A DNA stretch of 64,000 bases, from NCBI GenBank assembly GCA_947458275.1, contig CANGYR010000010.1, positions 1 through 64,000 on the forward strand. Direction: 5' to 3'. Within the stretch, counting starts at the first letter, position 1. Each line of letters starts with the position of its first letter. Both the position numbers and the translations under genes were made by a program. The notes under the pieces were generated by a model. That model ran no database searches. It saw only the letters and a list, made by a program, of their open reading frames with translations, and had not been told where the DNA came from. The DNA is from Chitinophagaceae bacterium. Its GTDB lineage: Bacteria; Bacteroidota; Bacteroidia; Chitinophagales; Chitinophagaceae. Below, one piece after another: positions 1-64,000 of the stretch.

Positions 1-74
1 TAAACCTCTTAAACCTCTTAAACCTCTTAAACCTCTTAAACCTCTTAAACCTCTTAAACCTCTTAAAAAGAGGT
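1..74. repeat. Tandem 9-bp repeat array ending in a hairpin
   Basis: Seven perfect copies of the 9-mer AAACCTCTT occupy positions 2-64 and may continue off the left edge. The last copy forms an inverted repeat: ACCTCTT (58-64), loop AAA, AAGAGGT (68-74). The array belongs to a TAAACC-like low-complexity family seen in several other gaps of this window (about 24071, 29990, 40405, 50577). Confidence 0.85.
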
Positions 75-150
75 CGACAAAGATAAAAACTAATTAAATA
101 ATATCACTTGTTAGTTTTGACGAAATCAGCAAAAAACCCTTAAAATTCGT

Positions 151-158
151 TACTTTTG
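151..158 (+). promoter_or_regulatory. Bacteroidota -7 promoter element before uppS
   Basis: TACTTTTG matches the TAnnTTTG -7 consensus used by the primary sigma factor of Bacteroidota and lies 28 nt before the uppS start codon. No well-spaced -33 TTG is seen, so the call rests on the -7 element and its position. It may serve the whole uppS-bamA-ompH block. Confidence 0.5.
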
Positions 159-186
159 CGCCTCTGATAGATATATTAATTGCACT

Positions 187-930
187 ATGAGCCTTAAAGA
201 ACAGATTGACAGTAGCAGACTTCCTTCGCACATCGCCATTATCATGGATGGCAACGGTCGTTGGGCTCAGGAAAAAGGAGAAGACCGCCTGTTTGGTCAT
301 CTGCACGGGGTGGAAAGCGTCCGGGATGTGGTGGAGGGTGCGGCTGAACTAGGAATTAAGAATCTCACGCTATATGCCTTCAGCACGGAAAACTGGGACA
401 GACCGGAAGATGAAGTATCCGGATTAATGGAGCTGCTGATTGACACCATTAAAAAAGAGGTGCCCACGCTGAATAAAAATAATATAAAGTTGCACGTTAT
501 TGGGGCAGTGGATATGCTTCCTTCAGGTGCGCTGGCAGAGCTGAACGAGGCCATGGCTCAGACAGCTTCCAACACCGGATTGAATCTGATAATGGCATTA
601 AGCTACAGCAGCAGATGGGAAATAATCAACGCTGTGAAGCAAATCGCAGGAGATGCAAAAGCAGGTAAAATCGATCCGAATACCATTGATCACCAGGCCT
701 TTCATAGTTATCTGTCAACAGATCGTTTCCCTGATCCGGAACTGATGATTCGGACCAGCGGAGAATACAGGATAAGCAATTTTTTATTGTATCAACTGGC
801 TTACACAGAACTGTATTTTACCTCAACGCTTTGGCCCGATTTCAGAAAAGAAGATTTGTACGATGCTATACTGGATTTTCAAAAAAGAGAAAGAAGATTT
901 GGAAAAACAGGGGAACAGTTGAAGAAATAA
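187..930 (+). CDS. uppS: Isoprenyl transferase (undecaprenyl diphosphate synthase)
   Basis: Cis-prenyltransferase that condenses isopentenyl diphosphate units onto farnesyl diphosphate to make the C55 lipid carrier for peptidoglycan and O-antigen; cytosolic, membrane-associated. The 247-residue length is typical. The N-terminal IIMDGNGRWAQ motif carries the Mg-binding Asp21 and the catalytic Asn/Arg, and the C-terminal RTSGEYRISNF signature is intact. It starts the block uppS-bamA-ompH-ompH-murI, a gene order recurrent in Bacteroidota that links carrier-lipid supply to outer-membrane assembly. A TAnnTTTG element 28 nt upstream supports this start. Confidence 0.95.
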   Translation: MSLKEQIDSSRLPSHIAIIMDGNGRWAQEKGEDRLFGHLHGVESVRDVVEGAAELGIKNLTLYAFSTENWDRPEDEVSGLMELLIDTIKKEVPTLNKNNIKLHVIGAVDMLPSGALAELNEAMAQTASNTGLNLIMALSYSSRWEIINAVKQIAGDAKAGKIDPNTIDHQAFHSYLSTDRFPDPELMIRTSGEYRISNFLLYQLAYTELYFTSTLWPDFRKEDLYDAILDFQKRERRFGKTGEQLKK

Positions 931-947
931 GGAAGGGATTAGAAATG

Positions 948-1033
948 AATAGCCTATGGTTTTAACCATGGGAAATAGGAAATATAAAATAAAGAATAAG
1001 AAATAAGGAAGTGTTCCGTAGGAACTAAATGTA
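948..1033. repeat. Two nested dispersed palindromic repeats between uppS and bamA
   Basis: The gap holds one copy of the CCATGG-type palindrome (948-974, CCTATGG TTTTAA CCATGGG) and one copy of the GTTCCGTAGGAAC-type palindrome (about 1011-1033) followed by AAATGT. Copies of the first recur near 20202, 47158 and 52924, and of the second near 4415, 4465, 12105, 52842 and 52891. These resemble REP-like elements common between genes in Bacteroidota. Confidence 0.7.
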
Positions 1034-1042
1034 TATATATCT

Positions 1043-3769
1043 ATGCGCAGGTTTCGGATTATAATTTCTCTTTTAATTATTGTGTTTTTCAACAGCTATG
1101 TTGCAAAGGCACAGGTGGATACAACTATCACCTCTGTTGATCCTGCTTTGTTGGAAATATTCAACTCAGCTTATCCCAAACCATACAACATAGCATCCAT
1201 TTCTGTCACCGGAACAAAAGCTTTCGACCCCAATCTGATTATTTCCATTTCAGGACTGGCAGTGGGGGATAAGGTGGTTTTGCCCGGCTCTGATGCATTT
1301 GGAAAAGCAATTTCAAAACTCTGGAGACAGAGTCTGGTGGCCAACGTGCAGATATTCATAACGAAACTAGTTGACAATAACATTGATTTGGAAATAGTCA
1401 TAAAGGAAAGACCCCGACTGATCGATTATAAATTAATCGGAATAAAAAAAGGGGAAAGAGATGATTTAGATCCCAAAATCGGTCTTGCTAAAGACAGGGT
1501 ACTTACAGAAAATATGAAGTTGAGTGCTGAAGAAGCAATCCGGAAGTTTTATTACGAAAAAGGATTTCGCAATATCACCATAGAAACCAAAGAAGAAGCT
1601 ATAGATGGACTCAGTAATGGTGTAGGTCTTATATTTAACATTAATAAGGGCAAAAAAGTCAGAATCAATTCAGTCAATTTCTCAGACAATCATGAAGTTG
1701 CCGACGCCCCTCTGAAAAAGCAGATGAAGGGAACAAAGGAAATGTCAAAAATCACTTTATTCCCCGATAGACCATACAGACCTTATGGAGATACTACAAA
1801 AGAGTTGACTTTCAAAGAGTATATCCATGATTTCGGCTTTCTTTCTCCTATAAAAACAATAAAAATATTAGACCCCTATTTCAGGTTCAAATTTTTTGCC
1901 AGTTCTAAGTTTAATGAAACGAAATATGCGGAAGACAAAGAAAAGGTGCTTGAATATTATAATGCACAGGGTTTGAGAGATGCTGTGATTGTGGCGGATA
2001 CTCAAATGGTTAATCAAAAAGGCAATCTTGATATTGATATAAAAGTCAGCGAAGGTCGCAGGTACTATTTCGGGAACATAACATGGAAAGGTAATACCAA
2101 ATATCCCGATTCATTGTTGAGTATTTTTCTTGGTATCAATAAAGGAGATATCTATAATCTGGAGTTGTTGAATAAAAGACTGGGGAAACAGATGAGTATG
2201 GAAGGCGGAGATATCAGCAGCTTATATCAGGATGATGGGTATTTGTTTTTCAGAATTGATCCTATTGAAACGGCCGTTTATAATGATACCATAGATTATG
2301 AAATAAGAATTGCTGAAGGGCCGCAGGCAACTTACGGGAAGATTACGGTTTCGGGAAATGATAAAACCAAAGACTATGTGGTTCTTCGTGAGATGCGTAC
2401 CATACCGGGACAACGATTTAGCCGGTCAGACATCATTCGTACGCAAAGAGAATTGTCGCAACTGGGTTTTTTCAATCCGGAAAAAATCAATCCTAATGTA
2501 ATGCCCAATTCAGATAATGGAACGGTTGACATCAACTGGGAAGTAGAAGAAAAATCTTCCGATCAGCTGGAACTCTCTGCAGGTTTTGGCGGTGGAATAG
2601 GACTAACGGGAACGCTTGGGGTAACTTTCAATAATTTCTCTTTGAAAAATATTACCAGTAAATCCACCTGGGATCCTCTGCCCTCCGGTGACGGACAGCG
2701 ACTGAGCTTGAGAGTACAATCCAATGGAAAGGCCTTCAGGTCTTATAATTTTTCTTTCACTGAACCCTGGCTAGGGGGCAAGAAAAGAAATTCTTTTTCT
2801 GTTAATTATTACAACACCAAATTTGCCAATACTTTCAGTCCGTTTGGCGGATTTTGCAGGACCTGTGCCGATACTTCTTATTTAAAGACAGTTGGGGTAG
2901 GCGTTTCTCTTGGGAAACAACTCAAATGGCCGGATGACTTCTTTAATCTGCTTTTTTCCGTAAACTTCCAGCAGTATAAGCTAAGGAACTATGGTCAGCT
3001 TTTTGCCGGTCTTTCAAATGGCACCTCTACGAACATCAGTGCAAAGGTTTCTGTTATCAGAAATTCTGCCGGTCCCAATCCAATTTTCCCTACGAGCGGT
3101 TCAAATTTTTTATTCAGTGGACAGTTTACGTTGCCGTATTCACTTATGGGACTGAACAGAAACAGTGCCAATAAGTATGAACTGCCCGAGTTTCACAAAT
3201 GGAGATTCAATGCCGACTGGTACACGCCAATAGGAAGAGCAAGGGGTGCGGAAAAAAATAGGCAGTTTATTTTAAGAACAGCTGCTAAATTTGGTTTCAT
3301 TGGCAGATACAATCCAGGACTGGAAATTTCTCCCTTTGAAAGATTTCAGGTGGGTGATGCGGGCTTAAGCAATACACAGGCCTTACTTGGATTTGATATT
3401 ATTGCGCACAGAGGATTCCCTGTTTACAGCAACTCCAATCCTAAAGTAAATCCGGAGGGAGTAAGTCCTTCACAATACTTCACCATATTCAATAAATATA
3501 TAGTTGAGTTGAGGTATCCATTTAGCACCAGCGCAGGAAGTACCATTTACGGACTTGCATTTTTTGAGGCGGCAAACGGCTGGTATTCATTTAAAGACTA
3601 TAACCCTTTTAAGCTGCGCCGCTCCGCAGGAGTTGGTATGCGCTTTTTCCTGCCAATGTTCGGTTTGTTAGGATTTGACTATGGAATAGGTTTGGATAGA
3701 TATGATCAGTTTTCCGGTATAAAAGGCGCTGCCAAGTTTACCTTTATGCTTGGCCAGGAGCCGGAATAA
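1043..3769 (+). CDS. bamA: BamA outer-membrane protein assembly factor
   Basis: Central subunit of the BAM machine that folds beta-barrel proteins into the outer membrane. The 908-residue product has a signal peptide ending near VAKAQ (residues 1-24), a periplasmic series of POTRA repeats over roughly residues 50-500 (alternating KGxxY, GxR and EGPQATYGKITVSGN-type blocks), and a C-terminal Omp85 barrel from about 530 to the end. The barrel holds GGGIGLTGTLG and FTEPWLGG and ends in a run of beta strands. It lies downstream of uppS and directly upstream of two OmpH/Skp chaperone genes; its stop codon overlaps the first possible ATG of the next frame. The size is at the upper end for Bacteroidota BamA. 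Confidence 0.95.
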   Translation: MRRFRIIISLLIIVFFNSYVAKAQVDTTITSVDPALLEIFNSAYPKPYNIASISVTGTKAFDPNLIISISGLAVGDKVVLPGSDAFGKAISKLWRQSLVANVQIFITKLVDNNIDLEIVIKERPRLIDYKLIGIKKGERDDLDPKIGLAKDRVLTENMKLSAEEAIRKFYYEKGFRNITIETKEEAIDGLSNGVGLIFNINKGKKVRINSVNFSDNHEVADAPLKKQMKGTKEMSKITLFPDRPYRPYGDTTKELTFKEYIHDFGFLSPIKTIKILDPYFRFKFFASSKFNETKYAEDKEKVLEYYNAQGLRDAVIVADTQMVNQKGNLDIDIKVSEGRRYYFGNITWKGNTKYPDSLLSIFLGINKGDIYNLELLNKRLGKQMSMEGGDISSLYQDDGYLFFRIDPIETAVYNDTIDYEIRIAEGPQATYGKITVSGNDKTKDYVVLREMRTIPGQRFSRSDIIRTQRELSQLGFFNPEKINPNVMPNSDNGTVDINWEVEEKSSDQLELSAGFGGGIGLTGTLGVTFNNFSLKNITSKSTWDPLPSGDGQRLSLRVQSNGKAFRSYNFSFTEPWLGGKKRNSFSVNYYNTKFANTFSPFGGFCRTCADTSYLKTVGVGVSLGKQLKWPDDFFNLLFSVNFQQYKLRNYGQLFAGLSNGTSTNISAKVSVIRNSAGPNPIFPTSGSNFLFSGQFTLPYSLMGLNRNSANKYELPEFHKWRFNADWYTPIGRARGAEKNRQFILRTAAKFGFIGRYNPGLEISPFERFQVGDAGLSNTQALLGFDIIAHRGFPVYSNSNPKVNPEGVSPSQYFTIFNKYIVELRYPFSTSAGSTIYGLAFFEAANGWYSFKDYNPFKLRRSAGVGMRFFLPMFGLLGFDYGIGLDRYDQFSGIKGAAKFTFMLGQEPE

Positions 3770-3810
3770 TGTTTCACAAAAGATCTCTCAAAGATAAACA
3801 TAAGTTATAT

Positions 3811-4323
3811 ATGAGAAAGATTATATCAATTATTTTATTATTAACACTGTCGTATAGTGTCTCCAATGCCCAGCGCTACGCAATCATCGACTCCAAATAT
3901 ATTTTGAGTAAAATACCTGATTATAAGGATGCGCAAAAAAAGCTTGACCAATTTAGCGAAATGTGGCAACAGGAAATTGATCAGAAACAGTCGGTTATAG
4001 ACAAAATGCGTAAAGATTTTGAAGCAGAGCAGGTAATGTTACCCGACAATCTGAAGCAAAAAAGAGAAGATGAAATTTTCAACAAAGAGAAAGATTTGCG
4101 AGACTTGCAAAGAAAACGTTTCGGTTTTGAAGGAGATCTTTTTAAAAAAAGAGGGGAGCTAATAAAACCTATTCAGGATAAAGTATACAATGCCATCCAA
4201 AAACTGGCAGTAGAGAAACAATATGATTTCATTCTGGATAAAAGTGAAGGAATTACCGTTATATTTGCAGACCCAAAACTCGATAAAAGCGAGGAGATAC
4301 TGAAAAGTATGGGGATTAAGTAG
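3811..4323 (+). CDS. OmpH/Skp family periplasmic chaperone (first copy)
   Basis: Predicted 170-residue Skp-like chaperone that holds unfolded outer-membrane proteins in the periplasm for delivery to BamA. The start at 3811 is preferred over an in-frame ATG at 3769 because it puts the signal peptide (MRKIISIILLLTLS to SNAQ) at the N-terminus. The mature part is mostly charged alpha-helix (about residues 45-125), fitting the tentacle-like coiled-coil arms of Skp trimers, and ends with a short beta segment around YDFILDKSEGITVIFAD. It is paired with a second copy immediately downstream, the usual Bacteroidota arrangement. Confidence 0.88.
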   Translation: MRKIISIILLLTLSYSVSNAQRYAIIDSKYILSKIPDYKDAQKKLDQFSEMWQQEIDQKQSVIDKMRKDFEAEQVMLPDNLKQKREDEIFNKEKDLRDLQRKRFGFEGDLFKKRGELIKPIQDKVYNAIQKLAVEKQYDFILDKSEGITVIFADPKLDKSEEILKSMGIK

Positions 4324-4340
4324 AAAGTAGAAAGTAAAAA

Positions 4341-4384
4341 GTTAAAAGTTAAAAGTTAAAAGTTAAAAGTTAAAAGTTAAAAGT
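4341..4384. repeat. Tandem 7-bp repeat (TTAAAAG)
   Basis: Six near-perfect copies of TTAAAAG lie between the two ompH genes. With flanking AAGTAGAAAGT they form a purine-biased tract. Such short arrays are prone to slipped-strand length change; here the effect would be limited to spacing inside the operon. Confidence 0.8.
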
Positions 4385-4414
4385 ATAAAGTAAGCGAAGC
4401 AATAACAAAAGATT

Positions 4415-4489
4415 CGTTCCGTAGGAACGAAATGTCTCAAGTAAAACAACAACAACAAATGACTCGTTCCGTAGGAATGAAATGTCTCT
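4415..4489. repeat. Two direct copies of the GTTCCGTAGGAAC palindromic repeat
   Basis: Copies at 4415-4438 and 4465-4489 share CGTTCCGTAGGAA followed by GAAATGTCTC, in the same orientation about 50 bp apart. The second ends inside the extended N-terminal frame of the following ompH copy, which helps reject the ATG at 4482 as its start. This is the densest pair of this family in the window. Confidence 0.8.
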
Positions 4490-4508
4490 AACAAAAAAAA
4501 GTAAAAAA

Positions 4509-5045
4509 ATGAGAAAACTATTTTTTCTGGCAGTAATGATGTTGAGTGCTTTTGTGGGTTCTGCACAAACTAAAATCGGCTATATCAATAGCGACGAGGT
4601 GATTGGTGCTATGCCTGAGTTCAATACAGCAAAAAAAGAATTTCAGGAATTTCAGGAATCTTTGGAAAAACAAGGTCAGGAACTGGAAAATGAAGCACAG
4701 ATAAAAAGTGAGCAGTTTATCAAGGATTCTGCGACGTATTCTCCAACAATGAAAGAAATCAAGCGTGAAGAATTACTTAAACTGATTCAGCGTGTACAAA
4801 ACTATAACAACGAAGCGCAAGAAAAATTAATGCAGCTGAAACAACAGAAAATTGGACCCATTCAGCAAAAAGCATTACAAACCATTCAAGCGGTTGCTGC
4901 TGAAAACAAATACACATATGTAATAGAGCAAAGCACATTACTGGTATATCCTCAGGCAGACAATCTGCTTCCTGCTGTTAAGAAGAAACTGGGAATCAAA
5001 GATGCACCTGCAGCGGCTCCTGCAGCTCCGTCAAAAAGACCTTAA
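4509..5045 (+). CDS. OmpH/Skp family periplasmic chaperone (second copy)
   Basis: 178-residue paralogue of the preceding gene. The start at 4509 (MRKLFFLAVMMLSAFVGSAQ) gives a clean signal peptide, whereas the in-frame ATG at 4482 would add nine residues partly encoded by a dispersed repeat. The mature protein has TKIGYINSDEVIGAMPEF, a classic OmpH opening, then a long Glu/Lys/Gln-rich helix (about 40-125), a C-terminal beta segment and an Ala/Pro tail. Its role is inferred to be periplasmic holding of outer-membrane protein precursors. A hairpin terminator follows at 5066, closing the bamA block. Confidence 0.88.
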   Translation: MRKLFFLAVMMLSAFVGSAQTKIGYINSDEVIGAMPEFNTAKKEFQEFQESLEKQGQELENEAQIKSEQFIKDSATYSPTMKEIKREELLKLIQRVQNYNNEAQEKLMQLKQQKIGPIQQKALQTIQAVAAENKYTYVIEQSTLLVYPQADNLLPAVKKKLGIKDAPAAAPAAPSKRP

Positions 5046-5065
5046 TTATTTAAAATATATTTTTC

Positions 5066-5104
5066 AAAGCCATCTCATTATTCGGGATGGCTTTGTTATT
5101 TTTG
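5066..5104 (+). terminator. Intrinsic terminator after ompH, overlapping a possible murI promoter
   Basis: Stem AAAGCCATC (5066-5074) pairs perfectly with GATGGCTTT (5086-5094), followed by a T-rich stretch. The tail also contains TATTTTTG at 5097-5104, a TAnnTTTG match 36 nt before murI, so the operon end and the murI promoter may share this segment. Confidence 0.75.
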
Positions 5105-5140
5105 AGCTATCTGATAATAGTGTAGCAATAAAACATACAC

Positions 5141-5962
5141 ATGAAGCCTGGTCCTATAGGAGTTTTTGACAGCGGTTACGGTGGTCTTACTGTTTTGAAA
5201 GAGATGGCAGCAGTGTTGCCGCAATTTGATTATTTATATCTTGGAGACAATGCGCGCGCTCCCTACGGAACCAAGACCTATGATACCGTTTACGAATACA
5301 CGCTGCAATGTGTTAAATGGTTTTTTAATCAGGGTTGTTCACTTGTCATACTTGCCTGTAACACAGCCTCTGCAAAAGCACTCAGAACGATTCAGCAGAA
5401 TGATCTTCCATTGATTGATAAAAATAAAAGAGTATTGGGTGTAATCAGGCCTACTTCTGAAATCATTGGCCATTACAGTCGCACCAAACATGTAGGTGTA
5501 TTAGGAACCACCGGCACAGTTCAATCCGGCTCTTATGTTATAGAAATCTCCAAATTTTTTCCTGATGTGAAGGTAACTCAGCAGGCCTGTCCGGAATGGG
5601 TTTCTTTGGTGGAGGAAAATAAATACAACACTCCGGAAGCGGATGTTTATGTAAAAAAACATATTGACAATATCCTTTCAGAAGATAGCTCCATAGATAC
5701 TTTATTGCTTGCCTGCACCCATTATCCCTTGCTGATGGATAAGATCAGGCAGTACACCCCTGAATCAACCAATATCATTTCACAGGGAAAAATTGTTGCA
5801 GAGAGTCTCAAAGAATACCTGGAGCGCCATCCTTTAATGGATGATGCCTGTAGTAAGACCGGCCAAAAGAATTTTTTTACTACAGGAAATACAAAGGATT
5901 TTAACAGTCACGCTACCATATTTTTCGGATCTGAAATCAGGTCGGAAAAACTGGTTTTATAG
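5141..5962 (+). CDS. murI: Glutamate racemase
   Basis: Interconverts L- and D-glutamate to supply D-Glu for peptidoglycan; cytosolic and cofactor-independent. The 273-residue protein has the N-terminal GVFDSGYGGLTVL motif, first catalytic cysteine Cys73 in ACNTASA and second Cys192 in ACTHYPLL, the two-cysteine acid/base pair of the Asp/Glu racemase family. It follows the bamA-ompH block in the same direction but behind a terminator, with its own possible -7 element at 5097. No anomaly seen. Confidence 0.95.
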   Translation: MKPGPIGVFDSGYGGLTVLKEMAAVLPQFDYLYLGDNARAPYGTKTYDTVYEYTLQCVKWFFNQGCSLVILACNTASAKALRTIQQNDLPLIDKNKRVLGVIRPTSEIIGHYSRTKHVGVLGTTGTVQSGSYVIEISKFFPDVKVTQQACPEWVSLVEENKYNTPEADVYVKKHIDNILSEDSSIDTLLLACTHYPLLMDKIRQYTPESTNIISQGKIVAESLKEYLERHPLMDDACSKTGQKNFFTTGNTKDFNSHATIFFGSEIRSEKLVL

Positions 5963-6045
5963 CAGACGTTGGGGTTAATTGCTGTTTGTCGGCATCAAAT
6001 CGTCTATTTTCTCTGAAATCCTTTCATATTTTGGGTAGAATGACT

Positions 6046-6053
6046 TACCTTTG
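6046..6053 (+). promoter_or_regulatory. -7 promoter element before rpmH
   Basis: TACCTTTG matches the Bacteroidota -7 consensus, 82 nt ahead of the L34 start codon. The leader in between includes a GC-rich GGTGCCCGGCCGG patch (about 6078) that could fold; a long leader is plausible for a ribosomal protein gene. Confidence 0.5.
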
Positions 6054-6135
6054 CCCTCCTTTCACAAGAAGCCGGGATGGTGCCCGGCCGGAAGAAAAAA
6101 AGAAACATCATTTGTAAAAGGAAAAATTTAATAAA

Positions 6136-6303
6136 ATGCCAGGCAAAAAAAGAACCTACCAACCCCACACTCGTCGCAGAAAATCTGTTCATGGATTTCG
6201 TGCACGTATGCAAGATGCCAACGGACGTAAAGTATTGGCAAGCCGCAGGGCCAAAGGACGTCATAAACTGACTGTTTCCGACGAACACGGTTCTAAAAAA
6301 TAG
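6136..6303 (+). CDS. rpmH: 50S ribosomal protein L34
   Basis: A 55-residue, strongly basic protein of the large ribosomal subunit. It begins [16 protein letters not shown], continues with SVHGFRARM, and ends with [19 protein letters not shown], matching the L34 pattern (KRTYQP, HGFR, RRAKGR.KL) residue by residue. It is followed by rnpA and yidD, the almost universal rpmH-rnpA-yidD order. A hairpin terminator at 6345 separates it from rnpA. Confidence 0.96.
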
Positions 6304-6344
6304 ATTCATTCTCCTCCTGATTAAAGAGAGAGAACACAAATTAC

Positions 6345-6374
6345 ATAGCCTTTGCCCTGCAGAGGCTATTTTTG
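6345..6374 (+). terminator. Hairpin terminator between rpmH and rnpA
   Basis: ATAGCCT (6345-6351) pairs with AGGCTAT (6363-6369) across an 11-nt loop and runs into TTTTTG. It could attenuate transcription from the highly expressed rpmH into rnpA. Confidence 0.65.
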
Positions 6375-6383
6375 TATCTGTAA

Positions 6384-6800
6384 TTGTTCATCATCACAAT
6401 TGAATTGAAAACAACGACACGATATTTTTTCAGAAAAGAGGATAAGCTTAAAAGCCGCAAGGTTATTGAAATGCTGTTTTCAAAAGGAAATCATTTTACC
6501 GTATTCCCTTTAAAAGTATTTTGGTTGCCAACGAATGAGCAAGCAGTGTTGCAGGCAGGTATTTCTGTAAGTAGCAGAAATTTTAAAAAGGCGGTAGACA
6601 GAAATCGAATCAAGCGACTGATTAGAGAAGCATACCGGTTGCAAAAAAATCAACTGCAGGAACAACTTGTCAAAGAAGAAAAACAGCTCTCTTTATTTAT
6701 TATTTTTATCGGGAAAGACCTTCCCGAATATTCAGCAGTTTTTGACAATACAGGCGCCATCATTAAAAAATTGGGACGCATCATTCATGGAAATCATTAA
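6384..6800 (+). CDS. rnpA: Ribonuclease P protein component
   Basis: Protein subunit of RNase P, which binds the catalytic RNA and the 5' leader of pre-tRNA. 138 residues from the TTG at 6384; a second TTG at 6405 would give a 131-residue protein starting MKTTTRYFF, closer to the usual RnpA N-terminus, so the start is uncertain. No ATG is available. The hallmark RNR segment is present as [19 protein letters not shown], preceded by the [14 protein letters not shown] element. The 3' end overlaps yidD by 14 nt, suggesting translational coupling. Confidence 0.92.
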
Positions 6801-7017
6801 AAAAATATTTAGTCTGCCGTTTATTCTCCTGATAAAAATATATCAGTGGCTCATCTCACCTTTGCTCGGACCCAAGTGCCGCTTCACGCCCACCTGTTCA
6901 CAATATGGAATAGAAGCGTTTAAAAAATACGGACCAATTAAGGGATTGTGGTTAACCATTAAAAGGGTGGGGAGATGTCATCCCTGGGGTGGACATGGAT
7001 ATGATCCATTGCCTTGA
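6787..7017 (+). CDS. yidD: Membrane protein insertion efficiency factor YidD
   Basis: Small membrane-associated protein thought to help YidC-dependent insertion of membrane proteins. The ATG at 6787 gives 76 residues and overlaps rnpA by 14 nt; an upstream in-frame ATG at 6667 lies deep inside rnpA and is rejected. The family signature is complete: hydrophobic amphipathic N-terminus, then [22 protein letters not shown] with the conserved cysteines, then [18 protein letters not shown]. Confidence 0.94.
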
Positions 7018-7126
7018 GGAAGAATAATTTTAGACCTGTTTTTTTATTTCTTCTTTTTCATCAAGCCTTCCGGTGATATCTGCATTGTCAGTTTCCTAAG
7101 CCCATATTGGATATGCGTATTGAATA

Positions 7127-8005
7127 CTATTTAGCAGTAGGACACCTATAGGAACCGAAGTTGAATGATATGCCGATTTCAGCAATTACATACTGGTCTT
7201 TTTGCTTGCTCCAGCCTCTTTGTCTTCCGGCTACACTGCTCAATGGATTTGCGGGGTCTATTTCTATGGATCTGTCTTGCATATAAAAAGCAGTGGAAGG
7301 TCCTGCAGGTCCGTCAGGAAACATATCCGGATTGTTTGCATCTGCAGTGAATTTATTTGGTGCATAGGTAGTGCTTACATCATCCAGATAGTCTGTTGTT
7401 GTAAACCTGTGACATATTTCAAAGGAGAGATTAATTTTTGAATTCACGTTGTATTTTACACCTACACCAAAAGGAACGCAAAATGCCATGCTTCCATATT
7501 CTTTTCTACCAAGGTAACCGCCGGCTTGTCCCTCCGTACCTAAAGGTCGTAGGTAGATTTTTTCTCCTTGATAGTAGTCATAGGGATCGTAGCTAAACAT
7601 ACCTACCCCTAATGTAACATAGGGTGTAAATAAATACTTGGGATCGTTCGGTACAAACTTGAAAAAATTAAAATCTCCCTGCAGTGCGAATTCAAAAATA
7701 TTGGAATTAAAACTGAGGTTACGTTTTTTCTGATATTCATTTTTGCTGTAAGTATCGCTGTAAGAAAGCTGGGCAAATCTGCCCGCAACTCTCAAACCAA
7801 CATAGTTACCGAATTGTTTCCGGAAGAAAACGCCAATGGCGGGCTTGGGTCGCTGAAGTCCAGTTCTTGTATTCAGGTCGCCGAAATAATGAGCGCCTCC
7901 TATAGTAATACCAAATTCACCCTGATGAACGTAGCCGTTTTCCTGTGCTTTTGGTTTCTGAACCATCAGGAGAGTAAAAAACAGAATTGATAAAGTACGA
8001 TTCAC
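7127..8005 (-). CDS. Outer-membrane beta-barrel protein, DUF6089-like
   Basis: 292-residue exported protein with a signal peptide (MNRTLSILFFTLLMVQKPKAQ) and a mature region built from alternating amphipathic strands, starting GEFGITIGGAHYFGDLN, a typical opening of the DUF6089 family of Bacteroidota outer-membrane proteins. Glycine/aromatic-rich strands continue to the C-terminus (VIAEIGISFNFGSYRCP). In many Bacteroidota a DUF6089 gene sits just upstream of uppS-bamA; here it is 7 kb away and inverted, next to gldH. A role in envelope assembly or T9SS function is inference only. Confidence 0.75.
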   Translation of the reverse strand: MNRTLSILFFTLLMVQKPKAQENGYVHQGEFGITIGGAHYFGDLNTRTGLQRPKPAIGVFFRKQFGNYVGLRVAGRFAQLSYSDTYSKNEYQKKRNLSFNSNIFEFALQGDFNFFKFVPNDPKYLFTPYVTLGVGMFSYDPYDYYQGEKIYLRPLGTEGQAGGYLGRKEYGSMAFCVPFGVGVKYNVNSKINLSFEICHRFTTTDYLDDVSTTYAPNKFTADANNPDMFPDGPAGPSTAFYMQDRSIEIDPANPLSSVAGRQRGWSKQKDQYVIAEIGISFNFGSYRCPTAK

Positions 8006-8138
8006 TTTTAAATGATTTAAATGTAACGAGTTACAACGTAAAGATATACCACAAGTAATAAATCAAAATAAATCTTCGTAAAATTATTAATTCAAAGGAG
8101 AAATACAGGCAAGGGTATGTTAAAAAGTAAAAATATGA

Positions 8139-8630
8139 TTAACGGGATACTCTTTCCATTCTGAGTCCGATGCTCATTACGTGTAAGAGCGGGTCATCAC
8201 GCATGATGTTTACCAGACAATATTCATATTTGCCGGGTCTTTTAAATCTTCTCGGTATGCCATTGATTAATTTTCGTGCTTCCCAGATATCATTCATCCC
8301 GGTACCTTCCCATCCGTTTGCATCATCACCCAGGGTCAATTGCAGTCGCTGAAAGGAGAAGGTGTCTGTTGGAGGTTTTAGCCCTACATTTAACCAGATA
8401 TTATTGTACTTGTATTGATCGGTATGTCTGACAATGATATACAGATTGTAGTAAGCATTGGTATCAGCAATTACAAAACTTCCTTGAACAGTGTCTTTGC
8501 TATGAAACTCGTGTTTATGAAAGACTGTATTTTTTTCATAAACATCTATTTGTTTACATGAAAAAATAAAAAACAACGAAGAGAGAAAAACAACAAGTGC
8601 AGTATTTTTATTAAGGAAGGATGTCCACAT
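8139..8630 (-). CDS. gldH: Gliding motility lipoprotein GldH
   Basis: 163-residue lipoprotein needed for gliding in Flavobacterium-type bacteria and conserved in many non-gliding Bacteroidota. The N-terminal hydrophobic stretch ends in a lipobox (FFIFSC, Cys25) for inner- or outer-leaflet anchoring. The mature part contains GSFVIADTNAYYNLYIIVRHTDQYKYNNIW, split here as family-typical Y/N-rich strands, and a C-terminal PGKYEYCLVNIMRDDPL block. It lies between yicC and the DUF6089-like gene on the same strand. Confidence 0.85.
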   Translation of the reverse strand: MWTSFLNKNTALVVFLSSLFFIFSCKQIDVYEKNTVFHKHEFHSKDTVQGSFVIADTNAYYNLYIIVRHTDQYKYNNIWLNVGLKPPTDTFSFQRLQLTLGDDANGWEGTGMNDIWEARKLINGIPRRFKRPGKYEYCLVNIMRDDPLLHVMSIGLRMERVSR

Positions 8631-8674
8631 ACTGTAAAATTATAGCATATTGGTGTGAATGACCATAAAAAAAA

Positions 8675-9550
8675 CTATAAAACATTGAGCACTTGTTCTT
8701 TTGCTTTTTCCAGTTCATCTTTCATTTTCACTACAGATTTTTGAATGTCTATGTCATAAGCTTTGCTTCCTGTGGTGTTGATTTCCCTTCCGATTTCTTG
8801 AAGAATAAAAGATAATTTTTTCCCTTTACCTGTTTCGGGGCTATTTAATATTTCCTTGAAATATTCGCAATGCTGGCGCAATCTTATTTGTTCTTCGTGA
8901 ATATCAATTTTTTCCATGTAATAGATCAGCTCCTGTTCCATCCGGTTGTGATCAATGTTTTCTTTACCTACATGTTCATTAAGGAGTTTTTCAATCTCCG
9001 CTTTAATTTTTATTTTCCTTTTAGGTTCGAGGCCAAGAATAATTTCCTCCTCATTTTGAATATTATTGATTCTGTTGATCAGGTCTTTCTCCAGGGAGGA
9101 GCCTTCCTCATCCCGGTGGCTGTTCAGTTCATTAAGCGCTGCGATTAACACATTCCTGAATTCATTGAAATCGTTTTCTTCCAGTATTTCATTACTCGGA
9201 CTTACCACTTCGGGGAGGCGCAAAAGCGCGCTCAAAACTGAATTGGTATCTATTTGCAACTCGCCGGCAAGCTGGCTGATTTGTTTATAATAGGATTTTA
9301 TAAGATCGGTATTGATGATCACCGGCTTAGAAGCCCCGTTTTGCTTGATGGTGATGTAGCAGTCCACACTTCCGCGAATCAGATTTTCCTGCAGAATGCT
9401 TCTGATATCAAATTCATACGGTTTAAGCAATGGCGGCAGTTTTAACTGCAATTCAAATTGTTTTCCGTTGAGAGACTTTATTTCAACCAGAAAAGTTTTT
9501 TCACCAACAGTCATTTCTGATCTTCCAAAACCGGTCATTGATTTAAGCAT
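8675..9550 (-). CDS. yicC: YicC family endoribonuclease
   Basis: 291-residue cytosolic protein of the YicC/YloC family (RNase acting on small RNAs and mRNA in studied species). Start at 9550 gives the canonical MLKSMTGFGRSE opening; an in-frame ATG at 9571 adds seven residues and is less likely. The C-terminal DUF1732 block (LREEIQ-like: IDIHEEQIRLRQHCEYF, then LSFILQEIGREINTTGSKA) is intact. It is upstream of gldH. A minus-oriented hairpin terminator at 9662-9693 lies about 110 nt before this start, so a leader or separate small RNA may precede it. Confidence 0.9.
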   Translation of the reverse strand: MLKSMTGFGRSEMTVGEKTFLVEIKSLNGKQFELQLKLPPLLKPYEFDIRSILQENLIRGSVDCYITIKQNGASKPVIINTDLIKSYYKQISQLAGELQIDTNSVLSALLRLPEVVSPSNEILEENDFNEFRNVLIAALNELNSHRDEEGSSLEKDLINRINNIQNEEEIILGLEPKRKIKIKAEIEKLLNEHVGKENIDHNRMEQELIYYMEKIDIHEEQIRLRQHCEYFKEILNSPETGKGKKLSFILQEIGREINTTGSKAYDIDIQKSVVKMKDELEKAKEQVLNVL

Positions 9551-9661
9551 ATGAACATCTTTATGATGCAATGTAATTTATTTTTTGTTCATCAATTCAA
9601 TCTGTTGCAACCAATTAAAAAAGTGACGAACAATGTTTATAATGATGAAGAATATAGCGCA

Positions 9662-9693
9662 AGAAAAAAGCCCGACATTTTTCAGTCGAGCTT
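9662..9693 (-). terminator. Minus-strand hairpin terminator upstream of yicC
   Basis: On the minus strand AAGCTCGAC (9693-9685) pairs with GTCGGGCTT (9676-9668) with one mismatch, followed directly by TTTTTT. There is no minus-strand gene upstream until beyond lpxD, so it must end either a small RNA starting in 9700-10050 or a regulated leader of yicC. Confidence 0.6.
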
Positions 9694-10075
9694 TAATATA
9701 TGGATGGGTTAGTAAGTAAGGGATGAAATCCCTACACAATATTAAAAATAATTTCTGCTAACTAAAAAAATATTTTCAATTATTTTATTAACATTTTTAT
9801 TTTATGTGTGGATAAGGGCGTATGAAAAAATGATATGAGAAAAGAAGTTTTATGTGTATCAGAGAAAATTTATTTAATCAATCGTTCAATCGATTCTCTT
9901 TAAATAGTTGATTTCACAATACTTTCAGAGGATTGATTTTTTTATTTCGATTAAGTTCTTTTTAAAAATAGCATCTTATTACACTGATTGATTCATTAAA
10001 AAACAGCATCAAAATCAATGTAAAAATTTTTTTTCTTCCCCATGATTTTAGGAGCATAATCAGTACAAACGATAG
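9694..10075. other. AT-rich gene-free spacer between yicC and lpxD
   Basis: About 380 bp with no ORF of note. It holds a small perfect hairpin GGGAT TTC ATCCC on the minus strand (around 9719-9733) upstream of the terminator at 9662, and runs of A and T. No tRNA or known riboswitch motif was recognised. It carries the divergent control regions of yicC and lpxD. Confidence 0.5.
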
Positions 10076-10083
10076 TACATTTG
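10076..10083 (+). promoter_or_regulatory. -7 promoter element before lpxD
   Basis: TACATTTG, a TAnnTTTG match, lies 16 nt before the lpxD-like start codon, giving a predicted leader of only about 10-12 nt. Confidence 0.6.
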
Positions 10084-10099
10084 TTTAAAACTTATCATT

Positions 10100-11044
10100 A
10101 TGAAGTTTTCTTCTCCTGTATCTGTTCAGTGGCTTGCTTCATTTATTGATGCACAAATTATCGGAGCTGACAACGTTTTGGCAACCGGCATTAATGAGAT
10201 ACATAAAGTTGAGCAAGGTGATATTGTGTTTGTAGATCATCCTAAATATTACGACAAGTGTTTGCAAAGCGCAGCCGATTTTATCATCATCAATAGTAAG
10301 ATGGATGCGCCTGAAGGAAAGACATTGCTGGTTTCAGAAAATCCATTTGAGGCTTATTGCAAAATTGTGAAACATTTTCGTTCTTTTGAGCCCGCTACAG
10401 AATTAATCAGTAATCAATCTGCCGTTGGTGAGGGCACTTATGTGTATCCCAATGTATTTATCGGACATCATGTAACCATCGGAAAAAACTGCATCATTTA
10501 TCCTAATGTTACTATCATGGATCATTGTATCATTGGTGATAATGTTATCATTCAGCCGGGTGCTGTGATAGGAAGCAATTCATTTTATTATAACAGTAAA
10601 AAAGACCGGGAGGTTTGGTATAAAAAAATGCCTGATTGCGGCAGGGTAATTATTGAAGATGATGTTGAAATTGGTGCGGGTTGTACCATTGACCGTGGCG
10701 TGAGTCATGATACCATACTCGGAAAGGGAAGCAAGCTAGACAACATGATTCATATAGGCCATGATACGGTAATCGGGAAGAATTGTCTGATTGCTGCCCA
10801 GGTGGGTATTGCGGGTGTAACAACGCTTAAAGATGGAGTAACGCTTTGGGGGCAGGTGGGAGTGAGTAAAACATTGACTATTGGAGAGAATGCAGTTATA
10901 TTGGCTCAAAGTGGCGTGAGCGGAGACTTAGAGGGGAATAAAATTTATTTTGGTTCACCGGTACAGCCGGCAAGAGAGAAACAAAAAGAACTGGTGTGGG
11001 TAAAACGAATTCCTGAATTGTGGGAAAAGGTAATGGGAAAGTAA
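10100..11044 (+). CDS. lpxD: UDP-3-O-(3-hydroxyacyl)glucosamine N-acyltransferase (LpxD-like)
   Basis: Acyltransferase of lipid A synthesis that adds the N-linked hydroxyacyl chain to UDP-3-O-acylglucosamine. 314 residues: an N-terminal uridine-binding-type domain (about 1-100, with [13 protein letters not shown]), then a left-handed beta-helix of hexapeptide repeats (about 105-280; [13 protein letters not shown] and similar) and a C-terminal helix. His221 in [14 protein letters not shown] aligns with the catalytic His of LpxD. It stands alone rather than next to lpxC/lpxA, so it may be the second LpxD-like copy many Bacteroidota carry, with a different acyl or sugar substrate. Confidence 0.78.
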
Positions 11045-11048
11045 TCTG

Positions 11049-12056
11049 TTAATGATTTTGAATCATTAGTTTATTACAGGTTTGTGCTATGGTATCACTT
11101 AACGCTTCGTAACTGAAATCCGGTAAGAATTTCAATAATTTGCTGTTGTCGAAATAAGCTTTATCCAATGCAGCTGCTGCGGTCTCTTTGGTAATCAAAG
11201 GATCTTTTCCGGTTAATTTACTTTTGATATTTTCCAAACGCCAGAGTAAACCGGCCAATAATGGAGTGACTTTCTTATTTGGGCGGGGGAGTTTGAAACC
11301 GTCTGCAATATTGAAGAGTATGTCTTTGTAGGATTTGTTATCAGCAGATAAAATAAATCTTTCCGAATAGATGTCTGATTCCATCAGCATTATCATTGCT
11401 CTACATACATCTTTAAGACCAACAAATCCTGTTACTCCTTCACTATACCATTTTAAACCATTGTGTACTTTTTTAAACAATGCCGTTGAGCTGCTGTTCC
11501 AGTCGCCATCACCAAGAATGACGGAGGGATTCACCACCACGGCCTGCAGGCCTTCTGCCACACCTCTCCACACTTCCATCTCTCCGAGGTATTTGCTTTG
11601 TGCATAGAGACTGTTGCCTGTTTCAGGAGTCCAGTACATTTTTTCATTGATGAGTTCTTCCTTTCTTTTTTTCCCCAGAGCCGCTACCGAACTGACGTGG
11701 ACCATTTTTTTTACGCCGGCATTCAATGAAGCGTTGACAATATTTGCTGTGGCCTCTACATTTAGTTTAAACAGATCATTTCTTTTTCCGGGAGAAAAGC
11801 TGACGAGGCCGGCACAATGATATACTTCTGTGATACCCTGCAGGGCATTTTCCAGCGCCGTGGTGTCAAGTAAATCACATTGCAGTATACTCAGATTCTT
11901 ATGATGAATGTTTTGTAAGGGAGTTTTATTGTAAAGGGCAATTACTGTAAAGTTTTTTTTCAGTAATTGATTGACGAGCTCTTTTCCTAAAAGTCCGGCA
12001 GATCCTGTTACCAGTATAGTGCGTTGGTTTGCTTCGTTGGTTGTTGATTCTGTCAT
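11049..12056 (-). CDS. NAD-dependent epimerase/dehydratase family protein
   Basis: 335-residue extended short-chain dehydrogenase/reductase. The Rossmann nucleotide motif TGSAGLLG (residues 18-25) and the catalytic YAQSK motif (Tyr-x-x-x-Lys) are present, with the upstream HVSSVAALG serine segment. The sequence resembles the dihydroflavonol 4-reductase/3-beta-HSD-like subgroup; the substrate cannot be named from sequence. It converges on lpxD, with only four bases between the stop codons. A weak dispersed palindromic repeat lies upstream at 12105. Confidence 0.8.
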   Translation of the reverse strand: MTESTTNEANQRTILVTGSAGLLGKELVNQLLKKNFTVIALYNKTPLQNIHHKNLSILQCDLLDTTALENALQGITEVYHCAGLVSFSPGKRNDLFKLNVEATANIVNASLNAGVKKMVHVSSVAALGKKRKEELINEKMYWTPETGNSLYAQSKYLGEMEVWRGVAEGLQAVVVNPSVILGDGDWNSSSTALFKKVHNGLKWYSEGVTGFVGLKDVCRAMIMLMESDIYSERFILSADNKSYKDILFNIADGFKLPRPNKKVTPLLAGLLWRLENIKSKLTGKDPLITKETAAAALDKAYFDNSKLLKFLPDFSYEALSDTIAQTCNKLMIQNH

Positions 12057-12104
12057 TAAAAAAAATAAAAACTGCTTTACGAATTCTCTTCTTTTATTAT
12101 GACT

Positions 12105-12130
12105 AGTCCCTTAGGAACGATATGTGCCTA
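12105..12130. repeat. Degenerate GTTCCGTAGGAAC-family repeat
   Basis: AGTCCCTTAGGAACGATATGTGCCT matches the family core (TCC-TAGGAACGA-ATGT-CCT) with substitutions that break the palindrome. Sits between the epimerase and pheS. Confidence 0.6.
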
Positions 12131-12157
12131 GAAAAATCAAAAGTCAAATAATGAATG

Positions 12158-13186
12158 CTATGCTCCGGTAAATTGTTTTAAGAATCTCACATCGTTTTCG
12201 CTAAAGAGACGAAGGTCTTTAACCTGGTAATTCAGCATGGTGATTCTTTCTATGCCCATTCCAAAAGCAAAGCCCGTGTATTTATTGCTGTCGATGCCGC
12301 AGTTTTCAAGCACCTTAGGGTGAACCATGCCGCAGCCGAGAATTTCTACCCATCCGGTTTTTTTACAAACATTACATCCTTTGCCTTCGCAGATTAGACA
12401 ACTGATATCCATTTCCGCACTGGGTTCCGTAAAAGGGAAATAGGATGGCCTGAATCTTACTTTTACATTTTCACCAAACATTTCCTTCACGAAAAAATAC
12501 AGCGTCTGTTTTAGGTCGGCAAAAGAAACATTTTCTGCAATGTATAATCCTTCCACCTGATGGAAGAAGCAATGGGCTCTGGCGCTGATAGTTTCATTGC
12601 GATAAACTCTTCCCGGACAGATGATGCGGAGCGGTAAAACTCCTTTTGCCATTTCTCTTATCTGTACACTGCTGGTATGTGTGCGCAAAAGCCAGTCGGG
12701 ATTTTGGCTGATATAAAAAGTGTCCTGCATGTCTCTCGCCGGATGGTTTTCCGGAAGATTCAATGCAGTGAAATTATGCCAGTCGTCTTCAATTTCCGGA
12801 CCTTCTGCAACAGAAAAGCCGAGTCGTTGAAATATCGAAATGATTTTATTGTGAACGATGCTGATAGGATGACGTGCACCTAAAGGCAGTGCATCTCCCG
12901 GTAAAGAGGTGTCAATATTGCTGACAGATTTATTTGAAGGTCCGCCGACAGATTGCGCTAGATTTTCATAAAAACTCTCCGTAAAGATTTTAAATTCGTT
13001 GAGTAACTGTCCCGCTTCTTTTTTTTGTTCTGCCGGAACATTTTTCATTTCGCCCATGATGATCTTTACCAGTCCTTTTGATCCAAGGTATTTGATGCGA
13101 AATGCTTCCAGGTCATCGGGCGATTTAACTTCAAACGCTTTGATGTCCTCTTTGTATTTTTCTATCTGAGTCAGTAACTGATTCAT
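12158..13186 (-). CDS. pheS: Phenylalanine--tRNA ligase alpha subunit
   Basis: Catalytic alpha subunit of the heterotetrameric class II Phe-tRNA synthetase. 342 residues: N-terminal coiled coil (1-90) that contacts tRNA, then the aminoacylation core with motif 2 (FHQVEGLYI region preceded by RTHTSSVQIR) and motif 3 (GFAFGMGIERITML). The LPGDALPLGARHPIS segment is typical. pheT is not adjacent. A TAnnTTTG element begins 4 nt upstream of the ATG (13191-13198, minus strand), so the mRNA is predicted to be leaderless. Confidence 0.96.
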   Translation of the reverse strand: MNQLLTQIEKYKEDIKAFEVKSPDDLEAFRIKYLGSKGLVKIIMGEMKNVPAEQKKEAGQLLNEFKIFTESFYENLAQSVGGPSNKSVSNIDTSLPGDALPLGARHPISIVHNKIISIFQRLGFSVAEGPEIEDDWHNFTALNLPENHPARDMQDTFYISQNPDWLLRTHTSSVQIREMAKGVLPLRIICPGRVYRNETISARAHCFFHQVEGLYIAENVSFADLKQTLYFFVKEMFGENVKVRFRPSYFPFTEPSAEMDISCLICEGKGCNVCKKTGWVEILGCGMVHPKVLENCGIDSNKYTGFAFGMGIERITMLNYQVKDLRLFSENDVRFLKQFTGA

Positions 13187-13190
13187 GCGG

Positions 13191-13198
13191 CAAAGGTA
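13191..13198 (-). promoter_or_regulatory. -7 element abutting the pheS start codon
   Basis: On the minus strand TACCTTTG ends 4 nt before the pheS ATG (13186). With transcription starting a few bases after the -7 element, the first transcribed bases would be at or next to the A of the start codon. Confidence 0.65.
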
Positions 13199-13295
13199 AT
13201 ATTCTAATTTTAATGATTGTTTTGTTTAGAATAAAATATTATCTCAGTGACATTATCAATAATTTTTTTAATAACTTTAATAAAAATTTTATCAT

Positions 13296-14063
13296 ATGGC
13301 ACTATTTAAATCTGGCAATCCTGCATTGAGTGAGAAAAAATTCAGAGATACTGTAATCAATCATTCTGTTGACAGCGCAAATGCGATGACAGTAAGAGGA
13401 ACGTTGAATAAATTTGGCTTTCTGTTTTTGATGGTAATGGGTACTTCCTATTATTCATGGAAAGAGTTCAGCGAAGGAGGCAATGTTACGCCGCTTATAC
13501 TCACCGGAGCCATTGGCGGACTGGTTGTTGCGATTATACTGGCATTTAAGAGAGAATGGTCGCCCTATCTGGCACCATTATACGCTTTGCTGGAAGGGTT
13601 GTTTCTCGGAGCTGTTTCTGCGATGTACAATAACGCTTTCGCTGAGTATGCTCCCAATATTGTGGCCAATGCAGTTGGCTTGACTTTTGGTGTGGGTATT
13701 TCAATGTACTTTCTATATAGCTATCGCATTATCAAAGCCACAGAAAAATTCAAATCAGTTATTATTACAGCCACTATGGGTATTGGTATATTTTATCTGA
13801 TTGTTTTTGTGATGAGCTTGTTTGGATTCAATAATATGAGCTTTTTGCATGAGGGCAGCACTTTTGGAATTATTTTCTCTCTTGTGGTTGTGGTTATTGC
13901 AGCACTGAATTTGATCTTAGATTTTGACATGATTGAAACCGGCGCTACTATGGGAGCGCCTAAATATATGGAATGGTATGGCGCATTCGGATTAATGGTC
14001 ACTATCATCTGGCTGTATATTGAGATACTGAGATTGTTGGGAAAGATTAGTAGCAGAGACTGA
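13296..14063 (+). CDS. Bax inhibitor-1/YccA family membrane protein
   Basis: 255-residue integral membrane protein with about seven hydrophobic segments between residues 45 and 250. It matches the YccA-like bacterial branch of the Bax inhibitor-1 family by its N-terminal MTVRGTLNKFGFLFLM, the LGAVSAMYNN turn after the third helix, and the C-terminal LDFDMIETGA..GAPKYMEWYGAFGL motif with the acidic residues implicated in Ca/H leak. In E. coli the homologue modulates FtsH. Monocistronic by position. Confidence 0.88.
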   Translation: MALFKSGNPALSEKKFRDTVINHSVDSANAMTVRGTLNKFGFLFLMVMGTSYYSWKEFSEGGNVTPLILTGAIGGLVVAIILAFKREWSPYLAPLYALLEGLFLGAVSAMYNNAFAEYAPNIVANAVGLTFGVGISMYFLYSYRIIKATEKFKSVIITATMGIGIFYLIVFVMSLFGFNNMSFLHEGSTFGIIFSLVVVVIAALNLILDFDMIETGATMGAPKYMEWYGAFGLMVTIIWLYIEILRLLGKISSRD

Positions 14064-14100
14064 GTAGCGTTTAGCAGTTTAGGTGGTTTAGGGGTTTAGA

Positions 14101-14193
14101 TGGAGGGTTGAAGGTGGTTAAAGATTGTTGAAGGTTGTTGAGGGGATTTTACTTTTACATTCCTTATTTAATATTCAATATTTTACATTTCAA
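14101..14193. repeat. Left copy of a ~90-bp composite direct repeat flanking the DUF3050 gene
   Basis: Composite of GTTGAAGG-type units (14106-14145), then GATTTTACTTTTACATTCCTTATT, cited here in parts, and an ATTCAATATT block (14168-14193). The same order recurs at 15012-15103 with scattered substitutions, on the other side of the DUF3050 gene, in the same orientation. Confidence 0.75.
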
Positions 14194-14960
14194 CCTGTTA
14201 TTTTTTTATACACTTCATCCCAAAGTTCAATTCTTTTTTGCAGGCACTCGATGGAGGCTTCGGTGGCTTCTCTCCAGTATTGTTCGTCTGTGCAACATAA
14301 ATTTGATACCATTTCCAAAGCAAGATGGCTGTGATGATCACCGTCAATCTCAATATGCCTTTCAAGATAATATTTGAATTTGGAAATGCTTTCCGGGAAC
14401 TTGATATTAATGTCGTTGATAATGGAATGAAACATACCGGGAATCAGATCTTCTCTGCCGAAAGTGAATATAGCGGCTTGAATGTGCGCCTTTCCGGAAT
14501 GGATGATGCGAAAAGTAAAGTCAACGAAGTTTTTCACTGATTCCGGAGATTTTGCAGCATCATAAGCAACAGAGAGTGTTCCTGTTTTTTTCAATTCCTC
14601 AATAAATGTATCGATTGCTGTTGAGTTGGCCTTTGACTGCTTCATGGCCTCAACATATATTTCAAAATGGCTTTTTCTGTTGCCCTCTTCATCAACGTCC
14701 GATTCTTCTCCCACTACTATTTCATTTATGAGAAAACGTGTTGTGGCATCACCTTTTGGAAACCAGGGCAGAGAAGTGCAGGTGAGATTATTTTGAAGTG
14801 CTTTTAACAATGACATGAAATCCCAAACGGCATAAACGTGGTGCTCCATGAAAATCTGCAGATCTTCGGGTGTTTTGATTGCTGCATATACCCGATGGTT
14901 TACAATTGCCTCTCTGTAAGGACGGATTTGTTCCCGTAAGTGTTGTATGTGGCTGTTCAT
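14190..14960 (-). CDS. DUF3050 domain-containing protein (haem-oxygenase-like fold)
   Basis: 256-residue cytosolic protein matching the DUF3050 family: IRPYREAIVNHRVYAAI at the N-terminus, FMEHHVYAVWDFMSLLKALQ with a conserved His pair, then a C-terminal YYLERHIEIDGDHHSHLA. The His/Glu-rich all-helical pattern resembles haem-oxygenase-like di-iron proteins (TenA/PqqC superfamily); a metal site built from His42/His43, Glu and the HIEIDGDHH cluster is inferred. Function unknown. The gene is boxed by a 90-bp direct repeat, and its stop codon touches the left copy. Confidence 0.8.
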   Translation of the reverse strand: MNSHIQHLREQIRPYREAIVNHRVYAAIKTPEDLQIFMEHHVYAVWDFMSLLKALQNNLTCTSLPWFPKGDATTRFLINEIVVGEESDVDEEGNRKSHFEIYVEAMKQSKANSTAIDTFIEELKKTGTLSVAYDAAKSPESVKNFVDFTFRIIHSGKAHIQAAIFTFGREDLIPGMFHSIINDINIKFPESISKFKYYLERHIEIDGDHHSHLALEMVSNLCCTDEQYWREATEASIECLQKRIELWDEVYKKITG

Positions 14961-14989
14961 GTAGAAAAATATTACTTCGTGTTATTAAA

Positions 14990-14997
14990 CAAAGTTA
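14990..14997 (-). promoter_or_regulatory. -7 promoter element for the DUF3050 gene
   Basis: Minus-strand TAACTTTG (TAnnTTTG) 29 nt before the DUF3050 ATG. Confidence 0.5.
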
Positions 14998-15011
14998 TTT
15001 TAAATAAGTTT

Positions 15012-15213
15012 AGGAGGAAAGTTGAAAGTAGTTGAAGGTCGTTGAAGGTTGTTGAAGGGATTTCACTTTTACATTCCTTATTCGATATTCAATATTCTTC
15101 ATTCTTTCAGGATATTCTACATTAAAATATTGAATGTAAAATGTATAACACCCAATATTGAAGTTTTTTTACTTCTACATTTCTTATTGGATATTCAATA
15201 TTTTACATTTTTA
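15012..15213. repeat. Right copy of the composite repeat plus extra ATTCAATATT blocks
   Basis: 15012-15103 repeats the 14101-14193 composite. It is followed by an inverted ATTCAATATT-type block near 15124-15145 (AATATTGAATGTAAAATG) and a third direct block at 15178-15213. The gap before obgE (14961-15266) therefore consists almost entirely of repeats and two promoter elements; no gene is seen in it. Confidence 0.75.
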
Positions 15214-15253
15214 AGTTGTAAACAGTAAAGTCTTTTCAAAGTTTTTCTTTAGT

Positions 15254-15261
15254 TACCTTTG
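15254..15261 (+). promoter_or_regulatory. -7 element abutting the obgE start codon
   Basis: TACCTTTG lies 5 nt before the obgE ATG, predicting a leaderless or nearly leaderless transcript. Confidence 0.6.
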
Positions 15262-15266
15262 TCCTA

Positions 15267-16268
15267 ATGGACAAGTCGAACTTTGTAGATCAGATTAAAA
15301 TATTTTGTCGCAGTGGGCATGGTGGTGCCGGAAGTAAACATTTTTTACGTAATAAACTCACGGCTTTCGGCGGGCCGGATGGCGGAGATGGGGGACGCGG
15401 CGCTCATATTATATTAAAAGGAAACTCGCAGTTATGGACACTACTGCATCTCAGGTATTTTAAAAATATTTTAGCTGAAAACGGCGAGAATGGAAGTGGG
15501 AGTCATTCCACAGGAAGAAATGGAAAGGATATTATCATTGAAGTGCCGCTGGGAACTATTGCAAAAGATGAAGAAACCGGAAAACTGGAGGCGGAGATTT
15601 TGGAAGATGGCCAGGAGATTATTTTAATGAGAGGCGGTCGCGGTGGATTGGGCAACAGCCATTTTAAAACTGCTACCAATCAAGCGCCCGAGTATGCTCA
15701 ACCCGGAGAAGAAGGCCAGGAGGGAATTAAAGTGCTTGAATTAAAAGTGCTGGCAGATGTGGGTTTGGTAGGATTTCCCAATGCGGGTAAGTCTACCTTA
15801 CTGTCAAGTATAACCGCCGCTAAAGCTAAAATTGCTGATTATGCTTTTACTACTTTAGTACCTCAGCTTGGTATGGTTGAATACCGTGATTCCAGAAGTT
15901 TTTGCATGGCAGATTTGCCCGGAATTATTGAAGGCGCTGCAGAAGGAAAAGGGCTTGGTCATCGCTTTCTTCGACATATAGAAAGAAACTCGGCATTGCT
16001 CTTCCTTATTCCTGCCGATAGTAAAGATCATCGCAATGAGTTTGAGATTTTGAAATCCGAACTGGAAAAATACAATCCTGAAATGTTGCAGAAAGATTTT
16101 GTGATTGCCATCAGTAAATCAGACATGCTGGATGATGAATTGAAAGAAGCCATTGCTAAAGAATTACCCAAAAATATTCCTCATGTTTTTATAAGTTCCG
16201 TAACCGGATATAATCTACAACCATTGAAAGACTTGTTGTGGAATACGCTGAATGTTGTACGTCCGTGA
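15267..16268 (+). CDS. obgE: GTPase ObgE/CgtA
   Basis: Essential ribosome-associated GTPase involved in 50S maturation and stress signalling. 333 residues: glycine-rich N-terminal Obg fold (about 1-157, with [11 protein letters not shown] and [11 protein letters not shown]), then a G domain with P-loop GFPNAGKST (169-177), switch [11 protein letters not shown] and the SKSD-type NKxD-equivalent. It lacks the optional C-terminal OCT domain, as is usual in Bacteroidota. In the AISKSDML motif the usual Asn of NKxD is Ser. Confidence 0.95.
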
Positions 16269-16400
16269 CGCGCTCATATAAGCTGGTATCATTATGTTGT
16301 TATATTGTCTGAGAACCTTCAGGATTTTCTAAACGCCTAATCCTCTCAACATCTAAACTTTTTATTTATATTCGTTACCTATTTCGCATACATTGAGGTA

Positions 16401-17300
16401 ATGCAGAGAAAACTTTTATATTTTATCAATCCGATATCAGGAACTGCCAACAAAGGCAGACTGGTTCAAACGATTTCTCAAAAGACCACTCAGCAAAAAC
16501 TATCTTACCAAATCCTCTATACCACAAAAGAAGGAGACTATTCATTTTTACCGAATAAAATAAAGGATGAAAATATTACCGATGTAATTATTTGCGGTGG
16601 CGATGGCACTATTAAAACCATCGCTTCTTTTTTATTACAATCAGATGTAAATATTGGCATTCTTCCTGTAGGCTCCGGCAATGGACTGGCCCATGGTTCA
16701 GGAATTGGTGGGAATATCAACAAAGCACTTGAAATAATCTTTGAAGGAAAAACCAAGCACATCGATGGTTTTTATGTCAACAACAATTTTGGCTGCATGC
16801 TTGCAGGATTGGGCTTTGACGCGGCTGTGGCGCTTGAGTTTGCCGGCCGAAAAAGAAGAGGCCTATTGCCATACGTAAAAATATCACTGCACAGATTTTT
16901 TACGTCTACAACATTTCCTTTTGAAATTAGTTTCAAAGATATCTCTATCAAGACAGATGCATTATTTATCAGTTTTGCCAACAGCAATCAATTTGGCAGC
17001 AGGATAAAAATAGCGCCAAGAGCCACTTTAAGCGACGGACTGCTTGATGTAGTGGTTGTAACGAAAAAAAATAGAATCATCACAGCATTGTCTATACTCC
17101 GACAAATTATTTTCGGAAAAATTCAGGCGAGTGAAGATGTTGTCGCAAAGAAAAAAAACATCTATTACTTTCATGCAGACAAAATAACCATTCAGAATCC
17201 TTTCATGGCACCAATGCATATTGACGGAGAGCCTTGTGAATCAAGTGAAACGATAGAAGTAAAAATATTGCCGCGGGCCATCAGGCTTTTATGCCCTTGA
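16401..17300 (+). CDS. Diacylglycerol/lipid kinase family protein (DagK/YegS-like)
   Basis: 299-residue cytosolic lipid kinase. The DAGK catalytic domain carries NPISGTANKG (residues 10-19), the nucleotide-binding GGDGT (66-70) and VGSGNGLA (about 92-99). The C-terminal half has the DGLLDVVVV element and HIDGEPCE. It phosphorylates diacylglycerol or a related lipid; the exact substrate is not decided by sequence. Its last 12 bases overlap the 3' end of the convergent ctaA gene. Confidence 0.85.
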   Translation: MQRKLLYFINPISGTANKGRLVQTISQKTTQQKLSYQILYTTKEGDYSFLPNKIKDENITDVIICGGDGTIKTIASFLLQSDVNIGILPVGSGNGLAHGSGIGGNINKALEIIFEGKTKHIDGFYVNNNFGCMLAGLGFDAAVALEFAGRKRRGLLPYVKISLHRFFTSTTFPFEISFKDISIKTDALFISFANSNQFGSRIKIAPRATLSDGLLDVVVVTKKNRIITALSILRQIIFGKIQASEDVVAKKKNIYYFHADKITIQNPFMAPMHIDGEPCESSETIEVKILPRAIRLLCP

Positions 17301-18323
17301 GGTTCTTCTCAAAACAAACAGCAATCCACACAGAAACATCACCAGTATCATCGCAACAAACTGGTGTGCCACTCCAAGAAATATGAACAGGTTATTGCTG
17401 TTGGCAGCATTCATTCCGGAGGAGCTCATGAGTGTTGAAATGCCGAGCAGTACTTGTAATGAAATAAGTAAAAGAAATCCTATTCTCAGTTTATTGAACA
17501 GCGATATATCAGCATATTTTTTTGCAGAGATGAAAAAAATCAGTGTGAGGCCAAAAAGTAAATAGGCAATTCCTCTATGAAAGAAATGTGTGGTATAAAC
17601 GATATCATTAAAATTCACCGGGAGATTGATGAAAGGCCAGGAGCTTGCAGATGATGCCGCTTTCAATCCGGCCATAAAACCTCCGAAAATCAATTGACCA
17701 AATACGGATAAGAGTAATATGCGCAATAGGCCGGCAATCTTATTGTCATATATTTTTTGCTGAAAGGAAGGAAGCAGGCTCAATGCAAACCAAAGTGTAT
17801 AAAACAGCAGGATGAGTGCCGCGATGAAATGGGTAGTCAATTCAACATGTCCGACAAAATATTTTTCGGGTACCAGACCGCTTTTCACCATAATCCATCC
17901 AATAGCGCCCTGAATGCCGCCTAAAAAAAATAAAACAATCATTGGCAGCACCATTGATTTGTTCATTTTCTTTCTTACGATGAAGTAGGTAAAGCCTATG
18001 GCAAAGACCAGTCCGATCAATCTTGCCCAAAAACGATGCGCCCATTCCCAGAAGAAAATGAATTTGAAATCCGATAAGGTATAATGCTGATGGAAGTATT
18101 TGAACTGGTCGATGTTTTTGTATTTATCAAACTCTGCCTGCCAGGTGGCTTCGCTTAAGGGTGGCAGCATACCCGTAATAGGTTTCCACTCCGTGATGGA
18201 AAGACCTGATTCAGTCAGGCGGGTGATGCCGCCTAGGACTACCTGTATCACAATCATTCCCACACCAATCAGCAGCCAGATAGCTACTTGTCGGTTGTTT
18301 TTTATCAGTGCTGTCTCATTCAT
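17289..18323 (-). CDS. ctaA: COX15/CtaA family haem A synthase
   Basis: Membrane enzyme that oxidises haem O to haem A for cytochrome oxidase. 344 residues from the ATG at 18323; an ORF extension to 18530 lacks homology-like features and would cross both the promoter and the divergent rnhB start. Eight or so transmembrane segments; haem-ligand histidines appear in FFWEWAHRFWARLIGL and YTTHFFHRGIAYLL. The TESGLSITEWKPITGMLPP loop after the first helix is diagnostic. A -7 element ends 6 nt from the ATG. No ctaB or other oxidase gene is adjacent. Confidence 0.93.
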   Translation of the reverse strand: MNETALIKNNRQVAIWLLIGVGMIVIQVVLGGITRLTESGLSITEWKPITGMLPPLSEATWQAEFDKYKNIDQFKYFHQHYTLSDFKFIFFWEWAHRFWARLIGLVFAIGFTYFIVRKKMNKSMVLPMIVLFFLGGIQGAIGWIMVKSGLVPEKYFVGHVELTTHFIAALILLFYTLWFALSLLPSFQQKIYDNKIAGLLRILLLSVFGQLIFGGFMAGLKAASSASSWPFINLPVNFNDIVYTTHFFHRGIAYLLFGLTLIFFISAKKYADISLFNKLRIGFLLLISLQVLLGISTLMSSSGMNAANSNNLFIFLGVAHQFVAMILVMFLCGLLFVLRRTSRA

Positions 18324-18329
18324 CGGTTG

Positions 18330-18337
18330 CAAAGGTA
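18330..18337 (-). promoter_or_regulatory. -7 element abutting the ctaA start codon
   Basis: Minus-strand TACCTTTG, 6 nt before the ATG at 18323. An ATTG with TTG 23 nt further upstream fits a -33 element. This supports the short ctaA start. Confidence 0.65.
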
Positions 18338-18410
18338 ATGCAGTACAATTTCTTATTGTGCAATGAATAATCTTTATCGAAGATTTGCTGATATTTGTTG
18401 TACACTTACC

Positions 18411-19031
18411 ATGCTCGCTGCTTATTTTAATCCCGATAAACTGGAAGCCGGTCTCGATGAAGCCGGCAGAGGCTGCTATGCCGGTCCGGTATTTGCGGCG
18501 GCTGTTATACTTCCAAAGGATTTTCATCATCCGTTGTTAAACGACAGCAAGCAGTTGTCGGAGCATCAGCGTGAAATGCTGAGGCCAATCATTGAAAAAG
18601 AAAGTATCGCTTTTTCAGTGCAGATGGTCGACCATACAGAGATAGATAGTATCAATATCCTTCAGGCCTCTTATAAAGCCATGCATCTTTGTCTGGATAA
18701 ACTGAAAAAGAAACCGGAATTGTTGCTGATAGACGGCAATCGATTCAAAGCATATAAAAAGATACCGCATCATTGTATTGTAAAAGGTGATGGCAAGTAT
18801 GCTTCCATTGCGGCAGCGAGTATTTTGGCCAAAACTCACCGTGACGCATACATGCTTTCTTTACATGAGCAGTTTCCTCAGTATGGCTGGTATAAAAACA
18901 AAGGATATGGTACCGCGCTGCATCGCAAGGCGATTGAAGTTCATGGATTGAGTCCGTTTCACAGAAGGAGTTTTAATATTTTGCCGAAGCAGTTGGGGTT
19001 GTTTGGACACCAAGTAAATAAGAAAATTTAA
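18411..19031 (+). CDS. rnhB: Ribonuclease HII
   Basis: Endonuclease that cuts the RNA strand of RNA-DNA hybrids and single ribonucleotides in DNA. The ATG at 18411 gives 206 residues starting [21 protein letters not shown]; an in-frame ATG at 18363 would add 16 residues and is less likely. Catalytic motifs: [12 protein letters not shown] (Asp16, Glu17), LLIDGN and the later [21 protein letters not shown]. It is divergent from ctaA. Downstream begins the accessory stretch with palindromic repeats. Confidence 0.94.
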
Positions 19032-19353
19032 AATGTGCCGATGTGACAATGTGCTGATTGATGCTACATACTGTTTGAGAAGCGGTGTTTGATTTGCCGC
19101 CGCCTCGTGTTTTCACGAGCGGCGTAAACAGTTGAGTGGTTTAGCCATCAAGAATTGCGACAGTATGGTCCTTTCCTCCTTGTTGGCGGCAACACCAAGA
19201 GCGGCGATGAATATCCAATATCGATTAAGAAATAAAAAATGTGATTTTAAAGGTAAAAAAGCATTCCGTTTCGGGAAAAACCTCAAATCAAATCATACAA
19301 TACGGGACTATTTTGCCGGATGAATAGTTGTAAACTATCCGAAACTTTTAAGT
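19032..19353. repeat. Repeat-filled spacer between rnhB and the toxin gene
   Basis: This 320-bp gap holds several repeat elements: a degenerate GTGCCGATGTGACAATGTG tract (19035-19055), the CTCGTG-TTTT-CACGAG palindrome in its GCCGCC context (19096-19124), a TTGCGAC half-site (about 19153) and an imperfect CTTGTTGG/CCAAGAG inverted repeat (19179-19199). A 63-codon open frame at 19132-19323 runs through these repeats and is not believed. Confidence 0.65.
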
Positions 19354-19361
19354 TACCTTTG
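19354..19361 (+). promoter_or_regulatory. Possible -7 element directly before the toxin ATG
   Basis: TACCTTTG ends 1 nt before the ATG at 19363, with TTG at 19328-19330 at 23-nt spacing. Both elements fit the consensus, but transcription from here would start inside the first codons, so either the element is fortuitous or the real start codon is further in. Confidence 0.4.
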
Positions 19362-19362
19362 T

Positions 19363-19713
19363 ATGAATAAAATAAGAGAGGTTGTTGCATATAAACATTA
19401 TTTCGAGGAATTACTAAAAAAACAACCTGTTAAAATACAGGATAAAATATTCAAGATTATTGAAGCAATTGAAACGCTTGAAAGGATACCTTCTAATTAT
19501 TTAAAATTGATTGAGGGTACAAAGGGTTTGTACGAAGCAAGGATAAGATTAGGATCAAATATCTGGAGAGTGTTTTGCTTTTTTGAAAAAGACCGGGTAG
19601 TGATTTTATTGAACGGGTTTAGCAAAAAAACACAGAAAACTCCCAAGAAAGAAATTGATAAGGCGATAAGCCTAATGCGCGAATATTATCAATCAATTAA
19701 AGCACATCAATAA
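19363..19713 (+). CDS. RelE/HigB-like type II toxin
   Basis: 116-residue basic protein resembling the RelE/ParE superfamily, phage Gp49-like/HigB branch: long helical hairpin N-terminus (residues 10-40), then GTKGLYEARIRLGSNIWRVFCFFE and VVILLNGFSKKTQKTP, the core beta-sheet with the basic residues used for mRNA cleavage on the ribosome. The toxin-first order with an XRE antitoxin 24 bp downstream is characteristic of HigBA. mRNA interferase activity is inferred from family. Confidence 0.85.
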   Translation: MNKIREVVAYKHYFEELLKKQPVKIQDKIFKIIEAIETLERIPSNYLKLIEGTKGLYEARIRLGSNIWRVFCFFEKDRVVILLNGFSKKTQKTPKKEIDKAISLMREYYQSIKAHQ

Positions 19714-19737
19714 ATCTGATTATATAAATAGCTTAAT

Positions 19738-20046
19738 ATGTCTGTTAAAAAAACAAATATCAAAAGTTGGAAAAAAATTAAGGACGATGTGTATGGTAAG
19801 AAAGGTACGGTGCGTCGCGATGAGCTTGATCGCGCCTTTGAGAGTTTTAAAATTGGATTACTTTTGAGAAAAGCGAGGGAAGAAAAGCAATTAACACAAG
19901 ATCAGCTGGGACTGCTTATTCATAAAAAGCGAACTTATATTTCACGAATTGAAAACAACAGCAGCAATCTTACCCTGAAAACGCTTTTTGAAATTGTAGA
20001 AAAAGGACTTGGCGGAAGGGTAAAAATTACCCTTGAGTGGAAATAA
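19738..20046 (+). CDS. XRE-type antitoxin (HigA-like)
   Basis: 102 residues. The C-terminal two thirds is a Cro/C1-type helix-turn-helix (about 45-95: LLRKAREEKQLTQDQLGLLIHKKRTYISRIE, given here only as a region) ending in a short strand KITLEWK. The N-terminal 40 residues are Lys-rich and probably wrap the toxin. It lies 24 bp after the toxin gene and should neutralise it and autorepress the pair. Confidence 0.85.
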   Translation: MSVKKTNIKSWKKIKDDVYGKKGTVRRDELDRAFESFKIGLLLRKAREEKQLTQDQLGLLIHKKRTYISRIENNSSNLTLKTLFEIVEKGLGGRVKITLEWK

Positions 20047-20553
20047 ATAGACCAGGTAGAAAATAGTGGTTTAGTCGTTTGGATGGTTTATGTTTTTTGA
20101 GGACAATGATGTATCTAAACTCCTAAATTTCTCAACGATCTAAAGGCTATCGTCACCGCCTCGTGTTTTCACGAGCGGCTTAAACAACTCACGTTTAAAA
20201 CCTTTCCCACGGTTAAAACCGTGGGCTATTCATATATGTAAATCTTGTAGTTGATAACACCAATCGGTAAAATTCGATTGGTGCTGAATTCTTTAGATAT
20301 TAATCTGTTAGATCAATTAATTATTGTGCCGGAAGAAAAATATTTGAGTCAGAGTGAGATGGGGTTGATTTAGGTGGCGCGGTTTTTAAAAAAATATTCA
20401 TAATTACATAATGAAACTGCTTTTTTGGGTCTTGTTTCAAATTAGCTTATAAATCTTTTTTTGATATCTTGTAACGCTTCAATAAGTGATTTGAATCATT
20501 ATGATTTATGCTAGTTTGAGACAAGAAAATTTGTCAATTTTTAAAATTAAAAA
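20047..20553. repeat. Repeat-filled spacer between antitoxin and DUF4160-like gene
   Basis: About 500 bp without a credible gene. It contains a TAAAC-type tract (20110-20140), the second CTCGTG-TTTT-CACGAG palindrome (20155-20180), a CCCACGG-TTAAAA-CCGTGGG palindrome (20206-20225) and an inverted repeat CCAATCG/CGATTGG (20260-20281) next to GATAACACCAA. The remaining 200 bp before 20554 is AT-rich with nothing recognised. Confidence 0.65.
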
Positions 20554-20958
20554 TTAAGGAATTTTATGACACTTTTGCGATGGGTTTTTATGGTTCCAAA
20601 ATTCAAGCAAAAGGCTCTGGATGTTTGGATTAGTAAGGAAATATTCAATCGCCTCCTTAGTTCTTTTGTTAATTTGGTTGCCTCCTTTACAGTCATAAAT
20701 TGTACCGTCAAAAAACATTCGGCAATCAATATTTTCACTTGGCTTTTTTAAATGAAAATGCGGTTTATGTTCTATCAAATGGTCATTAGAGTGAATATGA
20801 AACTGAAAACCGAATCTTGATTTCCATTCTTTCACCTGCTCAAATCCCATCCACAATCGGCCATTTTTTAACCCTTCTATTTTGTTTCCTTTAGATAATT
20901 GAAATATAATTTCATCTAAAGATTGATTCAATTTGTTTTCTATTTCAATGCTATTCAC
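20554..20958 (-). CDS. DUF4160-like small protein coupled to the restriction-methyltransferase
   Basis: 134 residues, starting at a GTG whose bases overlap the stop of the upstream methyltransferase gene (GTGA), so translation is probably coupled. The centre, HKPHFHLKKPSENIDCRMFFDGTIY, given as a region around residues 62-86, resembles DUF4160 proteins, which have a PHFH-type motif and often occur beside toxin-antitoxin or host-defence genes; the end has a conserved-looking LLEFWNHKNP. No function is known. Roles as a specificity, control or immunity partner of the neighbouring enzyme are inference. Confidence 0.55.
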   Translation of the reverse strand: MNSIEIENKLNQSLDEIIFQLSKGNKIEGLKNGRLWMGFEQVKEWKSRFGFQFHIHSNDHLIEHKPHFHLKKPSENIDCRMFFDGTIYDCKGGNQINKRTKEAIEYFLTNPNIQSLLLEFWNHKNPSQKCHKIP

Positions 20959-23684
20959 TTTTTCTTCTTCGGTTTCTCTTTTGTAAACAAATCTGCCGTA
21001 TATTTTTCGTATATTTCAAATAAAAATTCCATTCTGTTGGCTTCACTAGTAAATGGTTGAGATCTATATGCTAAGTCTACTACTTTATCAAGTTCGTTAT
21101 GAGCTTTTGCTAATGCTGGTGGCATTGTCAAAGGGTCGTAAAGGTCGGCAAGTGAACTGTTAGGAAATTGCTGTCTTGCTTCTAATACCTGTTGTGCTGC
21201 TGTTTCAATGGCTTTTACTTGTTTCTCGTTTGGATTGTCTGGCCAAGGATAGTTGTTGTAAACAATATCTTTTGAATAGCGATAATCACTTTTTAAACGA
21301 CCACAAATGTTTTTTACCCAAACAATGTGCATAGCAGACATTAAAACGCCAAAATGAAATAACTCTGCATTTGGCATTATTAAATTTCCATTTGTTGAAA
21401 TCGTATTTTTATCAATAAAACCCATTGGTATATAATTTCTTCTTTCAGATGAAACTACTGGTATTACAAGACATTTTTCAGGATTGTTTGTTTCTCGAAA
21501 ACGTGTAGGAGCAAGGTTTTGCATTCCTTTATCTGTACTTTTTAATCTATCTTCTCTTACACGATTTACACGCTCCATTACCAAAGGCATTTTTCGTAAT
21601 TCATCGGGTGGACAATCAACCAACCAAAGACAATATCGCTTTCTGTTATTAATAAATTCGTCTGCACCAATTAACAGTTTAATCCATTTTTTTGCATTGG
21701 GTTCATTCGTAATTAAAAAATCTAAATCTTCCTCTTCTACGATAAGTCCTTCGCTTTTGGCATAATAATTTCCTTTGATAATATTAGGAACATTACAAAT
21801 TGGTTTTGTTTTTTTCTCTACTAATATATTTTTTGCATCAACTAAGTAAGCATTAATATTTTTTGCTTTTATTTCGTGGGCTTCGCCTTTAATATCTTCA
21901 TACTCAAAAATGCTCTTGTTGGCGGTGTCGTAGTTGGCGAAGCCAACTATTACACAATAAACTGCTGCATTTCCTTTGGCTTCATTATTCCATTTGAATG
22001 TTCGGTGTGCAAAGTGGATTTTGATATTATATTTATTTTGCAATAAGCCCCAAAGAAGATTTGTTTGTTCGCCTTGCACAATAGAGTTGGTAGAAACAAA
22101 AGCCACTTTAATTTTTGTTTCTTGAATGTATTTCGCTGCTTTGATATACCAACCTGTTACATAGTCAAGTGTTCCACCGCCTGCTGCGTTATCGAATTCT
22201 CTTACAATTTGGTCACGCTGATTTTGCTTCATAATATTAGAACCAATGAAAGGCGGATTACCAATGATAAAAGAAAGTTCGCTTTTAGAAACTACATTTT
22301 TCCAATCGGTTTCTAAAGCATCTGCGTGAACAATGTTTGCTGATTTTTTTAATGGTAAACGAGCAAAATATTGTCCAAACTCACTACTCACCATCATATT
22401 CATTTGGTGGTCAATGAGCCACATTGCTACTTCGGCAATTCGTGCAGGAAATTCTTCGTATTCTATTCCGCTAAATTGGTCAACGTTTATCCAAAGAATT
22501 TGGCTGACGTCCAAGAATGTCTTTCCCGATTTGTTGAGTGCTTTCAATACTTCAAATTCTAACAATCGCAATTCTCGGTAAGTGATAACCAAGAAGTTTC
22601 CGCAACCGCAAGCAGGGTCAAGAAATTTGAGTGTGCTAAGTTTTTTATGAAATTCAGGAAGTTTGTTTTTATTGTCTTTGATACTTTCAAATTCTTTCCA
22701 AAGGTCGTCTAAGAAAAGTGGTTTGATAAGTTTTAAAATGTTGGTTTCGCTTGTATAATGTGCTCCTAAGTTTCTGCGTTCTTTCGGGTTCATTACACTT
22801 TGAAACATAGAGCCAAAAATAGCAGGCGAAATTTTGCTCCAATCTATATAACAACAATTTAATAAAGCTTGCCGCATTTTTGTATCGAAACTTGCCGTAG
22901 GCAGGATTTCTTCAAACAATTTTCCGTTTACGTAGGGAAATTCGGCCAATTGTTCGTCAAGATTTTTAAATCGATTTTCTTTGGGTGTATTCAGCACCTG
23001 AAAAAGTTCTTGCAATCTTGCTGCAAGGTCACTTCCATCTTCATTGGTTCGTTGTTCTATATAGTCTTGGAATTGTTGCTTATTGAAAATGGTGGTATCT
23101 TCTGCAAACAAGCAGAACAAAATTCGAACCAAGTAAACTTCTAAGGAATGACCGGTATAGCCAATTTCCTCAAGTCTGTCGTGAAGCTTACCCATTAATT
23201 CGGCAGCTTTTATGTTTGCCGGATCTTGCTCTTTGTAAACCTTTTTTTGATAACCCGAGATAAACCCAAACAGATTTACATGGTTAACAAAGTCTGAAAG
23301 GGTAAATTCATATGTTTTCTGCTCTTCAGTATCATATAATCTAAAAATGAAAAAGTCAGAGACTAAAATATACTTGGGTAATTCATGTTGTTGTAGACCA
23401 TGCACATATTCTTTGGCTTGAGTGAAGGCTTTGTCAAGATTTTTACCTTTACTTTTCATCTCAACTAAAATAACTCCTTTCCAAAGTAAATCTATGTAGC
23501 CATCTGCTTCATTTAGCTTTTTTACTTTATGCTCAAAAGTTCCAATCTTTTTTCTTGGAACTCCAAACACCTCAAAAAAAGCATCTAAAAAAGATTTAGC
23601 GTCTGCTTCTTCGTTTGAAGTGTCTGCCCATTCTTTTGAGAATTTTAATGCTCGGTCTTTTATTTCGTTCCAACTAAGTGTCAT
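20955..23684 (-). CDS. MmeI-like single-chain restriction endonuclease/DNA methyltransferase (type IIG/IIL)
   Basis: 909-residue enzyme predicted to methylate one adenine in its site and cut DNA at a distance. Domain order: N-terminal nuclease with D65...E75-x-K77 (YIDLLWKGVILVEMKSKG), helical spacer (about 150-300), gamma-class N6-adenine methyltransferase with LGAHYTS (306-312), motif I LDPACGCGN (355-363) and motif IV NPPF (476-479), then a target-recognition region (about 620-800) and helical tail. Length and order fit MmeI-type proteins rather than BREX PglX (larger and lacking the nuclease). No separate methylase or specificity gene is nearby. Substrate site cannot be read from sequence. 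It is bordered by palindromic repeats, consistent with horizontal gain. Confidence 0.88.
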   Translation of the reverse strand: MTLSWNEIKDRALKFSKEWADTSNEEADAKSFLDAFFEVFGVPRKKIGTFEHKVKKLNEADGYIDLLWKGVILVEMKSKGKNLDKAFTQAKEYVHGLQQHELPKYILVSDFFIFRLYDTEEQKTYEFTLSDFVNHVNLFGFISGYQKKVYKEQDPANIKAAELMGKLHDRLEEIGYTGHSLEVYLVRILFCLFAEDTTIFNKQQFQDYIEQRTNEDGSDLAARLQELFQVLNTPKENRFKNLDEQLAEFPYVNGKLFEEILPTASFDTKMRQALLNCCYIDWSKISPAIFGSMFQSVMNPKERRNLGAHYTSETNILKLIKPLFLDDLWKEFESIKDNKNKLPEFHKKLSTLKFLDPACGCGNFLVITYRELRLLEFEVLKALNKSGKTFLDVSQILWINVDQFSGIEYEEFPARIAEVAMWLIDHQMNMMVSSEFGQYFARLPLKKSANIVHADALETDWKNVVSKSELSFIIGNPPFIGSNIMKQNQRDQIVREFDNAAGGGTLDYVTGWYIKAAKYIQETKIKVAFVSTNSIVQGEQTNLLWGLLQNKYNIKIHFAHRTFKWNNEAKGNAAVYCVIVGFANYDTANKSIFEYEDIKGEAHEIKAKNINAYLVDAKNILVEKKTKPICNVPNIIKGNYYAKSEGLIVEEEDLDFLITNEPNAKKWIKLLIGADEFINNRKRYCLWLVDCPPDELRKMPLVMERVNRVREDRLKSTDKGMQNLAPTRFRETNNPEKCLVIPVVSSERRNYIPMGFIDKNTISTNGNLIMPNAELFHFGVLMSAMHIVWVKNICGRLKSDYRYSKDIVYNNYPWPDNPNEKQVKAIETAAQQVLEARQQFPNSSLADLYDPLTMPPALAKAHNELDKVVDLAYRSQPFTSEANRMEFLFEIYEKYTADLFTKEKPKKKK

Positions 23685-23709
23685 TTCTAAACTGTCAAAT
23701 GGGGTTACT

Positions 23710-23829
23710 TTATTTATTTAACTCAGCCGTTTTATTGTTGTCGTGTCGTTCTCTACGCTTGTAGGTGACAATCATATCCTTGCAACTCTCACCACTTTCA
23801 TTTTGCCCATCCGCAGGTTTAGATTGCAT
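23710..23829 (-). CDS. Small ORF of 39 codons upstream of the restriction-methyltransferase
   Basis: The frame starts MQSKPADGQNESGESCKDM, continues with the basic segment TYKRRERHDNNKTAELNK and stops 25 nt before the methyltransferase ATG. The reading frame stays open for a further 24 codons 5' of the ATG (KGEYIFVENNPKLKSYY) up to a TGA at about 23904, and that part also looks protein-like, so this may be the 3' remnant of a larger gene or a small gene with a non-ATG start. Composition is polar and basic with one Cys. No family recognised with confidence. Confidence 0.4.
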   Translation of the reverse strand: MQSKPADGQNESGESCKDMIVTYKRRERHDNNKTAELNK

Positions 23830-23995
23830 AGGAGAGGGATAATATGATTTGAGTTTCGGATTATTTTCGACGAAGATATATTCGCCTTTACAAATATATC
23901 ATTTCCCGAGATCAATAAAAACTATTGATGCATGGCTTTAGCGAGAAAAGCTTTTTTCTTTTATTCAAATTTGAGCAGATTCTAATTTCCCATAA

Positions 23996-24025
23996 AGCCG
24001 CTTGTGAAAACACAAGGCGGCGGCG
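23996..24025. repeat. CTCGTG-type palindromic repeat, right border of the accessory stretch
   Basis: GCCGCTTGTG AAAA CACAAGGCGGC is the inverted counterpart of the copies at 19096 and 20155. The stem is kept by compensating changes (CTTGTG/CACAAG instead of CTCGTG/CACGAG). Followed by a TAAACC-type tract at about 24060-24095. Confidence 0.75.
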
Positions 24026-24087
24026 AGTAAGAGTTTAGGATGTTGAGAAGTTTAGTCGCTTAGAAAAACCTTTAAACGCTTAAACCT

Positions 24088-24696
24088 TTAAACTTTCAAC
24101 TCTCCCTCCCCCTGCCTAATAATCTCCCACTCATCACCTGTACAGTCCACAATCGTCGAGGGTATCATGCCACCGATGCCGCCGTCAATGACGAGATCCA
24201 CTTTTTCTTTAAAAATATCGTAAATAATCTCCGGATCGGTAAACTCTTCCACGTTGCCATCAGGTAAGGAGGCGCTTAGAATGGGGTGGCCAAGTGATGC
24301 CAGAATATCCTGACAAATTTTATTGTCGGGGATACGCAGGCCAATGGTTGATTTTTTTGATTGTAAAATTTTAGGCACTTGCTTGCTGGCGGGTAAAATA
24401 AATGTAAATGGTCCGGGTAAATGACTTTTCAATACCCTAAACAGCGGGGTGCCGATACTCTTGGTATAGTCGCTCAGGTGGCTGAGGTCTTTACAGATGA
24501 AGGATAGTTGCGCTTTGGAGGGTTCAATTCCTTTTATCCGGCATATTTTTTCAATTGCCTTTGGTTGTGAAATATCGCAGCCTAGTCCGTAAATAGTATC
24601 GGTGGGATATACGATTACCCCGCCGTTTTTCAGGCACTCTACTACCTGTTGTATAAGTCTTGACTGCGGATTCTGTGGGTGAATTTTTAATAACAT
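24088..24696 (-). CDS. L-threonylcarbamoyladenylate synthase (Sua5/YciO/YrdC family)
   Basis: Makes threonylcarbamoyl-AMP for t6A37 modification of ANN-decoding tRNAs. 202 residues, the single-domain YrdC-like length. Motifs: GGVIVYPTDTIYGLGCD near residue 29, SFICKDLSHLSDY, and the C-terminal STIVDCTGDEWEIIRQGEG. The YciO subgroup is similar, so a paralogue with another substrate is possible. Divergent from the PfkB kinase gene. Confidence 0.85.
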   Translation of the reverse strand: MLLKIHPQNPQSRLIQQVVECLKNGGVIVYPTDTIYGLGCDISQPKAIEKICRIKGIEPSKAQLSFICKDLSHLSDYTKSIGTPLFRVLKSHLPGPFTFILPASKQVPKILQSKKSTIGLRIPDNKICQDILASLGHPILSASLPDGNVEEFTDPEIIYDIFKEKVDLVIDGGIGGMIPSTIVDCTGDEWEIIRQGEGELKV

Positions 24697-24752
24697 ACAC
24701 TACAAAATAATACAATTTGAGCCGAAGAATATCAAATCAGCAATTAATGCGC

Positions 24753-24760
24753 TACTTTTG
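24753..24760 (+). promoter_or_regulatory. -7 promoter element before the PfkB kinase gene
   Basis: TACTTTTG, 35 nt before the ATG at 24796. Confidence 0.5.
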
Positions 24761-24795
24761 CTCGATTTTTATTTTTTATCTATTAAAAAAAAATT

Positions 24796-25719
24796 ATGTC
24801 TCTGATTACCGTAGGCACCATGGCCTTTGATGCAATAGAAACTCCTTTCGGCAAAGTTGATAAAATTATTGGCGGTTCCGCTACGTATGTTGCTTATGCT
24901 GCCAGCAATTTCATACAACCAGTTCAGCAGATTTCTATCATAGGCAATGATTTTCCTGAAGAGGAAATTGCCGAACTGAAAAAAAGAGGCGTGCAAATGG
25001 ATGGTGTGGAAGTGGTAAAAGATAAAAAATCATTTTTCTGGAGTGGAAGATATCATCTTGATATGAATTCCCGCGATACTTTGGTGACCGATCTGAATGT
25101 TCTGGAAGATTTCAATCCGATTGTTCCCGACAGTTATCAGGGAAGCGAGTTTCTGATGCTCGGAAATGTAATGCCTAAATTGCAGTTGAGTGTGATCAAT
25201 CAGTTGAAAAAACGTCCGAAACTGATTGTAATGGATACGATGAATTTCTGGATGGACATTGCTTTGGATGATTTGAAAGAAGTCATCAGTAAAGTGGATG
25301 TATTGCTTGTCAATGACAGCGAAGCAAGACAATTGAGCGGTGAGTTTTCTCTGGTAAAAGCGGCAAGAAAAATTTTGGCAATGGGCCCTGCGTATTTGAT
25401 AATTAAAAAAGGGGAGCATGGTGCTCTCTTGTTCCATAAAAACCATGTGTTCTTCGCGCCTGCGTTACCGTTAGAAGATGTGTTTGATCCTACCGGAGCG
25501 GGAGATACATTTGCCGGAGGATTTATCGGACATTTAGCAAAAACGAAAGATATCAGCTTCGATAATATGAAAACAGCCATTATTGTTGGAAGTGCTTTGG
25601 CAAGTTTTTGTGTAGAGAAATTCGGTCCAAATCGAATGAGAGAAATCAGCAAAAAAGATATCGATGATCGCATTGCCGAATTCGTTCAGCTTGTCAATTT
25701 TGATATTGATTTAGTGTAA
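24796..25719 (+). CDS. PfkB family carbohydrate/nucleoside kinase
   Basis: 307-residue cytosolic ribokinase-like kinase. Signatures: GGSATYVAYAASNF near the N-terminus (substrate contact), and the C-terminal PfkB signature DPTGAGDTFAGGF (residues 231-243) with anion hole GAGD and catalytic base Asp237. The pattern is common to adenosine, sugar and inosine kinases; the phosphate acceptor cannot be fixed. A 96-residue membrane protein follows 12 bp downstream and is probably co-transcribed. Confidence 0.85.
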   Translation: MSLITVGTMAFDAIETPFGKVDKIIGGSATYVAYAASNFIQPVQQISIIGNDFPEEEIAELKKRGVQMDGVEVVKDKKSFFWSGRYHLDMNSRDTLVTDLNVLEDFNPIVPDSYQGSEFLMLGNVMPKLQLSVINQLKKRPKLIVMDTMNFWMDIALDDLKEVISKVDVLLVNDSEARQLSGEFSLVKAARKILAMGPAYLIIKKGEHGALLFHKNHVFFAPALPLEDVFDPTGAGDTFAGGFIGHLAKTKDISFDNMKTAIIVGSALASFCVEKFGPNRMREISKKDIDDRIAEFVQLVNFDIDLV

Positions 25720-25731
25720 TAGAAATTTTCT

Positions 25732-26022
25732 ATGATTGAAATTATTTTACTTTATTTTCTTTGTAAACATATTGGTCAGCTTGCGCTCAGCAAAGGACTT
25801 AAGCCATTAACCTGGAAAATATATACCATTCTCGCGTGGATTGCTGCAGAGTTTTTGGGCCTCATACTCGGAGTCATTTTGTTCGGAGTCAATTTAGAAT
25901 CATTGAAAAACACCAGTGAATTGAGCAAACTGATGTTGTTTGCACTGGTATGTGCTTTCGGGGGATATTTATTCATTCGTAAAATACTGGAAAACCGTCC
26001 CAATCGTCAGTCTTCAGAATAA
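25732..26022 (+). CDS. Small hypothetical membrane protein
   Basis: 96 residues with three hydrophobic segments (about 2-14, 30-52 and 65-85) and a charged C-terminus (RKILENRPNRQSSE). The motif CKHIGQLALSKGLKPLTWK between the first and second segment is reminiscent of small Bacteroidota proteins of unknown function. Twelve bp after the PfkB kinase, ending one base before the convergent lamin-tail gene's stop. Confidence 0.65.
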   Translation: MIEIILLYFLCKHIGQLALSKGLKPLTWKIYTILAWIAAEFLGLILGVILFGVNLESLKNTSELSKLMLFALVCAFGGYLFIRKILENRPNRQSSE

Positions 26023-28617
26023 TTACTCTCTCCTTGCCAGCACAACCGTCTGTTTGTATTTTTTTACTTTTCCCTGAAGATTGAATATTTCTGTGTAAAC
26101 GATATAAATGCCCTGAGATAATGCCCGGTAGTTATCGTTCAGCCCATCCCATTTATAAAATCCTTTTATACCACACAATGTATTTTTCTGCAGATGTCTG
26201 ACCGCTCTTCCTACTGCGTCATAAATAATGATATTCGCTACATATCCGGGGTTATCAAACAAATAATTTATTATAAGATAGTCATCTTGCCCGTCATTAT
26301 CCGGACTGAATATTTCCGGATACACTTTGATGGCATTGTCATCAACTATTTGATTTTTATATTGAGAATTTTGATATCCCGGTGTTCCATATCCCGCAAA
26401 ATCTGCTGCACTGTGCCAGTTTTCTTCATTTTGAGTAGGGGTATTAAAATCTATCCTTTCAAGCGAGATACCTTCTGTGTTGTTCAGTAATTTAAAATGC
26501 CAGTCATCTTTGTAAAATAGTTTGTCGATGATAAAGCCCTGCTCATTCAGCAAAAGAATTCTTCCTTCATCATCGCTCATGGAGGGCATATCATTTATTG
26601 AGAATAATGCTGCTGGATTTTTAATCAGATAGTTGCGTTGAACAGATGTCGGATCTTCAGTGAATACGGCGTATTCTCCCGGAAACAGCAACCGATCTTC
26701 TTGTTGCAGAGCAGTAATCTGTGTGATTTCCCCAACAGTATTGATTCCGCAGAGATATATTTTTTTCAGATTCAGCGGTTTCTTGCTTCTGTTGTATAAC
26801 TCTATGTAATCGGATCCATCGCTTTTTGGATTGAATAGTATTTCGTTGATTATAATATGCAGACTGTCTGCCTGTTCTTCCAGCGCTACATTTATATGGC
26901 TGTCAGATGAAATTGTATTTCCCGAACAATCGCTGATTCCGTTAAGAGAAATGCTATATATTTTCCCTTTCGATAAAGGGGTATTTAATTCCAAATATAC
27001 TTTGTTAAACAGCGGAGGAACAACATCAATGCGTAATGGTTTTCCAATATTGTCACTAATATTATATTTGTTGATGTTTGAAGCCGACAGACTATCAATC
27101 GTTTCATTGAAATGAATTAGAATATGCAAGCTGTCTTCTGCAAAAGCATGTATAATTTTTGGTGAGATTGTATCCGGATTTAAACCATTGATGCTGTTGA
27201 TATATCCGGGAGTACCTCCAATATCTTCAACTGAAGCGGACCAGTTGTCTGCTCCCGAACACGCGTTGTTTGTATCAATCATTTCCAGCGACCAGCCGCC
27301 GTTTTGTTTCAATGCATTGTTGTACCAGGCATCCGAATAATTTACTGCATGAATCATTTTTCCAACCGGAGAAAGCAGATAAATCAAATCGCCGGAATTG
27401 TTTAATGAAGGGAAATTAGTTACCGGAATCACGTTACCGTAAGCAGACATTGAAGAAGCGGCAGTGCTGCTACAGAGGAGTACAAATTCATCGGGTTTTA
27501 AAATATAATCTTTTATTGGAGCGCTTGATGAAGCCGGCTTCGCTAGTTTCCAATCTCTCAAATTGATAGTAAAATTGCTGTTGTTTTTTATTTCAATCCA
27601 TTCTGTGTTGGGCAATTTCACCACGGGGTCGGGGTCTGCCATGATTTCAGTGATTATAAGGTCAAAAGCAACCGCTTCGTATCTGACAAATGTTTTTGTA
27701 ATTGCGTTTAATACATTTCCGGATAAATCTTTGATGCCATTAACCGTCATTGCAATTGATGTTCTTGCTGGAAATGATTCATTGTATTTTAAATGAACGA
27801 GTCTGCTGTTCAATGAATCAAGCAATGCGCTTGCCGGCATAAACAGCGAATGGTCAGCCGAATAATTACTTGTTACTTCTGCGGATTCTTTTTCAACAGG
27901 TTCATTGAAGAGTATGTCCAGCGATTTGTCTCCAGTAGTCTGTACTGAAATAATTTCAGGAGCTGTTGTATCCGGCATCAGTTCCTTTATTTCTATGTTA
28001 TCAAAAAAATGTTTTCCGAAAAAAGAAGCAGTGCTTTGCTTTACGAGTATTCCAACATATTCGGAGGATTGATAAGTGGTATCTATCGTCATCCCTTCAA
28101 GTATTTCTTCATTTTGATTGATTTTTCTGAAAAGTTGCCAGCGATTGTTTTTGTCTCTTTTCACCGAGATGGTGATGTTTGAATTGCTGCTGTTCAATAT
28201 GCCATCTTTACCATCAATAATTTTTACTGATATCTGCCTGTCTTTTCTGTACAAAGAAATTTCATCGCTGCTGTTTCCCAGCCGAACAAAGTATCCTGTA
28301 TTATCAGATTGTTTCAGGTTTTCCAATGACGAGATGAGGTATATGTCTGCATAATTTACCGACGAGGGATTGAAATTCAGTTGAACAGTAAACTTCCATT
28401 CAGTGATATTTGCTTTCTTGTTTTCCACGGATAAATAAAAAATATCGTTTGGCATTGTAGAGTTGCTTTGTAATTGTTTTTCGGCATTAATTTTCCAGGC
28501 GGACGTATCGCCTTTCCATTGGGGGTTAAGGGTATAGTTGCCGTCATCAAATCTTTCATTTAACTGTGCCATGGTATGTATGCTGCACAGTAGCAGTATC
28601 GGAATTACTATTTTCAT
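26023..28617 (-). CDS. Secreted lamin-tail-domain protein with gliding-type C-terminal module
   Basis: 864-residue exported protein with a signal peptide (MKIVIPILLLCSIHTMAQ). After a concanavalin-like N-terminal region (about 20-205) there are two SbsA/Big_5-type Ig-like modules (DTTAPEIISVQTTGDKSLDILF and DTISPKIIHAFAEDSLHILI regions) alternating with two lamin-tail domains (IITEIMADPDP near 322 and IINEILFNPKSDG near 600). The C-terminus (VFSPDNDGQDDYLII, YDAVGR, FYKWDGLND, GIYIVYTEI) is the CHU_C/gliding-motility type-B T9SS sorting-like module. Likely displayed on the cell surface via type IX secretion; ligand unknown. Strands converge, stop codon to stop codon, with the gene to the left. 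Confidence 0.85.
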   Translation of the reverse strand: MKIVIPILLLCSIHTMAQLNERFDDGNYTLNPQWKGDTSAWKINAEKQLQSNSTMPNDIFYLSVENKKANITEWKFTVQLNFNPSSVNYADIYLISSLENLKQSDNTGYFVRLGNSSDEISLYRKDRQISVKIIDGKDGILNSSNSNITISVKRDKNNRWQLFRKINQNEEILEGMTIDTTYQSSEYVGILVKQSTASFFGKHFFDNIEIKELMPDTTAPEIISVQTTGDKSLDILFNEPVEKESAEVTSNYSADHSLFMPASALLDSLNSRLVHLKYNESFPARTSIAMTVNGIKDLSGNVLNAITKTFVRYEAVAFDLIITEIMADPDPVVKLPNTEWIEIKNNSNFTINLRDWKLAKPASSSAPIKDYILKPDEFVLLCSSTAASSMSAYGNVIPVTNFPSLNNSGDLIYLLSPVGKMIHAVNYSDAWYNNALKQNGGWSLEMIDTNNACSGADNWSASVEDIGGTPGYINSINGLNPDTISPKIIHAFAEDSLHILIHFNETIDSLSASNINKYNISDNIGKPLRIDVVPPLFNKVYLELNTPLSKGKIYSISLNGISDCSGNTISSDSHINVALEEQADSLHIIINEILFNPKSDGSDYIELYNRSKKPLNLKKIYLCGINTVGEITQITALQQEDRLLFPGEYAVFTEDPTSVQRNYLIKNPAALFSINDMPSMSDDEGRILLLNEQGFIIDKLFYKDDWHFKLLNNTEGISLERIDFNTPTQNEENWHSAADFAGYGTPGYQNSQYKNQIVDDNAIKVYPEIFSPDNDGQDDYLIINYLFDNPGYVANIIIYDAVGRAVRHLQKNTLCGIKGFYKWDGLNDNYRALSQGIYIVYTEIFNLQGKVKKYKQTVVLARRE

Positions 28618-28812
28618 AATAGTTTCAGCGTATTATTCAGTGATTTTTGATAAAAATAAATTCGGGTGCATACATAAAGGCCAAAACAGCATTCCGATAC
28701 AGATTTACCCAATTACAAACGCTTACTATATTTTTTAATATTTGTCTTGTTTAATCCTTTAAAATCTCACAGAATCGGGCATTAAACAGTTTCTCAAACC
28801 AAAATGAAAGCG
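28618..28812. other. Gene-free spacer before asd
   Basis: About 195 bp of AT-rich sequence between the divergent lamin-tail gene and the asd promoter. Nothing beyond promoter-like AT tracts is seen. Confidence 0.4.
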
Positions 28813-28820
28813 TACTTTTG
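28813..28820 (+). promoter_or_regulatory. -7 promoter element for asd with a ~105-nt leader
   Basis: TACTTTTG lies 110 nt before the asd ATG. The leader contains a 26-codon ORF (28846-28926) ending 4 nt before asd and a potential ATGCCC/GGGCAT pairing (28846-28851 with about 28889-28894). No lysine riboswitch motifs were recognised. Confidence 0.5.
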
Positions 28821-28930
28821 CAGTCTCAAAAATTATATCTATGAAATGCCCATAAGAGTCAGCTCGTACCAATCGGGAATGATTATTCAGGGCATAACAT
28901 GTGACCAAAATATAAAAACTAAATAAACAC

Positions 28931-29920
28931 ATGAAAGTTGCAGTCGTAGGTGCTACCGGACTGGTAGGCACAAAAATGTTGCAGGTGCTGGCAGAAAGAA
29001 ACTTTCCGGTTACGGAGTTGTTGCCGGTGGCCTCTGAAAAATCAATTGGAAAAGAAATCGAGTTTAAGGGGAAAGCATACAAAGTGGTGGGCATGCAGGC
29101 TGCCATTGATGCCAAGCCGGCGGTGGCCATATTTTCTGCGGGCGGAAGCACCTCTTTGGAGTGGGCGCCCAAATTTGCCGAAGCTGGTATCACTGTGATT
29201 GATAATTCCAGTGCCTGGAGAATGGATCCTTCCAAAAAGCTGGTTGTTCCTGAAGTAAATGCACATGTGCTTACACCATCAGATAAAATCATTGCCAACC
29301 CAAACTGCTCTACCATTCAAATGGTAGTGGTGCTGAAGCCTTTGCATGATAAATACAAAATCAAGAGGGTGGTGGTTAGCACTTATCAGAGCGTTACCGG
29401 TACCGGTGTAAAAGCAGTTGCTCAATTAATGAATGAAAGAAAAGGTGTAGAAGGAGAGATGGCTTACAAATATCCGATTGATCTGAATGTAATTCCACAT
29501 ATTGATGTGTTTCTAGATAATGGTTATACCAAAGAAGAAATGAAGATGACCAACGAGACAAAGAAAATTATGGAAGATGACTCTATTCAGCTTACAGCCA
29601 CCTGCGTGCGTATCCCCACAATGGGAGGCCACAGTGAATCTGTAAACATTGAATTTGAGAAAGACTTCGATTTGCAGGAGGTGAAAAATATCATTGCTTC
29701 AGCGCCGGGTGTGGTGTTGAAAGATGATGTTGCCAATTTCATTTATCCCATGCCGTTGACAGCTCACGATAAGGACGATACTTTTGTTGGCCGTATCAGG
29801 AGAGATGAAACGCAAGCAAACACACTTAATTGCTGGATTGTGAGTGATAACCTTCGTAAGGGTGCAGCAACAAATGCGGTGCAGATTACGGAGTATTTGG
29901 CAGAAAAAAAGTTTATATAA
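28931..29920 (+). CDS. asd: Aspartate-semialdehyde dehydrogenase
   Basis: Reduces aspartyl phosphate to aspartate semialdehyde with NADPH, the branch point to Lys/DAP, Thr and Met. 329 residues. N-terminal nucleotide motif VVGATGLVGTKML (residues 5-17), catalytic Cys126 in ANPNCSTIQM, and the C-terminal RIPTMGGHSESVNIEF with the catalytic His. Stand-alone gene. The 110-nt leader with a short upstream ORF hints at translational or attenuation control, unproven. Confidence 0.95.
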   Translation: MKVAVVGATGLVGTKMLQVLAERNFPVTELLPVASEKSIGKEIEFKGKAYKVVGMQAAIDAKPAVAIFSAGGSTSLEWAPKFAEAGITVIDNSSAWRMDPSKKLVVPEVNAHVLTPSDKIIANPNCSTIQMVVVLKPLHDKYKIKRVVVSTYQSVTGTGVKAVAQLMNERKGVEGEMAYKYPIDLNVIPHIDVFLDNGYTKEEMKMTNETKKIMEDDSIQLTATCVRIPTMGGHSESVNIEFEKDFDLQEVKNIIASAPGVVLKDDVANFIYPMPLTAHDKDDTFVGRIRRDETQANTLNCWIVSDNLRKGAATNAVQITEYLAEKKFI

Positions 29921-29924
29921 ACTT

Positions 29925-30025
29925 TTTTTGTTTGTGGTTTATGGTTTGTGGTTTGGGGTTACCGCTTCGCGGGGTTTGTGGTTCGGAGTTTTTCTAAACT
30001 TCTAAACGTCTAAACCAACAAACAA
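29925..30025. repeat. GTTTGTGG and TAAAC-type low-complexity tract
   Basis: Repeated TTTGTGGTTTATGG/TTTGTGGTTTGGGG units (29930-29980) followed by CTAAACTTCTAAACGTCTAAACC (29993-30017, cited as a region). Same families as elsewhere in the window. Confidence 0.6.
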
Positions 30026-30087
30026 GAATTTCTCATAGAAACTGTGATGTTAATAAAAGCAAACAGAGCTAAATAAAATATAAAAAA

Positions 30088-30744
30088 ATGAATTGGTTGA
30101 ATACAATAATTAAACATCGTCTATGGATTGGCGTTGTATTGCTTGCGCTGGCTATTTTCATGAATATTGAACTTGGATTCTGGCCATCATTCATTCCTTA
30201 TCTTGTGGCACTGATATTAATGGTTGGACATTTTCTGTTTGGACCTATGCGTCTCATTCAGACGGCCATGGAACAGGGAGATATGGAGGAAGCAAAAAAA
30301 ATTGTAGAGGGAATTAAATTTCCCGGGTTATTGATAAAGCCCATCAGGTCTGTGTATTATACCATCAAGGGAAATCTTGCCATGGTTGATCAGGACTATG
30401 ATAGCGCAGAGAAATTGATGAAAAAAAGTCTCTCCCTCGGCGGCGGTTCGCTTACTCAACAGGCGGAAGGTCCCAACAAATTACAGTTGGGAATGCTGAG
30501 TATGCAAAAAGGAGATATGAAACAAGCGGAGGCTTATATCCGCCAGGCTATTCGCGCCGGCTTACCCGATAATGAAAATAATGCAGCTGCTTATCTGCAA
30601 CTATGCTCTATCATGATGAACAAAAGAGAATACCGCGCCGCAAAAGAATACTTCAGAAAGGCAAAAGGCTTCAAGCCTACTACACCTCAGATTGTAGATC
30701 AAATCAAACAGATAGAGAAGTATATTACGAGGATGCCGGGGTAG
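30088..30744 (+). CDS. TPR-repeat membrane protein of unknown function
   Basis: 218 residues: two adjacent transmembrane helices (about 13-30 and 33-55), then a cytoplasmic or periplasmic solenoid of tetratricopeptide repeats (GDMEEAKKIVEGI near 68; GNLAMVDQDYDSAEKLMKKSL near 98; GDMKQAEAYIRQAI near 145; REYRAAKEYFRKA near 180). Such proteins usually scaffold partners; none is identifiable. Monocistronic by spacing. Confidence 0.7.
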   Translation: MNWLNTIIKHRLWIGVVLLALAIFMNIELGFWPSFIPYLVALILMVGHFLFGPMRLIQTAMEQGDMEEAKKIVEGIKFPGLLIKPIRSVYYTIKGNLAMVDQDYDSAEKLMKKSLSLGGGSLTQQAEGPNKLQLGMLSMQKGDMKQAEAYIRQAIRAGLPDNENNAAAYLQLCSIMMNKREYRAAKEYFRKAKGFKPTTPQIVDQIKQIEKYITRMPG

Positions 30745-30784
30745 TTACCGTTTGGTGGTTTAGAAGTTTAGGGGTTTATGGGAG

Positions 30785-30825
30785 TGGTTGAATATAGTTG
30801 AACGTTGTTGAAAACTGTTGAACCA
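30785..30825. repeat. GTTGAA-type tandem tract
   Basis: Degenerate ~10-bp units GGTTGAATATAGTTGAACGTTGTTGAA (region) between the TPR gene and the next lipoprotein gene; inverse-orientation relative of the CTTCAACCA arrays at 44214 and 47941. Confidence 0.6.
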
Positions 30826-30922
30826 GGCAGACTAGTTTTAAATCTTGGAAACTTTTTAAACAATTCCTCAGCAAGAAAAAAATTTGAGATATTCATTTTT
30901 AATTAATAAAAACTTTTCTGAA

Positions 30923-31543
30923 ATGAAGTTATTCAAACAGTTTTTATTACTCAGTTTATCAATGATAATGCTGTCATCCTGTGCCAAGATATTTTATAGT
31001 CCCGACGCTAAACAACTTGCTGCTAAGCAAAAAATCATAGCAATCGTTCCTCCAAAGGTTTCCATACCGGCCAATAAAAAAGTAGAGGCGGAAGCATTGA
31101 AAGAACAGCAAAGGACGGAGTCGTTAAATTTTCAGAATGAAATGTATTCATGGATGCTGAGAAGAAAAATGCAGGGAAAATTCTCTCAGGAAATTCAGGA
31201 AATTGAAACAACCAACGCCAAATTAAAGAAAGCCGGATATCCTGAAACACCTTTAACCAATGCTGAAATCTGTGGTGTATTAGGAGTAGATGGAATTATG
31301 ACTTCCAATTATAGTCTGTCAAAACCTATGTCAGACGGAGCTGCTGTTGCGGTGGGATTGCTGGTGGGAGTATGGGGTGCCACCAATCAGGTAAATGTTT
31401 CTGTCAGTATCACTGATTGTAATAAGCAAAAGCTTATCTGGAATTATGACCATACCTTTTCAGGAAGTGTAGGAAGTACTTCCGCAAGATTGGTTGATGG
31501 ATTGATGAGAAGGGCCAGTAAAAAAATTCCGTATAAAAATTAG
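30923..31543 (+). CDS. Hypothetical lipoprotein
   Basis: 206 residues from the ATG at 30923, which puts the signal peptide at the start (MKLFKQFLLLSLSMIMLSSCAK, lipobox LSSC, Cys20). An upstream ATG at 30884 would bury the signal. The mature part contains KIIAIVPPKVSIPANKKVEAE and GVDGIMTSNYSLSKPMSDGAAVAVGLLVG, resembling envelope lipoproteins with an LptE/GNA1162-like alpha-beta fold that carry a glycine-rich hydrophobic turn. Function unknown. Confidence 0.65.
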   Translation: MKLFKQFLLLSLSMIMLSSCAKIFYSPDAKQLAAKQKIIAIVPPKVSIPANKKVEAEALKEQQRTESLNFQNEMYSWMLRRKMQGKFSQEIQEIETTNAKLKKAGYPETPLTNAEICGVLGVDGIMTSNYSLSKPMSDGAAVAVGLLVGVWGATNQVNVSVSITDCNKQKLIWNYDHTFSGSVGSTSARLVDGLMRRASKKIPYKN

Positions 31544-31646
31544 TAGTCTTTCACTTCTTTAAGGATCTCACCCGCTGCTTTTCATCCATATTTTTTTGCA
31601 AAACAGGATTGTATTGAATTTCTGCAGTTGTTGAATTTGTTTTGCC

Positions 31647-31883
31647 CTAAGCGATTGGATTTACTTCGAATAAATCCTTGAGTTCAACTTTTAATGTTTC
31701 ACAAAGCCGAAGGAGTGATATTATAGAGGTATTGATTTCTCCTCTTTCAATTCTGCCGAGTTGCCGATACTCCATTTCTGTTTCATTGGCCAGGTTTTCC
31801 ATAGAATAGCCCTTTTCTTTTCGGATTTTGCGCAGATTACCGCCTACTTTTTTAAGATAACTATCGTATGGTTTTTCTTTCAC
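31647..31883 (-). CDS. XRE-family helix-turn-helix regulator
   Basis: 78-residue DNA-binding protein consisting of little more than a Cro/C1 helix-turn-helix (residues 13-68: NLRKIRKEKGYSMENLANE, then RQLGRIERGEINTS). No sensor domain or partner toxin is adjacent. It sits next to a candidate non-coding RNA on the opposite strand. Confidence 0.8.
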   Translation of the reverse strand: MKEKPYDSYLKKVGGNLRKIRKEKGYSMENLANETEMEYRQLGRIERGEINTSIISLLRLCETLKVELKDLFEVNPIA

Positions 31884-31939
31884 ATCACGAAACTGAGATT
31901 AAAGCAAAAAATAAATTAGGTCACATAAGACCTATTATA

Positions 31940-32108
31940 TATGTTTGTACCGAAATAATTGATTAAACAATAATATTTGAATAACTAATTCGGTAAAATT
32001 CAATAAAAATTAAGGGTACACAGGCTCTCCTGAGATTTTTTAAGGAAATGCCTGAAAGATGGAAACTCAACCATACCCGCTCCAGATTAATTTGGGCGGG
32101 TTTTTTTA
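31940..32108 (+). ncRNA. Candidate structured small RNA with promoter and terminator
   Basis: TATGTTTG at 31940-31947 matches the -7 consensus. Downstream lies a stem with an internal loop, AGGC..TCCT (32022-32031) pairing with AGGA..GCCT (32043-32053), then an intrinsic terminator, ACCCGCTC/GGGCGGGT (32075-32100), followed by seven T. The next plus-strand gene is 3.7 kb away, so this is not a leader. The only ORF inside (32 codons from 32048) has a poor start context and reads through the terminator. No match to SRP RNA, 6S or tmRNA was recognised. Confidence 0.5.
32075..32108 (+). terminator. Intrinsic terminator of the candidate small RNA
   Basis: GC-rich stem ACCCGCTC...GGGCGGGT with a T7 tail on the plus strand. 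The opposite strand lacks a T-run after the stem, so it is unidirectional. Confidence 0.75.
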
Positions 32109-32197
32109 TTGAAAGCAAAAATTCAAAAGTAAAAAGGTATATTTAATTGTTCAACTATCAAACTTTTAAACTGTTGGACTATCAAACCTTTACATCC

Positions 32198-32860
32198 TCA
32201 ATCCAATGCCCTGTTTATAAACGCTACCAACGGAACCGTTTCTTTAAACGCTTTGCTGATAGTTTTAATGAAGTTTTTTTCGCTGAGTTCCTGATTGGGT
32301 AAAGATTTTCTGACTACAAAACTTTTCATCTTCAGATAATGAATAGCAGGATTATCTTCTGCATATCCTTTGGGAGGTCTTGTCAGCATATTTGAGGTAT
32401 CCAATCCATCCAGAAATGTTTTTTTGAAGGTTGTTTTGTTAACGATAGATTTCCATTCCCCCCAGCTATAATCAATTTCTTGTCTGATTTTATTTAGCAA
32501 TTCGGCTTCCGGCATCCATACTCCTGATGCAAGAAAGCTTTGTCCTGGTTCTATATGCAGGTAGTATCCGGCACCGCCACCATTCTTTCCACGCTGATTG
32601 AAGTAGGCACCAAAATTTGTTTTGTAAGGAGCTTTGTTTTTACTGAAACGTACATCCCGGTTAATTCGAAAAATACATTTCTTTCCTTGCAACGTTGCAA
32701 TGGAAGGATCGAAAGAGGAAATTTCTTTTATAAGTGCATCAACAAACTCAATATACTCTGCTCTGAGTGTTTCATATTCTTTTCGATGCGCATCAAACCA
32801 TGTTTTATCGTTGTTCTTCTGTAAACGGCTTAAAAATTTTATCAATGAAGGATTAATCAT
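32198..32860 (-). CDS. DUF2461 domain-containing protein
   Basis: 220 residues matching the DUF2461/TIGR02453 family: FLSRLQKNNDKTWFDAHRKEYE at the N-terminus, then FRINRDVRFSKNKAPYKTNFGAYF and YYLHIEPGQSFLASGVWMPE. Cytosolic; biochemical role unknown. It starts its own minus-strand unit downstream of the HNH-like gene. Confidence 0.88.
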   Translation of the reverse strand: MINPSLIKFLSRLQKNNDKTWFDAHRKEYETLRAEYIEFVDALIKEISSFDPSIATLQGKKCIFRINRDVRFSKNKAPYKTNFGAYFNQRGKNGGGAGYYLHIEPGQSFLASGVWMPEAELLNKIRQEIDYSWGEWKSIVNKTTFKKTFLDGLDTSNMLTRPPKGYAEDNPAIHYLKMKSFVVRKSLPNQELSEKNFIKTISKAFKETVPLVAFINRALD

Positions 32861-32934
32861 AATAGTATAATAGTTCAGTTAAAAAAATAGGAACCGGATG
32901 ATTCCGATTCCTATTATATATAAATCAAGCAAGC

Positions 32935-33498
32935 TTACTTCACTTTGCTCCAGTTCTCACCGCTTTTGATGCGGTACAAAGTCATTTCGCTTACACCGTA
33001 TTTTTCAGCGAGTTGTTTGTACGTAAGTTTTCTTTTTGGGTTCTTGATAGCGTCTTTAATGGCTTTCACTTGTGTGGCTTTGAGTTTCAATCCCTCTGTA
33101 CGACTGGCCTGTCTTTTTTTGTAAGCAATCTTCAGCGGACTTCCTTGCTGGTGCTGACCAACTTCTTCCAACGTTGCCCACTTCAGATTTTTATAAGTGT
33201 TATCATTTTTTTTATGATTAACGTGAACTACAAATTTATGTTTCGGAGATTTTTTGTTGCAAAATAATTTTGCCACTTCCCGGTGAATATAAATAGTGCC
33301 GTTTCCATTTTCTACATGAAGATTTAACGTTCGGTATCCGGATGTGAGCGAGCCATTCAACAACTTACCATCTTCGGTAATTGATTCATCATAACTTGCT
33401 GCGCGACCATGATTGGAGACAGCATATTTTTTTCTTAAATTTTTGAAACCTGCGAATTGCATTTGCTTCCAAACTTCTCCCGGAATTTTTTTAATCAT
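32935..33498 (-). CDS. NUMOD4/HNH-like homing-endonuclease-type protein with HTH tail
   Basis: 187 residues from ATG 33498 (an ATG at 33531 adds 11). N-terminal NUMOD4-type segment (GEVWKQMQFAGFKNLRKKYAVSNHGRAASY), an HNH-like centre (VAKLFCNKKSPKHKFVVHVNHKKNDNTYKNLKWAT, region near 95-130) and a C-terminal helix-turn-helix (YKQLAEKYGVSEMTLYRIKSGENW). This layout is that of free-standing homing or phage-type HNH nucleases; no intron or intein is visible around it. The strict catalytic HH of HNH appears as H-V-N-H, so activity is uncertain. Confidence 0.75.
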   Translation of the reverse strand: MIKKIPGEVWKQMQFAGFKNLRKKYAVSNHGRAASYDESITEDGKLLNGSLTSGYRTLNLHVENGNGTIYIHREVAKLFCNKKSPKHKFVVHVNHKKNDNTYKNLKWATLEEVGQHQQGSPLKIAYKKRQASRTEGLKLKATQVKAIKDAIKNPKRKLTYKQLAEKYGVSEMTLYRIKSGENWSKVK

Positions 33499-33588
33499 CG
33501 TAGTTTGATTTTTATGGTTATTAAATCTCACCGCCCAAACAATCGGGTTAAAATGTTTGAACTACTATAAATATAACCAAAATAATTA

Positions 33589-35676
33589 CTATCCGGGCAA
33601 TATTTTTAAAAAATCGGCTTCGTCGATGATTTTTATGGAGGGGATCTTTTTTGCTTTTTCGAGTTTGCTGCCGGCATCCTCGCCAGTAACCAGGTAATTT
33701 AGTTTGCTACTCACCCCGCTTAAGATTTTGCCGCCGTTCCTTTCCACGCGCTCCTCCGCCTCAGATCTTTTCAGTAGGGAAAGCGTGCCGGTGAATAAGA
33801 AAGTCTGCCCGCTGAGTTTACCCTCCACTATAGCCGGAGCGGTGTTATGTAGCTGAACGCCAAGCTTTTCAAGCTTTTTCAGCATTTCTATATTGTCTTG
33901 ATTCCGGAAAAAATCATAGATACTCGCCGCTACTTTTACACCCACATCCTCCAGCTCCAGGAGTTGTTCATTGGTAAAATCCGCAAAATCATACACACTC
34001 TTTACTTTTTGCGCCAGCGTTTTGGCGGTGGTTTCGCCCACATATCGGATACCCAGTGCATATATCAGCCGATGCAGCGGCTGCTCTTTGCTTTTTTCGA
34101 TGGCCTGTTGCAGGTTGGCAATCGATTTTTCACCAAACCCTTCCAGGTTCTTGAGTTTGCTGTAATCTATCTCATACACCGACGGAATATCGGCGATGAT
34201 TCCCATTTCAAAAAACTTACGGAGATTGGCTTCACCCAGACTTCGGATGTCCATCGCGTCTTTGCTGACGAAATGAATGATGCGTTCCACCACTTGCGCT
34301 TTGCAGCCAATGTTGGTGCAGCGCCAGACAGCTTCTTCTTCCGGTTTGAATAATGTATGATGGCAAACGGGACAATCTTCCGGAAAATGAATATTTTTTT
34401 CATCACCGGTACGCAAATCGGTCAGCGATTTCACTATTTGAGGAATCACATCCCCGCTGCGTTCAATCAGTATCTGATCACCGAGCTTCAAATCTTTTTC
34501 TTTGATGTAATCTTGATTGTGAATGGAGATGCTGCTCACGGTAACGCCGCCCACATGCACCGGCTGTATTTTAGCCACAGGTGTTACCGCGCCGGTGCGG
34601 CCCACCTGGTATTCTACAGCCAATAATTTGCTGGTAGCCTGTCTTGCTTTGAATTTGAATGCGATAGCCCAGCGCGGATGATGAGATGTCATGCCCAGCT
34701 TTTCCTGTAGCTCAAGATTGTTGACTTTTATCACCATGCCGTCTATTTCATAAGGAAGATCATCTCTTTGTTTTTCAAAATCCATCACTACTTTAATCAC
34801 TTCGTTGATGCCTTTGACTACTTTCATTTCTTTTGTGGGGCTTCTGAAACCTATATCCCACAATAGTTTCAGCATATCTGAGTGAGTATGTATCTCTTCC
34901 GGATGGTCTTTTTTTGTTGAGGTGATGAAACTCACGTGGTATAAAAATCCTTCGAGATTTCTTTTGTTGACGATGGCCGGGTCTTTCATGCGTAAGGATC
35001 CTGCTGCGGCATTCCGGGGGTTTGCCAGCGGGGGAAGGCCTTCCTCCATCAAACCATCATTGTATTTTTTAAAATTCGTTTTGTTCATCAGTATCTCACC
35101 GCGTATTTCAATCTGTTTGATATGATTTTTTTCAAAAGCAGCTGACAAAGGAATGGATTTGATTTGTCTGATGTTAGGGGTAATATCATCACCCGTTTCT
35201 CCGTCACCACGGGTAACGCCGCGAATCAGCAGGTCGTTTTCATATACCAATGAAATGCTTGCTCCGTCAAACTTTGGTTCGATGGAGTATTCAATTTCAT
35301 TGAGTCCGGACAGCTCTTTGGCTTTTCGGTCCCAGTCAATCAAATCTGCTTCATCGTATGAGTTTTCGAGTGAAAGCATCGGCACCAAATGCTGTGTTTT
35401 CGGAAAATCTTTTATTAGTCCGCTTCCCACTCTCTGTGTAGGAGAATCTTTGGTGATGGCATCCGGATGTTCTTTCTCAAATTTCTCCAGGAGTTTATAC
35501 AATGAATCGTATTCGTAGTCGCTGATCAGTGGATCATTTTCTATATAGTAGCGGTGTTCATGAAAACGGAGAATGTCTCTGATTTGCTCAATATTATTAG
35601 TTGTAATGGGCTGTTTTTTAATAAGCCAATCCTGTGTTTCTTGCTGCAGGGTTTTGATGTCTTCCTTGTTATACAT
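33589..35676 (-). CDS. ligA: NAD-dependent DNA ligase LigA
   Basis: Seals nicks using NAD+ in replication and repair. 695 residues: domain Ia (HRYYIENDPLISDYEYDSLY), adenylation domain with nucleophile Lys135 in EPKFDGAS, OB fold, four-Cys zinc finger (CPVCHHTLF...CTNIGCKAQ), helix-hairpin-helix repeats and a C-terminal BRCT domain (GQTFLFTGTLSLLKRSEAE). Complete and of typical length. Confidence 0.97.
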   Translation of the reverse strand: MYNKEDIKTLQQETQDWLIKKQPITTNNIEQIRDILRFHEHRYYIENDPLISDYEYDSLYKLLEKFEKEHPDAITKDSPTQRVGSGLIKDFPKTQHLVPMLSLENSYDEADLIDWDRKAKELSGLNEIEYSIEPKFDGASISLVYENDLLIRGVTRGDGETGDDITPNIRQIKSIPLSAAFEKNHIKQIEIRGEILMNKTNFKKYNDGLMEEGLPPLANPRNAAAGSLRMKDPAIVNKRNLEGFLYHVSFITSTKKDHPEEIHTHSDMLKLLWDIGFRSPTKEMKVVKGINEVIKVVMDFEKQRDDLPYEIDGMVIKVNNLELQEKLGMTSHHPRWAIAFKFKARQATSKLLAVEYQVGRTGAVTPVAKIQPVHVGGVTVSSISIHNQDYIKEKDLKLGDQILIERSGDVIPQIVKSLTDLRTGDEKNIHFPEDCPVCHHTLFKPEEEAVWRCTNIGCKAQVVERIIHFVSKDAMDIRSLGEANLRKFFEMGIIADIPSVYEIDYSKLKNLEGFGEKSIANLQQAIEKSKEQPLHRLIYALGIRYVGETTAKTLAQKVKSVYDFADFTNEQLLELEDVGVKVAASIYDFFRNQDNIEMLKKLEKLGVQLHNTAPAIVEGKLSGQTFLFTGTLSLLKRSEAEERVERNGGKILSGVSSKLNYLVTGEDAGSKLEKAKKIPSIKIIDEADFLKILPG

Positions 35677-35846
35677 AACGTATTCAAAGTTAATAAATAC
35701 AGCGTTATCGGTAAGATTGAATTGGAATAATTCACTAATAAAATTTTAAGATAAATCCATTAATATCCAAATTGTTGATATTTATTAAATGAAAAGGATT
35801 TACTTTATCTTTAATGATTGTTATCAGTTATTAAATAACATACTCA

Positions 35847-38066
35847 ATGTCATATTTTGATAATCGTCTGAAAGCACCTAAAATAAATACCCTCCCGGGA
35901 AAAGTTACAGATTATTCAGAAGTGGACATTCTGGTTCAAAAAGGAAATGTATTGCATTTATTATTGCTCTTGTTGCTTTTTGTTTATTGTATTGTATTTG
36001 CGATTATAAATTATGTACTGGGCCATTCCACTGAAGTCATTTTAACATTGGTACCCTTGCCATTTGTAATATTGTCTTATATATTATACAAGAAAGGATA
36101 TTCTGTTCTTTCCAAATTTATTAATCTTTTTCAGATTACTACGGTGGTAGGCATGTTAAGTATGGTTTCTACACCTGTAACAGGGGTACTTGCTTTCTAT
36201 ATTCCGGTATTGTTGGGCGCTCAACTTACTTTTCATGGCAAAGAAAGAAAGTATGCGCACATACTAACGGTATATGCTTTGATTGCACTTGTTTTTTTTC
36301 TGACTACGGATATTAAAATAGGAGATCAGCCAATTCTAAAGTTAAATAATCCTCAAGATCTTGTAAGATTACATACCGAGTGGTTCTTTAATTTCTTTGG
36401 AGCTGCACTTGCCACCACTTTTGAAATTATTTTCATCTTGTCTGTCAGCAACAAAATACAGCAAGATCTCTTTGATAAATCTGATCTGGTAAACAAAAAA
36501 AATACGGAGCTAAACAGCGCTTTACAGACAAATATTGAAAGCAGTGAACTTATTTCCCGGCAACTGGATTTGATAAAAAAATCTGAACAGGAGTTGACCA
36601 AGCTTTCTCTGATTGCAACCAAGACCAATACAGGCGTCATTATTACAGATGCACATGGAAGAGTGGAATGGGTTAACGATGCCTTTACTAAAATATCCGG
36701 GCATACTATGGAAGATGCTAAAGGAAAAAAACCAAAAGAATTTCTTCAGGCAAAAGATCTCAATCATCCATCACAGCAAATTTTACATGATAAATTATCG
36801 AGAAAAGAGTTCGTGGAAGTAATTATTCCTAACCTCAAGAAAAATGGCGAGGTATTTATCAATCAGCTGGAGGTAAATCCTGTATTTGATGAAAAAGGAG
36901 CCTTAATCAATTTTGTTTCCTTGCAAAGAGATGTCACAGCTGAAAAAGAACAGCAAAATGAAATTCTACGAATAAATAAAAGATTTGACCATATTACTAC
37001 ACATTCCGGCATTGGTATTTGGGTATGGGAAATTGCTACCAATAAGGTAATTTGGAATGATATTTTGATTGGATTGTACGGAGCGGTTAGAAGCGAAGTG
37101 GAGAATGACCTGTATCTCTTCTGGAGAGATTCTGTCCATACTGAAGACAGAGAACAGGTTTTTGCGAATATAGAAAAACTTGTTTCAGGTGAGCTTTCAA
37201 TAGTAAATGATGAAATGCGGATCATAAGAAAAGACAATGGAGAACTACGTTATTTAAAATCTCTGACATTTGCTGAAAGAGATGAGAAAGGAAATCTAAT
37301 TCAACTATTGGGCAGTGCAATTGATGTTACAGAACAGCGCTTGTTACAGAATTCCTTAAGTCAAAAAAATGAAGAGTTGTTAAAAGCTAACGGAGAGCTG
37401 GATAAGTTTGTTTACTCTGTATCGCATGATTTACGCTCTCCTTTGCTGTCTATAAAAGGGTTGTTGTCTTTGGTGGTTGCTATGCCTGAACTGGATGCCA
37501 AGGTCTCTGAATATCTTGGAATGGCACAAAAAAGTGTTGGCCGTCTGGATGAAACGATTGCGGAGATCTTGGAATATTCTCGCAATTCAAGATTGAATCT
37601 GAATTTTGAAACGTTTGATGTGAAAGAAATGGTACTGCAGATTTTTGAATCGCATAAATTTATTGTGGAAGAAGGATTTGATTTTAAAATTGATATTTCG
37701 GGCGACAGCAATATTCATTCTGATAGGGCACGGATGCATACTTTGTTCCGCAATTTGATTGGCAATGCGGTAAAATACAGAAGACCCGGTGAGGACAATC
37801 AGTATGTGCAGTTTAGTTTGAAACGAATTAATGGAAAGATAATAATGAGTGTAAAAGACAATGGCGAGGGCATTCCTGAATATGTGAAGCCAAAAGTATT
37901 TGAAATGTTTTATCGTGGAAGTACTACCGGAGCAGGAACCGGTCTCGGATTGTATATATGCAAGCAGATTGTAGAAAAGCTTGATGGCAACCTTGATCTG
38001 GAGTCTGAGGAGAAAAAAGGAGCGTCTTTCAAAGTCATAGTACCCGACAGTTCAATAACTAAATAA
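35847..38066 (+). CDS. Membrane PAS-domain sensor histidine kinase
   Basis: 739 residues. N-terminal membrane domain with about six hydrophobic helices (35-200), a coiled coil (205-255), a PAS domain (about 255-375, with VNDAFTKISGHTMEDAKGK), a second PAS/PAC domain (about 380-500), HisKA with phospho-acceptor His527 (SVSHDLRSPLLSIKG), and HATPase_c with N-box RNLIGNAVKYR (Asn636/640), G1 DNGEGIP (671-677) and G2 GTGLGLYICKQI. No response regulator gene is adjacent, so it is an orphan kinase; the stimulus is unknown. Confidence 0.9.
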   Translation: MSYFDNRLKAPKINTLPGKVTDYSEVDILVQKGNVLHLLLLLLLFVYCIVFAIINYVLGHSTEVILTLVPLPFVILSYILYKKGYSVLSKFINLFQITTVVGMLSMVSTPVTGVLAFYIPVLLGAQLTFHGKERKYAHILTVYALIALVFFLTTDIKIGDQPILKLNNPQDLVRLHTEWFFNFFGAALATTFEIIFILSVSNKIQQDLFDKSDLVNKKNTELNSALQTNIESSELISRQLDLIKKSEQELTKLSLIATKTNTGVIITDAHGRVEWVNDAFTKISGHTMEDAKGKKPKEFLQAKDLNHPSQQILHDKLSRKEFVEVIIPNLKKNGEVFINQLEVNPVFDEKGALINFVSLQRDVTAEKEQQNEILRINKRFDHITTHSGIGIWVWEIATNKVIWNDILIGLYGAVRSEVENDLYLFWRDSVHTEDREQVFANIEKLVSGELSIVNDEMRIIRKDNGELRYLKSLTFAERDEKGNLIQLLGSAIDVTEQRLLQNSLSQKNEELLKANGELDKFVYSVSHDLRSPLLSIKGLLSLVVAMPELDAKVSEYLGMAQKSVGRLDETIAEILEYSRNSRLNLNFETFDVKEMVLQIFESHKFIVEEGFDFKIDISGDSNIHSDRARMHTLFRNLIGNAVKYRRPGEDNQYVQFSLKRINGKIIMSVKDNGEGIPEYVKPKVFEMFYRGSTTGAGTGLGLYICKQIVEKLDGNLDLESEEKKGASFKVIVPDSSITK

Positions 38067-38095
38067 ATTTCACGAATAATTTGAAAAAAATGGTC

Positions 38096-38103
38096 TAATT
38101 TTG
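38096..38103 (+). promoter_or_regulatory. -7 element before the tiny lipoprotein gene
   Basis: TAATTTTG, 17 nt before the ATG at 38121. Confidence 0.5.
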
Positions 38104-38120
38104 CCCCAAATGTCAAAATT

Positions 38121-38240
38121 ATGAAGAAAGTAATTTTTTTTGCATGTATTTTATTGGCTGTATTGTCTTCTTGCAACAGATTTGTAAGTCCTTCTGAAGC
38201 AGCATCTCGCCCCCAGAAATGCGGCAGGTCTGTAAACTAA
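38121..38240 (+). CDS. Tiny lipoprotein (39 residues)
   Basis: Short gene with a lipoprotein signal: MKKVIFFACILLAVLSSCNR, lipobox LSSC with Cys18. The mature peptide is only 22 residues, polar, and contains one more Cys (QKCGRSVN end). A -7 element lies 17 nt upstream, and the gene occupies most of the space between the histidine kinase and the convergent E1 gene. Similar tiny lipoproteins with a C-terminal CGR motif are inferred to exist across Bacteroidota; function unknown. Confidence 0.65.
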   Translation: MKKVIFFACILLAVLSSCNRFVSPSEAASRPQKCGRSVN

Positions 38241-38260
38241 AATTAGAATAATCAAGCTTC

Positions 38261-40264
38261 CTAATAGTTAAGCAGTGTTTCCATTGTCTTTTCCAATCTT
38301 GAGTAGGCCATAAAATTCTTTTCCAGTTCAATGTTGAATGGAATGGGTGAATCGAGACTGGCACATCTCATAACCGGTGCATCAAGTAAATGAAAACAGT
38401 TTTCATTAATCCAGGCAGAAATTTCTCCTCCAATACCACCAATAAGCGTATCCTCATGCAATATCAGCACTCTCCCGGTCCGGCTTACCGCTTCGCGTAT
38501 GGCATCGTAATCGAGCGGCAGCAAAGTTCTTAAATCAAGGATGCCGACAGACAGATCCGGATGTTTTTTTGCATATTCCAGCGCCCAGTGCACTCCGGCA
38601 CCATAGGTTATGATAGAAACATCTTCTCCTTTGCTTACATGTCGCGCTTTTCCGATTTCAATTTCATAGTAGGCATCCGGAACTTGTTCGCTGATGCTTC
38701 TGTACAATCCTTTATGTTCAAAGAATATCACAGGGTTGGGGTCATTGATAGCAGCGATGAGCAATCCTTTTGCATCTGTAGGGGTGGAGGGATAAACCAC
38801 TTTTAAACCGGGTGTATGAACAAACCACGCTTCGTTGCTTTGGCTGTGAAACGGACCGGCACCCACACCGCCTCCGGTTGGCATGCGGATGACCACATCT
38901 GCATTTTGTCCCCAGCGGTAATTGATCTTGGCCAGATTATTTATGATTTGATTAAATCCAACCGTAACAAAATCGGCAAACTGCATCTCCATCATTGACT
39001 TATATCCTTTCAAACTCAAGCCCAGTGCTGTTCCCACAATGGCACTCTCACAGAGAGGCGTATTTCTGATTCTGTCTTTTCCGAATTTATCAACAAATCC
39101 TTCCGTTACTTTAAATGCGCCTCCGTATTCTGCAATGTCTTGTCCCATTAGTACAAAATCAGGATGCTTTTCCAAAGATTGTTCCAGTGCATCACTGATG
39201 GCATTGATGAATTTCTTTTCTGAGGTTACATCCATCTGCGTTTGTCCGTTGCTGTTATCAATCAGCATTTCGGGAGATGAATGGCGGGTTGCATATACAT
39301 CAGACAATTCTTCCTGTGTGTTGGCGACCAACTTTTCGGATATCATTCCTTTTCTGATCTCTTCATCTATATGATGCTTGATCTCGCCACGAATAGAAAC
39401 TATTTCCTCGGCGGAAAGAATATTTTCCTCTACCAGCCACGACTCATAGTTTTTGATGGGGTCTTTCTTTTCCCATTCGTCAAACAAATTTTTCGGAACA
39501 TATTTTACACCGCTTGCTTCTTCATGTCCTCTCATGCGGAAGGTCATGCATTCAATCAGATAGGGTTTCTGTTGCTCGATACAATATTCTCTGACGCCTT
39601 TGATGGTGTCATAAACTGTAAGTAAGTTGTTTCCGTCAATCTGAATTCCTTCAATTCCATATCCTGCAGCCTTTTCAACCAAACTTTTACAGCGATATTG
39701 TTCATTGGTGGGGGTACTTAATCCGTAGCCGTTGTTTTCGATGATGAAGATGACCGGTAAGTCCCAGACCGCGGCGGTGTTCAGTGCTTCATGGAAATCT
39801 CCTTCGCTGGTACCGCCATCGCCGGTAAAGGCAATAGACACCTTTTTTTCATTTTTTAATTTGTGTGCAAGTGCCACGCCATCTGCAATAGCGAGCTGAG
39901 GACCGAGATGAGAGATCATCCCGCAGATATGATGTTCCTTAGTGCCAAAATGAAAACTTCTTTCTCTTCCTTTGCTGTAGCCGTCTTTGTCGCCCTGCCA
40001 TTGTTTGAAGAGTTTGATAAGCGGCATTTTTCTCGTGGTGAATACACCCAGATTTCTGTGCAGGGGCATAATCCACTCGTCATTGTCCAGTGCCAGTGTG
40101 GCTCCAACAGAGATGGCTTCCTGGCCAATTCCGCTGAACCATTTGGAGATTTTTCCTTGGCGCAGCAACACCAGCATTTTTTCTTCAATCATACGCGGCA
40201 ATACAATTGCCCGGTAAAATTCTACAAGCTGCTCGTTGGTTAGTTCTCTTCTAAAAAATTCCAT
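38261..40264 (-). CDS. Fused alpha/beta E1 of branched-chain 2-oxoacid (or pyruvate-like) dehydrogenase
   Basis: 667-residue thiamine-diphosphate enzyme with the alpha and beta chains of E1 joined. The alpha half (about 1-320) has the TPP motif GDGGTSEGDFHEALN (148-) through ENN (176-178). The beta half (about 345-667) has MGQDIAEYGGAF, FADFVTVGFNQIINN and HSQSNEAWF. ATG 40264 is preferred; 40321 adds 19 unlike residues. E1 decarboxylates the oxoacid and passes the acyl group to E2; no E2 or E3 gene is adjacent. Branched-chain specificity is the usual family annotation but is not proven here. Confidence 0.9.
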   Translation of the reverse strand: MEFFRRELTNEQLVEFYRAIVLPRMIEEKMLVLLRQGKISKWFSGIGQEAISVGATLALDNDEWIMPLHRNLGVFTTRKMPLIKLFKQWQGDKDGYSKGRERSFHFGTKEHHICGMISHLGPQLAIADGVALAHKLKNEKKVSIAFTGDGGTSEGDFHEALNTAAVWDLPVIFIIENNGYGLSTPTNEQYRCKSLVEKAAGYGIEGIQIDGNNLLTVYDTIKGVREYCIEQQKPYLIECMTFRMRGHEEASGVKYVPKNLFDEWEKKDPIKNYESWLVEENILSAEEIVSIRGEIKHHIDEEIRKGMISEKLVANTQEELSDVYATRHSSPEMLIDNSNGQTQMDVTSEKKFINAISDALEQSLEKHPDFVLMGQDIAEYGGAFKVTEGFVDKFGKDRIRNTPLCESAIVGTALGLSLKGYKSMMEMQFADFVTVGFNQIINNLAKINYRWGQNADVVIRMPTGGGVGAGPFHSQSNEAWFVHTPGLKVVYPSTPTDAKGLLIAAINDPNPVIFFEHKGLYRSISEQVPDAYYEIEIGKARHVSKGEDVSIITYGAGVHWALEYAKKHPDLSVGILDLRTLLPLDYDAIREAVSRTGRVLILHEDTLIGGIGGEISAWINENCFHLLDAPVMRCASLDSPIPFNIELEKNFMAYSRLEKTMETLLNY

Positions 40265-40330
40265 GCGCGAATTTCCCGAATATTGTTGAAATGTGCAAAT
40301 ATGACAATCCGATCTCTCCACTTATCAAAT

Positions 40331-40400
40331 CTTGTTGGTGATAACACCAACAAGGGGGAAGTATTTTGAACCGGTCGCAAATTGCGACCAGTTCAATTTT
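40331..40400. repeat. Two hairpin repeats between E1 and the M16 pair
   Basis: An inverted repeat CTTGTTGGTG-AT-AACACCAACAAG (40331-40354) is followed by GGTCGCAA-A-TTGCGACC (40373-40389) and a T-rich tail. Degenerate relatives of both are at 19150-19200 and 20245-20284. A TAAACC-type tract follows at 40405-40435. Confidence 0.75.
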
Positions 40401-40436
40401 TCCTCAACCCTCAACCCTTAAACCTTTAAACCCTTT

Positions 40437-41714
40437 TTAGTACACCACCAGCTCATAAAACTTCTCTGGCACCAGATATTTATTGGCAAGCTCCATCAAT
40501 TCATCAGGAGTGATATTTTTTATCTCATTTACTGAATCGTAGAAATAATTTTCTTCCAGATTGTTTAGGATGATATTTTTCCAGCGAGCCATAATATGGA
40601 AAGGGCCGTCTAAATCGCCGAGGATGCCGCCAATCATATAATTTCTTACCAAAAGCAATTCTTCGTCGCTTACTTTTTCTTCTCTGAGGATTTTCATTTC
40701 CTTGTACACCTCTTCAATAGTTGCCTCGCACACATCTTTTCCCGCCTCGGTGCTGATAAACCAGGCGCTTTGTTGTATATGATTTTGGAGATAACTATAG
40801 ATGCCGTAAGTATAGCCTTTGTCTTCCCGAATATTACTCATCAGTCTCGCTCCGAAAAAGCCGCCAAATAATGTGTTGAGTACCGCAACTTTTTTAAAAT
40901 CGGGGTGATGTCTGTTGGGAAATGGTGCCGCAATGCGAATAGCTCCCTGCACTGCATTCGCTTCGTTTTCAATGCGATATTTTTTTTCTGTTGCAGGTGT
41001 GGCATTGATTTCAGGGGTTTCCAGTTGCTCGTTATTTGCTTTTAATTTTCCAAAACGCTCATTCAGTTGATGTTTCAGATTTGCAGGCAAATTGCCGGAA
41101 ACAAAAATGATGCATTTGCCATTCAGGTAGTAATCATTGTAAAACTGAATACAATCTTTAGCAGATAGATTATCCAGATCAGAAGGGTTTGTATAAACAC
41201 CATAAGGGTGGCTGTCTCCGTATAAATAACTGTCTATTAATCTTGATGCAACAAACTCTGCTTTCTTCAAATTTACAAGCAACCGTTGTTTTGAGTTTTG
41301 CTGATAAATCTCCAATTCGGAGGAAGGGAAGATGGAATCTGTAAGCATGTCTTCTATTACCGGGAGTAATTTGTCTACATGTTTGGATAAGCTGTGTAAT
41401 GATACTACGGAAGTCTCATTATAACAAGTCCTGTTACAGAAAGCCCCATAATACTCAAAAGCTTCGTTCAGTTGAAATGCGTTTCGTGCATTGGTGCCAT
41501 TTTTTAAAAGGAAATTAGTTGCAGCTGCTACTCCTTTTTTTTGTTCAAAAGAATTTCCTGCGTAAAACACCCATTCAATCTGCACAACTTCCTGTGCGCC
41601 GGCATTGATCGAATAAACGGAAATGCCGTTATCCAGTTTATAATGATCATAAGGTTTGAGAGACAATTTATAATCAACTGCATCTTTAATCGGCGGAGCT
41701 ATTTTTCTGTTCAT
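40437..41714 (-). CDS. M16 family peptidase-like protein, catalytically silent partner
   Basis: 425 residues with the pitrilysin (M16) fold: N-terminal VYSINAGAQEVVQIEWVFYAGNSFE and a C-terminal M16_C region (GFFGARLMSNIREDKGYTYGIYS with the RY-like substrate pocket). The HxxEH zinc motif expected after the first strands is absent; the position reads GVAAATNFLLKNGT. Start 41714 lies 6 nt after the stop of the upstream zinc-bearing M16 gene. It is predicted to form a heterodimer in which the partner cuts and this chain helps bind substrate. Confidence 0.88.
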   Translation of the reverse strand: MNRKIAPPIKDAVDYKLSLKPYDHYKLDNGISVYSINAGAQEVVQIEWVFYAGNSFEQKKGVAAATNFLLKNGTNARNAFQLNEAFEYYGAFCNRTCYNETSVVSLHSLSKHVDKLLPVIEDMLTDSIFPSSELEIYQQNSKQRLLVNLKKAEFVASRLIDSYLYGDSHPYGVYTNPSDLDNLSAKDCIQFYNDYYLNGKCIIFVSGNLPANLKHQLNERFGKLKANNEQLETPEINATPATEKKYRIENEANAVQGAIRIAAPFPNRHHPDFKKVAVLNTLFGGFFGARLMSNIREDKGYTYGIYSYLQNHIQQSAWFISTEAGKDVCEATIEEVYKEMKILREEKVSDEELLLVRNYMIGGILGDLDGPFHIMARWKNIILNNLEENYFYDSVNEIKNITPDELMELANKYLVPEKFYELVVY

Positions 41715-41719
41715 CAGTG

Positions 41720-42958
41720 TTAGTTGTTGCTTAAATAATACATAGTGCTGCAATTGTTTTCATCGAAAATTATGCGACTTTGTTCTTTAATCTGTTCTGC
41801 TGTTACGGCATGGTATCTCGAGAGTTCCGTATTCATCAGATTGGCATCTCCAAGCAATTCGTACATAGCAATGCTGGCGGCGCGGTTGGTGAGACTCATA
41901 TCCTCAAATGCCATGGCGCTTTCGGTTTTATTTTTAACTTTTTCCAGCTCGGCTTCGGTTATGCCTTCCCGTTGTAATTTTTCCAACTCTTCATTTATGG
42001 CAACTTCAGCCTCTTTGATGTCAACCCCTTTCACGAGCTTTCCCTCAATGGTCATCAATCCTGCATCTGTACTGCCAAAATGATAGCAGTCGATATTGCT
42101 GAAAAGTTTTTTCTCTTTTACCAAAGACTGAAACAGTCGTGAGGAGCCTCCGCCGCTTAAAATATCCGAAATTAAATCCGCCGCATAATAGCGGTCGTCT
42201 GTTCTCGAATAGATATGCCAGCATTTATATAAAGCATCAAGCGGGACATCAGATTTTACTTCCAATTTGCGGGGTGCTGTTTGTTTGGGTTCCTCAGGCA
42301 GATTTCTGACATATTTATTTCCTGAAGGGATTGGACCAAACCATTTTTCCGCCAGTGTTTTAATATTTGCAGTCTCCACATTTCCTGCGACCACCAATAC
42401 GGCGTTGACGGGGGTATAATGTTTAAAGAAAAAATCTTTCACATCCTCCAGTGTGGCATCTTCAACATGTTTTAAGCTTGCGCCAATGGTCATCCATTGA
42501 TAAGGGTGCGTGGTATAGGCAAGTGTGCGCATTTTATGCCAAACATCTCCGTAAGGTTTGTTGATGTAGTGCTCTTTGAATTCTTCACAAACTACTTTGC
42601 GTTGCACCTCCAGACTTTTTTTGCTAAAAGCCAGACTCAACATACGATCGCTTTCCAGCCAGAAGGCCGTTTCAATATTTTCGGCAGGAAGCTGACAATA
42701 ATAATTGGTTAGGTCATTGGTGGTGAAGGCGTTGTTTTCTCCTCCGGCCACTTGCAGCGGCTCATCATATGACGGAATGTTTTTGCTGCCGCCAAACATG
42801 AGATGTTCAAACAAATGCGCAAAACCTGTTTTTTCCGGATTTTCATCCTTTGCACCCACATCATAAATAACATTCACCACCGCCATGGGGGTGCTTTTAT
42901 CCTGGTGGACCAATACACGCAGTCCGTTGTCTAAAGTAAATCGTTCAAACGTAATCAT
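41720..42958 (-). CDS. M16 family zinc peptidase
   Basis: 412 residues with the inverted zinc motif H48-L-F-E51-H52 (TGFAHLFEHLMFGG) and the distal Glu region (ENNAFTTNDLTNYYCQLP). C-terminal M16_C domain present (GGGSSRLFQSLVKEKKLF). No signal peptide, so probably cytosolic or exported by another route. It is the first gene of a pair with the silent M16 partner. The -7 element TAAATTTG (minus strand, 42963-42970) ends 4 nt from the ATG, giving a leaderless mRNA. Confidence 0.92.
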   Translation of the reverse strand: MITFERFTLDNGLRVLVHQDKSTPMAVVNVIYDVGAKDENPEKTGFAHLFEHLMFGGSKNIPSYDEPLQVAGGENNAFTTNDLTNYYCQLPAENIETAFWLESDRMLSLAFSKKSLEVQRKVVCEEFKEHYINKPYGDVWHKMRTLAYTTHPYQWMTIGASLKHVEDATLEDVKDFFFKHYTPVNAVLVVAGNVETANIKTLAEKWFGPIPSGNKYVRNLPEEPKQTAPRKLEVKSDVPLDALYKCWHIYSRTDDRYYAADLISDILSGGGSSRLFQSLVKEKKLFSNIDCYHFGSTDAGLMTIEGKLVKGVDIKEAEVAINEELEKLQREGITEAELEKVKNKTESAMAFEDMSLTNRAASIAMYELLGDANLMNTELSRYHAVTAEQIKEQSRIIFDENNCSTMYYLSNN

Positions 42959-42962
42959 GGTG

Positions 42963-42970
42963 CAAATTTA
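42963..42970 (-). promoter_or_regulatory. -7 element abutting the M16 peptidase start codon
   Basis: Minus-strand TAAATTTG ends 4 nt before the ATG at 42958. Confidence 0.6.
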
Positions 42971-43026
42971 CGCGGTGAAGACTGAAAATACATTTTAGTT
43001 TGGTTTAAATTACAACCTATTGACCT

Positions 43027-43034
43027 TAATTTTG
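43027..43034 (+). promoter_or_regulatory. -7 promoter element before mqnC
   Basis: TAATTTTG, 44 nt before the mqnC ATG; divergent from the M16 promoter about 60 bp away. Confidence 0.45.
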
Positions 43035-43078
43035 TTGACCTTAGTAAGGAAATCATTTTTATTAAGTAATACAGACAA

Positions 43079-44200
43079 ATGAACACAAAAGAATTACTGG
43101 AAAAAGCCCTGAGATTTGAGTTTTTGTCAGTGGAAGAGGGGGTGTATTTATTTGAAAACGCCTCTCTGAATGAGCTGATGTACGTAGGAAATGAGTTGCG
43201 CAAGAAGCAGGTACCACACGGAAAAGTCACATGGCAGATAGACAGAAACGTGAATACCACGAATGTGTGCATTGCCAACTGTAAGTTTTGCAATTTTTAC
43301 CGTATACCCGGACATGCCGAAGCATATATTACTGATATAGAGACATATAAAAAAAAGATAGAAGAAACCATCAAATACGGAGGGGATCAGTTGTTGTTGC
43401 AAGGCGGTCATCACCCTGAACTGGGTTTAAGTTTTTATGTCAACTTATTTAAAGAACTTAAATCGCTTTATCCCAACATCAAGCTGCATACATTAGGACC
43501 GCCGGAAATTGCGCATATTACCAAGTTGGAAAAGAGCACTCATCGTGAGGTACTAATGGCGTTGAAAGAAGCCGGCATGGACAGTCTTCCGGGAGCGGGC
43601 GCCGAAATACTAACGGACAGGGTTAGACGATTAATAAGCAAAGGAAAATGCGGCGCGCAGGAATGGCTGGATATCATGCATGAAGCACATAAACTGAATA
43701 TAACCACTTCAGGCACTATGATGTTTGGACATGTGGAGACTATCACCGAGCGCTTTGAACATCTGGTAAAAATCAGAGAGGTACAAAGTCGCAAACCTGA
43801 AGATGCCAAGGGCTTTCTGGCCTTCATTCCATGGACATTCCAGGATGTAGATACGCTTCTGGCTAAAATCAGAGGTGTTCAAAATCTTACTACCTCGGAA
43901 GAATATATCAGAATGATATCCCTGAGCAGAATCATGTTGCCTAATGTAAAAAACATACAGGCCAGCTGGCTTACCGTGGGGAAAAACATTGCGCAGATTT
44001 GTCTTCATGCCGGCGCTAATGATTTTGGTAGCATTATGATAGAGGAGAATGTAGTCAGCGCAGCCGGAGCACCACACCGATTTACCGCAAAGTCTATACA
44101 GGAATCCATCAGAGATGCGGGCTTTGAGCCGCAATTACGCAATCAGCAATACGAATGGAGAGAAATGCCGGAAATGGAGGAGCAGATGATAGATTATTAG
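43079..44200 (+). CDS. mqnC: Cyclic dehypoxanthinyl futalosine synthase
   Basis: Radical SAM enzyme of the futalosine route to menaquinone; it cyclises dehypoxanthine futalosine. 373 residues. The 4Fe-4S motif is C64-x3-C68-x2-C71 (CIANCKFCNFY), with WQIDRNVNTTN before it and GGDQLLLQGGHHPELGL after it. PGAGAEILTDRVRRLIS, HVETITERFEHL and AFIPWTFQ follow the MqnC pattern. MqnE and CofH are close relatives, but the GGHHPELGL and FIPWTFQ segments favour MqnC. Other mqn genes are not in the window. Confidence 0.88.
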   Translation: MNTKELLEKALRFEFLSVEEGVYLFENASLNELMYVGNELRKKQVPHGKVTWQIDRNVNTTNVCIANCKFCNFYRIPGHAEAYITDIETYKKKIEETIKYGGDQLLLQGGHHPELGLSFYVNLFKELKSLYPNIKLHTLGPPEIAHITKLEKSTHREVLMALKEAGMDSLPGAGAEILTDRVRRLISKGKCGAQEWLDIMHEAHKLNITTSGTMMFGHVETITERFEHLVKIREVQSRKPEDAKGFLAFIPWTFQDVDTLLAKIRGVQNLTTSEEYIRMISLSRIMLPNVKNIQASWLTVGKNIAQICLHAGANDFGSIMIEENVVSAAGAPHRFTAKSIQESIRDAGFEPQLRNQQYEWREMPEMEEQMIDY

Positions 44201-44213
44201 TTGCGTTATTTCA

Positions 44214-44286
44214 CCTTCAACCATCTTCAACCATCTTCAACAACCTTCAACCCCTTCAACCCCTTCAACCTCTTCAACCTCTTCAA
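44214..44286. repeat. CTTCAACCA tandem array
   Basis: Eight or so copies of a TTCAACC-containing unit, period 10 bp at the left then 9 bp at the right, between mqnC and the DUF3817 gene. An open frame through it encodes LQPLQPLQPL, which extends the following gene artificially. Confidence 0.85.
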
Positions 44287-44292
44287 GAACTT

Positions 44293-44589
44293 ATGCCTTA
44301 CACCAAATCCATCAATCGCTTCAGATACGTAGCGCTCGCTGAGGGAATCTCATATCTTATATTGTTAGGCATCGCTATGCCATTGAAATATTTTGCGGAT
44401 ATGCCTAAGGCCGTTAGTGTTGTAGGAATGCTGCATGGCGTTTTATTTGTAGCCTTTGTTTTATCAGCTTTTGATGTAATGGGATTAATGAAGAAATCTT
44501 TTTTGTGGTTGGTCAAGGCCATGATTGTATCATTTATTCCTTTTGGTACTTTCTGGCTGGATAAGCAGTTGAAGAATGATATTTCCTAG
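44293..44589 (+). CDS. DUF3817 family membrane protein
   Basis: 98 residues, three transmembrane helices. Start 44293 (MPYTKSINRFRYVALAEG) follows the tandem array directly. The sequence RFRYVALAEGISYLILLGIAMPLKYFADMPKAV and the LHGVLFVAFV helix match the DUF3817 family (YdzA-like, also called NADPH-oxidoreductase-associated membrane proteins in some annotations). Function unknown. Confidence 0.82.
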   Translation: MPYTKSINRFRYVALAEGISYLILLGIAMPLKYFADMPKAVSVVGMLHGVLFVAFVLSAFDVMGLMKKSFLWLVKAMIVSFIPFGTFWLDKQLKNDIS

Positions 44590-44628
44590 GTTAAGATGTA
44601 AACAGAGTCAATAAATCATTTAGAAATA

Positions 44629-46488
44629 CTAATCCTTCACACAACGAACAGAGAAGCCACATTGTTTATCGTAATAATATCTCGATACGCTTCCTGATTC
44701 AAAATTCAAATGCCAGCAAAAAGTCTGCCAGCCGGTATTGGCGAGTGTAGAACTCCACCAATAGCCACCTGCGCCGGTAAGATTTTGGTTTGATGTGGTT
44801 GTTTGGGTAAAAAAGTCTCCGCTGCTATTACGTGCACCACCGGGAAGACCTGAGAAGCCACTTATATTTGTTGCATCAGTATTTGGACTAGCCCATAAAC
44901 TTAGACCTGTGCTTTTCATCTTCCCTCCGGCAACAGATGATCCGCCTAAACAAGTCATCAATGCCTCCCATTCTGAGTCACTTGGTATATGCCAACCCTC
45001 AGGAGCTAAGCCTCTCGGATCAGATATTGCATGCCAGTTGTATAACTTTCCATAAACAGTACCCTTAGCAGGGTCATTATTATAATAACACCAGGCCCCA
45101 ACTTGAGTATTTTGCCATTCAGCAGGATTGGTTACTTGAGGTATTGCGTCTCCATTTCGATAGGTAGTGACATCCAGGTTCTTTGTCATCCAGGACTGAG
45201 TACAAGTCTTAGGACAAGCTTTAACCGCGTTTCCGGTAAGGGTCAAGCAGGTGTCAAAAGCTGCAGGAACGTTTGTCCAGTTTTTTAAAAAAAGATAATC
45301 GTTTTGAATTTTTCCAATTGTGCCAACAACATTTACGAATTTGAGTAATGGTTTTAGTTTTTCCAAAAACCCTCCTTGCAGGTCGGAAACACCCAAACAC
45401 TCAGAGGATGTTTTTATTAAATCAATTGTTGATAAAATAATTTGCAATGCAAATGATGAGATAGTTTCCATTGAACCATTGGTTATACTCAATAAAGAGG
45501 TGTATGAGGTTGTCTGATCGGCAACAAACGCTCTGGTAGACTTTAAACATTCATTTTTCAGATGTATATAAGGAATCATCTTAGTCAATAATCCAAGATT
45601 CTCTATTACTACATTTGTCAAATTTAATTTGAATGCTTCCTTGGCCTCGTCGTCATTTATTCCCTCAAAAGGTTTGCCGGTTCTTACCCTAAACTCATAC
45701 TGACCATCTTCTGACATGGTATAACTTTTTTCAATAGGGTTCATTGCCGGATCGAAATATGCGTTAACCAACTCGGGCACTGAACTGGCATACCAAGTCA
45801 GCTTATCTAATGAAAAGCCGCCAACTTTTTTTCCGTCTTTATAAACACCTATATATTGTGCTATAGCCCAACCGGGATTCTGAAAATTAATCGTTTTGCC
45901 AGCGGTCATAATATCTACATTATAAGGCCTTGCTAATGGCCTCGCTGCAACAGCATCAAAAAATGTGGCAATAGAATTTATAAAATCGGCATTGGTTTCG
46001 TCAAACAATGGCTTGTTTTGATTGAAACCTTCCTCAAATTTTGCAACAAGCGCCGGAAATTCAGCACTATTCTCGATTTTATTGATTAAATCAATTTTAC
46101 CTTGCTTGGACAAACTTCCCACAATAGGAAGTTTCATAATTATTGCAAGAACAGTACTACGTGAATTGATTGTATAGTCTGTTTGACCATCGTACATTAA
46201 TCCCAATAATCTATCCTTACCCGTTTGATCTGAAACAAATGCAATCTCAAAATCCTTAATGACTTTATCAAGTGCATAGGAATTTTCCGGGGTAAGTGAA
46301 GATGCTGAAAATCCTGTATTAACTGTCCATCCCGCAACAGATTGTTGCGAACCCGCCGGTAGTTGAACACTGCCTACAACTTTTTCAAAAGTAAAATTTG
46401 TGCCGGGCTGAGTTGGCTCTACATTTGATTTTTTACATGAGCTCATTAAAAAAACAAAGCCCACAAACATCAGCAGAATTTTTTTCAT
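44629..46488 (-). CDS. Surface lipoprotein with C-terminal FISUMP domain
   Basis: 619 residues from the ATG at 46488: lipoprotein signal MKKILLMFVGFVFLMSSCKKS with Cys18 in the SSC lipobox, followed by a Thr/Pro linker. The middle 400 residues are largely helical and unlike a known family. The last 170 residues are a Fibrobacter-succinogenes-major-paralogue domain: WMTKNLDVTTYRNGDAIPQV, GKLYNWHAI, PEGWHIPSDSEWEAL, GFSGLPGGARN and YYDKQCGFSVRCVKD. Such proteins are surface or secreted and often lineage-expanded. Role unknown. Confidence 0.85.
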   Translation of the reverse strand: MKKILLMFVGFVFLMSSCKKSNVEPTQPGTNFTFEKVVGSVQLPAGSQQSVAGWTVNTGFSASSLTPENSYALDKVIKDFEIAFVSDQTGKDRLLGLMYDGQTDYTINSRSTVLAIIMKLPIVGSLSKQGKIDLINKIENSAEFPALVAKFEEGFNQNKPLFDETNADFINSIATFFDAVAARPLARPYNVDIMTAGKTINFQNPGWAIAQYIGVYKDGKKVGGFSLDKLTWYASSVPELVNAYFDPAMNPIEKSYTMSEDGQYEFRVRTGKPFEGINDDEAKEAFKLNLTNVVIENLGLLTKMIPYIHLKNECLKSTRAFVADQTTSYTSLLSITNGSMETISSFALQIILSTIDLIKTSSECLGVSDLQGGFLEKLKPLLKFVNVVGTIGKIQNDYLFLKNWTNVPAAFDTCLTLTGNAVKACPKTCTQSWMTKNLDVTTYRNGDAIPQVTNPAEWQNTQVGAWCYYNNDPAKGTVYGKLYNWHAISDPRGLAPEGWHIPSDSEWEALMTCLGGSSVAGGKMKSTGLSLWASPNTDATNISGFSGLPGGARNSSGDFFTQTTTSNQNLTGAGGYWWSSTLANTGWQTFCWHLNFESGSVSRYYYDKQCGFSVRCVKD

Positions 46489-46610
46489 GTTATTAATTTG
46501 TAATTGTAATATACAGGTTAAAATCAATCACAACATATATGTTTTACCATCATTAGATTATGAATCGTGTTGTTAATGAGAAAATCTGATGCCCCGCAGT
46601 TATTACGAAA

Positions 46611-47126
46611 TCACAACACTTCCCATTCCTTCACAAATTGCACTCCAGCTGGATCTCCTTCTCCCGGAAATGCCGGATGAAATAATTTGTCTTCACCTTC
46701 TACCCAGGGACCTGTTTTATTTTCAAAGACAATAAAATAATCTGAAGTACATACTACAGTATGCCATACCCCGGCGGGAATCCAAACCATGGTTTTTTCT
46801 TCAGCGTTGAGCTCGATGACTCTTTCCACTTTGCCTTCAGGAGAGAACAAAATGATTTTTCCTGTTCCTTCGATGGCTATGAATGATTCTCCTTTTTTTA
46901 TTATTTCATTATTATGTTTTTCTATCCAATGAACGTGCGGTGCGGCGTAGGTGCCTTTTGAAAATACGTTGATCATGCTGTGCAACTCTTCAGCATGAGA
47001 AGAATGCAACATTTGCAGTGTACGCCTGCGTACATTATTAATTGCTTCGGCTTTGAGCTTTATAAGTTCAGATTTGTTTCTTACTACTACGGCTTCGGGG
47101 CCGGGTTTTTGTTTATGATTTGACAT
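46611..47126 (-). CDS. WbuC-family cupin-fold protein
   Basis: 171 residues from the ATG at 47126; an upstream frame to 47177 would run into a palindromic repeat. A single cupin domain: NVRRRTLQMLHSSHAEELHSMINVF, YAAPHVHWIEKHNNE (metal-type HxH) and WIPAGVWHTVVC. Resembles WbuC, found in O-antigen and capsule loci, though no polysaccharide gene is nearby. Function in this context is unknown. Confidence 0.82.
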   Translation of the reverse strand: MSNHKQKPGPEAVVVRNKSELIKLKAEAINNVRRRTLQMLHSSHAEELHSMINVFSKGTYAAPHVHWIEKHNNEIIKKGESFIAIEGTGKIILFSPEGKVERVIELNAEEKTMVWIPAGVWHTVVCTSDYFIVFENKTGPWVEGEDKLFHPAFPGEGDPAGVQFVKEWEVL

Positions 47127-47157
47127 GGAATAAAAATAGGCATAAACTCGCAAAAAA

Positions 47158-47185
47158 ATAGCCCACGGATTATCCATGGGCTATC
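47158..47185. repeat. CCATGG-family palindrome
   Basis: ATAGCCCACGGATTATCCATGGGCTAT: imperfect palindrome of the same family as 948, 20202 and 52924. Confidence 0.65.
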
Positions 47186-47241
47186 TCATTAAATTCTTCA
47201 CATTTTCAAATTTCCACATCTCCAAATTCCCTCATCGTACT

Positions 47242-47847
47242 CTATTTCGCAACACTATAACGCTCTGCAATTTTATTCCAGTTGATTACATTCCAAAAGG
47301 AAGTAAGATAATCAGCACGGCGGTTTTGATATTTCAGATAGTAAGCATGCTCCCATACATCTACACCAAGAACAGGTGTTCCTTTTACATCAGCCACATC
47401 CATCAATGGATTGTCCTGGTTAGGAGTAGAGCTGATTTCAAGTTTGCCGTCTTTTACCAGCAACCAGGCCCATCCGCTTCCGAAGCGAGTCATACCAGCC
47501 TGACTGAATTTTTCTTTGAACGCATCAAAAGATCCGAACGCTGCATGGATAGCATCTGCCAAATCTCCTGTGGGGGCACCGCCTGCATTGGGTGCCATAC
47601 TTTCCCAGAAGAAGGTATGGTTCCAGTGACCGCCACCATTGTTTCTAACGGCAACGCTTATACTACCTGCATGTTTTACTAAATCTTCCAGCGATTTGTT
47701 TTCGTGCTCTGTACCGGCAATGGCTTTATTCAGATTGTCAACGTATGCCTGGTGGTGTTTGCCATGATGTATCTGCATGGTCTGCGTATCGATATGTGGC
47801 TCAAGCGCTTCGTGCGCATAAGGTAAAGGTGCTAATGTAAATGACAT
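47242..47847 (-). CDS. Superoxide dismutase (Mn/Fe family)
   Basis: 201 residues from the ATG at 47847 ([20 protein letters not shown]). Metal ligands H27, H77 ([11 protein letters not shown]), D163 and H167 (DVWEHAYYL). Gln144 in NQDNPLM, with Gly instead of Gln in the NNGGGHWNH segment, favours the Mn-type or cambialistic subgroup. No signal peptide, so cytosolic. A -7 element lies 17 nt upstream. Confidence 0.95.
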
Positions 47848-47864
47848 AGTTAATTGTTTTTTTG

Positions 47865-47872
47865 CAAATTTA
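47865..47872 (-). promoter_or_regulatory. -7 promoter element of the superoxide dismutase gene
   Basis: Minus-strand TAAATTTG, 17 nt before the ATG. Confidence 0.55.
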
Positions 47873-47940
47873 GGGCAAAGGGAGGAAATTGGTGAATTAG
47901 GAAATTTGGAGATGTGGAGATTTTTAGGGGTTCTTTTTAC

Positions 47941-48000
47941 AATCTTCAACCACCTTCAACCACCTTCAACCATCTTCAACCACATTCAACCATCTTCAAC
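47941..48000. repeat. CTTCAACCAC tandem array, exact 10-bp period
   Basis: Six consecutive 10-bp units, each ending in TTCAAC (AATCTTCAAC, CACCTTCAAC x2, CATCTTCAAC, CACATTCAAC, CATCTTCAAC), in the gap between tadA and sod, ending 7 bp before the tadA stop codon. Confidence 0.85.
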
Positions 48001-48006
48001 GGATCT

Positions 48007-48471
48007 CTACCTCCTCAATTTCACAAAAAACGTTTTCATCAGCTGACTGCATTCTTCTTCCAGAACACCTCCGATGATCTCGGTTTTAGGATGGAAAGGG
48101 TTATTGGTTCCGGTGCTTTTTCGGTAGGAGTTTTTATCATCGTAGGCGCCAAAAACAATGCGTCCGATTTTACTCCAGTACAATGCCCCGCTGCACATCA
48201 GACAGGGCTCCAAAGTCACATAGAGCGTGGCTTCCGGAAGATATTTGCTGCCCAGAAACTGAAATGCCGTAGTCAGTGCCATGATTTCCGCATGTGCGGT
48301 GCAATCATTCAGCAGCTCCACTTGATTGTGTGCCTTTGCAATGATTTTATCCTGCATCACCACAATAGCACCCACTGGAACTTCTTCCTTGTCAAAGGCT
48401 TTTTGCGCTTCGGTGAGTGCCATTTGCATATATTCTATATCGCTCTTCAATTGTTTGCTAACTTTATTCAA
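48007..48471 (-). CDS. tadA: tRNA-specific adenosine deaminase (TadA-like)
   Basis: Zinc deaminase that makes inosine at the wobble base of tRNA-Arg(ACG). 154 residues from a TTG at 48471. Catalytic HAE (H60, E62) and PCLMC (C90, C93) are present. The true start may be further in: a -7 element (minus-strand TAATTTTG, 48469-48476) overlaps that TTG, and an in-frame TTG at 48453 or ATG at 48429 would give more usual N-termini (KSDIEYMQMALTEAQ). Divergent from the aldehyde dehydrogenase gene, whose promoter must therefore lie within or against tadA. Confidence 0.9.
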   Translation of the reverse strand: MNKVSKQLKSDIEYMQMALTEAQKAFDKEEVPVGAIVVMQDKIIAKAHNQVELLNDCTAHAEIMALTTAFQFLGSKYLPEATLYVTLEPCLMCSGALYWSKIGRIVFGAYDDKNSYRKSTGTNNPFHPKTEIIGGVLEEECSQLMKTFFVKLRR

Positions 48472-48481
48472 AATTACACCA

Positions 48482-49849
48482 ATGAGTTCTGTTAATGAAT
48501 TAAATCTGTTGAGAGATTATTACAATACTGGCGCCACGAGATCGTATGAATTTAGAAGAACAATATTGCAACAACTTAAATCTGTTATTCTTTCTCATGA
48601 AGAACAGATTTATGAAGCGTTGAAAAAAGATTTGAATAAATCCAAAGAGGAGTCATGGGCTTCTGAAATAGGAATGGTCATAACCGAGATTGACTATACA
48701 TTGAATCATTTAAAAAAATGGATGCAGCCTCAGAAAGTAAAGACCAATCTGGTAAATTTTCCTTCTTCCAGCCGAATGATTCCCGAGCCGATGGGAGTGG
48801 TGCTGATTATAAGTCCCTGGAATTATCCTTTGATGTTGCTGTTAAAACCACTGGTGGGCGCCATTGCGGCAGGAAATTGCGCAGTATTGAAATCATCTGA
48901 ACATGCACCGGCAACCACTCAGCTCTTGAAAAAAATGATGGATGCATTTGACAAAAAATTTATTTTATTTACCGAAGGCGATGGAGCGCAAATCGTTCCC
49001 GAGCTGATGAACAATTTTGTTTTTGATTATGTGTTTTTTACCGGTGGCCCCGCAGTGGGTAAAGCTGTCTATCAACTGGCAGCAAAGAACCTGGTGCCGG
49101 TAACGCTGGAGCTCGGAGGAAAAAGTCCCTGTGTTGTGATGTCTGATGCAGATATTAAGGTAGCCGCTCGCAGAATCGTTCTTGCGAAGTTTATGAATGC
49201 CGGTCAGATTTGTATTGCACCCGATTATATTTTAGTACATCATTCAGTTAAAGTAAAACTGATAACTGCACTGAAAGAAACAATCCATCAGTTTTATACA
49301 GATCGTTCTGAGGATGCATATGAATATGGAAGAATTATCAATGCAAGACAATTCGACCGAATCGTTCAATATCTTGCTGACGGGAAAATAATACATGGCG
49401 GCAAACACGACAGGGAGAAACTGTTTATCGAACCTACATTATTGGATGAAGTGCATGCAGAAAGCAGACTGATGAAAGAAGAAATTTTTGGTCCCCTGTT
49501 GCCGGTCATTGGTTTTGAAAAGGAAGAAGAAGCGCTTAAAATAATCTCTCAAAACCCGAACCCTTTGGCATTTTACTTGTTTACTAATAATGAACAATCG
49601 GAGTCTTATTGGATGGAGAAAGTATCATTTGGCGGGGGCTGTATCAATAATGCAGTATGGCACATCACTAATCAGCATCTTTCGTTTGGAGGAAGGGGAC
49701 AAAGCGGTTTCGGGCGCTATCAGGGGAAACAAAGTTTTGACACATTCAGTCACCATAAGTCAGTTTTGAAAACGCCCAATTGGTTCGATCCTTCATTCAA
49801 ATATCCTCCGTTCAAAGGTAAACTGAAGTTTTTGAAGAAGTTTATTTAA
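48482..49849 (+). CDS. Aldehyde dehydrogenase family protein
   Basis: 455 residues from the ATG at 48482, with an NAD(P)-dependent aldehyde dehydrogenase fold of the short class 3-like group. Catalytic Glu210 in VTLELGGKSP and nucleophile Cys244 in NAGQICIAPDY. Segments IISPWNYPLML and FTGGPAVGKAV bind cofactor. The hydrophobic C-terminal tail (KGKLKFLKKF) resembles membrane-associated fatty aldehyde dehydrogenases. An ORF extension to 48326 lies antisense to tadA and is rejected. Eight bp upstream of the glutathione peroxidase gene, so probably co-transcribed. Confidence 0.92.
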   Translation: MSSVNELNLLRDYYNTGATRSYEFRRTILQQLKSVILSHEEQIYEALKKDLNKSKEESWASEIGMVITEIDYTLNHLKKWMQPQKVKTNLVNFPSSSRMIPEPMGVVLIISPWNYPLMLLLKPLVGAIAAGNCAVLKSSEHAPATTQLLKKMMDAFDKKFILFTEGDGAQIVPELMNNFVFDYVFFTGGPAVGKAVYQLAAKNLVPVTLELGGKSPCVVMSDADIKVAARRIVLAKFMNAGQICIAPDYILVHHSVKVKLITALKETIHQFYTDRSEDAYEYGRIINARQFDRIVQYLADGKIIHGGKHDREKLFIEPTLLDEVHAESRLMKEEIFGPLLPVIGFEKEEEALKIISQNPNPLAFYLFTNNEQSESYWMEKVSFGGGCINNAVWHITNQHLSFGGRGQSGFGRYQGKQSFDTFSHHKSVLKTPNWFDPSFKYPPFKGKLKFLKKFI

Positions 49850-49856
49850 TAATGAG

Positions 49857-50540
49857 ATGAATAATACAAAGTCATCCGAAAGAAATAAAAAAATAATGAA
49901 GGGAATTATAATTACATTGGTTGTTATGGCTGCTACGGCTGTTTATGTGTTGGTCTCCAACAGACATTCCAAAAACATGACGGTGAAGCAAAAAATCCTC
50001 AGGGCTTTTTATCCCTTGGTTATGACTGCAGGAAAATCTTCTTCGGGAATTTTGACAAACAAAGAAAAAATTAAAGCCCCCGTTTCTATTTATTCCTTGA
50101 AGATTGAATTGATTGAAGGAGATACATTCTCTCTGGAATCCGCGAGAGGGAAAAAATTATTGATAGTGAATACCGCCTCCGACTGCGGATATACTGCGCA
50201 GTATGAATCGCTTCAAAAACTGTATCATCTGAAAAAAGACAGCTTACTGATTATTGGATTTCCGTCCAATGATTTCAAAAATCAGGAAAAGGGAAGCAAT
50301 GAGCAGATTGCTGAATTTTGTAAAAAGAACTATGGCGTGAGTTTTCCGATAGCAAAGAAAGGAGTGGTGTCAAAAATCAACGGGCAGGAGGAAATTTATA
50401 AATGGCTCACTGATAAAAATTCAAATGGCTGGAATGAAAAATCGCCTGACTGGAATTTTTCCAAATACCTGATTGATGAAGAAGGCAACTTAATACAATA
50501 CTTCCCACCTGCCGTGAATCCATTAGAGATAGAATGGTGA
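49857..50540 (+). CDS. Membrane-anchored glutathione peroxidase-like protein
   Basis: 227 residues: a single N-terminal transmembrane anchor (about 15-34), a 40-residue linker, then a thiol peroxidase domain (about 75-227) with peroxidatic Cys110 (NTASDCGYTAQY), GFPSNDFKNQE and SPDWNFSKYLID carrying the Trp and Asn of the active site. Most bacterial GPx are soluble and about 160 residues, so the anchor is unusual and suggests action at the membrane, perhaps on lipid peroxides. Operon with an aldehyde dehydrogenase, which could oxidise the aldehydes left by lipid peroxidation. Confidence 0.9.
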   Translation: MNNTKSSERNKKIMKGIIITLVVMAATAVYVLVSNRHSKNMTVKQKILRAFYPLVMTAGKSSSGILTNKEKIKAPVSIYSLKIELIEGDTFSLESARGKKLLIVNTASDCGYTAQYESLQKLYHLKKDSLLIIGFPSNDFKNQEKGSNEQIAEFCKKNYGVSFPIAKKGVVSKINGQEEIYKWLTDKNSNGWNEKSPDWNFSKYLIDEEGNLIQYFPPAVNPLEIEW

Positions 50541-50639
50541 AATTAATGTATGAGTTTTAAAAAGTTATTGAACTCCCCTAAACCATCTAAACTCCTAAAC
50601 TACTAAACGCTAATGCTGTTTTGAGTTAAGAGAAAAAAA

Positions 50640-51677
50640 CTACAATGGGCATTTCTCATGATAATTCACGATCTCGATTGGAATGTGCGGAAACTGATAA
50701 TCTTTGTAGTGCTCGCTGATCTGATCAAGCACTTCGTTTATGCCTTCGGGTGAGGTTAAGGTAACAAGTTTATATCTGAATTCTTTTATGCCGGGTAAAC
50801 CCTTGAGATAATTGGTATAATGTCTGCGCATTTCATTGATTCCTACAATCGGGCCTTTCCACTCAACAGATTTGTGTAAATGTTTTTTGCAGACTGCTAT
50901 ACGTTCTTCCAATGTAGGGGCGGGGAGTATAGTCTTGTCTTTCAGATATGCTTTTATTTCTCTGAAAATCCAGGGATAGCCGATTGCAGCGCGACCAATC
51001 ATAATCCCGTCTATGCCATAACGATTTTTATACTCCAATGCTTTTTGAGGACTGTCAATATCTCCATTGCCGAAGATGGGCATTTGAATGCGCGGATTGT
51101 TTTTTACTTTTCCAATCAGCGTCCAATCGGCCTCGCCTTTATACAACTGACATCTGGTTCTGCCGTGAATGGATAGCGCCTTGACGCCCACATCCTGTAA
51201 TCTTTCTGCAACCTCTTCAATATTTTTTGTCTGATCATCCCAGCCAAGTCTGGTTTTAACTGTCACCGGGAGATTAGTACTTTTTACAACGGATTCAGTC
51301 AGACGAATCATCAAGTCTATATCTTTCAACACACCCGCGCCCGCACCTTTGCTCACTACTTTTTTAACCGGGCAACCGAAATTGATGTCTACCAGATCCG
51401 GGTTGACTGTTTCGCAGATTCTGGCACTCATAGCCATTGCCTCTTCATCGCCACCAAATATCTGAATACCAAATGGTCTTTCTTCCTCGCTGAAATCCAG
51501 TTTTTGTTTGCTTTTGATGGCATCTCTGATCAGCCCTTCGCTGCTGATGAATTCGCTGAACATCAAATCGGCACCATTGTCTTTACATACGGCACGGAAA
51601 GGCGGATCGCTCACATCTTCCATGGGTGCAAGGAGTAAAGGGAACTCTGGCAAATTGATATTACCGATTTGAGGCAT
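50640..51677 (-). CDS. dus: tRNA-dihydrouridine synthase
   Basis: FMN enzyme that reduces specific uridines in tRNA D-loops. 345 residues from the ATG at 51677 (MPQIGNINLPEFPLLLAPMEDVS); the frame upstream to 51839 lies antisense to the CPBP gene. Catalytic Cys102 in DINFGCPVKKVV, FMN-binding LSIHGRTRCQLYKG, and IFGNGDIDSPQKAL. A -7 element lies 20 nt upstream. Divergent from the CPBP protease gene across 45 bp. DusB-like by sequence. Confidence 0.93.
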   Translation of the reverse strand: MPQIGNINLPEFPLLLAPMEDVSDPPFRAVCKDNGADLMFSEFISSEGLIRDAIKSKQKLDFSEEERPFGIQIFGGDEEAMAMSARICETVNPDLVDINFGCPVKKVVSKGAGAGVLKDIDLMIRLTESVVKSTNLPVTVKTRLGWDDQTKNIEEVAERLQDVGVKALSIHGRTRCQLYKGEADWTLIGKVKNNPRIQMPIFGNGDIDSPQKALEYKNRYGIDGIMIGRAAIGYPWIFREIKAYLKDKTILPAPTLEERIAVCKKHLHKSVEWKGPIVGINEMRRHYTNYLKGLPGIKEFRYKLVTLTSPEGINEVLDQISEHYKDYQFPHIPIEIVNYHEKCPL

Positions 51678-51697
51678 AGGTTTTTGTATATTGCAAA

Positions 51698-51705
51698 CAA
51701 AATTA
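51698..51705 (-). promoter_or_regulatory. -7 promoter element of dus
   Basis: Minus-strand TAATTTTG, 20 nt before the dus ATG, in the 45-bp divergent spacer. Confidence 0.5.
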
Positions 51706-51722
51706 CAATTAATAAATCTCGT

Positions 51723-52706
51723 ATGCAATACAAAAGCAATAAAGGATACACCGGCTTCGGACAATTGGGTATGATTTTTTTGTTTGTCGGTATCGGATTG
51801 ATCTTGTTGAGTGTAGTTCAGATTGTCATAGGCTTTCAATTTCTTCCTTCAGGAACTACTATTGAAACAATGGGCGATGATCTCGTGAAAGCGCTACAAG
51901 ATCCCAAAAATGTCAATCTCGCGCGCATAGTTCAAGCGCTTGGAACATTATTCATTATGTTTTTGCCGTCATTTCTTTATTCATGGAGATGTAATGGAAA
52001 AAGTCCGCTTTGGCTGGGATTCAGTAAGCATATAAACATCTTTCAGATAGCCCTTGGCTTTTTGATTATGTTCGCTGCCAATATTGCGGCAATGCCTTTG
52101 GAAGATCTTACCCGCAAGATTTTAGTGCACTTACCCTCGTTAGATAAACTGGCGCACCAGCTGGAAAACTCATACAACGAACAGATAGTGGGATTAACCA
52201 ATCTAAAGAGCTGGCCGGAGTTTTTTATTGCCGTGGTTATCATGGCTTTTTTACCTGCCCTATTTGAAGAAGTTTTTTTCAGAGGAGCTTTACAGCAAAT
52301 TTTTGTCAAATGGTGGAATATGCCTTTGCTTGCCATTATCTTCACCTCTCTATTATTCAGCCTGATACATATGTCGGTCTACCTGTTTCTCAGTAGAGCG
52401 GTTTTGGGATTTGCATTGGGATGGATGTTTTATAAGACAAAAAATATTTGGGTAAATATCATAGGACATTTTATAAACAATTTCATTGCAGTCTGTCAGA
52501 TGTTCTGGCTGTCTATGCACAACAAAAAAGTGGATCCAACTTCTATGGATCCCGATGTTAGCTGGTGGGGCAGTTTAATTGCTTTGGCGGTATTGTATTT
52601 TTTCTTCCATTTCCTTAATCGTCATTCAGAAGAAAACAGGATGAAGATTTATACCAAAGAGCAGGCGCTGATGGTGAATGAACCGGAAGGGGAGCCGTTG
52701 GTGTAG
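51723..52706 (+). CDS. CPBP family intramembrane metalloprotease
   Basis: 327-residue integral membrane protein with about eight helices. The CPBP/Abi motifs are present: EEVFFRG (E182, E183, R187), FSLIHMSVYLF with the second metal His, and GHFINNF. Homologues process prenylated proteins or confer bacteriocin self-immunity; the substrate here is unknown. A strong GC-rich hairpin follows the stop codon directly. Confidence 0.88.
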   Translation: MQYKSNKGYTGFGQLGMIFLFVGIGLILLSVVQIVIGFQFLPSGTTIETMGDDLVKALQDPKNVNLARIVQALGTLFIMFLPSFLYSWRCNGKSPLWLGFSKHINIFQIALGFLIMFAANIAAMPLEDLTRKILVHLPSLDKLAHQLENSYNEQIVGLTNLKSWPEFFIAVVIMAFLPALFEEVFFRGALQQIFVKWWNMPLLAIIFTSLLFSLIHMSVYLFLSRAVLGFALGWMFYKTKNIWVNIIGHFINNFIAVCQMFWLSMHNKKVDPTSMDPDVSWWGSLIALAVLYFFFHFLNRHSEENRMKIYTKEQALMVNEPEGEPLV

Positions 52707-52738
52707 ACCTCCCCCAGCCCCTCCGAAGGAGGGGAGGT
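52707..52738. repeat. GC-rich hairpin repeat after the CPBP gene
   Basis: ACCTCCC...CCTCC GAA GGAGG..GGAGGT: two nested perfect arms beginning at the base after the CPBP stop. This matches a GC-rich REP-like hairpin common between genes in Bacteroidota. It may act as a transcript-stabilising or rho-independent end, though no T-run follows. Confidence 0.75.
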
Positions 52739-53018
52739 AAGAAGAAATAATAAATAAGAAAGTATAAATAAGGAATAAGGAAGTGGAATGTAAAATATCG
52801 AATATCCAATGTATAATGTAAAAGTAGTACAACAGCAGAGCAGTCCCGTAGGAACGACAGGTCTCTAACAAAAGATATCATCCGCTTACTCGTCCCGTAG
52901 GGAAGATACGTATCTTCAATGATGAATAGCCCATGGTTAAAACCATGGGAAAAATGGATACTCCTTGATTTTAACCATGGGAATATTGCTCAAATTTTTT
53001 TATTTCCCTAAAAAACGC
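52739..53018. repeat. Nested repeat cluster upstream of the his promoter
   Basis: Successive elements: an inverted ATTCAATATT block with AATAAGGAAT (52768-52826), GTTCCGTAGGAAC-family copies at 52842-52866 and 52891-52917, a full CCATGG-TTAAAA-CCATGG palindrome (52924-52952) and a half copy (52966-52986). No gene is seen. Together with 52707-52738 this gap carries four of the window's repeat families. Confidence 0.75.
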
Positions 53019-53026
53019 TACATTTG
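53019..53026 (+). promoter_or_regulatory. -7 promoter element of the his operon
   Basis: TACATTTG, 17 nt before the his leader peptide ATG. No TTG at the usual spacing, so the -33 element is weak or the promoter is activated. Confidence 0.6.
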
Positions 53027-53043
53027 CATTGCAAAAATTTAAT

Positions 53044-53100
53044 ATGTCAATTAGTACTATACATCATCACCATCATGCTTTCGCCCAGGCGAGGGGATAG
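53044..53100 (+). CDS. hisL: his operon leader peptide
   Basis: 18 codons encoding MSISTIHHHHHAFAQARG, with five consecutive His codons (CAT CAT CAC CAT CAT, 53062-53076) and a TAG stop, 106 nt before hisG. This is the classical architecture of ribosome-sensing attenuation in amino-acid operons. Codons CAG GCG AGG G (53086-53095) are complementary to CCCGCCTG at 53137-53144, the 5' arm of the following terminator. When His-tRNA is scarce, a ribosome stalled on the His run leaves this segment free to form the antiterminator; a ribosome reaching the stop codon masks it. Confidence 0.85.
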   Translation: MSISTIHHHHHAFAQARG

Positions 53101-53135
53101 TGATTTATTGTATTAGCTAAATATAATATTCCAAG

Positions 53136-53170
53136 ACCCGCCTGAGTGAATCGGACGGGTTTTTTGTTTT
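53136..53170 (+). terminator. his attenuator terminator
   Basis: ACCCG.CC (53136-53142) pairs with GG.CGGGT (53153-53160, one bulged A), followed by TTTTTTGTTTT. It ends 37 nt before hisG. The 5' arm is shared with the antiterminator pairing described for the leader peptide. Confidence 0.8.
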
Positions 53171-53206
53171 ATTCATTTCGGTTCATTCAGGCACAAAAAC
53201 AACATT

Positions 53207-54061
53207 ATGAGTTTGAAAATTGCCATTCAGAAAAGCGGAAGACTCAGCGAGAAATCGCTCGGCTTGCTGGCAGAATGCGGTATTAAAATCAATAACGGCG
53301 ATAGAAAGCTGAAGGCAGAAGCCAAAAACTTTCCGGTAGAAGTATTGTTTCTGAGAGACGACGATATTCCGCAATATGTGGAACAAGGCGTGGCGGACAT
53401 CGGCATTCTCGGTGAAAATGAAGTATGGGAAAAAGACAAGAAAGTCAGCGTTGTCAGAAAACTGGGTTTTGCTTCATGTAAACTTTCATTGGCTATTCCC
53501 AAAGATGAAAAATATACGGGACTCAATTATTTCGAAGGAAAGAAAATTGCTACCAGCTATCCTAAAATTCTGGAGAAGTTTTTTAAAGAAAAAAAGATCA
53601 ATGTTATCATTGAAGAAATCGGTGGCAGTGTGGAGATAGCTACAGGAATTGGTTTGGCTGATGCCATCTTCGATATCGTTAGTTCAGGAAGTACCTTGCT
53701 GATGAACGGACTCAAAGAAGTGGAGGTCGTAACTAAAAGCGAAGCGGTGCTCATCTCAGGGGAGTCATTGCCTAAAGAAAAACAAGATATCCTGGAAAAG
53801 TTGCTTTTCAGAATGGAGGCAACCAAAAAAGCATCTGAAAATAAATACATTTTACTCAATGCGCCGAATCACTCAATTGAAGCCATTAAAAAATTATTAC
53901 CGGGCATGAAAGCACCCACCATTTTGCCATTGGCAGATGAAGGATGGAGCAGCATTCACTCCGTAATCGGTGAAGATGATTTCTGGGAAGTGATTGATCA
54001 ATTAAAAAAACACGGCGCGCAGGGAATATTGGTAGTGCCTATTGAAAAAATGATTCTTTAA
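53207..54061 (+). CDS. hisG: ATP phosphoribosyltransferase, long form
   Basis: First enzyme of histidine synthesis (ATP + PRPP to PR-ATP). 284 residues, the long form with a C-terminal regulatory ACT-like domain (about 205-284: GMKAPTILPLADEGWSSIHSV), so feedback inhibition by His does not need HisZ. The catalytic part has KIAIQKSGRLSEKSL at the start and the PRPP loop IFDIVSSGSTLL. First structural gene after the attenuator. Confidence 0.96.
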   Translation: MSLKIAIQKSGRLSEKSLGLLAECGIKINNGDRKLKAEAKNFPVEVLFLRDDDIPQYVEQGVADIGILGENEVWEKDKKVSVVRKLGFASCKLSLAIPKDEKYTGLNYFEGKKIATSYPKILEKFFKEKKINVIIEEIGGSVEIATGIGLADAIFDIVSSGSTLLMNGLKEVEVVTKSEAVLISGESLPKEKQDILEKLLFRMEATKKASENKYILLNAPNHSIEAIKKLLPGMKAPTILPLADEGWSSIHSVIGEDDFWEVIDQLKKHGAQGILVVPIEKMIL

Positions 54062-54088
54062 AATTAACGAACGAGGAATATTTAATAA

Positions 54089-55411
54089 ATGCAACAGTTT
54101 AATAATCCCATAATCGAAACTTGGTCTGAATTGGCTCAAAGGCCGGTAATCGATTTGTCAAAACTCAATAAAATCGTTGAAAAAGTTTTTGATGAGGTAA
54201 AGAATAATGGAGATAAAGCGGTAAAAAAATATACGCTTGAATTTGATAAGGTGGAGACGGACGATTTGAGAGTAAGTAAACAACAAATCAACGAATCTGA
54301 AAGGTCAATCTCAAAGAGTTTGATTAAAGCGATCAGACAGGCAAAGAGTAATATTGAAAAATTTCACGCAGCACAAAAAGAAAAAGTAAAACGCATTGAG
54401 ACCACCAAAGGAATTCAATGTTGGAGAGAGAGTCGTGCTATTGAGAAAGTAGGCATCTACATTCCGGGCGGCAGCGCTCCCCTGTTTTCAACGGTTCTCA
54501 TGCTCGGCATTCCCGCCAAAATTGCTGGGTGTAAAGAGATTGTTTTATGCACACCTCCTGATAAAAACGGCGATATCAATCCGGCTATTTTATTTGCTGC
54601 TAAATGTGTAGGAATTCAATCTGTTTTTAAAGTAGGCGGCATTCAAGCCATTGGGGCTATGACATTCGGTACGAATACCATTTCTAAAGTGGATAAAATA
54701 TTCGGTCCGGGCAATCAGTATGTTACCGCTGCTAAACAGCTGTCTCAACAATACGGCGTTGCCATCGATATGCCGGCTGGCCCGAGTGAAGTGTTGGTGA
54801 TTGCAGACAAAACCGCTGTGCCTGAATTTGTTGCGGCTGATTTATTGTCGCAGGCCGAACATGGTGCAGACAGTCAGGTGATTTTACTTTCTGATAACAA
54901 GGAATTTATTACCAAGACAATGAAAGCAGTTGATGATCAACTGGAAGCTTTACCAAGAAAAGAAATTGCAAAAAAAGCGCTGGACAACAGCAAAGCAATT
55001 TTATTGAAGAATATCAATGAGTGTATTGCATTCAGTAATTTGTACGCACCAGAGCATTTGATTCTTGCGGTTAAAAATGAAACTAAAATAGGCGATAAAA
55101 TAATCAATGCCGGTTCTGTGTTTCTTGGCAATTACAGTTGCGAAAGTGCCGGTGATTATGCCAGCGGTACCAATCATACTTTGCCTACTAACGGTTACGC
55201 ACGTAACTATAGTGGCGTATCGCTTGACAGTTTCATTAAAAAAATAACTTTTCAAAAAATATCAAAGCAGGGGATTAAAAATCTTGGTCCTGCCATAGAA
55301 TTGATGGCGGAAGCAGAGCAATTGAATGCGCACAAAAATGCAGTCAGCATTCGTCTGGCCACTGTCAACAAAACGAAGAAGCGTAAAGTTGCTACTTCAT
55401 CATCAAAATAA
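54089..55411 (+). CDS. hisD: Histidinol dehydrogenase
   Basis: Zinc enzyme catalysing the last two oxidations, histidinol to histidine. 440 residues. Zn ligands Gln255 and His258 in LLSQAEHGADSQ; IPGGSAPLFSTVLM and IDMPAGPSEVLVIAD are typical. The C-terminus has a Lys/Thr/Ser-rich extension of about 12 residues (KTKKRKVATSSSK), absent from most homologues. 27 bp after hisG. Confidence 0.97.
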   Translation: MQQFNNPIIETWSELAQRPVIDLSKLNKIVEKVFDEVKNNGDKAVKKYTLEFDKVETDDLRVSKQQINESERSISKSLIKAIRQAKSNIEKFHAAQKEKVKRIETTKGIQCWRESRAIEKVGIYIPGGSAPLFSTVLMLGIPAKIAGCKEIVLCTPPDKNGDINPAILFAAKCVGIQSVFKVGGIQAIGAMTFGTNTISKVDKIFGPGNQYVTAAKQLSQQYGVAIDMPAGPSEVLVIADKTAVPEFVAADLLSQAEHGADSQVILLSDNKEFITKTMKAVDDQLEALPRKEIAKKALDNSKAILLKNINECIAFSNLYAPEHLILAVKNETKIGDKIINAGSVFLGNYSCESAGDYASGTNHTLPTNGYARNYSGVSLDSFIKKITFQKISKQGIKNLGPAIELMAEAEQLNAHKNAVSIRLATVNKTKKRKVATSSSK

Positions 55412-55417
55412 CTGAAC

Positions 55418-56431
55418 ATGCAATCGTTTGATTTATATAAATATGTTCGTCCGAATATTGTTTCGCTAAAACCTTATTCCAGCGCAAGAGACGAGTTTAA
55501 AGGGAAAGAAGGCATTTTTCTGGATGCCAATGAAAATCCCATCGGAGCACTCAACAGGTATCCGGATCCTTATCAGGTTGAATTGAAAGCGGCTTTGAGT
55601 AAGATAAAAAATGTTGCACCTGAAAATATTTTTATCGGCAACGGAAGTGATGAAGTGATTGACCTTGTGTATAGAATTTTTTGTGATATTGATAAAGATG
55701 TAGTTATTACTTGTCCGCCTACCTATGGCATGTATGAAGTGTCGGCCAACATCAATAATATTCCCATTATCAATATTCCGCTGACAAATGATTTCGAATT
55801 GGATGTAGATAAAATTCTTTCAACCAAAGCAAAAATCGTTTTTGTCTGCTCGCCCAACAATCCCACCGCCAATAGTTTAAAAAACATTGAATACATCATT
55901 CAAAAATTTGACGGTATTGTTTTTGTAGACGAGGCCTATATTGATTTCAGCGAGCAACGATCATTGCTGGAAAAAATCAACGAATACCCCAATCTGATTG
56001 TATCACAGACATTCAGTAAAGCATGGGGCATGGCAGCAGTAAGAGTAGGAACGGCCTATGCAAGCAAAGAGATTATTGGTTTGTATAATAAGGTTAAACC
56101 GCCGTATAATGTTAGTCTGCTCAATCAGCAAGCCGTCATTGATGCGATGAAAAATATAGAATTATTTGAAAAAAATACAGCACTCATTCTCTCACAAAGA
56201 GAATGGCTGCACAAGGAATTATCGTCACTTGGTATCGTGAAGAAAATATATCCTTCCGATGCTAATTTTTTGTTGGTAGAGGTCACGGATGCTGATTTTA
56301 TTTATAATACACTGGCAAACAAAAAAATTGTCACACGCAACAGAAACAGCGTAGTGAAAAATTGTATTCGGATAACAGTCGGTACCCCCGATGAGAATAT
56401 TGAATTGATTAATGCAATGAAAAAAATATAA
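55418..56431 (+). CDS. hisC: Histidinol-phosphate aminotransferase
   Basis: PLP enzyme converting imidazole-acetol phosphate to histidinol phosphate. 337 residues. PLP lysine Lys201 in [25 protein letters not shown] at the N-terminus and [16 protein letters not shown] are the expected aspartate-aminotransferase-fold motifs. Six bp after hisD. Confidence 0.96.
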
Positions 56432-56441
56432 CATAATCAAA

Positions 56442-57533
56442 ATGAAAAAGCTTTTATTCATCGATAGAGACGGTACGCTGATTATAGAGCCACCGGTTGA
56501 TTTTCAGGTTGATAGTCTGGATAAACTTGAATTCTATCCTGAAGTATTTCAGTACCTGTCGCGCATTGTAAAGGAACTCGATTATGAATTGATTATGGTA
56601 ACCAATCAGGATGGATTGGGGACAGATTCTTTTCCGGAGGATACATTCTGGCCTGCACAGAATAAAGTCATCAAAGCATTTGAGAATGAAGGAATTAAAT
56701 TTTCTGAAATATTGATTGATCGTTCTTTTGCACATGAGAACATGCCCACGCGCAAGCCGGGAACAGGGTTGCTTACGCACTATCTGAAAGGGAATTATGA
56801 CTTGGCGAATTCCTATGTTATAGGCGACAGAAAAACGGATGTAGAATTGGCCAACAATATAGGATGTAAATCTATTTTTATTGCTGCTGAAAACCATCCT
56901 GAGTCGGCACTAACTACAACGAAATGGAGTGATATCTATACCTTCCTTTCTTCTCAACCCAGAAAGGCAAAAGTGCAGCGCAATACTTCCGAGACAAAAA
57001 TCAGTATTGAATTGAATCTGGATGGTGCCGGTAAAAGTCAGATTTCAACGGGACTTGGATTTTTTGATCATATGCTGGAGCAGATTGCCAAACACGGCAA
57101 TATGGATTTGAACATTCATGTTGATGGCGATCTCCACATAGATGAGCATCACACTATTGAAGATGTGGCCATCAGTTTAGGAGAAGCGTTTCTCAAAGCC
57201 CTCGGCACAAAAAAAGGCATTGAGCGTTACGGCTTCTTATTACCCATGGATGATTGTCTGGCTCAGGTAGCTATTGATTTTGGCGGAAGACCCTGGTTGG
57301 TATGGGAGGTGGATTTTAAAAGAGAAAAAATTGGTGAAATGCCCACGGAGATGTTTATGCATTTCTTCAAATCATTCAGCGACAATGCAAAATGCAATCT
57401 GAATATCAAAGCTGAAGGAGATAATGAACACCATAAGATAGAAGCTATTTTCAAAGCATTCACCAAAGCCATCAGAATGGCGGTGTCAAAAACCGGAAAT
57501 TTTAGCATCCCCAGTACGAAAGGAGTATTATGA
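56442..57533 (+). CDS. hisB: Bifunctional histidinol-phosphatase/imidazoleglycerol-phosphate dehydratase
   Basis: 363 residues. N-terminal HAD phosphatase (about 1-165) with D8-R-D10-GTL nucleophile/acid pair; C-terminal dehydratase (about 175-363) with Mn-binding HHTIEDVAI and [14 protein letters not shown]. The fused form is shared with Enterobacteria and Bacteroidota and is often explained by transfer between them. Its stop codon overlaps the hisH start (ATGA). Confidence 0.96.
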
Positions 57534-58114
57534 TAGTGATTATTAAATACAATGCGGGCAATATTGAATCTGTAAAAAATGCTGTAGAGCGTTTGGGATT
57601 TGAATGTGTGGTGTCGGACAATAAAGAAGAGATATTGAAAGCGGATAAAATTATTTTTCCCGGTGTGGGTGAAGCGGGCTCTGCGATGAAATATCTCAGA
57701 GAAAGAAAAATGGATGAACTCATTCTTTCCCTAAAGCAGCCGGTATTGGGTATTTGTCTGGGACAGCAACTGATGTGTAAACATTCAGAAGAAGGAGATA
57801 CAGCTTGTCTCGGTATTTTTGATGCAAGCGTGAAAAAATTCCCCCCGCTGGATACCGTTCCCCACATGGGTTGGAATAACCTTCACGCTCTGAAGTCTCC
57901 ATTGTTTACCGGCATCGGCGAAAACGACGATGTATATTTTGTACACAGTTATTATGCGGAACAGACTAAGGAAACGATAGCGCTTTGTGATTATATACTT
58001 CCTTTTAGTGCGGCAATGCAAAAAGATAATTTCTATGCCACACAGTTTCATCCGGAAAAATCTGCCGGCGTGGGAGAAAAAATATTGTTGAATTTTTTAA
58101 ATATTAATAGATGA
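57530..58114 (+). CDS. hisH: Imidazole glycerol phosphate synthase, glutaminase subunit
   Basis: Class I glutamine amidotransferase that feeds ammonia to HisF. 194 residues. Triad Cys76 (GICLGQQLM), His174 and Glu176 (QFHPEKSAG). Overlaps hisB and hisA by 4 nt each, favouring translational coupling. Confidence 0.96.
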
Positions 58115-58824
58115 GGATTATTCCTGCGATAGATATCATCAATGGAAAGTGTGTGCGGCTCACCAAGGGAGACTATGCCACTCAAAAAATTTATAATGAA
58201 AATCCTTTAGAGGTAGCTAAGGAATTTGAAGATAACGGTATCGAATACCTGCATTTGGTGGATTTGGACGGCGCGAAATCTTCGCATATAGTCAATCATA
58301 AAGTTTTGTATGCTATTTCAACTGCAACGAAACTGAAAATTGATTTTGGTGGCGGATTGAAATCAAATGAAGATGTACGCATTGCATTTGAAAATGGCGC
58401 ATCGCAAATTACAGGCGGAAGCATTGCTGTTAAAAATCCGACTCTGTTTAAGGAATGGATAGCAAAATATGGAGCAGAAAAAATTATTTTGGGTGCCGAT
58501 GCCAACAACAGGAAAATAGCCACTTCCGGCTGGCTGGAAAGCTCAGAGAAAGACGTGGTGGATTTCATTGCCGGATATCATACCGAAGGCATTGAATATG
58601 TGGTGTGTACTGATATCTCTAAAGATGGCATGTTGGGCGGAGCTGCAAATGAATTATACGAAGAGATTTTATCGAAAGTAAAAATCAAGCTTATTGCCAG
58701 TGGAGGAGTTTCCTGCATGAATGATTTACATTCGCTGAAACAAATCGGCTGCGATGGAGCTATCGTTGGTAAGGCAATCTATGAAGGGAAAATTAGTTTA
58801 AAAGAGTTGAGTACATTATGTTGA
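58111..58824 (+). CDS. hisA: ProFAR isomerase
   Basis: (Beta-alpha)8 barrel that isomerises ProFAR to PRFAR. 237 residues. Catalytic Asp8 ([14 protein letters not shown]) and Asp near 129 (ILGADANN); phosphate loops GGGLKS and SGGVS. Overlaps hisH by 4 nt and hisF by 7 nt. Confidence 0.96.
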
Positions 58825-59570
58825 AAAAACGCATCATACCTTGTCTGGATATAAAAGACGGCAGAACCGTAAAGGGAGTGAACTTTATTGATATCCGTGA
58901 TGCCGGTGATCCGATTGAGTTGGCGAAGCGATATATAGATGAAGGCGCTGATGAGCTGGTATTTTTGGATATTACCGCCACTATTGAAAAAAGAAAAACA
59001 CTGGCGGAGTTGGTGAAAAGAATTGCACGTGAGATAAACATTCCTTTTACCGTTGGCGGCGGCATCAATTCATTGGAAGATGCTAAAGCTGTTATTCATG
59101 CGGGTGCAGATAAAGTGAGTATCAATTCTTCCGCAGTTAAAAATCCTTCGTTGATTACCGAGATTGCCAATGAGTTTGGCGCTCAATGTGTGGTAGTGGC
59201 GATAGATGTAAAAAATGAAACCGATGGCTGGAAAGTATATGTGAGTGGAGGAAAAATACCTACGGGGATTGATGCTGTTGAATGGGCGGTGCAGGCTGAA
59301 GAGCGGGGAGCGGGAGAGATATTACTGACATCAATGAATAACGATGGAACAAAATCGGGCTTTGCCATTGAAATAACAGATGCAATCAGCAAAGCGGTGA
59401 ACATACCGGTTATTGCTTCAGGCGGTGCAGGAGAGAAAGTTCATTTTAAAGAGGTGTTTGAACAAACAAAAGCTTCGGCCGCACTGGCAGCCAGTATTTT
59501 TCATTTTGGTGAAATTCCAATTCCGGAATTAAAAATATATTTACAACAAGAAAATATCCCCATACGATGA
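58818..59570 (+). CDS. hisF: Imidazole glycerol phosphate synthase, cyclase subunit
   Basis: Barrel that uses HisH ammonia to form IGP and AICAR. 250 residues. Catalytic Asp11 ([14 protein letters not shown]) and Asp near 130 (VVAIDVKN); GGGINS and SGGAGE phosphate-binding loops. Overlaps hisIE by 4 nt. Confidence 0.97.
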
Positions 59571-60157
59571 GTATAGATTTTAATAAAGTAAACGGACTGG
59601 TACCTGTCATCATTCAGGACAACCAAACATTGCAGGTGCTGATGCTCGGTTATATGAATGAAGAGGCATTGAATAAAACCAGGCAGGAAGGAAAAGTTAC
59701 TTTTTTCAGCAGAAGTAAAAATCGTTTGTGGACCAAAGGAGAGTCCTCAGGAAATTTTCTTTCAGTAGATGACATCAAAGAGGATTGTGACAATGACACA
59801 ATTTTAATTAAAGCTACACCGGCAGGCCCTACCTGTCATGCCGGAACAGTTTCTTGTTTTAATGAAGATACGAGCAAAGGTTTTTTATATCAATTAGAAA
59901 AAACCATTGCGCAAAGAATTGACAGTAATGATGAAGATTCTTATACCAATAAGTTATATAAAAGAGGTATCAATAAAGTAGCGCAAAAAGTGGGAGAGGA
60001 AGCCGTTGAGTTGGTGATTGAGTCGAAAGACAATAACGAGGAGTTGTTTAAAAATGAGGCGGCAGATTTATTGTATCATTTACTGATATTATTGAAAGCA
60101 AAAAAGATTCAATTGCAGGATATTGAAGCTGTATTAAAATCAAGAATAAAAAAATAA
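59567..60157 (+). CDS. hisIE: Bifunctional phosphoribosyl-AMP cyclohydrolase/phosphoribosyl-ATP diphosphatase
   Basis: Steps two and three of the pathway in one chain of 196 residues. HisI part (about 1-110): [23 protein letters not shown] metal site and [12 protein letters not shown]. HisE part (about 110-196): [19 protein letters not shown] and [11 protein letters not shown]. Last his gene; cdsA begins 4 nt after its stop. Confidence 0.96.
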
Positions 60158-60161
60158 TAAA

Positions 60162-60869
60162 TTGGCATTCAATACTTCTGTCTTTAAAACACGTGCGCTT
60201 ACTGCGCTGGTATTCGTTGGAGTTATGTCCGCCGGATTGTTTACCAATGGTTACGCATTCATTGCTTTGTTTACAATCGTTATGTTTGGCTGCATATATG
60301 AACTGTATAAATTAATCATTAAAATTGAAAAGATTAGTGACCGCACTTTTTTGCCGTTGTCTGTTTTATATATAATATTTCCTGTCTTCTTATTGATTGA
60401 TTTGGGGTTAAATGGAAATGTTTATATACATAAAGGCGCAGATCATTTTTCTCCTGCTGATTATTCGCCATTGTTTCCCTGCGCCATTATTTTTTCTATC
60501 TGGATAAATGATACCATGGCTTATATCGTTGGTTCGTTGATTGGCAAGACACCGCTTTCTTCTGTTTCGCCGAAAAAAACATGGGAGGGAACCATAGGCG
60601 GTGTGCTATTGAGTGTTGTTGTCATTGGTCTTGCCGGAAGATATTTACCTATTGCGCAGGCGCTCTCCTCAATCCATTGGTTCGCTATTGCTGCGATAGC
60701 AGCTGTTTTCGGCACATTGGGAGATTTATTTGAGAGCAAACTAAAAAGACTGGCCGATGTGAAAGACAGCGGCAGCTTCATGCCGGGGCATGGCGGATTT
60801 CTCGACAGATTTGATTCTTTGTTGATTGCCGTTCCATTTGTATGGATGTATATTCAATTAATTTGCTGA
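60162..60869 (+). CDS. cdsA: Phosphatidate cytidylyltransferase
   Basis: Makes CDP-diacylglycerol, the precursor of all phospholipids; integral membrane enzyme with about six or seven helices in 235 residues. C-terminal signature SPKKTWEGTIGG and GDLFESKLKR.ADVKDSG.F.PGHGGFLDRFDSL is intact. The start is a TTG 4 nt after the hisIE stop; no ATG is available and no promoter is visible between the two genes, so expression is likely tied to the his transcript or to a promoter within hisIE. Confidence 0.94.
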   Translation: MAFNTSVFKTRALTALVFVGVMSAGLFTNGYAFIALFTIVMFGCIYELYKLIIKIEKISDRTFLPLSVLYIIFPVFLLIDLGLNGNVYIHKGADHFSPADYSPLFPCAIIFSIWINDTMAYIVGSLIGKTPLSSVSPKKTWEGTIGGVLLSVVVIGLAGRYLPIAQALSSIHWFAIAAIAAVFGTLGDLFESKLKRLADVKDSGSFMPGHGGFLDRFDSLLIAVPFVWMYIQLIC

Positions 60870-60897
60870 TATCACACCATGTATTACAACACAATTG

Positions 60898-60905
60898 TAC
60901 ATTTG
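60898..60905 (+). promoter_or_regulatory. -7 promoter element before psd
   Basis: TACATTTG, 17 nt before the psd ATG, showing that psd can be transcribed independently of the his-cdsA unit. Confidence 0.6.
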
Positions 60906-60922
60906 CGTTCTAAAATTTAAAT

Positions 60923-61579
60923 ATGACTATTCACAAAGAAGGATATAAGACGATTACCCTCATAGGAATCATTGTAGCATTCATCAACCTGCTTTCCTGG
61001 AAATTTTTATGTGAAAATTATTGTTGGCTTACATGGTCTATCCTTGTAATATCAATAGGATTCTTTCTTTTTATTGTTTCATTTTTTCGGATACCATCCC
61101 GCAAACTAACCATTGATGATACATTAATCATTGCCCCGGCAGATGGAAAGGTGGTGGTGATAGAGGAAACCATTGACAATGAATATTTCAAATCCAAAAG
61201 ATTGCAGGTCTCTATTTTTATGAGTCCGGCCAATGTACACGTAAACAGAAACCCCATCAATGGAGAGGTGGTGTACAATCAATACCATAAAGGTAAATAC
61301 CTGGTGGCCTGGGACCCGAAATCCTCTACAGAAAACGAGCGCCATTCTGTTGTACTTAAAAGGGGAGAAAAGGAGATTTTAGTTAAACAGATAGCTGGTG
61401 CGTTGGCAAAGCGAATAGTTAACTATCTCGCTGTGGGTCAAAGCGTTAAGCAAGGCGAAGAGCTCGGGTTTATTAAATTTGGCAGCAGGGTGGATCTTTT
61501 ATTGCCGGTAGGCACAAAGCTAAATGTTCAACTGAATGAGCATGTAAAGGGTGGCGTTACAGTAATTGGCACGCTTTAA
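60923..61579 (+). CDS. psd: Phosphatidylserine decarboxylase family protein
   Basis: Pyruvoyl enzyme converting phosphatidylserine to phosphatidylethanolamine. 218 residues, the short archaeal-like type: two hydrophobic segments near 10-55, SIFMSPANVHVNRNPINGEV, and the self-cleavage site at Gly187-Ser188 in FIKFGSRVDLLLP, where Ser188 becomes the pyruvoyl group. It follows cdsA as in many Bacteroidota. Confidence 0.94.
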   Translation: MTIHKEGYKTITLIGIIVAFINLLSWKFLCENYCWLTWSILVISIGFFLFIVSFFRIPSRKLTIDDTLIIAPADGKVVVIEETIDNEYFKSKRLQVSIFMSPANVHVNRNPINGEVVYNQYHKGKYLVAWDPKSSTENERHSVVLKRGEKEILVKQIAGALAKRIVNYLAVGQSVKQGEELGFIKFGSRVDLLLPVGTKLNVQLNEHVKGGVTVIGTL

Positions 61580-61645
61580 TTTATTCCGGAAAACATTGTG
61601 TATCATTTTTAAATTTTGTACATTTACTTTCTAAAATTTATTAAA

Positions 61646-61843
61646 ATGAAAAAATTATTTTTATTGGCAACAGCCGCTTTCCTTGTAACAGGAGTTGCTA
61701 TGGCAGGAAATGATAAAGGCAAAAAGAAAAAATGCTGCAAAACTTCAAAAGCTTGCTGCAAAAAGTCTGAATCAAAATCTTGCAGTAAAGACAGCAAAAC
61801 TGCTGAAGTAAGTGCAGATAAAAAAGCAGAAGCTGGTCAATAG
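61646..61843 (+). CDS. Small exported Cys/Lys-rich protein
   Basis: 65 residues from the ATG at 61646 with a signal peptide (MKKLFLLATAAFLVTGVAMA). The 45-residue mature chain is Lys/Ser-rich with six Cys, five of them in two CC pairs and a KACCKK-type context. Such composition suggests metal binding or disulfide formation in the periplasm; no family recognised. A terminator follows at 61865. Confidence 0.7.
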   Translation: MKKLFLLATAAFLVTGVAMAGNDKGKKKKCCKTSKACCKKSESKSCSKDSKTAEVSADKKAEAGQ

Positions 61844-61864
61844 TCTTTGTCAGATTAAAACTTT

Positions 61865-61889
61865 AACCCTCCCGTCGGAGGGTTTTTTT
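61865..61889 (+). terminator. Intrinsic terminator after the Cys-rich gene
   Basis: Perfect 8-bp stem AACCCTCC/GGAGGGTT with loop CGTC, followed by TTTTT. The opposite strand also has an A/T tail, so it may serve the convergent HAD gene as well. Confidence 0.85.
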
Positions 61890-61894
61890 ATGCC

Positions 61895-62593
61895 CTACAA
61901 TATTCTTTCTAACTGGCTGAGATGAGTGATTGTATAAGTGGGACTCAGTCTAGGCACCTCGTTGATGTGATTTACAAATACATTATCCATTCCGGCATTG
62001 ATGGCTCCCTGAATATCTGCATCAAGATTATCGCCAATCATTATAGATTCATTTGTTGTAGCATTTGCCTTTTGTAAAGCATATTCAAAAATCTCTTTTT
62101 CCGGCTTTACGCTATTGCTGGCTTCAGATGTAATCACTTCTTTGAAAAAATGGTTCATGCCGGAGTTTCTCAATTTGTTCCACTGCGTTTTTTCAAAACC
62201 ATTTGTGATGAGATGCAGCGAATAGTCTTTTTCTTTTAGATAGTTGAGTATCTCAATAGCGTGAGGAAACAGATCTGTTTTTGTTGGCAATATCTCCAGA
62301 AATCGTACGCTCATTCCTTTTGCCAGTTTTTCATCTCCCACCTTGAACTCCAGCAGCGTACGCCACATTCTTTTCCATTTCAGTTCTTCCACCGTAATAA
62401 AACCTTTCTGATAGCGCTCCCAGAGAATTTTATTGTGATAAAGATATTTGGTATGAAACTCATCGAAATCAACCGAAACAAAATTCTTCAATTCAAACTC
62501 TGTATATAAATCGGATAAGGTATGTTTGGCATTTGTATCAAAATCCCACAAAGTGTGATCCAGATCAAAAAAAATATGATTGTATCTACGCAT
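61895..62593 (-). CDS. HAD-family phosphatase, YjjG-like
   Basis: 232 residues from the ATG at 62593 (MRRYNHIFFDLDHTLWDFD), nucleophile Asp10 and acid Asp12, motif II LITNGFEK, motif III Lys with KPEKEIFEYAL and motif IV IMIGDNLDADIQGA. It belongs to the YjjG/noncanonical-pyrimidine nucleotidase group; cleavage of small phosphate esters, probably nucleotide monophosphates, is inferred. Confidence 0.88.
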   Translation of the reverse strand: MRRYNHIFFDLDHTLWDFDTNAKHTLSDLYTEFELKNFVSVDFDEFHTKYLYHNKILWERYQKGFITVEELKWKRMWRTLLEFKVGDEKLAKGMSVRFLEILPTKTDLFPHAIEILNYLKEKDYSLHLITNGFEKTQWNKLRNSGMNHFFKEVITSEASNSVKPEKEIFEYALQKANATTNESIMIGDNLDADIQGAINAGMDNVFVNHINEVPRLSPTYTITHLSQLERIL

Positions 62594-62783
62594 GATCAAT
62601 TCAAAATTTAGGCAAACGATGATTACTGCCGATTGGATATCTGAAATGGTCCAATGCAATTGTCCCAATCAGCTATCACATCGGCATTATACCAGAAAAT
62701 CATGAACTAATTTGTAATTCAAATTGGTATAACTTTACATTAAAGAGCAAATTTACTAATTATAGCAATCTAAAATTTTTTCT

Positions 62784-63482
62784 ATGAACGTTGTGATTAC
62801 AGGAGCAAGCAGAGGAATGGGAAAAGCTATTGCGATGAAATTTGCAAAAGATGCCCATACTCTTTTTTTGTGTGCGAGAACAAAAGAAACGCTGGAAAAA
62901 ACCGCTGCGGAAATAAAAACCACCTTTCCTTCATCAACCATACACACTTTCGTTGCTGATTTGTCTGTAAAAGAAGAGGTAACTGCTTTTGGAAAATTTT
63001 GTTTGCAACACGGCACTCCCGATATTGTAATCAATAATGCGGGCTATTATTTGCCGGGCAATTGTATAGATGAGGCGGAGGGTACTTTGGATTCAATGCT
63101 GCAGACAAACTTATATAGCGCCTATTATTTAACGAGAGTATTGGTTCCTGAAATGATTGCTAAAAAAAGCGGACATATTTTCAACATGTGCTCTATCGCT
63201 TCTCATAAAGCATACAAAGGCGGTGGCGGTTACAGCATCAGTAAGTTTGCCCTGAATGGTTTCAGTCAGAATCTCAGGCAGGAACTATTGCCTTATGGTA
63301 TCAAAGTGACGGCTGTTTTTCCGGGAGCGGTAATGACAGACACCTGGGGGGATTTTGATAATTCATCTAATAGAATCATGGAAGTGAGTGACATTGCTGA
63401 TATGGTATATGCTGCAACCAAATTGTCTAAGGCAGCAGTTGTAGAAGAAATTGTTTTACGTCCGCAGTTGGGAGATTTATAA
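62784..63482 (+). CDS. Short-chain dehydrogenase/reductase
   Basis: 232 residues, classical SDR. Cofactor motif TGASRGMG (6-13), NNAG (84-87), catalytic Ser near 137 and Tyr150-x3-Lys154 (YSISK). FPGAVMTDTW follows the active site. The basic residue after the Gly motif (CARTKE) suggests NADPH preference. Substrate unknown. Confidence 0.9.
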   Translation: MNVVITGASRGMGKAIAMKFAKDAHTLFLCARTKETLEKTAAEIKTTFPSSTIHTFVADLSVKEEVTAFGKFCLQHGTPDIVINNAGYYLPGNCIDEAEGTLDSMLQTNLYSAYYLTRVLVPEMIAKKSGHIFNMCSIASHKAYKGGGGYSISKFALNGFSQNLRQELLPYGIKVTAVFPGAVMTDTWGDFDNSSNRIMEVSDIADMVYAATKLSKAAVVEEIVLRPQLGDL

Positions 63483-63489
63483 AATCATC

Positions 63490-64000
63490 TTAGCAGGTAA
63501 ATTTATAACCTGCTCCTCTGACAGAATGAAAGTAAATGGGATTTCTGCTGTCTTCTTCAAAATACTTTCTGAAGTTCAAAATAAAATTATCTATAGTACG
63601 TGTAGTAGGATAAACATTATAGCCCCAAACTGTTTGTAATATTTTTTCTCTTGTAACTACTTCATTTTTATTTTCTACTAATAGTTTGAGCAGCATCCCT
63701 TCTCTTTTGGTAAGTGTAATTTTATCTCCTTTTTTATTTACGCATTCTAGTCCTTTAAAATCAATTTTATTTTTTCCAAAAGCGAAAATTTCGGGGAGTG
63801 AAGTTTTTATTGCAAGTTGTTTTTCTTTTCTGATAAGTTTTTCTACCCGAAGCAATAGCTCTTCCAGGTTAAAGGGTTTGGTGAGGTAGTCATCCGCTCC
63901 TTTTTTCAATCCCATCACTCTATCGGCACTACTGTTTTTTGCACTTAAAATTAAAATTGGAATGGCATTGTTTTGTAGCCTTATTGTCTCGCAAACAGTG
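63490..64000 (-). CDS. OmpR/PhoB-family response regulator (5' end beyond the window)
   Basis: The C-terminal 169 or so residues of a two-component regulator; the start lies off the right edge. The receiver part shows IPILILSAKNSSADRVMGL, GADDYLTKPFNLEELLLR with the conserved Thr/Ser-x and Lys of the phospho-acceptor pocket. The winged-helix DNA-binding domain follows (LTKREGMLLKLLVENKNEVVTREKIL, VWGYNVYPTTRTIDNFI, FHSVRGAGYKFTC). Its sensor kinase is not in the window. Confidence 0.9.
   Translation of the reverse strand, partial: TVCETIRLQNNAIPILILSAKNSSADRVMGLKKGADDYLTKPFNLEELLLRVEKLIRKEKQLAIKTSLPEIFAFGKNKIDFKGLECVNKKGDKITLTKREGMLLKLLVENKNEVVTREKILQTVWGYNVYPTTRTIDNFILNFRKYFEEDSRNPIYFHSVRGAGYKFTC

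Follow-up and report, generated by a model that had tools for sequence, protein, structure and literature searches.

A putative ribosome-mediated his operon attenuator of Bacteroidota with a conserved, covarying strand between terminator and hisG

Introduction

The histidine operon leader of Escherichia coli adopts alternative sets of hairpins, AB, CD and EF or BC and DE (PMC10989985), and the K-12 sequence of hisL (Rfam RF00514, His_leader) combines a leader peptide carrying a run of His codons with a T-tailed hairpin before hisG. A 2010 survey, which added the Firmicutes, described leader-peptide systems as previously known only from Proteobacteria and Actinobacteria (PMC2965389); in 2013 amino-acid attenuators were described as few in Rfam (PMC3766115), and in 2022 his attenuators were listed for 17 Firmicutes genomes (PMC9413887). 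In the Flavobacterium psychrophilum transcriptome, amino-acid operons were noted to have clues to leader-peptide attenuation in their upstream regions, and hisG of this species and of other Flavobacteriaceae is preceded by a conserved, structured element that has no Rfam hits (PMC9723704). Small ORFs resembling attenuation leaders lie in long 5′ UTRs of Bacteroides thetaiotaomicron (PMC7366714), and Bacteroid-trp RNA appears as a table entry (RF01692; PMC2864571). Some amino-acid attenuators sequester a ribosome site in place of forming a terminator (PMC9413887), and the tetQ leader of Bacteroides acts on translation of the next gene (PMC5418344, table).

The locus analysed here lies in a stretch of 64,000 nucleotides from a Chitinophagaceae bacterium (GenBank CANGYR010000010.1, positions 1 to 64,000), referred to below as the window. 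Amino-acid attenuators, some of them in Bacteroidetes, are also said to have been predicted by Vitreschak et al. in 2004 and Lopatovskaya et al. in 2010. For the window, a sequence-only reading had proposed a his attenuator in which CAGGCG of the leader and CGCCTG of the terminator compete.

Methods

hisG loci were collected from three sources: the genome of the window and 58 relatives, with matches in 20 of these 59 genomes (own genome counted); contigs of named genomes (the best 80 of 479 relatives); and a phylum-wide draw with matches in 192 of 394, from which 28 new loci and 40 further stretches were used, the latter picked by hand among the matches listed (33 of the window’s own class, seven of other classes). 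Three of 168 loci (L138, L147 and L154) were not re-found by tblastn and 165 were parsed. To pass the strict parse, a locus needed a His-run ORF as well as a hisG start that could be recognised. Identical rows were merged separately for each analysis, each with its own key, giving 65, 48, 87, 80 and 87 + 32 rows.

Pairings (strand numbers as in Table 1) were tested by comparing the partner strands of each locus with partners swapped between loci in 5000 permutations. The first set comprised 65 unique loci with a terminator arm of the CGYYTGA type, and the held-out set 22 unique loci outside the first. Swaps between related loci carry effects of ancestry, and an independent-pair test was therefore used for 3:5, with pairs taken from non-overlapping branches of a FastTree tree of hisG and pooled, since tests per position had too few pairs each. 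Helices involving strand 5 were sought by matching the arm and loop of the terminator to the spacer upstream of hisG. A test of loop positions, anchored without recourse to the loop, drew on 73 of the 97 loci with this terminator type, of which 56 entered the independent-pair test.

Results

Organisation of the hisG leader

All three elements named in the sequence-only reading, a promoter element at 53019, a leader peptide with five His codons and, ahead of hisG, a T-tailed hairpin, were located in the window (Table 1), and transcription presumably starts near 53032. The hairpin had been placed at 53136–53170; it is real, and lies a few bases further 5′, at 53133–53163 with the U-run ending at 53165 (−14.4 kcal/mol by folding of the window). 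A scan of the window for hairpin patterns did not list it; the stem has mismatches. Of the complementarity proposed for CAGGCG(A)GGG, eight pairs with CCCGCCTG and one bulged A are found (−15.1 kcal/mol), while the third G of GGG is unpaired. Counting overlaps, CAYCAYCAYCAY has 41 matches on both strands of the 2.89-Mb genome (a chance rate of ~0.1% per given 190-base stretch of one strand), so its occurrence upstream of hisG is not expected by chance.

Table 1 Features of the putative his attenuator and operon in the window.
Feature	Position	Strand	Basis
−7 promoter element TACATTTG, fits TAnnTTTG, Bacteroidota-type	53019..53026	+	read directly, script-located
Leader peptide ORF MSISTIHHHHHAFAQARG, 18 codons, ATG...TAG	53044..53100	+	read directly, script-located
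Putative sensor, five consecutive His codons	53062..53076	+	script-located
1:2 hairpin (putative protector), last His and next leader codons against GGCGAGGGG and stop region	53071..53102	+	
Strand 2, CAGGCG(A)GG, putative antiterminator half within the leader	53086..53094	+	own-versus-permuted pairing
Strand 3, terminator 5′ arm (53133–53145) plus loop (53146–53150)	53133..53150	+	folding
Strand 4, terminator 3′ arm (to 53163) and U-run (53160–53165)	53151..53165	+	folding
Strand 5, TTCGGTTCATTCAGGC, 16 pairs with 53140–53155, ends 14 nt before hisG	53177..53192	+	
hisG (ATP phosphoribosyltransferase), first gene of the operon, ATG at 53207	53207..54061	+	ORF
Remaining his operon, seven ORFs	54089..60157	+	ORF list

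The first ORF of the operon, named from its sequence, we take to be hisG, its agreement with the E. coli hisG annotation being by position only; the seven that follow, recognised from their protein sequences, are presumably hisD, hisC, hisB, hisH, hisA, hisF and hisIE. Upstream of the promoter, a palindrome (CCCATGGTTAAAACCATGGG; 52930–52949) recurs with up to two mismatches at 953–972 and 20206–20225; it has five strand matches in the window (0.03 expected) and looks like a dispersed repeat.

Conserved alternative pairings

Comparison across loci indicates that the window and its relatives carry four conserved predicted pairings, 1:2, 2:3, 3:4 and 3:5. Among the 65 loci of the first set, own partners pair more stably than permuted ones for 2:3 (−12.37 vs −10.96 kcal/mol), 3:4 (−14.46 vs −12.74 kcal/mol) and 3:5 (−11.88 vs −9.56 kcal/mol), and in no case was any of the 5000 permutations as low. 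The control pairing 2:5 was equalled or bettered by 1945 of 5000. For the 22 held-out loci the result was 0/5000 for each of 2:3, 3:4 and 3:5, and 3485/5000 for 2:5. Strand 5 was accordingly rejected as a partner of strand 2, being no better there than permuted strands in either set. The competition between CAGGCG and CGCCTG anticipated from the window thus stands, own 2:3 partners surpassing every permutation in both sets.

The sequence-only reading had also supposed that a ribosome at the stop codon would itself do the work of a third hairpin. This part is not supported, and the absence of a third hairpin was rejected. The window has a 1:2 hairpin of its own (−13.2 kcal/mol), and the pairing is conserved: own strands pair at −9.85 kcal/mol against −8.07 kcal/mol for permuted ones (0/5000; 106 loci), and the leader stretch is more stable than its shuffles, with a mean z of −1.84 and 71% of 111 loci below −1.

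Leader, terminator and promoter in other hisG loci

Under the strict parse a His-run leader is present in 137 of the 165 loci and a T-tailed hairpin, weak in a few, in 129 of these 137, where all three counts include duplicates (L010 and L067 have a common leader and spacer, and L109 is L040 again) and doubtful rows (e.g. L114, L155, L156, L159 and L171). The sequence-only reading therefore withstands the check proposed with it, whether relatives have lost the His run or the 2:3 complementarity. The strict parse was failed by 28 of the 165 loci, with the T-tailed hairpin absent from eight more; for some (L018, L068, L091) the cause is a short contig end or a stretch of N, and a His run is visible by eye in the failed loci L018, L025, L085, L095, L100 and L123. 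Among failed loci, no His run was seen in L030–L032 and L081. By a looser rule, a His-run ORF lies upstream of hisG in 90 of the first 100 loci. The longest His run is at least four codons in 93 of 129 loci, and in strictly parsed loci the median distance from leader stop to hisG is 109 nt. Of 127 loci, 91 have TAnnTTTG no more than 60 nt upstream of the leader start (shuffles predict 5.2), and in 60 of these 91 it precedes the start by 17–20 nt.

Congeners with another type of hisG keep the His run and have a different terminator, which their strand 2 matches in turn (GGTAAGC with GCTTACC). hisG was found in 13 of 35 genomes of the same genus (loci L010 and L013–L025); 12 of the 13 are 59–63% identical to that of the window, and only the one from G031 reaches 75%. 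Among the best 80 of 479 relatives, the closest named record, titled Flavobacteriia, has 82% identity. The operon and its attenuator may have been exchanged between lineages. Two perhaps misbinned contigs, one titled Alphaproteobacteria and one Candidatus Kuenenia (L081, L096), carry hisG genes 74–76% identical to that of the window. In one hisG family (f27; L114, L117, L119, L124, L125) leaders end in HHFHHSS, a short hairpin lies at their stop codon, and the parse found the T-tailed hairpin weak in L114 and absent from the other four; these are possibly another, terminator-free kind of his leader.

Order of folding

When the window transcript is folded at growing length without a ribosome, 1:2 is the first pairing to form (53125) and holds from 53125 to 53147, 2:3 is briefly preferred over it at lengths 53150–53152, and 1:2 plus 3:4 prevail from 53158 to 53180, the last fold before strand 5 exists. 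As long as strand 4 has not been made, 1:2 and 2:3 are close in energy. For a ribosome that stalls near the beginning of the His run, the predicted fold is 2:3 between 53147 and 53158, 3:4 at 53166 and once more 2:3 at 53180; a ribosome at the stop codon leaves 3:4 as the only pairing. Folding at full length prefers 3:4 even in the stalled state (a mean of 0.57 of strand 3, vs 0.03 for 2:3; 87 loci). Since 3:4 is preferred at 53166 when the ribosome is stalled, the stalled outcome rests on the order of events. This is so in other attenuators too.

A fifth strand between terminator and hisG

Strand 5, which is absent from the sequence-only description, is complementary over 16 consecutive pairs to the upper 5′ arm of the terminator, its loop and the first bases of strand 4, and in the window this helix, once transcribed, outcompetes the terminator (−25.1 against −15.0 kcal/mol). 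Of the 87 unique loci with this terminator type, 61 have a 3:5 helix of at least eight pairs (9.1% in shuffled spacers) and 26 lack one, and 47 have at least ten contiguous pairs (0.9% in shuffled spacers). With other terminator types, one of 32 unique loci has a helix of at least eight pairs (shuffled, 5.0%). In a separate count the helix was present in 55 of 80 unique loci and in 87 of 970 shuffled ones. Its boundaries are regular: it starts at the same G, just inside the C run of the lower stem, in 43 of the 55 loci, enters that C run in one case and by one base, and has its 3′ end 13–20 nt before the ATG in 48 of 55. Three loci of the same terminator type (L145, L163, L167), with 23–27 nt between terminator and hisG, have no recognisable strand 5, as if it had been deleted.

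Covariation was also seen in the anchored test, where the loop was compared with strand 5: loop positions match their own strand 5 at 4.21 of 6 positions and those of other loci at 3.57 (0/10000; 48 unique rows). Closely related Flavobacterium-like loci provide examples (GTGTAC with GTACAT; GTATAT with ATATAC). In 19 independent pairs of loci, own strands were better in 13, swapped strands in none, and six were ties (sign test, p = 2.4e-4); when loci were paired at random instead of with the nearest, the average was 8.7 vs 0.8 of 12.3.

Strand 5 was rejected as an antiterminator, being located past the U-run, and as a general feature of his attenuators, since it was found neither in E. coli nor in 31 of 32 loci with other terminators.

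In equilibrium folding 3:5 outcompetes 3:4 in only four of 87 loci, the window included. Openness of the region −15..+6 is the same in both ribosome states (0.61 vs 0.63; 87 loci), and −25..−1 is more open on stalling in 16 and less open in 14 of the 87. For the window, 3:5 is predicted whichever state the ribosome is in, and the unpaired fraction of the start region is 0.82 for the stop-codon state vs 0.63 for the stalled one. This is the opposite of what a simple gate would predict, and equilibrium folding thus speaks against a simple mask of the ribosome site. That the 3:5 helix ends at the apex base had suggested a terminator pseudoknot, in which the lower stem would persist while the apex pairs with strand 5; by our estimate, its connecting loop is probably too short to allow the whole helix.

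Comparison with described systems

With six strands (A–F) in the E. coli his leader (PMC10989985) and four switching strands plus a fifth in the window, the earlier view of a design simpler than the enterobacterial one is borne out. In the E. coli spacer no fifth strand was found, the longest complement being 5 nt, a length reached by 395 of 500 shuffles. The element 5′ of hisG in Flavobacteriaceae precedes the same gene and probably belongs to the same phylum as the window, and in the excerpts of PMC9723704 neither its strands nor a 1:2 hairpin or fifth strand are described. Bacteroid-trp likewise has an amino-acid-run leader, with three consecutive Trp codons and a T-tailed hairpin in all ten loci compared (L177–L186), and differs in its operon (trp) and sequences; no fifth strand was seen by eye in these ten loci. 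The tetQ attenuator responds to tetracycline, unlike a his leader, and the translational attenuators treated in the excerpts of PMC9413887 have sequestration in place of a terminator, whereas that of the window would have both. No description of a fifth strand was found in the excerpted open-licence literature, where search terms could not name such a strand directly. As far as seen, the core is thus of a kind already known and the fifth strand is new.

Discussion

The leader of the window looks, from its sequence and predicted folds, like the core of a classical four-strand, ribosome-mediated transcription attenuator of the his operon. It has a run of codons for the operon’s own amino acid, an intrinsic terminator, a covarying antiterminator, and a 1:2 protector predicted to form without a ribosome. 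If no ribosome is on the leader, 1:2 would form and leave strand 3 free for strand 4, resulting in termination. If charged tRNA-His is short, a ribosome would stall at the His codons and cover strand 1, strand 2 would then take strand 3, and RNA polymerase would continue into hisG. If histidine is plentiful, a ribosome at the stop codon would cover strands 1 and 2, so that 3:4 terminates transcription. We consider it very probable that the window carries such a core together with a functional 3:5 pairing, a judgement that does not extend to any translational gate.

Other accounts of the core fare less well. Control by a T-box, riboswitch or other known Rfam element, with the His run incidental, is hardly credible: the Rfam search of the window rejected every family at gathering score, and the best of the weak matches to the leader is His_leader itself (RF00514; 20.6 bits against a cut-off of 49, E 0.29). 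RF01692 is not among the seven leader matches up to E 5, and has none in the window’s genome under stricter filters. A two-hairpin switch lacking a protector, with strand 2 masked solely by a ribosome at the stop codon and read-through as the default for an untranslated leader, draws on the stop codon lying a few nt past strand 2, which a terminating ribosome must therefore cover, and on the preference of the window for 2:3 at 53150–53152 when neither ribosome nor strand 4 is present. The stability of 1:2, its formation ahead of all other pairings and its conservation make this improbable, as does the prediction of 1:2 plus terminator from 53158 onwards without a ribosome. As for strand 5, it is very unlikely that it has no functional RNA pairing and matches strand 3 by chance or shared ancestry. 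Many of the loci are related, and in 83 of 87 the 3:5 helix is not favoured at equilibrium, but the independent pairs, which never favour swapped strands, the held-out set, the long helices in more than half of the loci and their near confinement to this terminator type all argue for pairing.

Because strand 5 is transcribed past the U-run, it should take no part in the termination decision, and it probably acts on read-through mRNA. There it could re-pair the upper arm and loop of the terminator, directly upstream of the hisG ribosome-binding region, and might constitute a second gate on hisG translation, closing when strand 3 is free of strand 2. Given an attenuator core with functional 3:5, a translational gate is our best guess, if a tentative one that falls short of even confidence, because strand 2 would hold strand 3 only at low histidine and because the helix abuts the ribosome-binding region. 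Almost equally likely is that it affects mRNA stability or helps to keep the start region open. Here the 3:5 hairpin would protect the mRNA or free the start, with no switching involved, a possibility to be entertained with some doubt: the start region of the window is mostly unpaired beside 3:5 when the ribosome is at the stop codon, and the distance from helix to ATG is almost constant, yet an insulating hairpin has no need to complement the switching strand itself, as strand 5 does, and the rarity of 3:5 as the favoured fold also counts against it. Similarly doubtful, though possible, is a five-strand attenuator in a large part of the Bacteroidota, in which strand 3 would be common to antiterminator, terminator and a partner near the start codon, and the leader ribosome would control both termination and, on read-through mRNA, hisG translation.

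These results indicate that histidine synthesis is widely subject to leader-peptide attenuation in the phylum, in a version that is matched by no Rfam model here, and that the his attenuator of this phylum carries a conserved, covarying strand downstream of its terminator. The role of this fifth strand is open to simple reporter-fusion tests. A strand that can come into play only once termination has been decided suggests that a textbook system has a further level of control.
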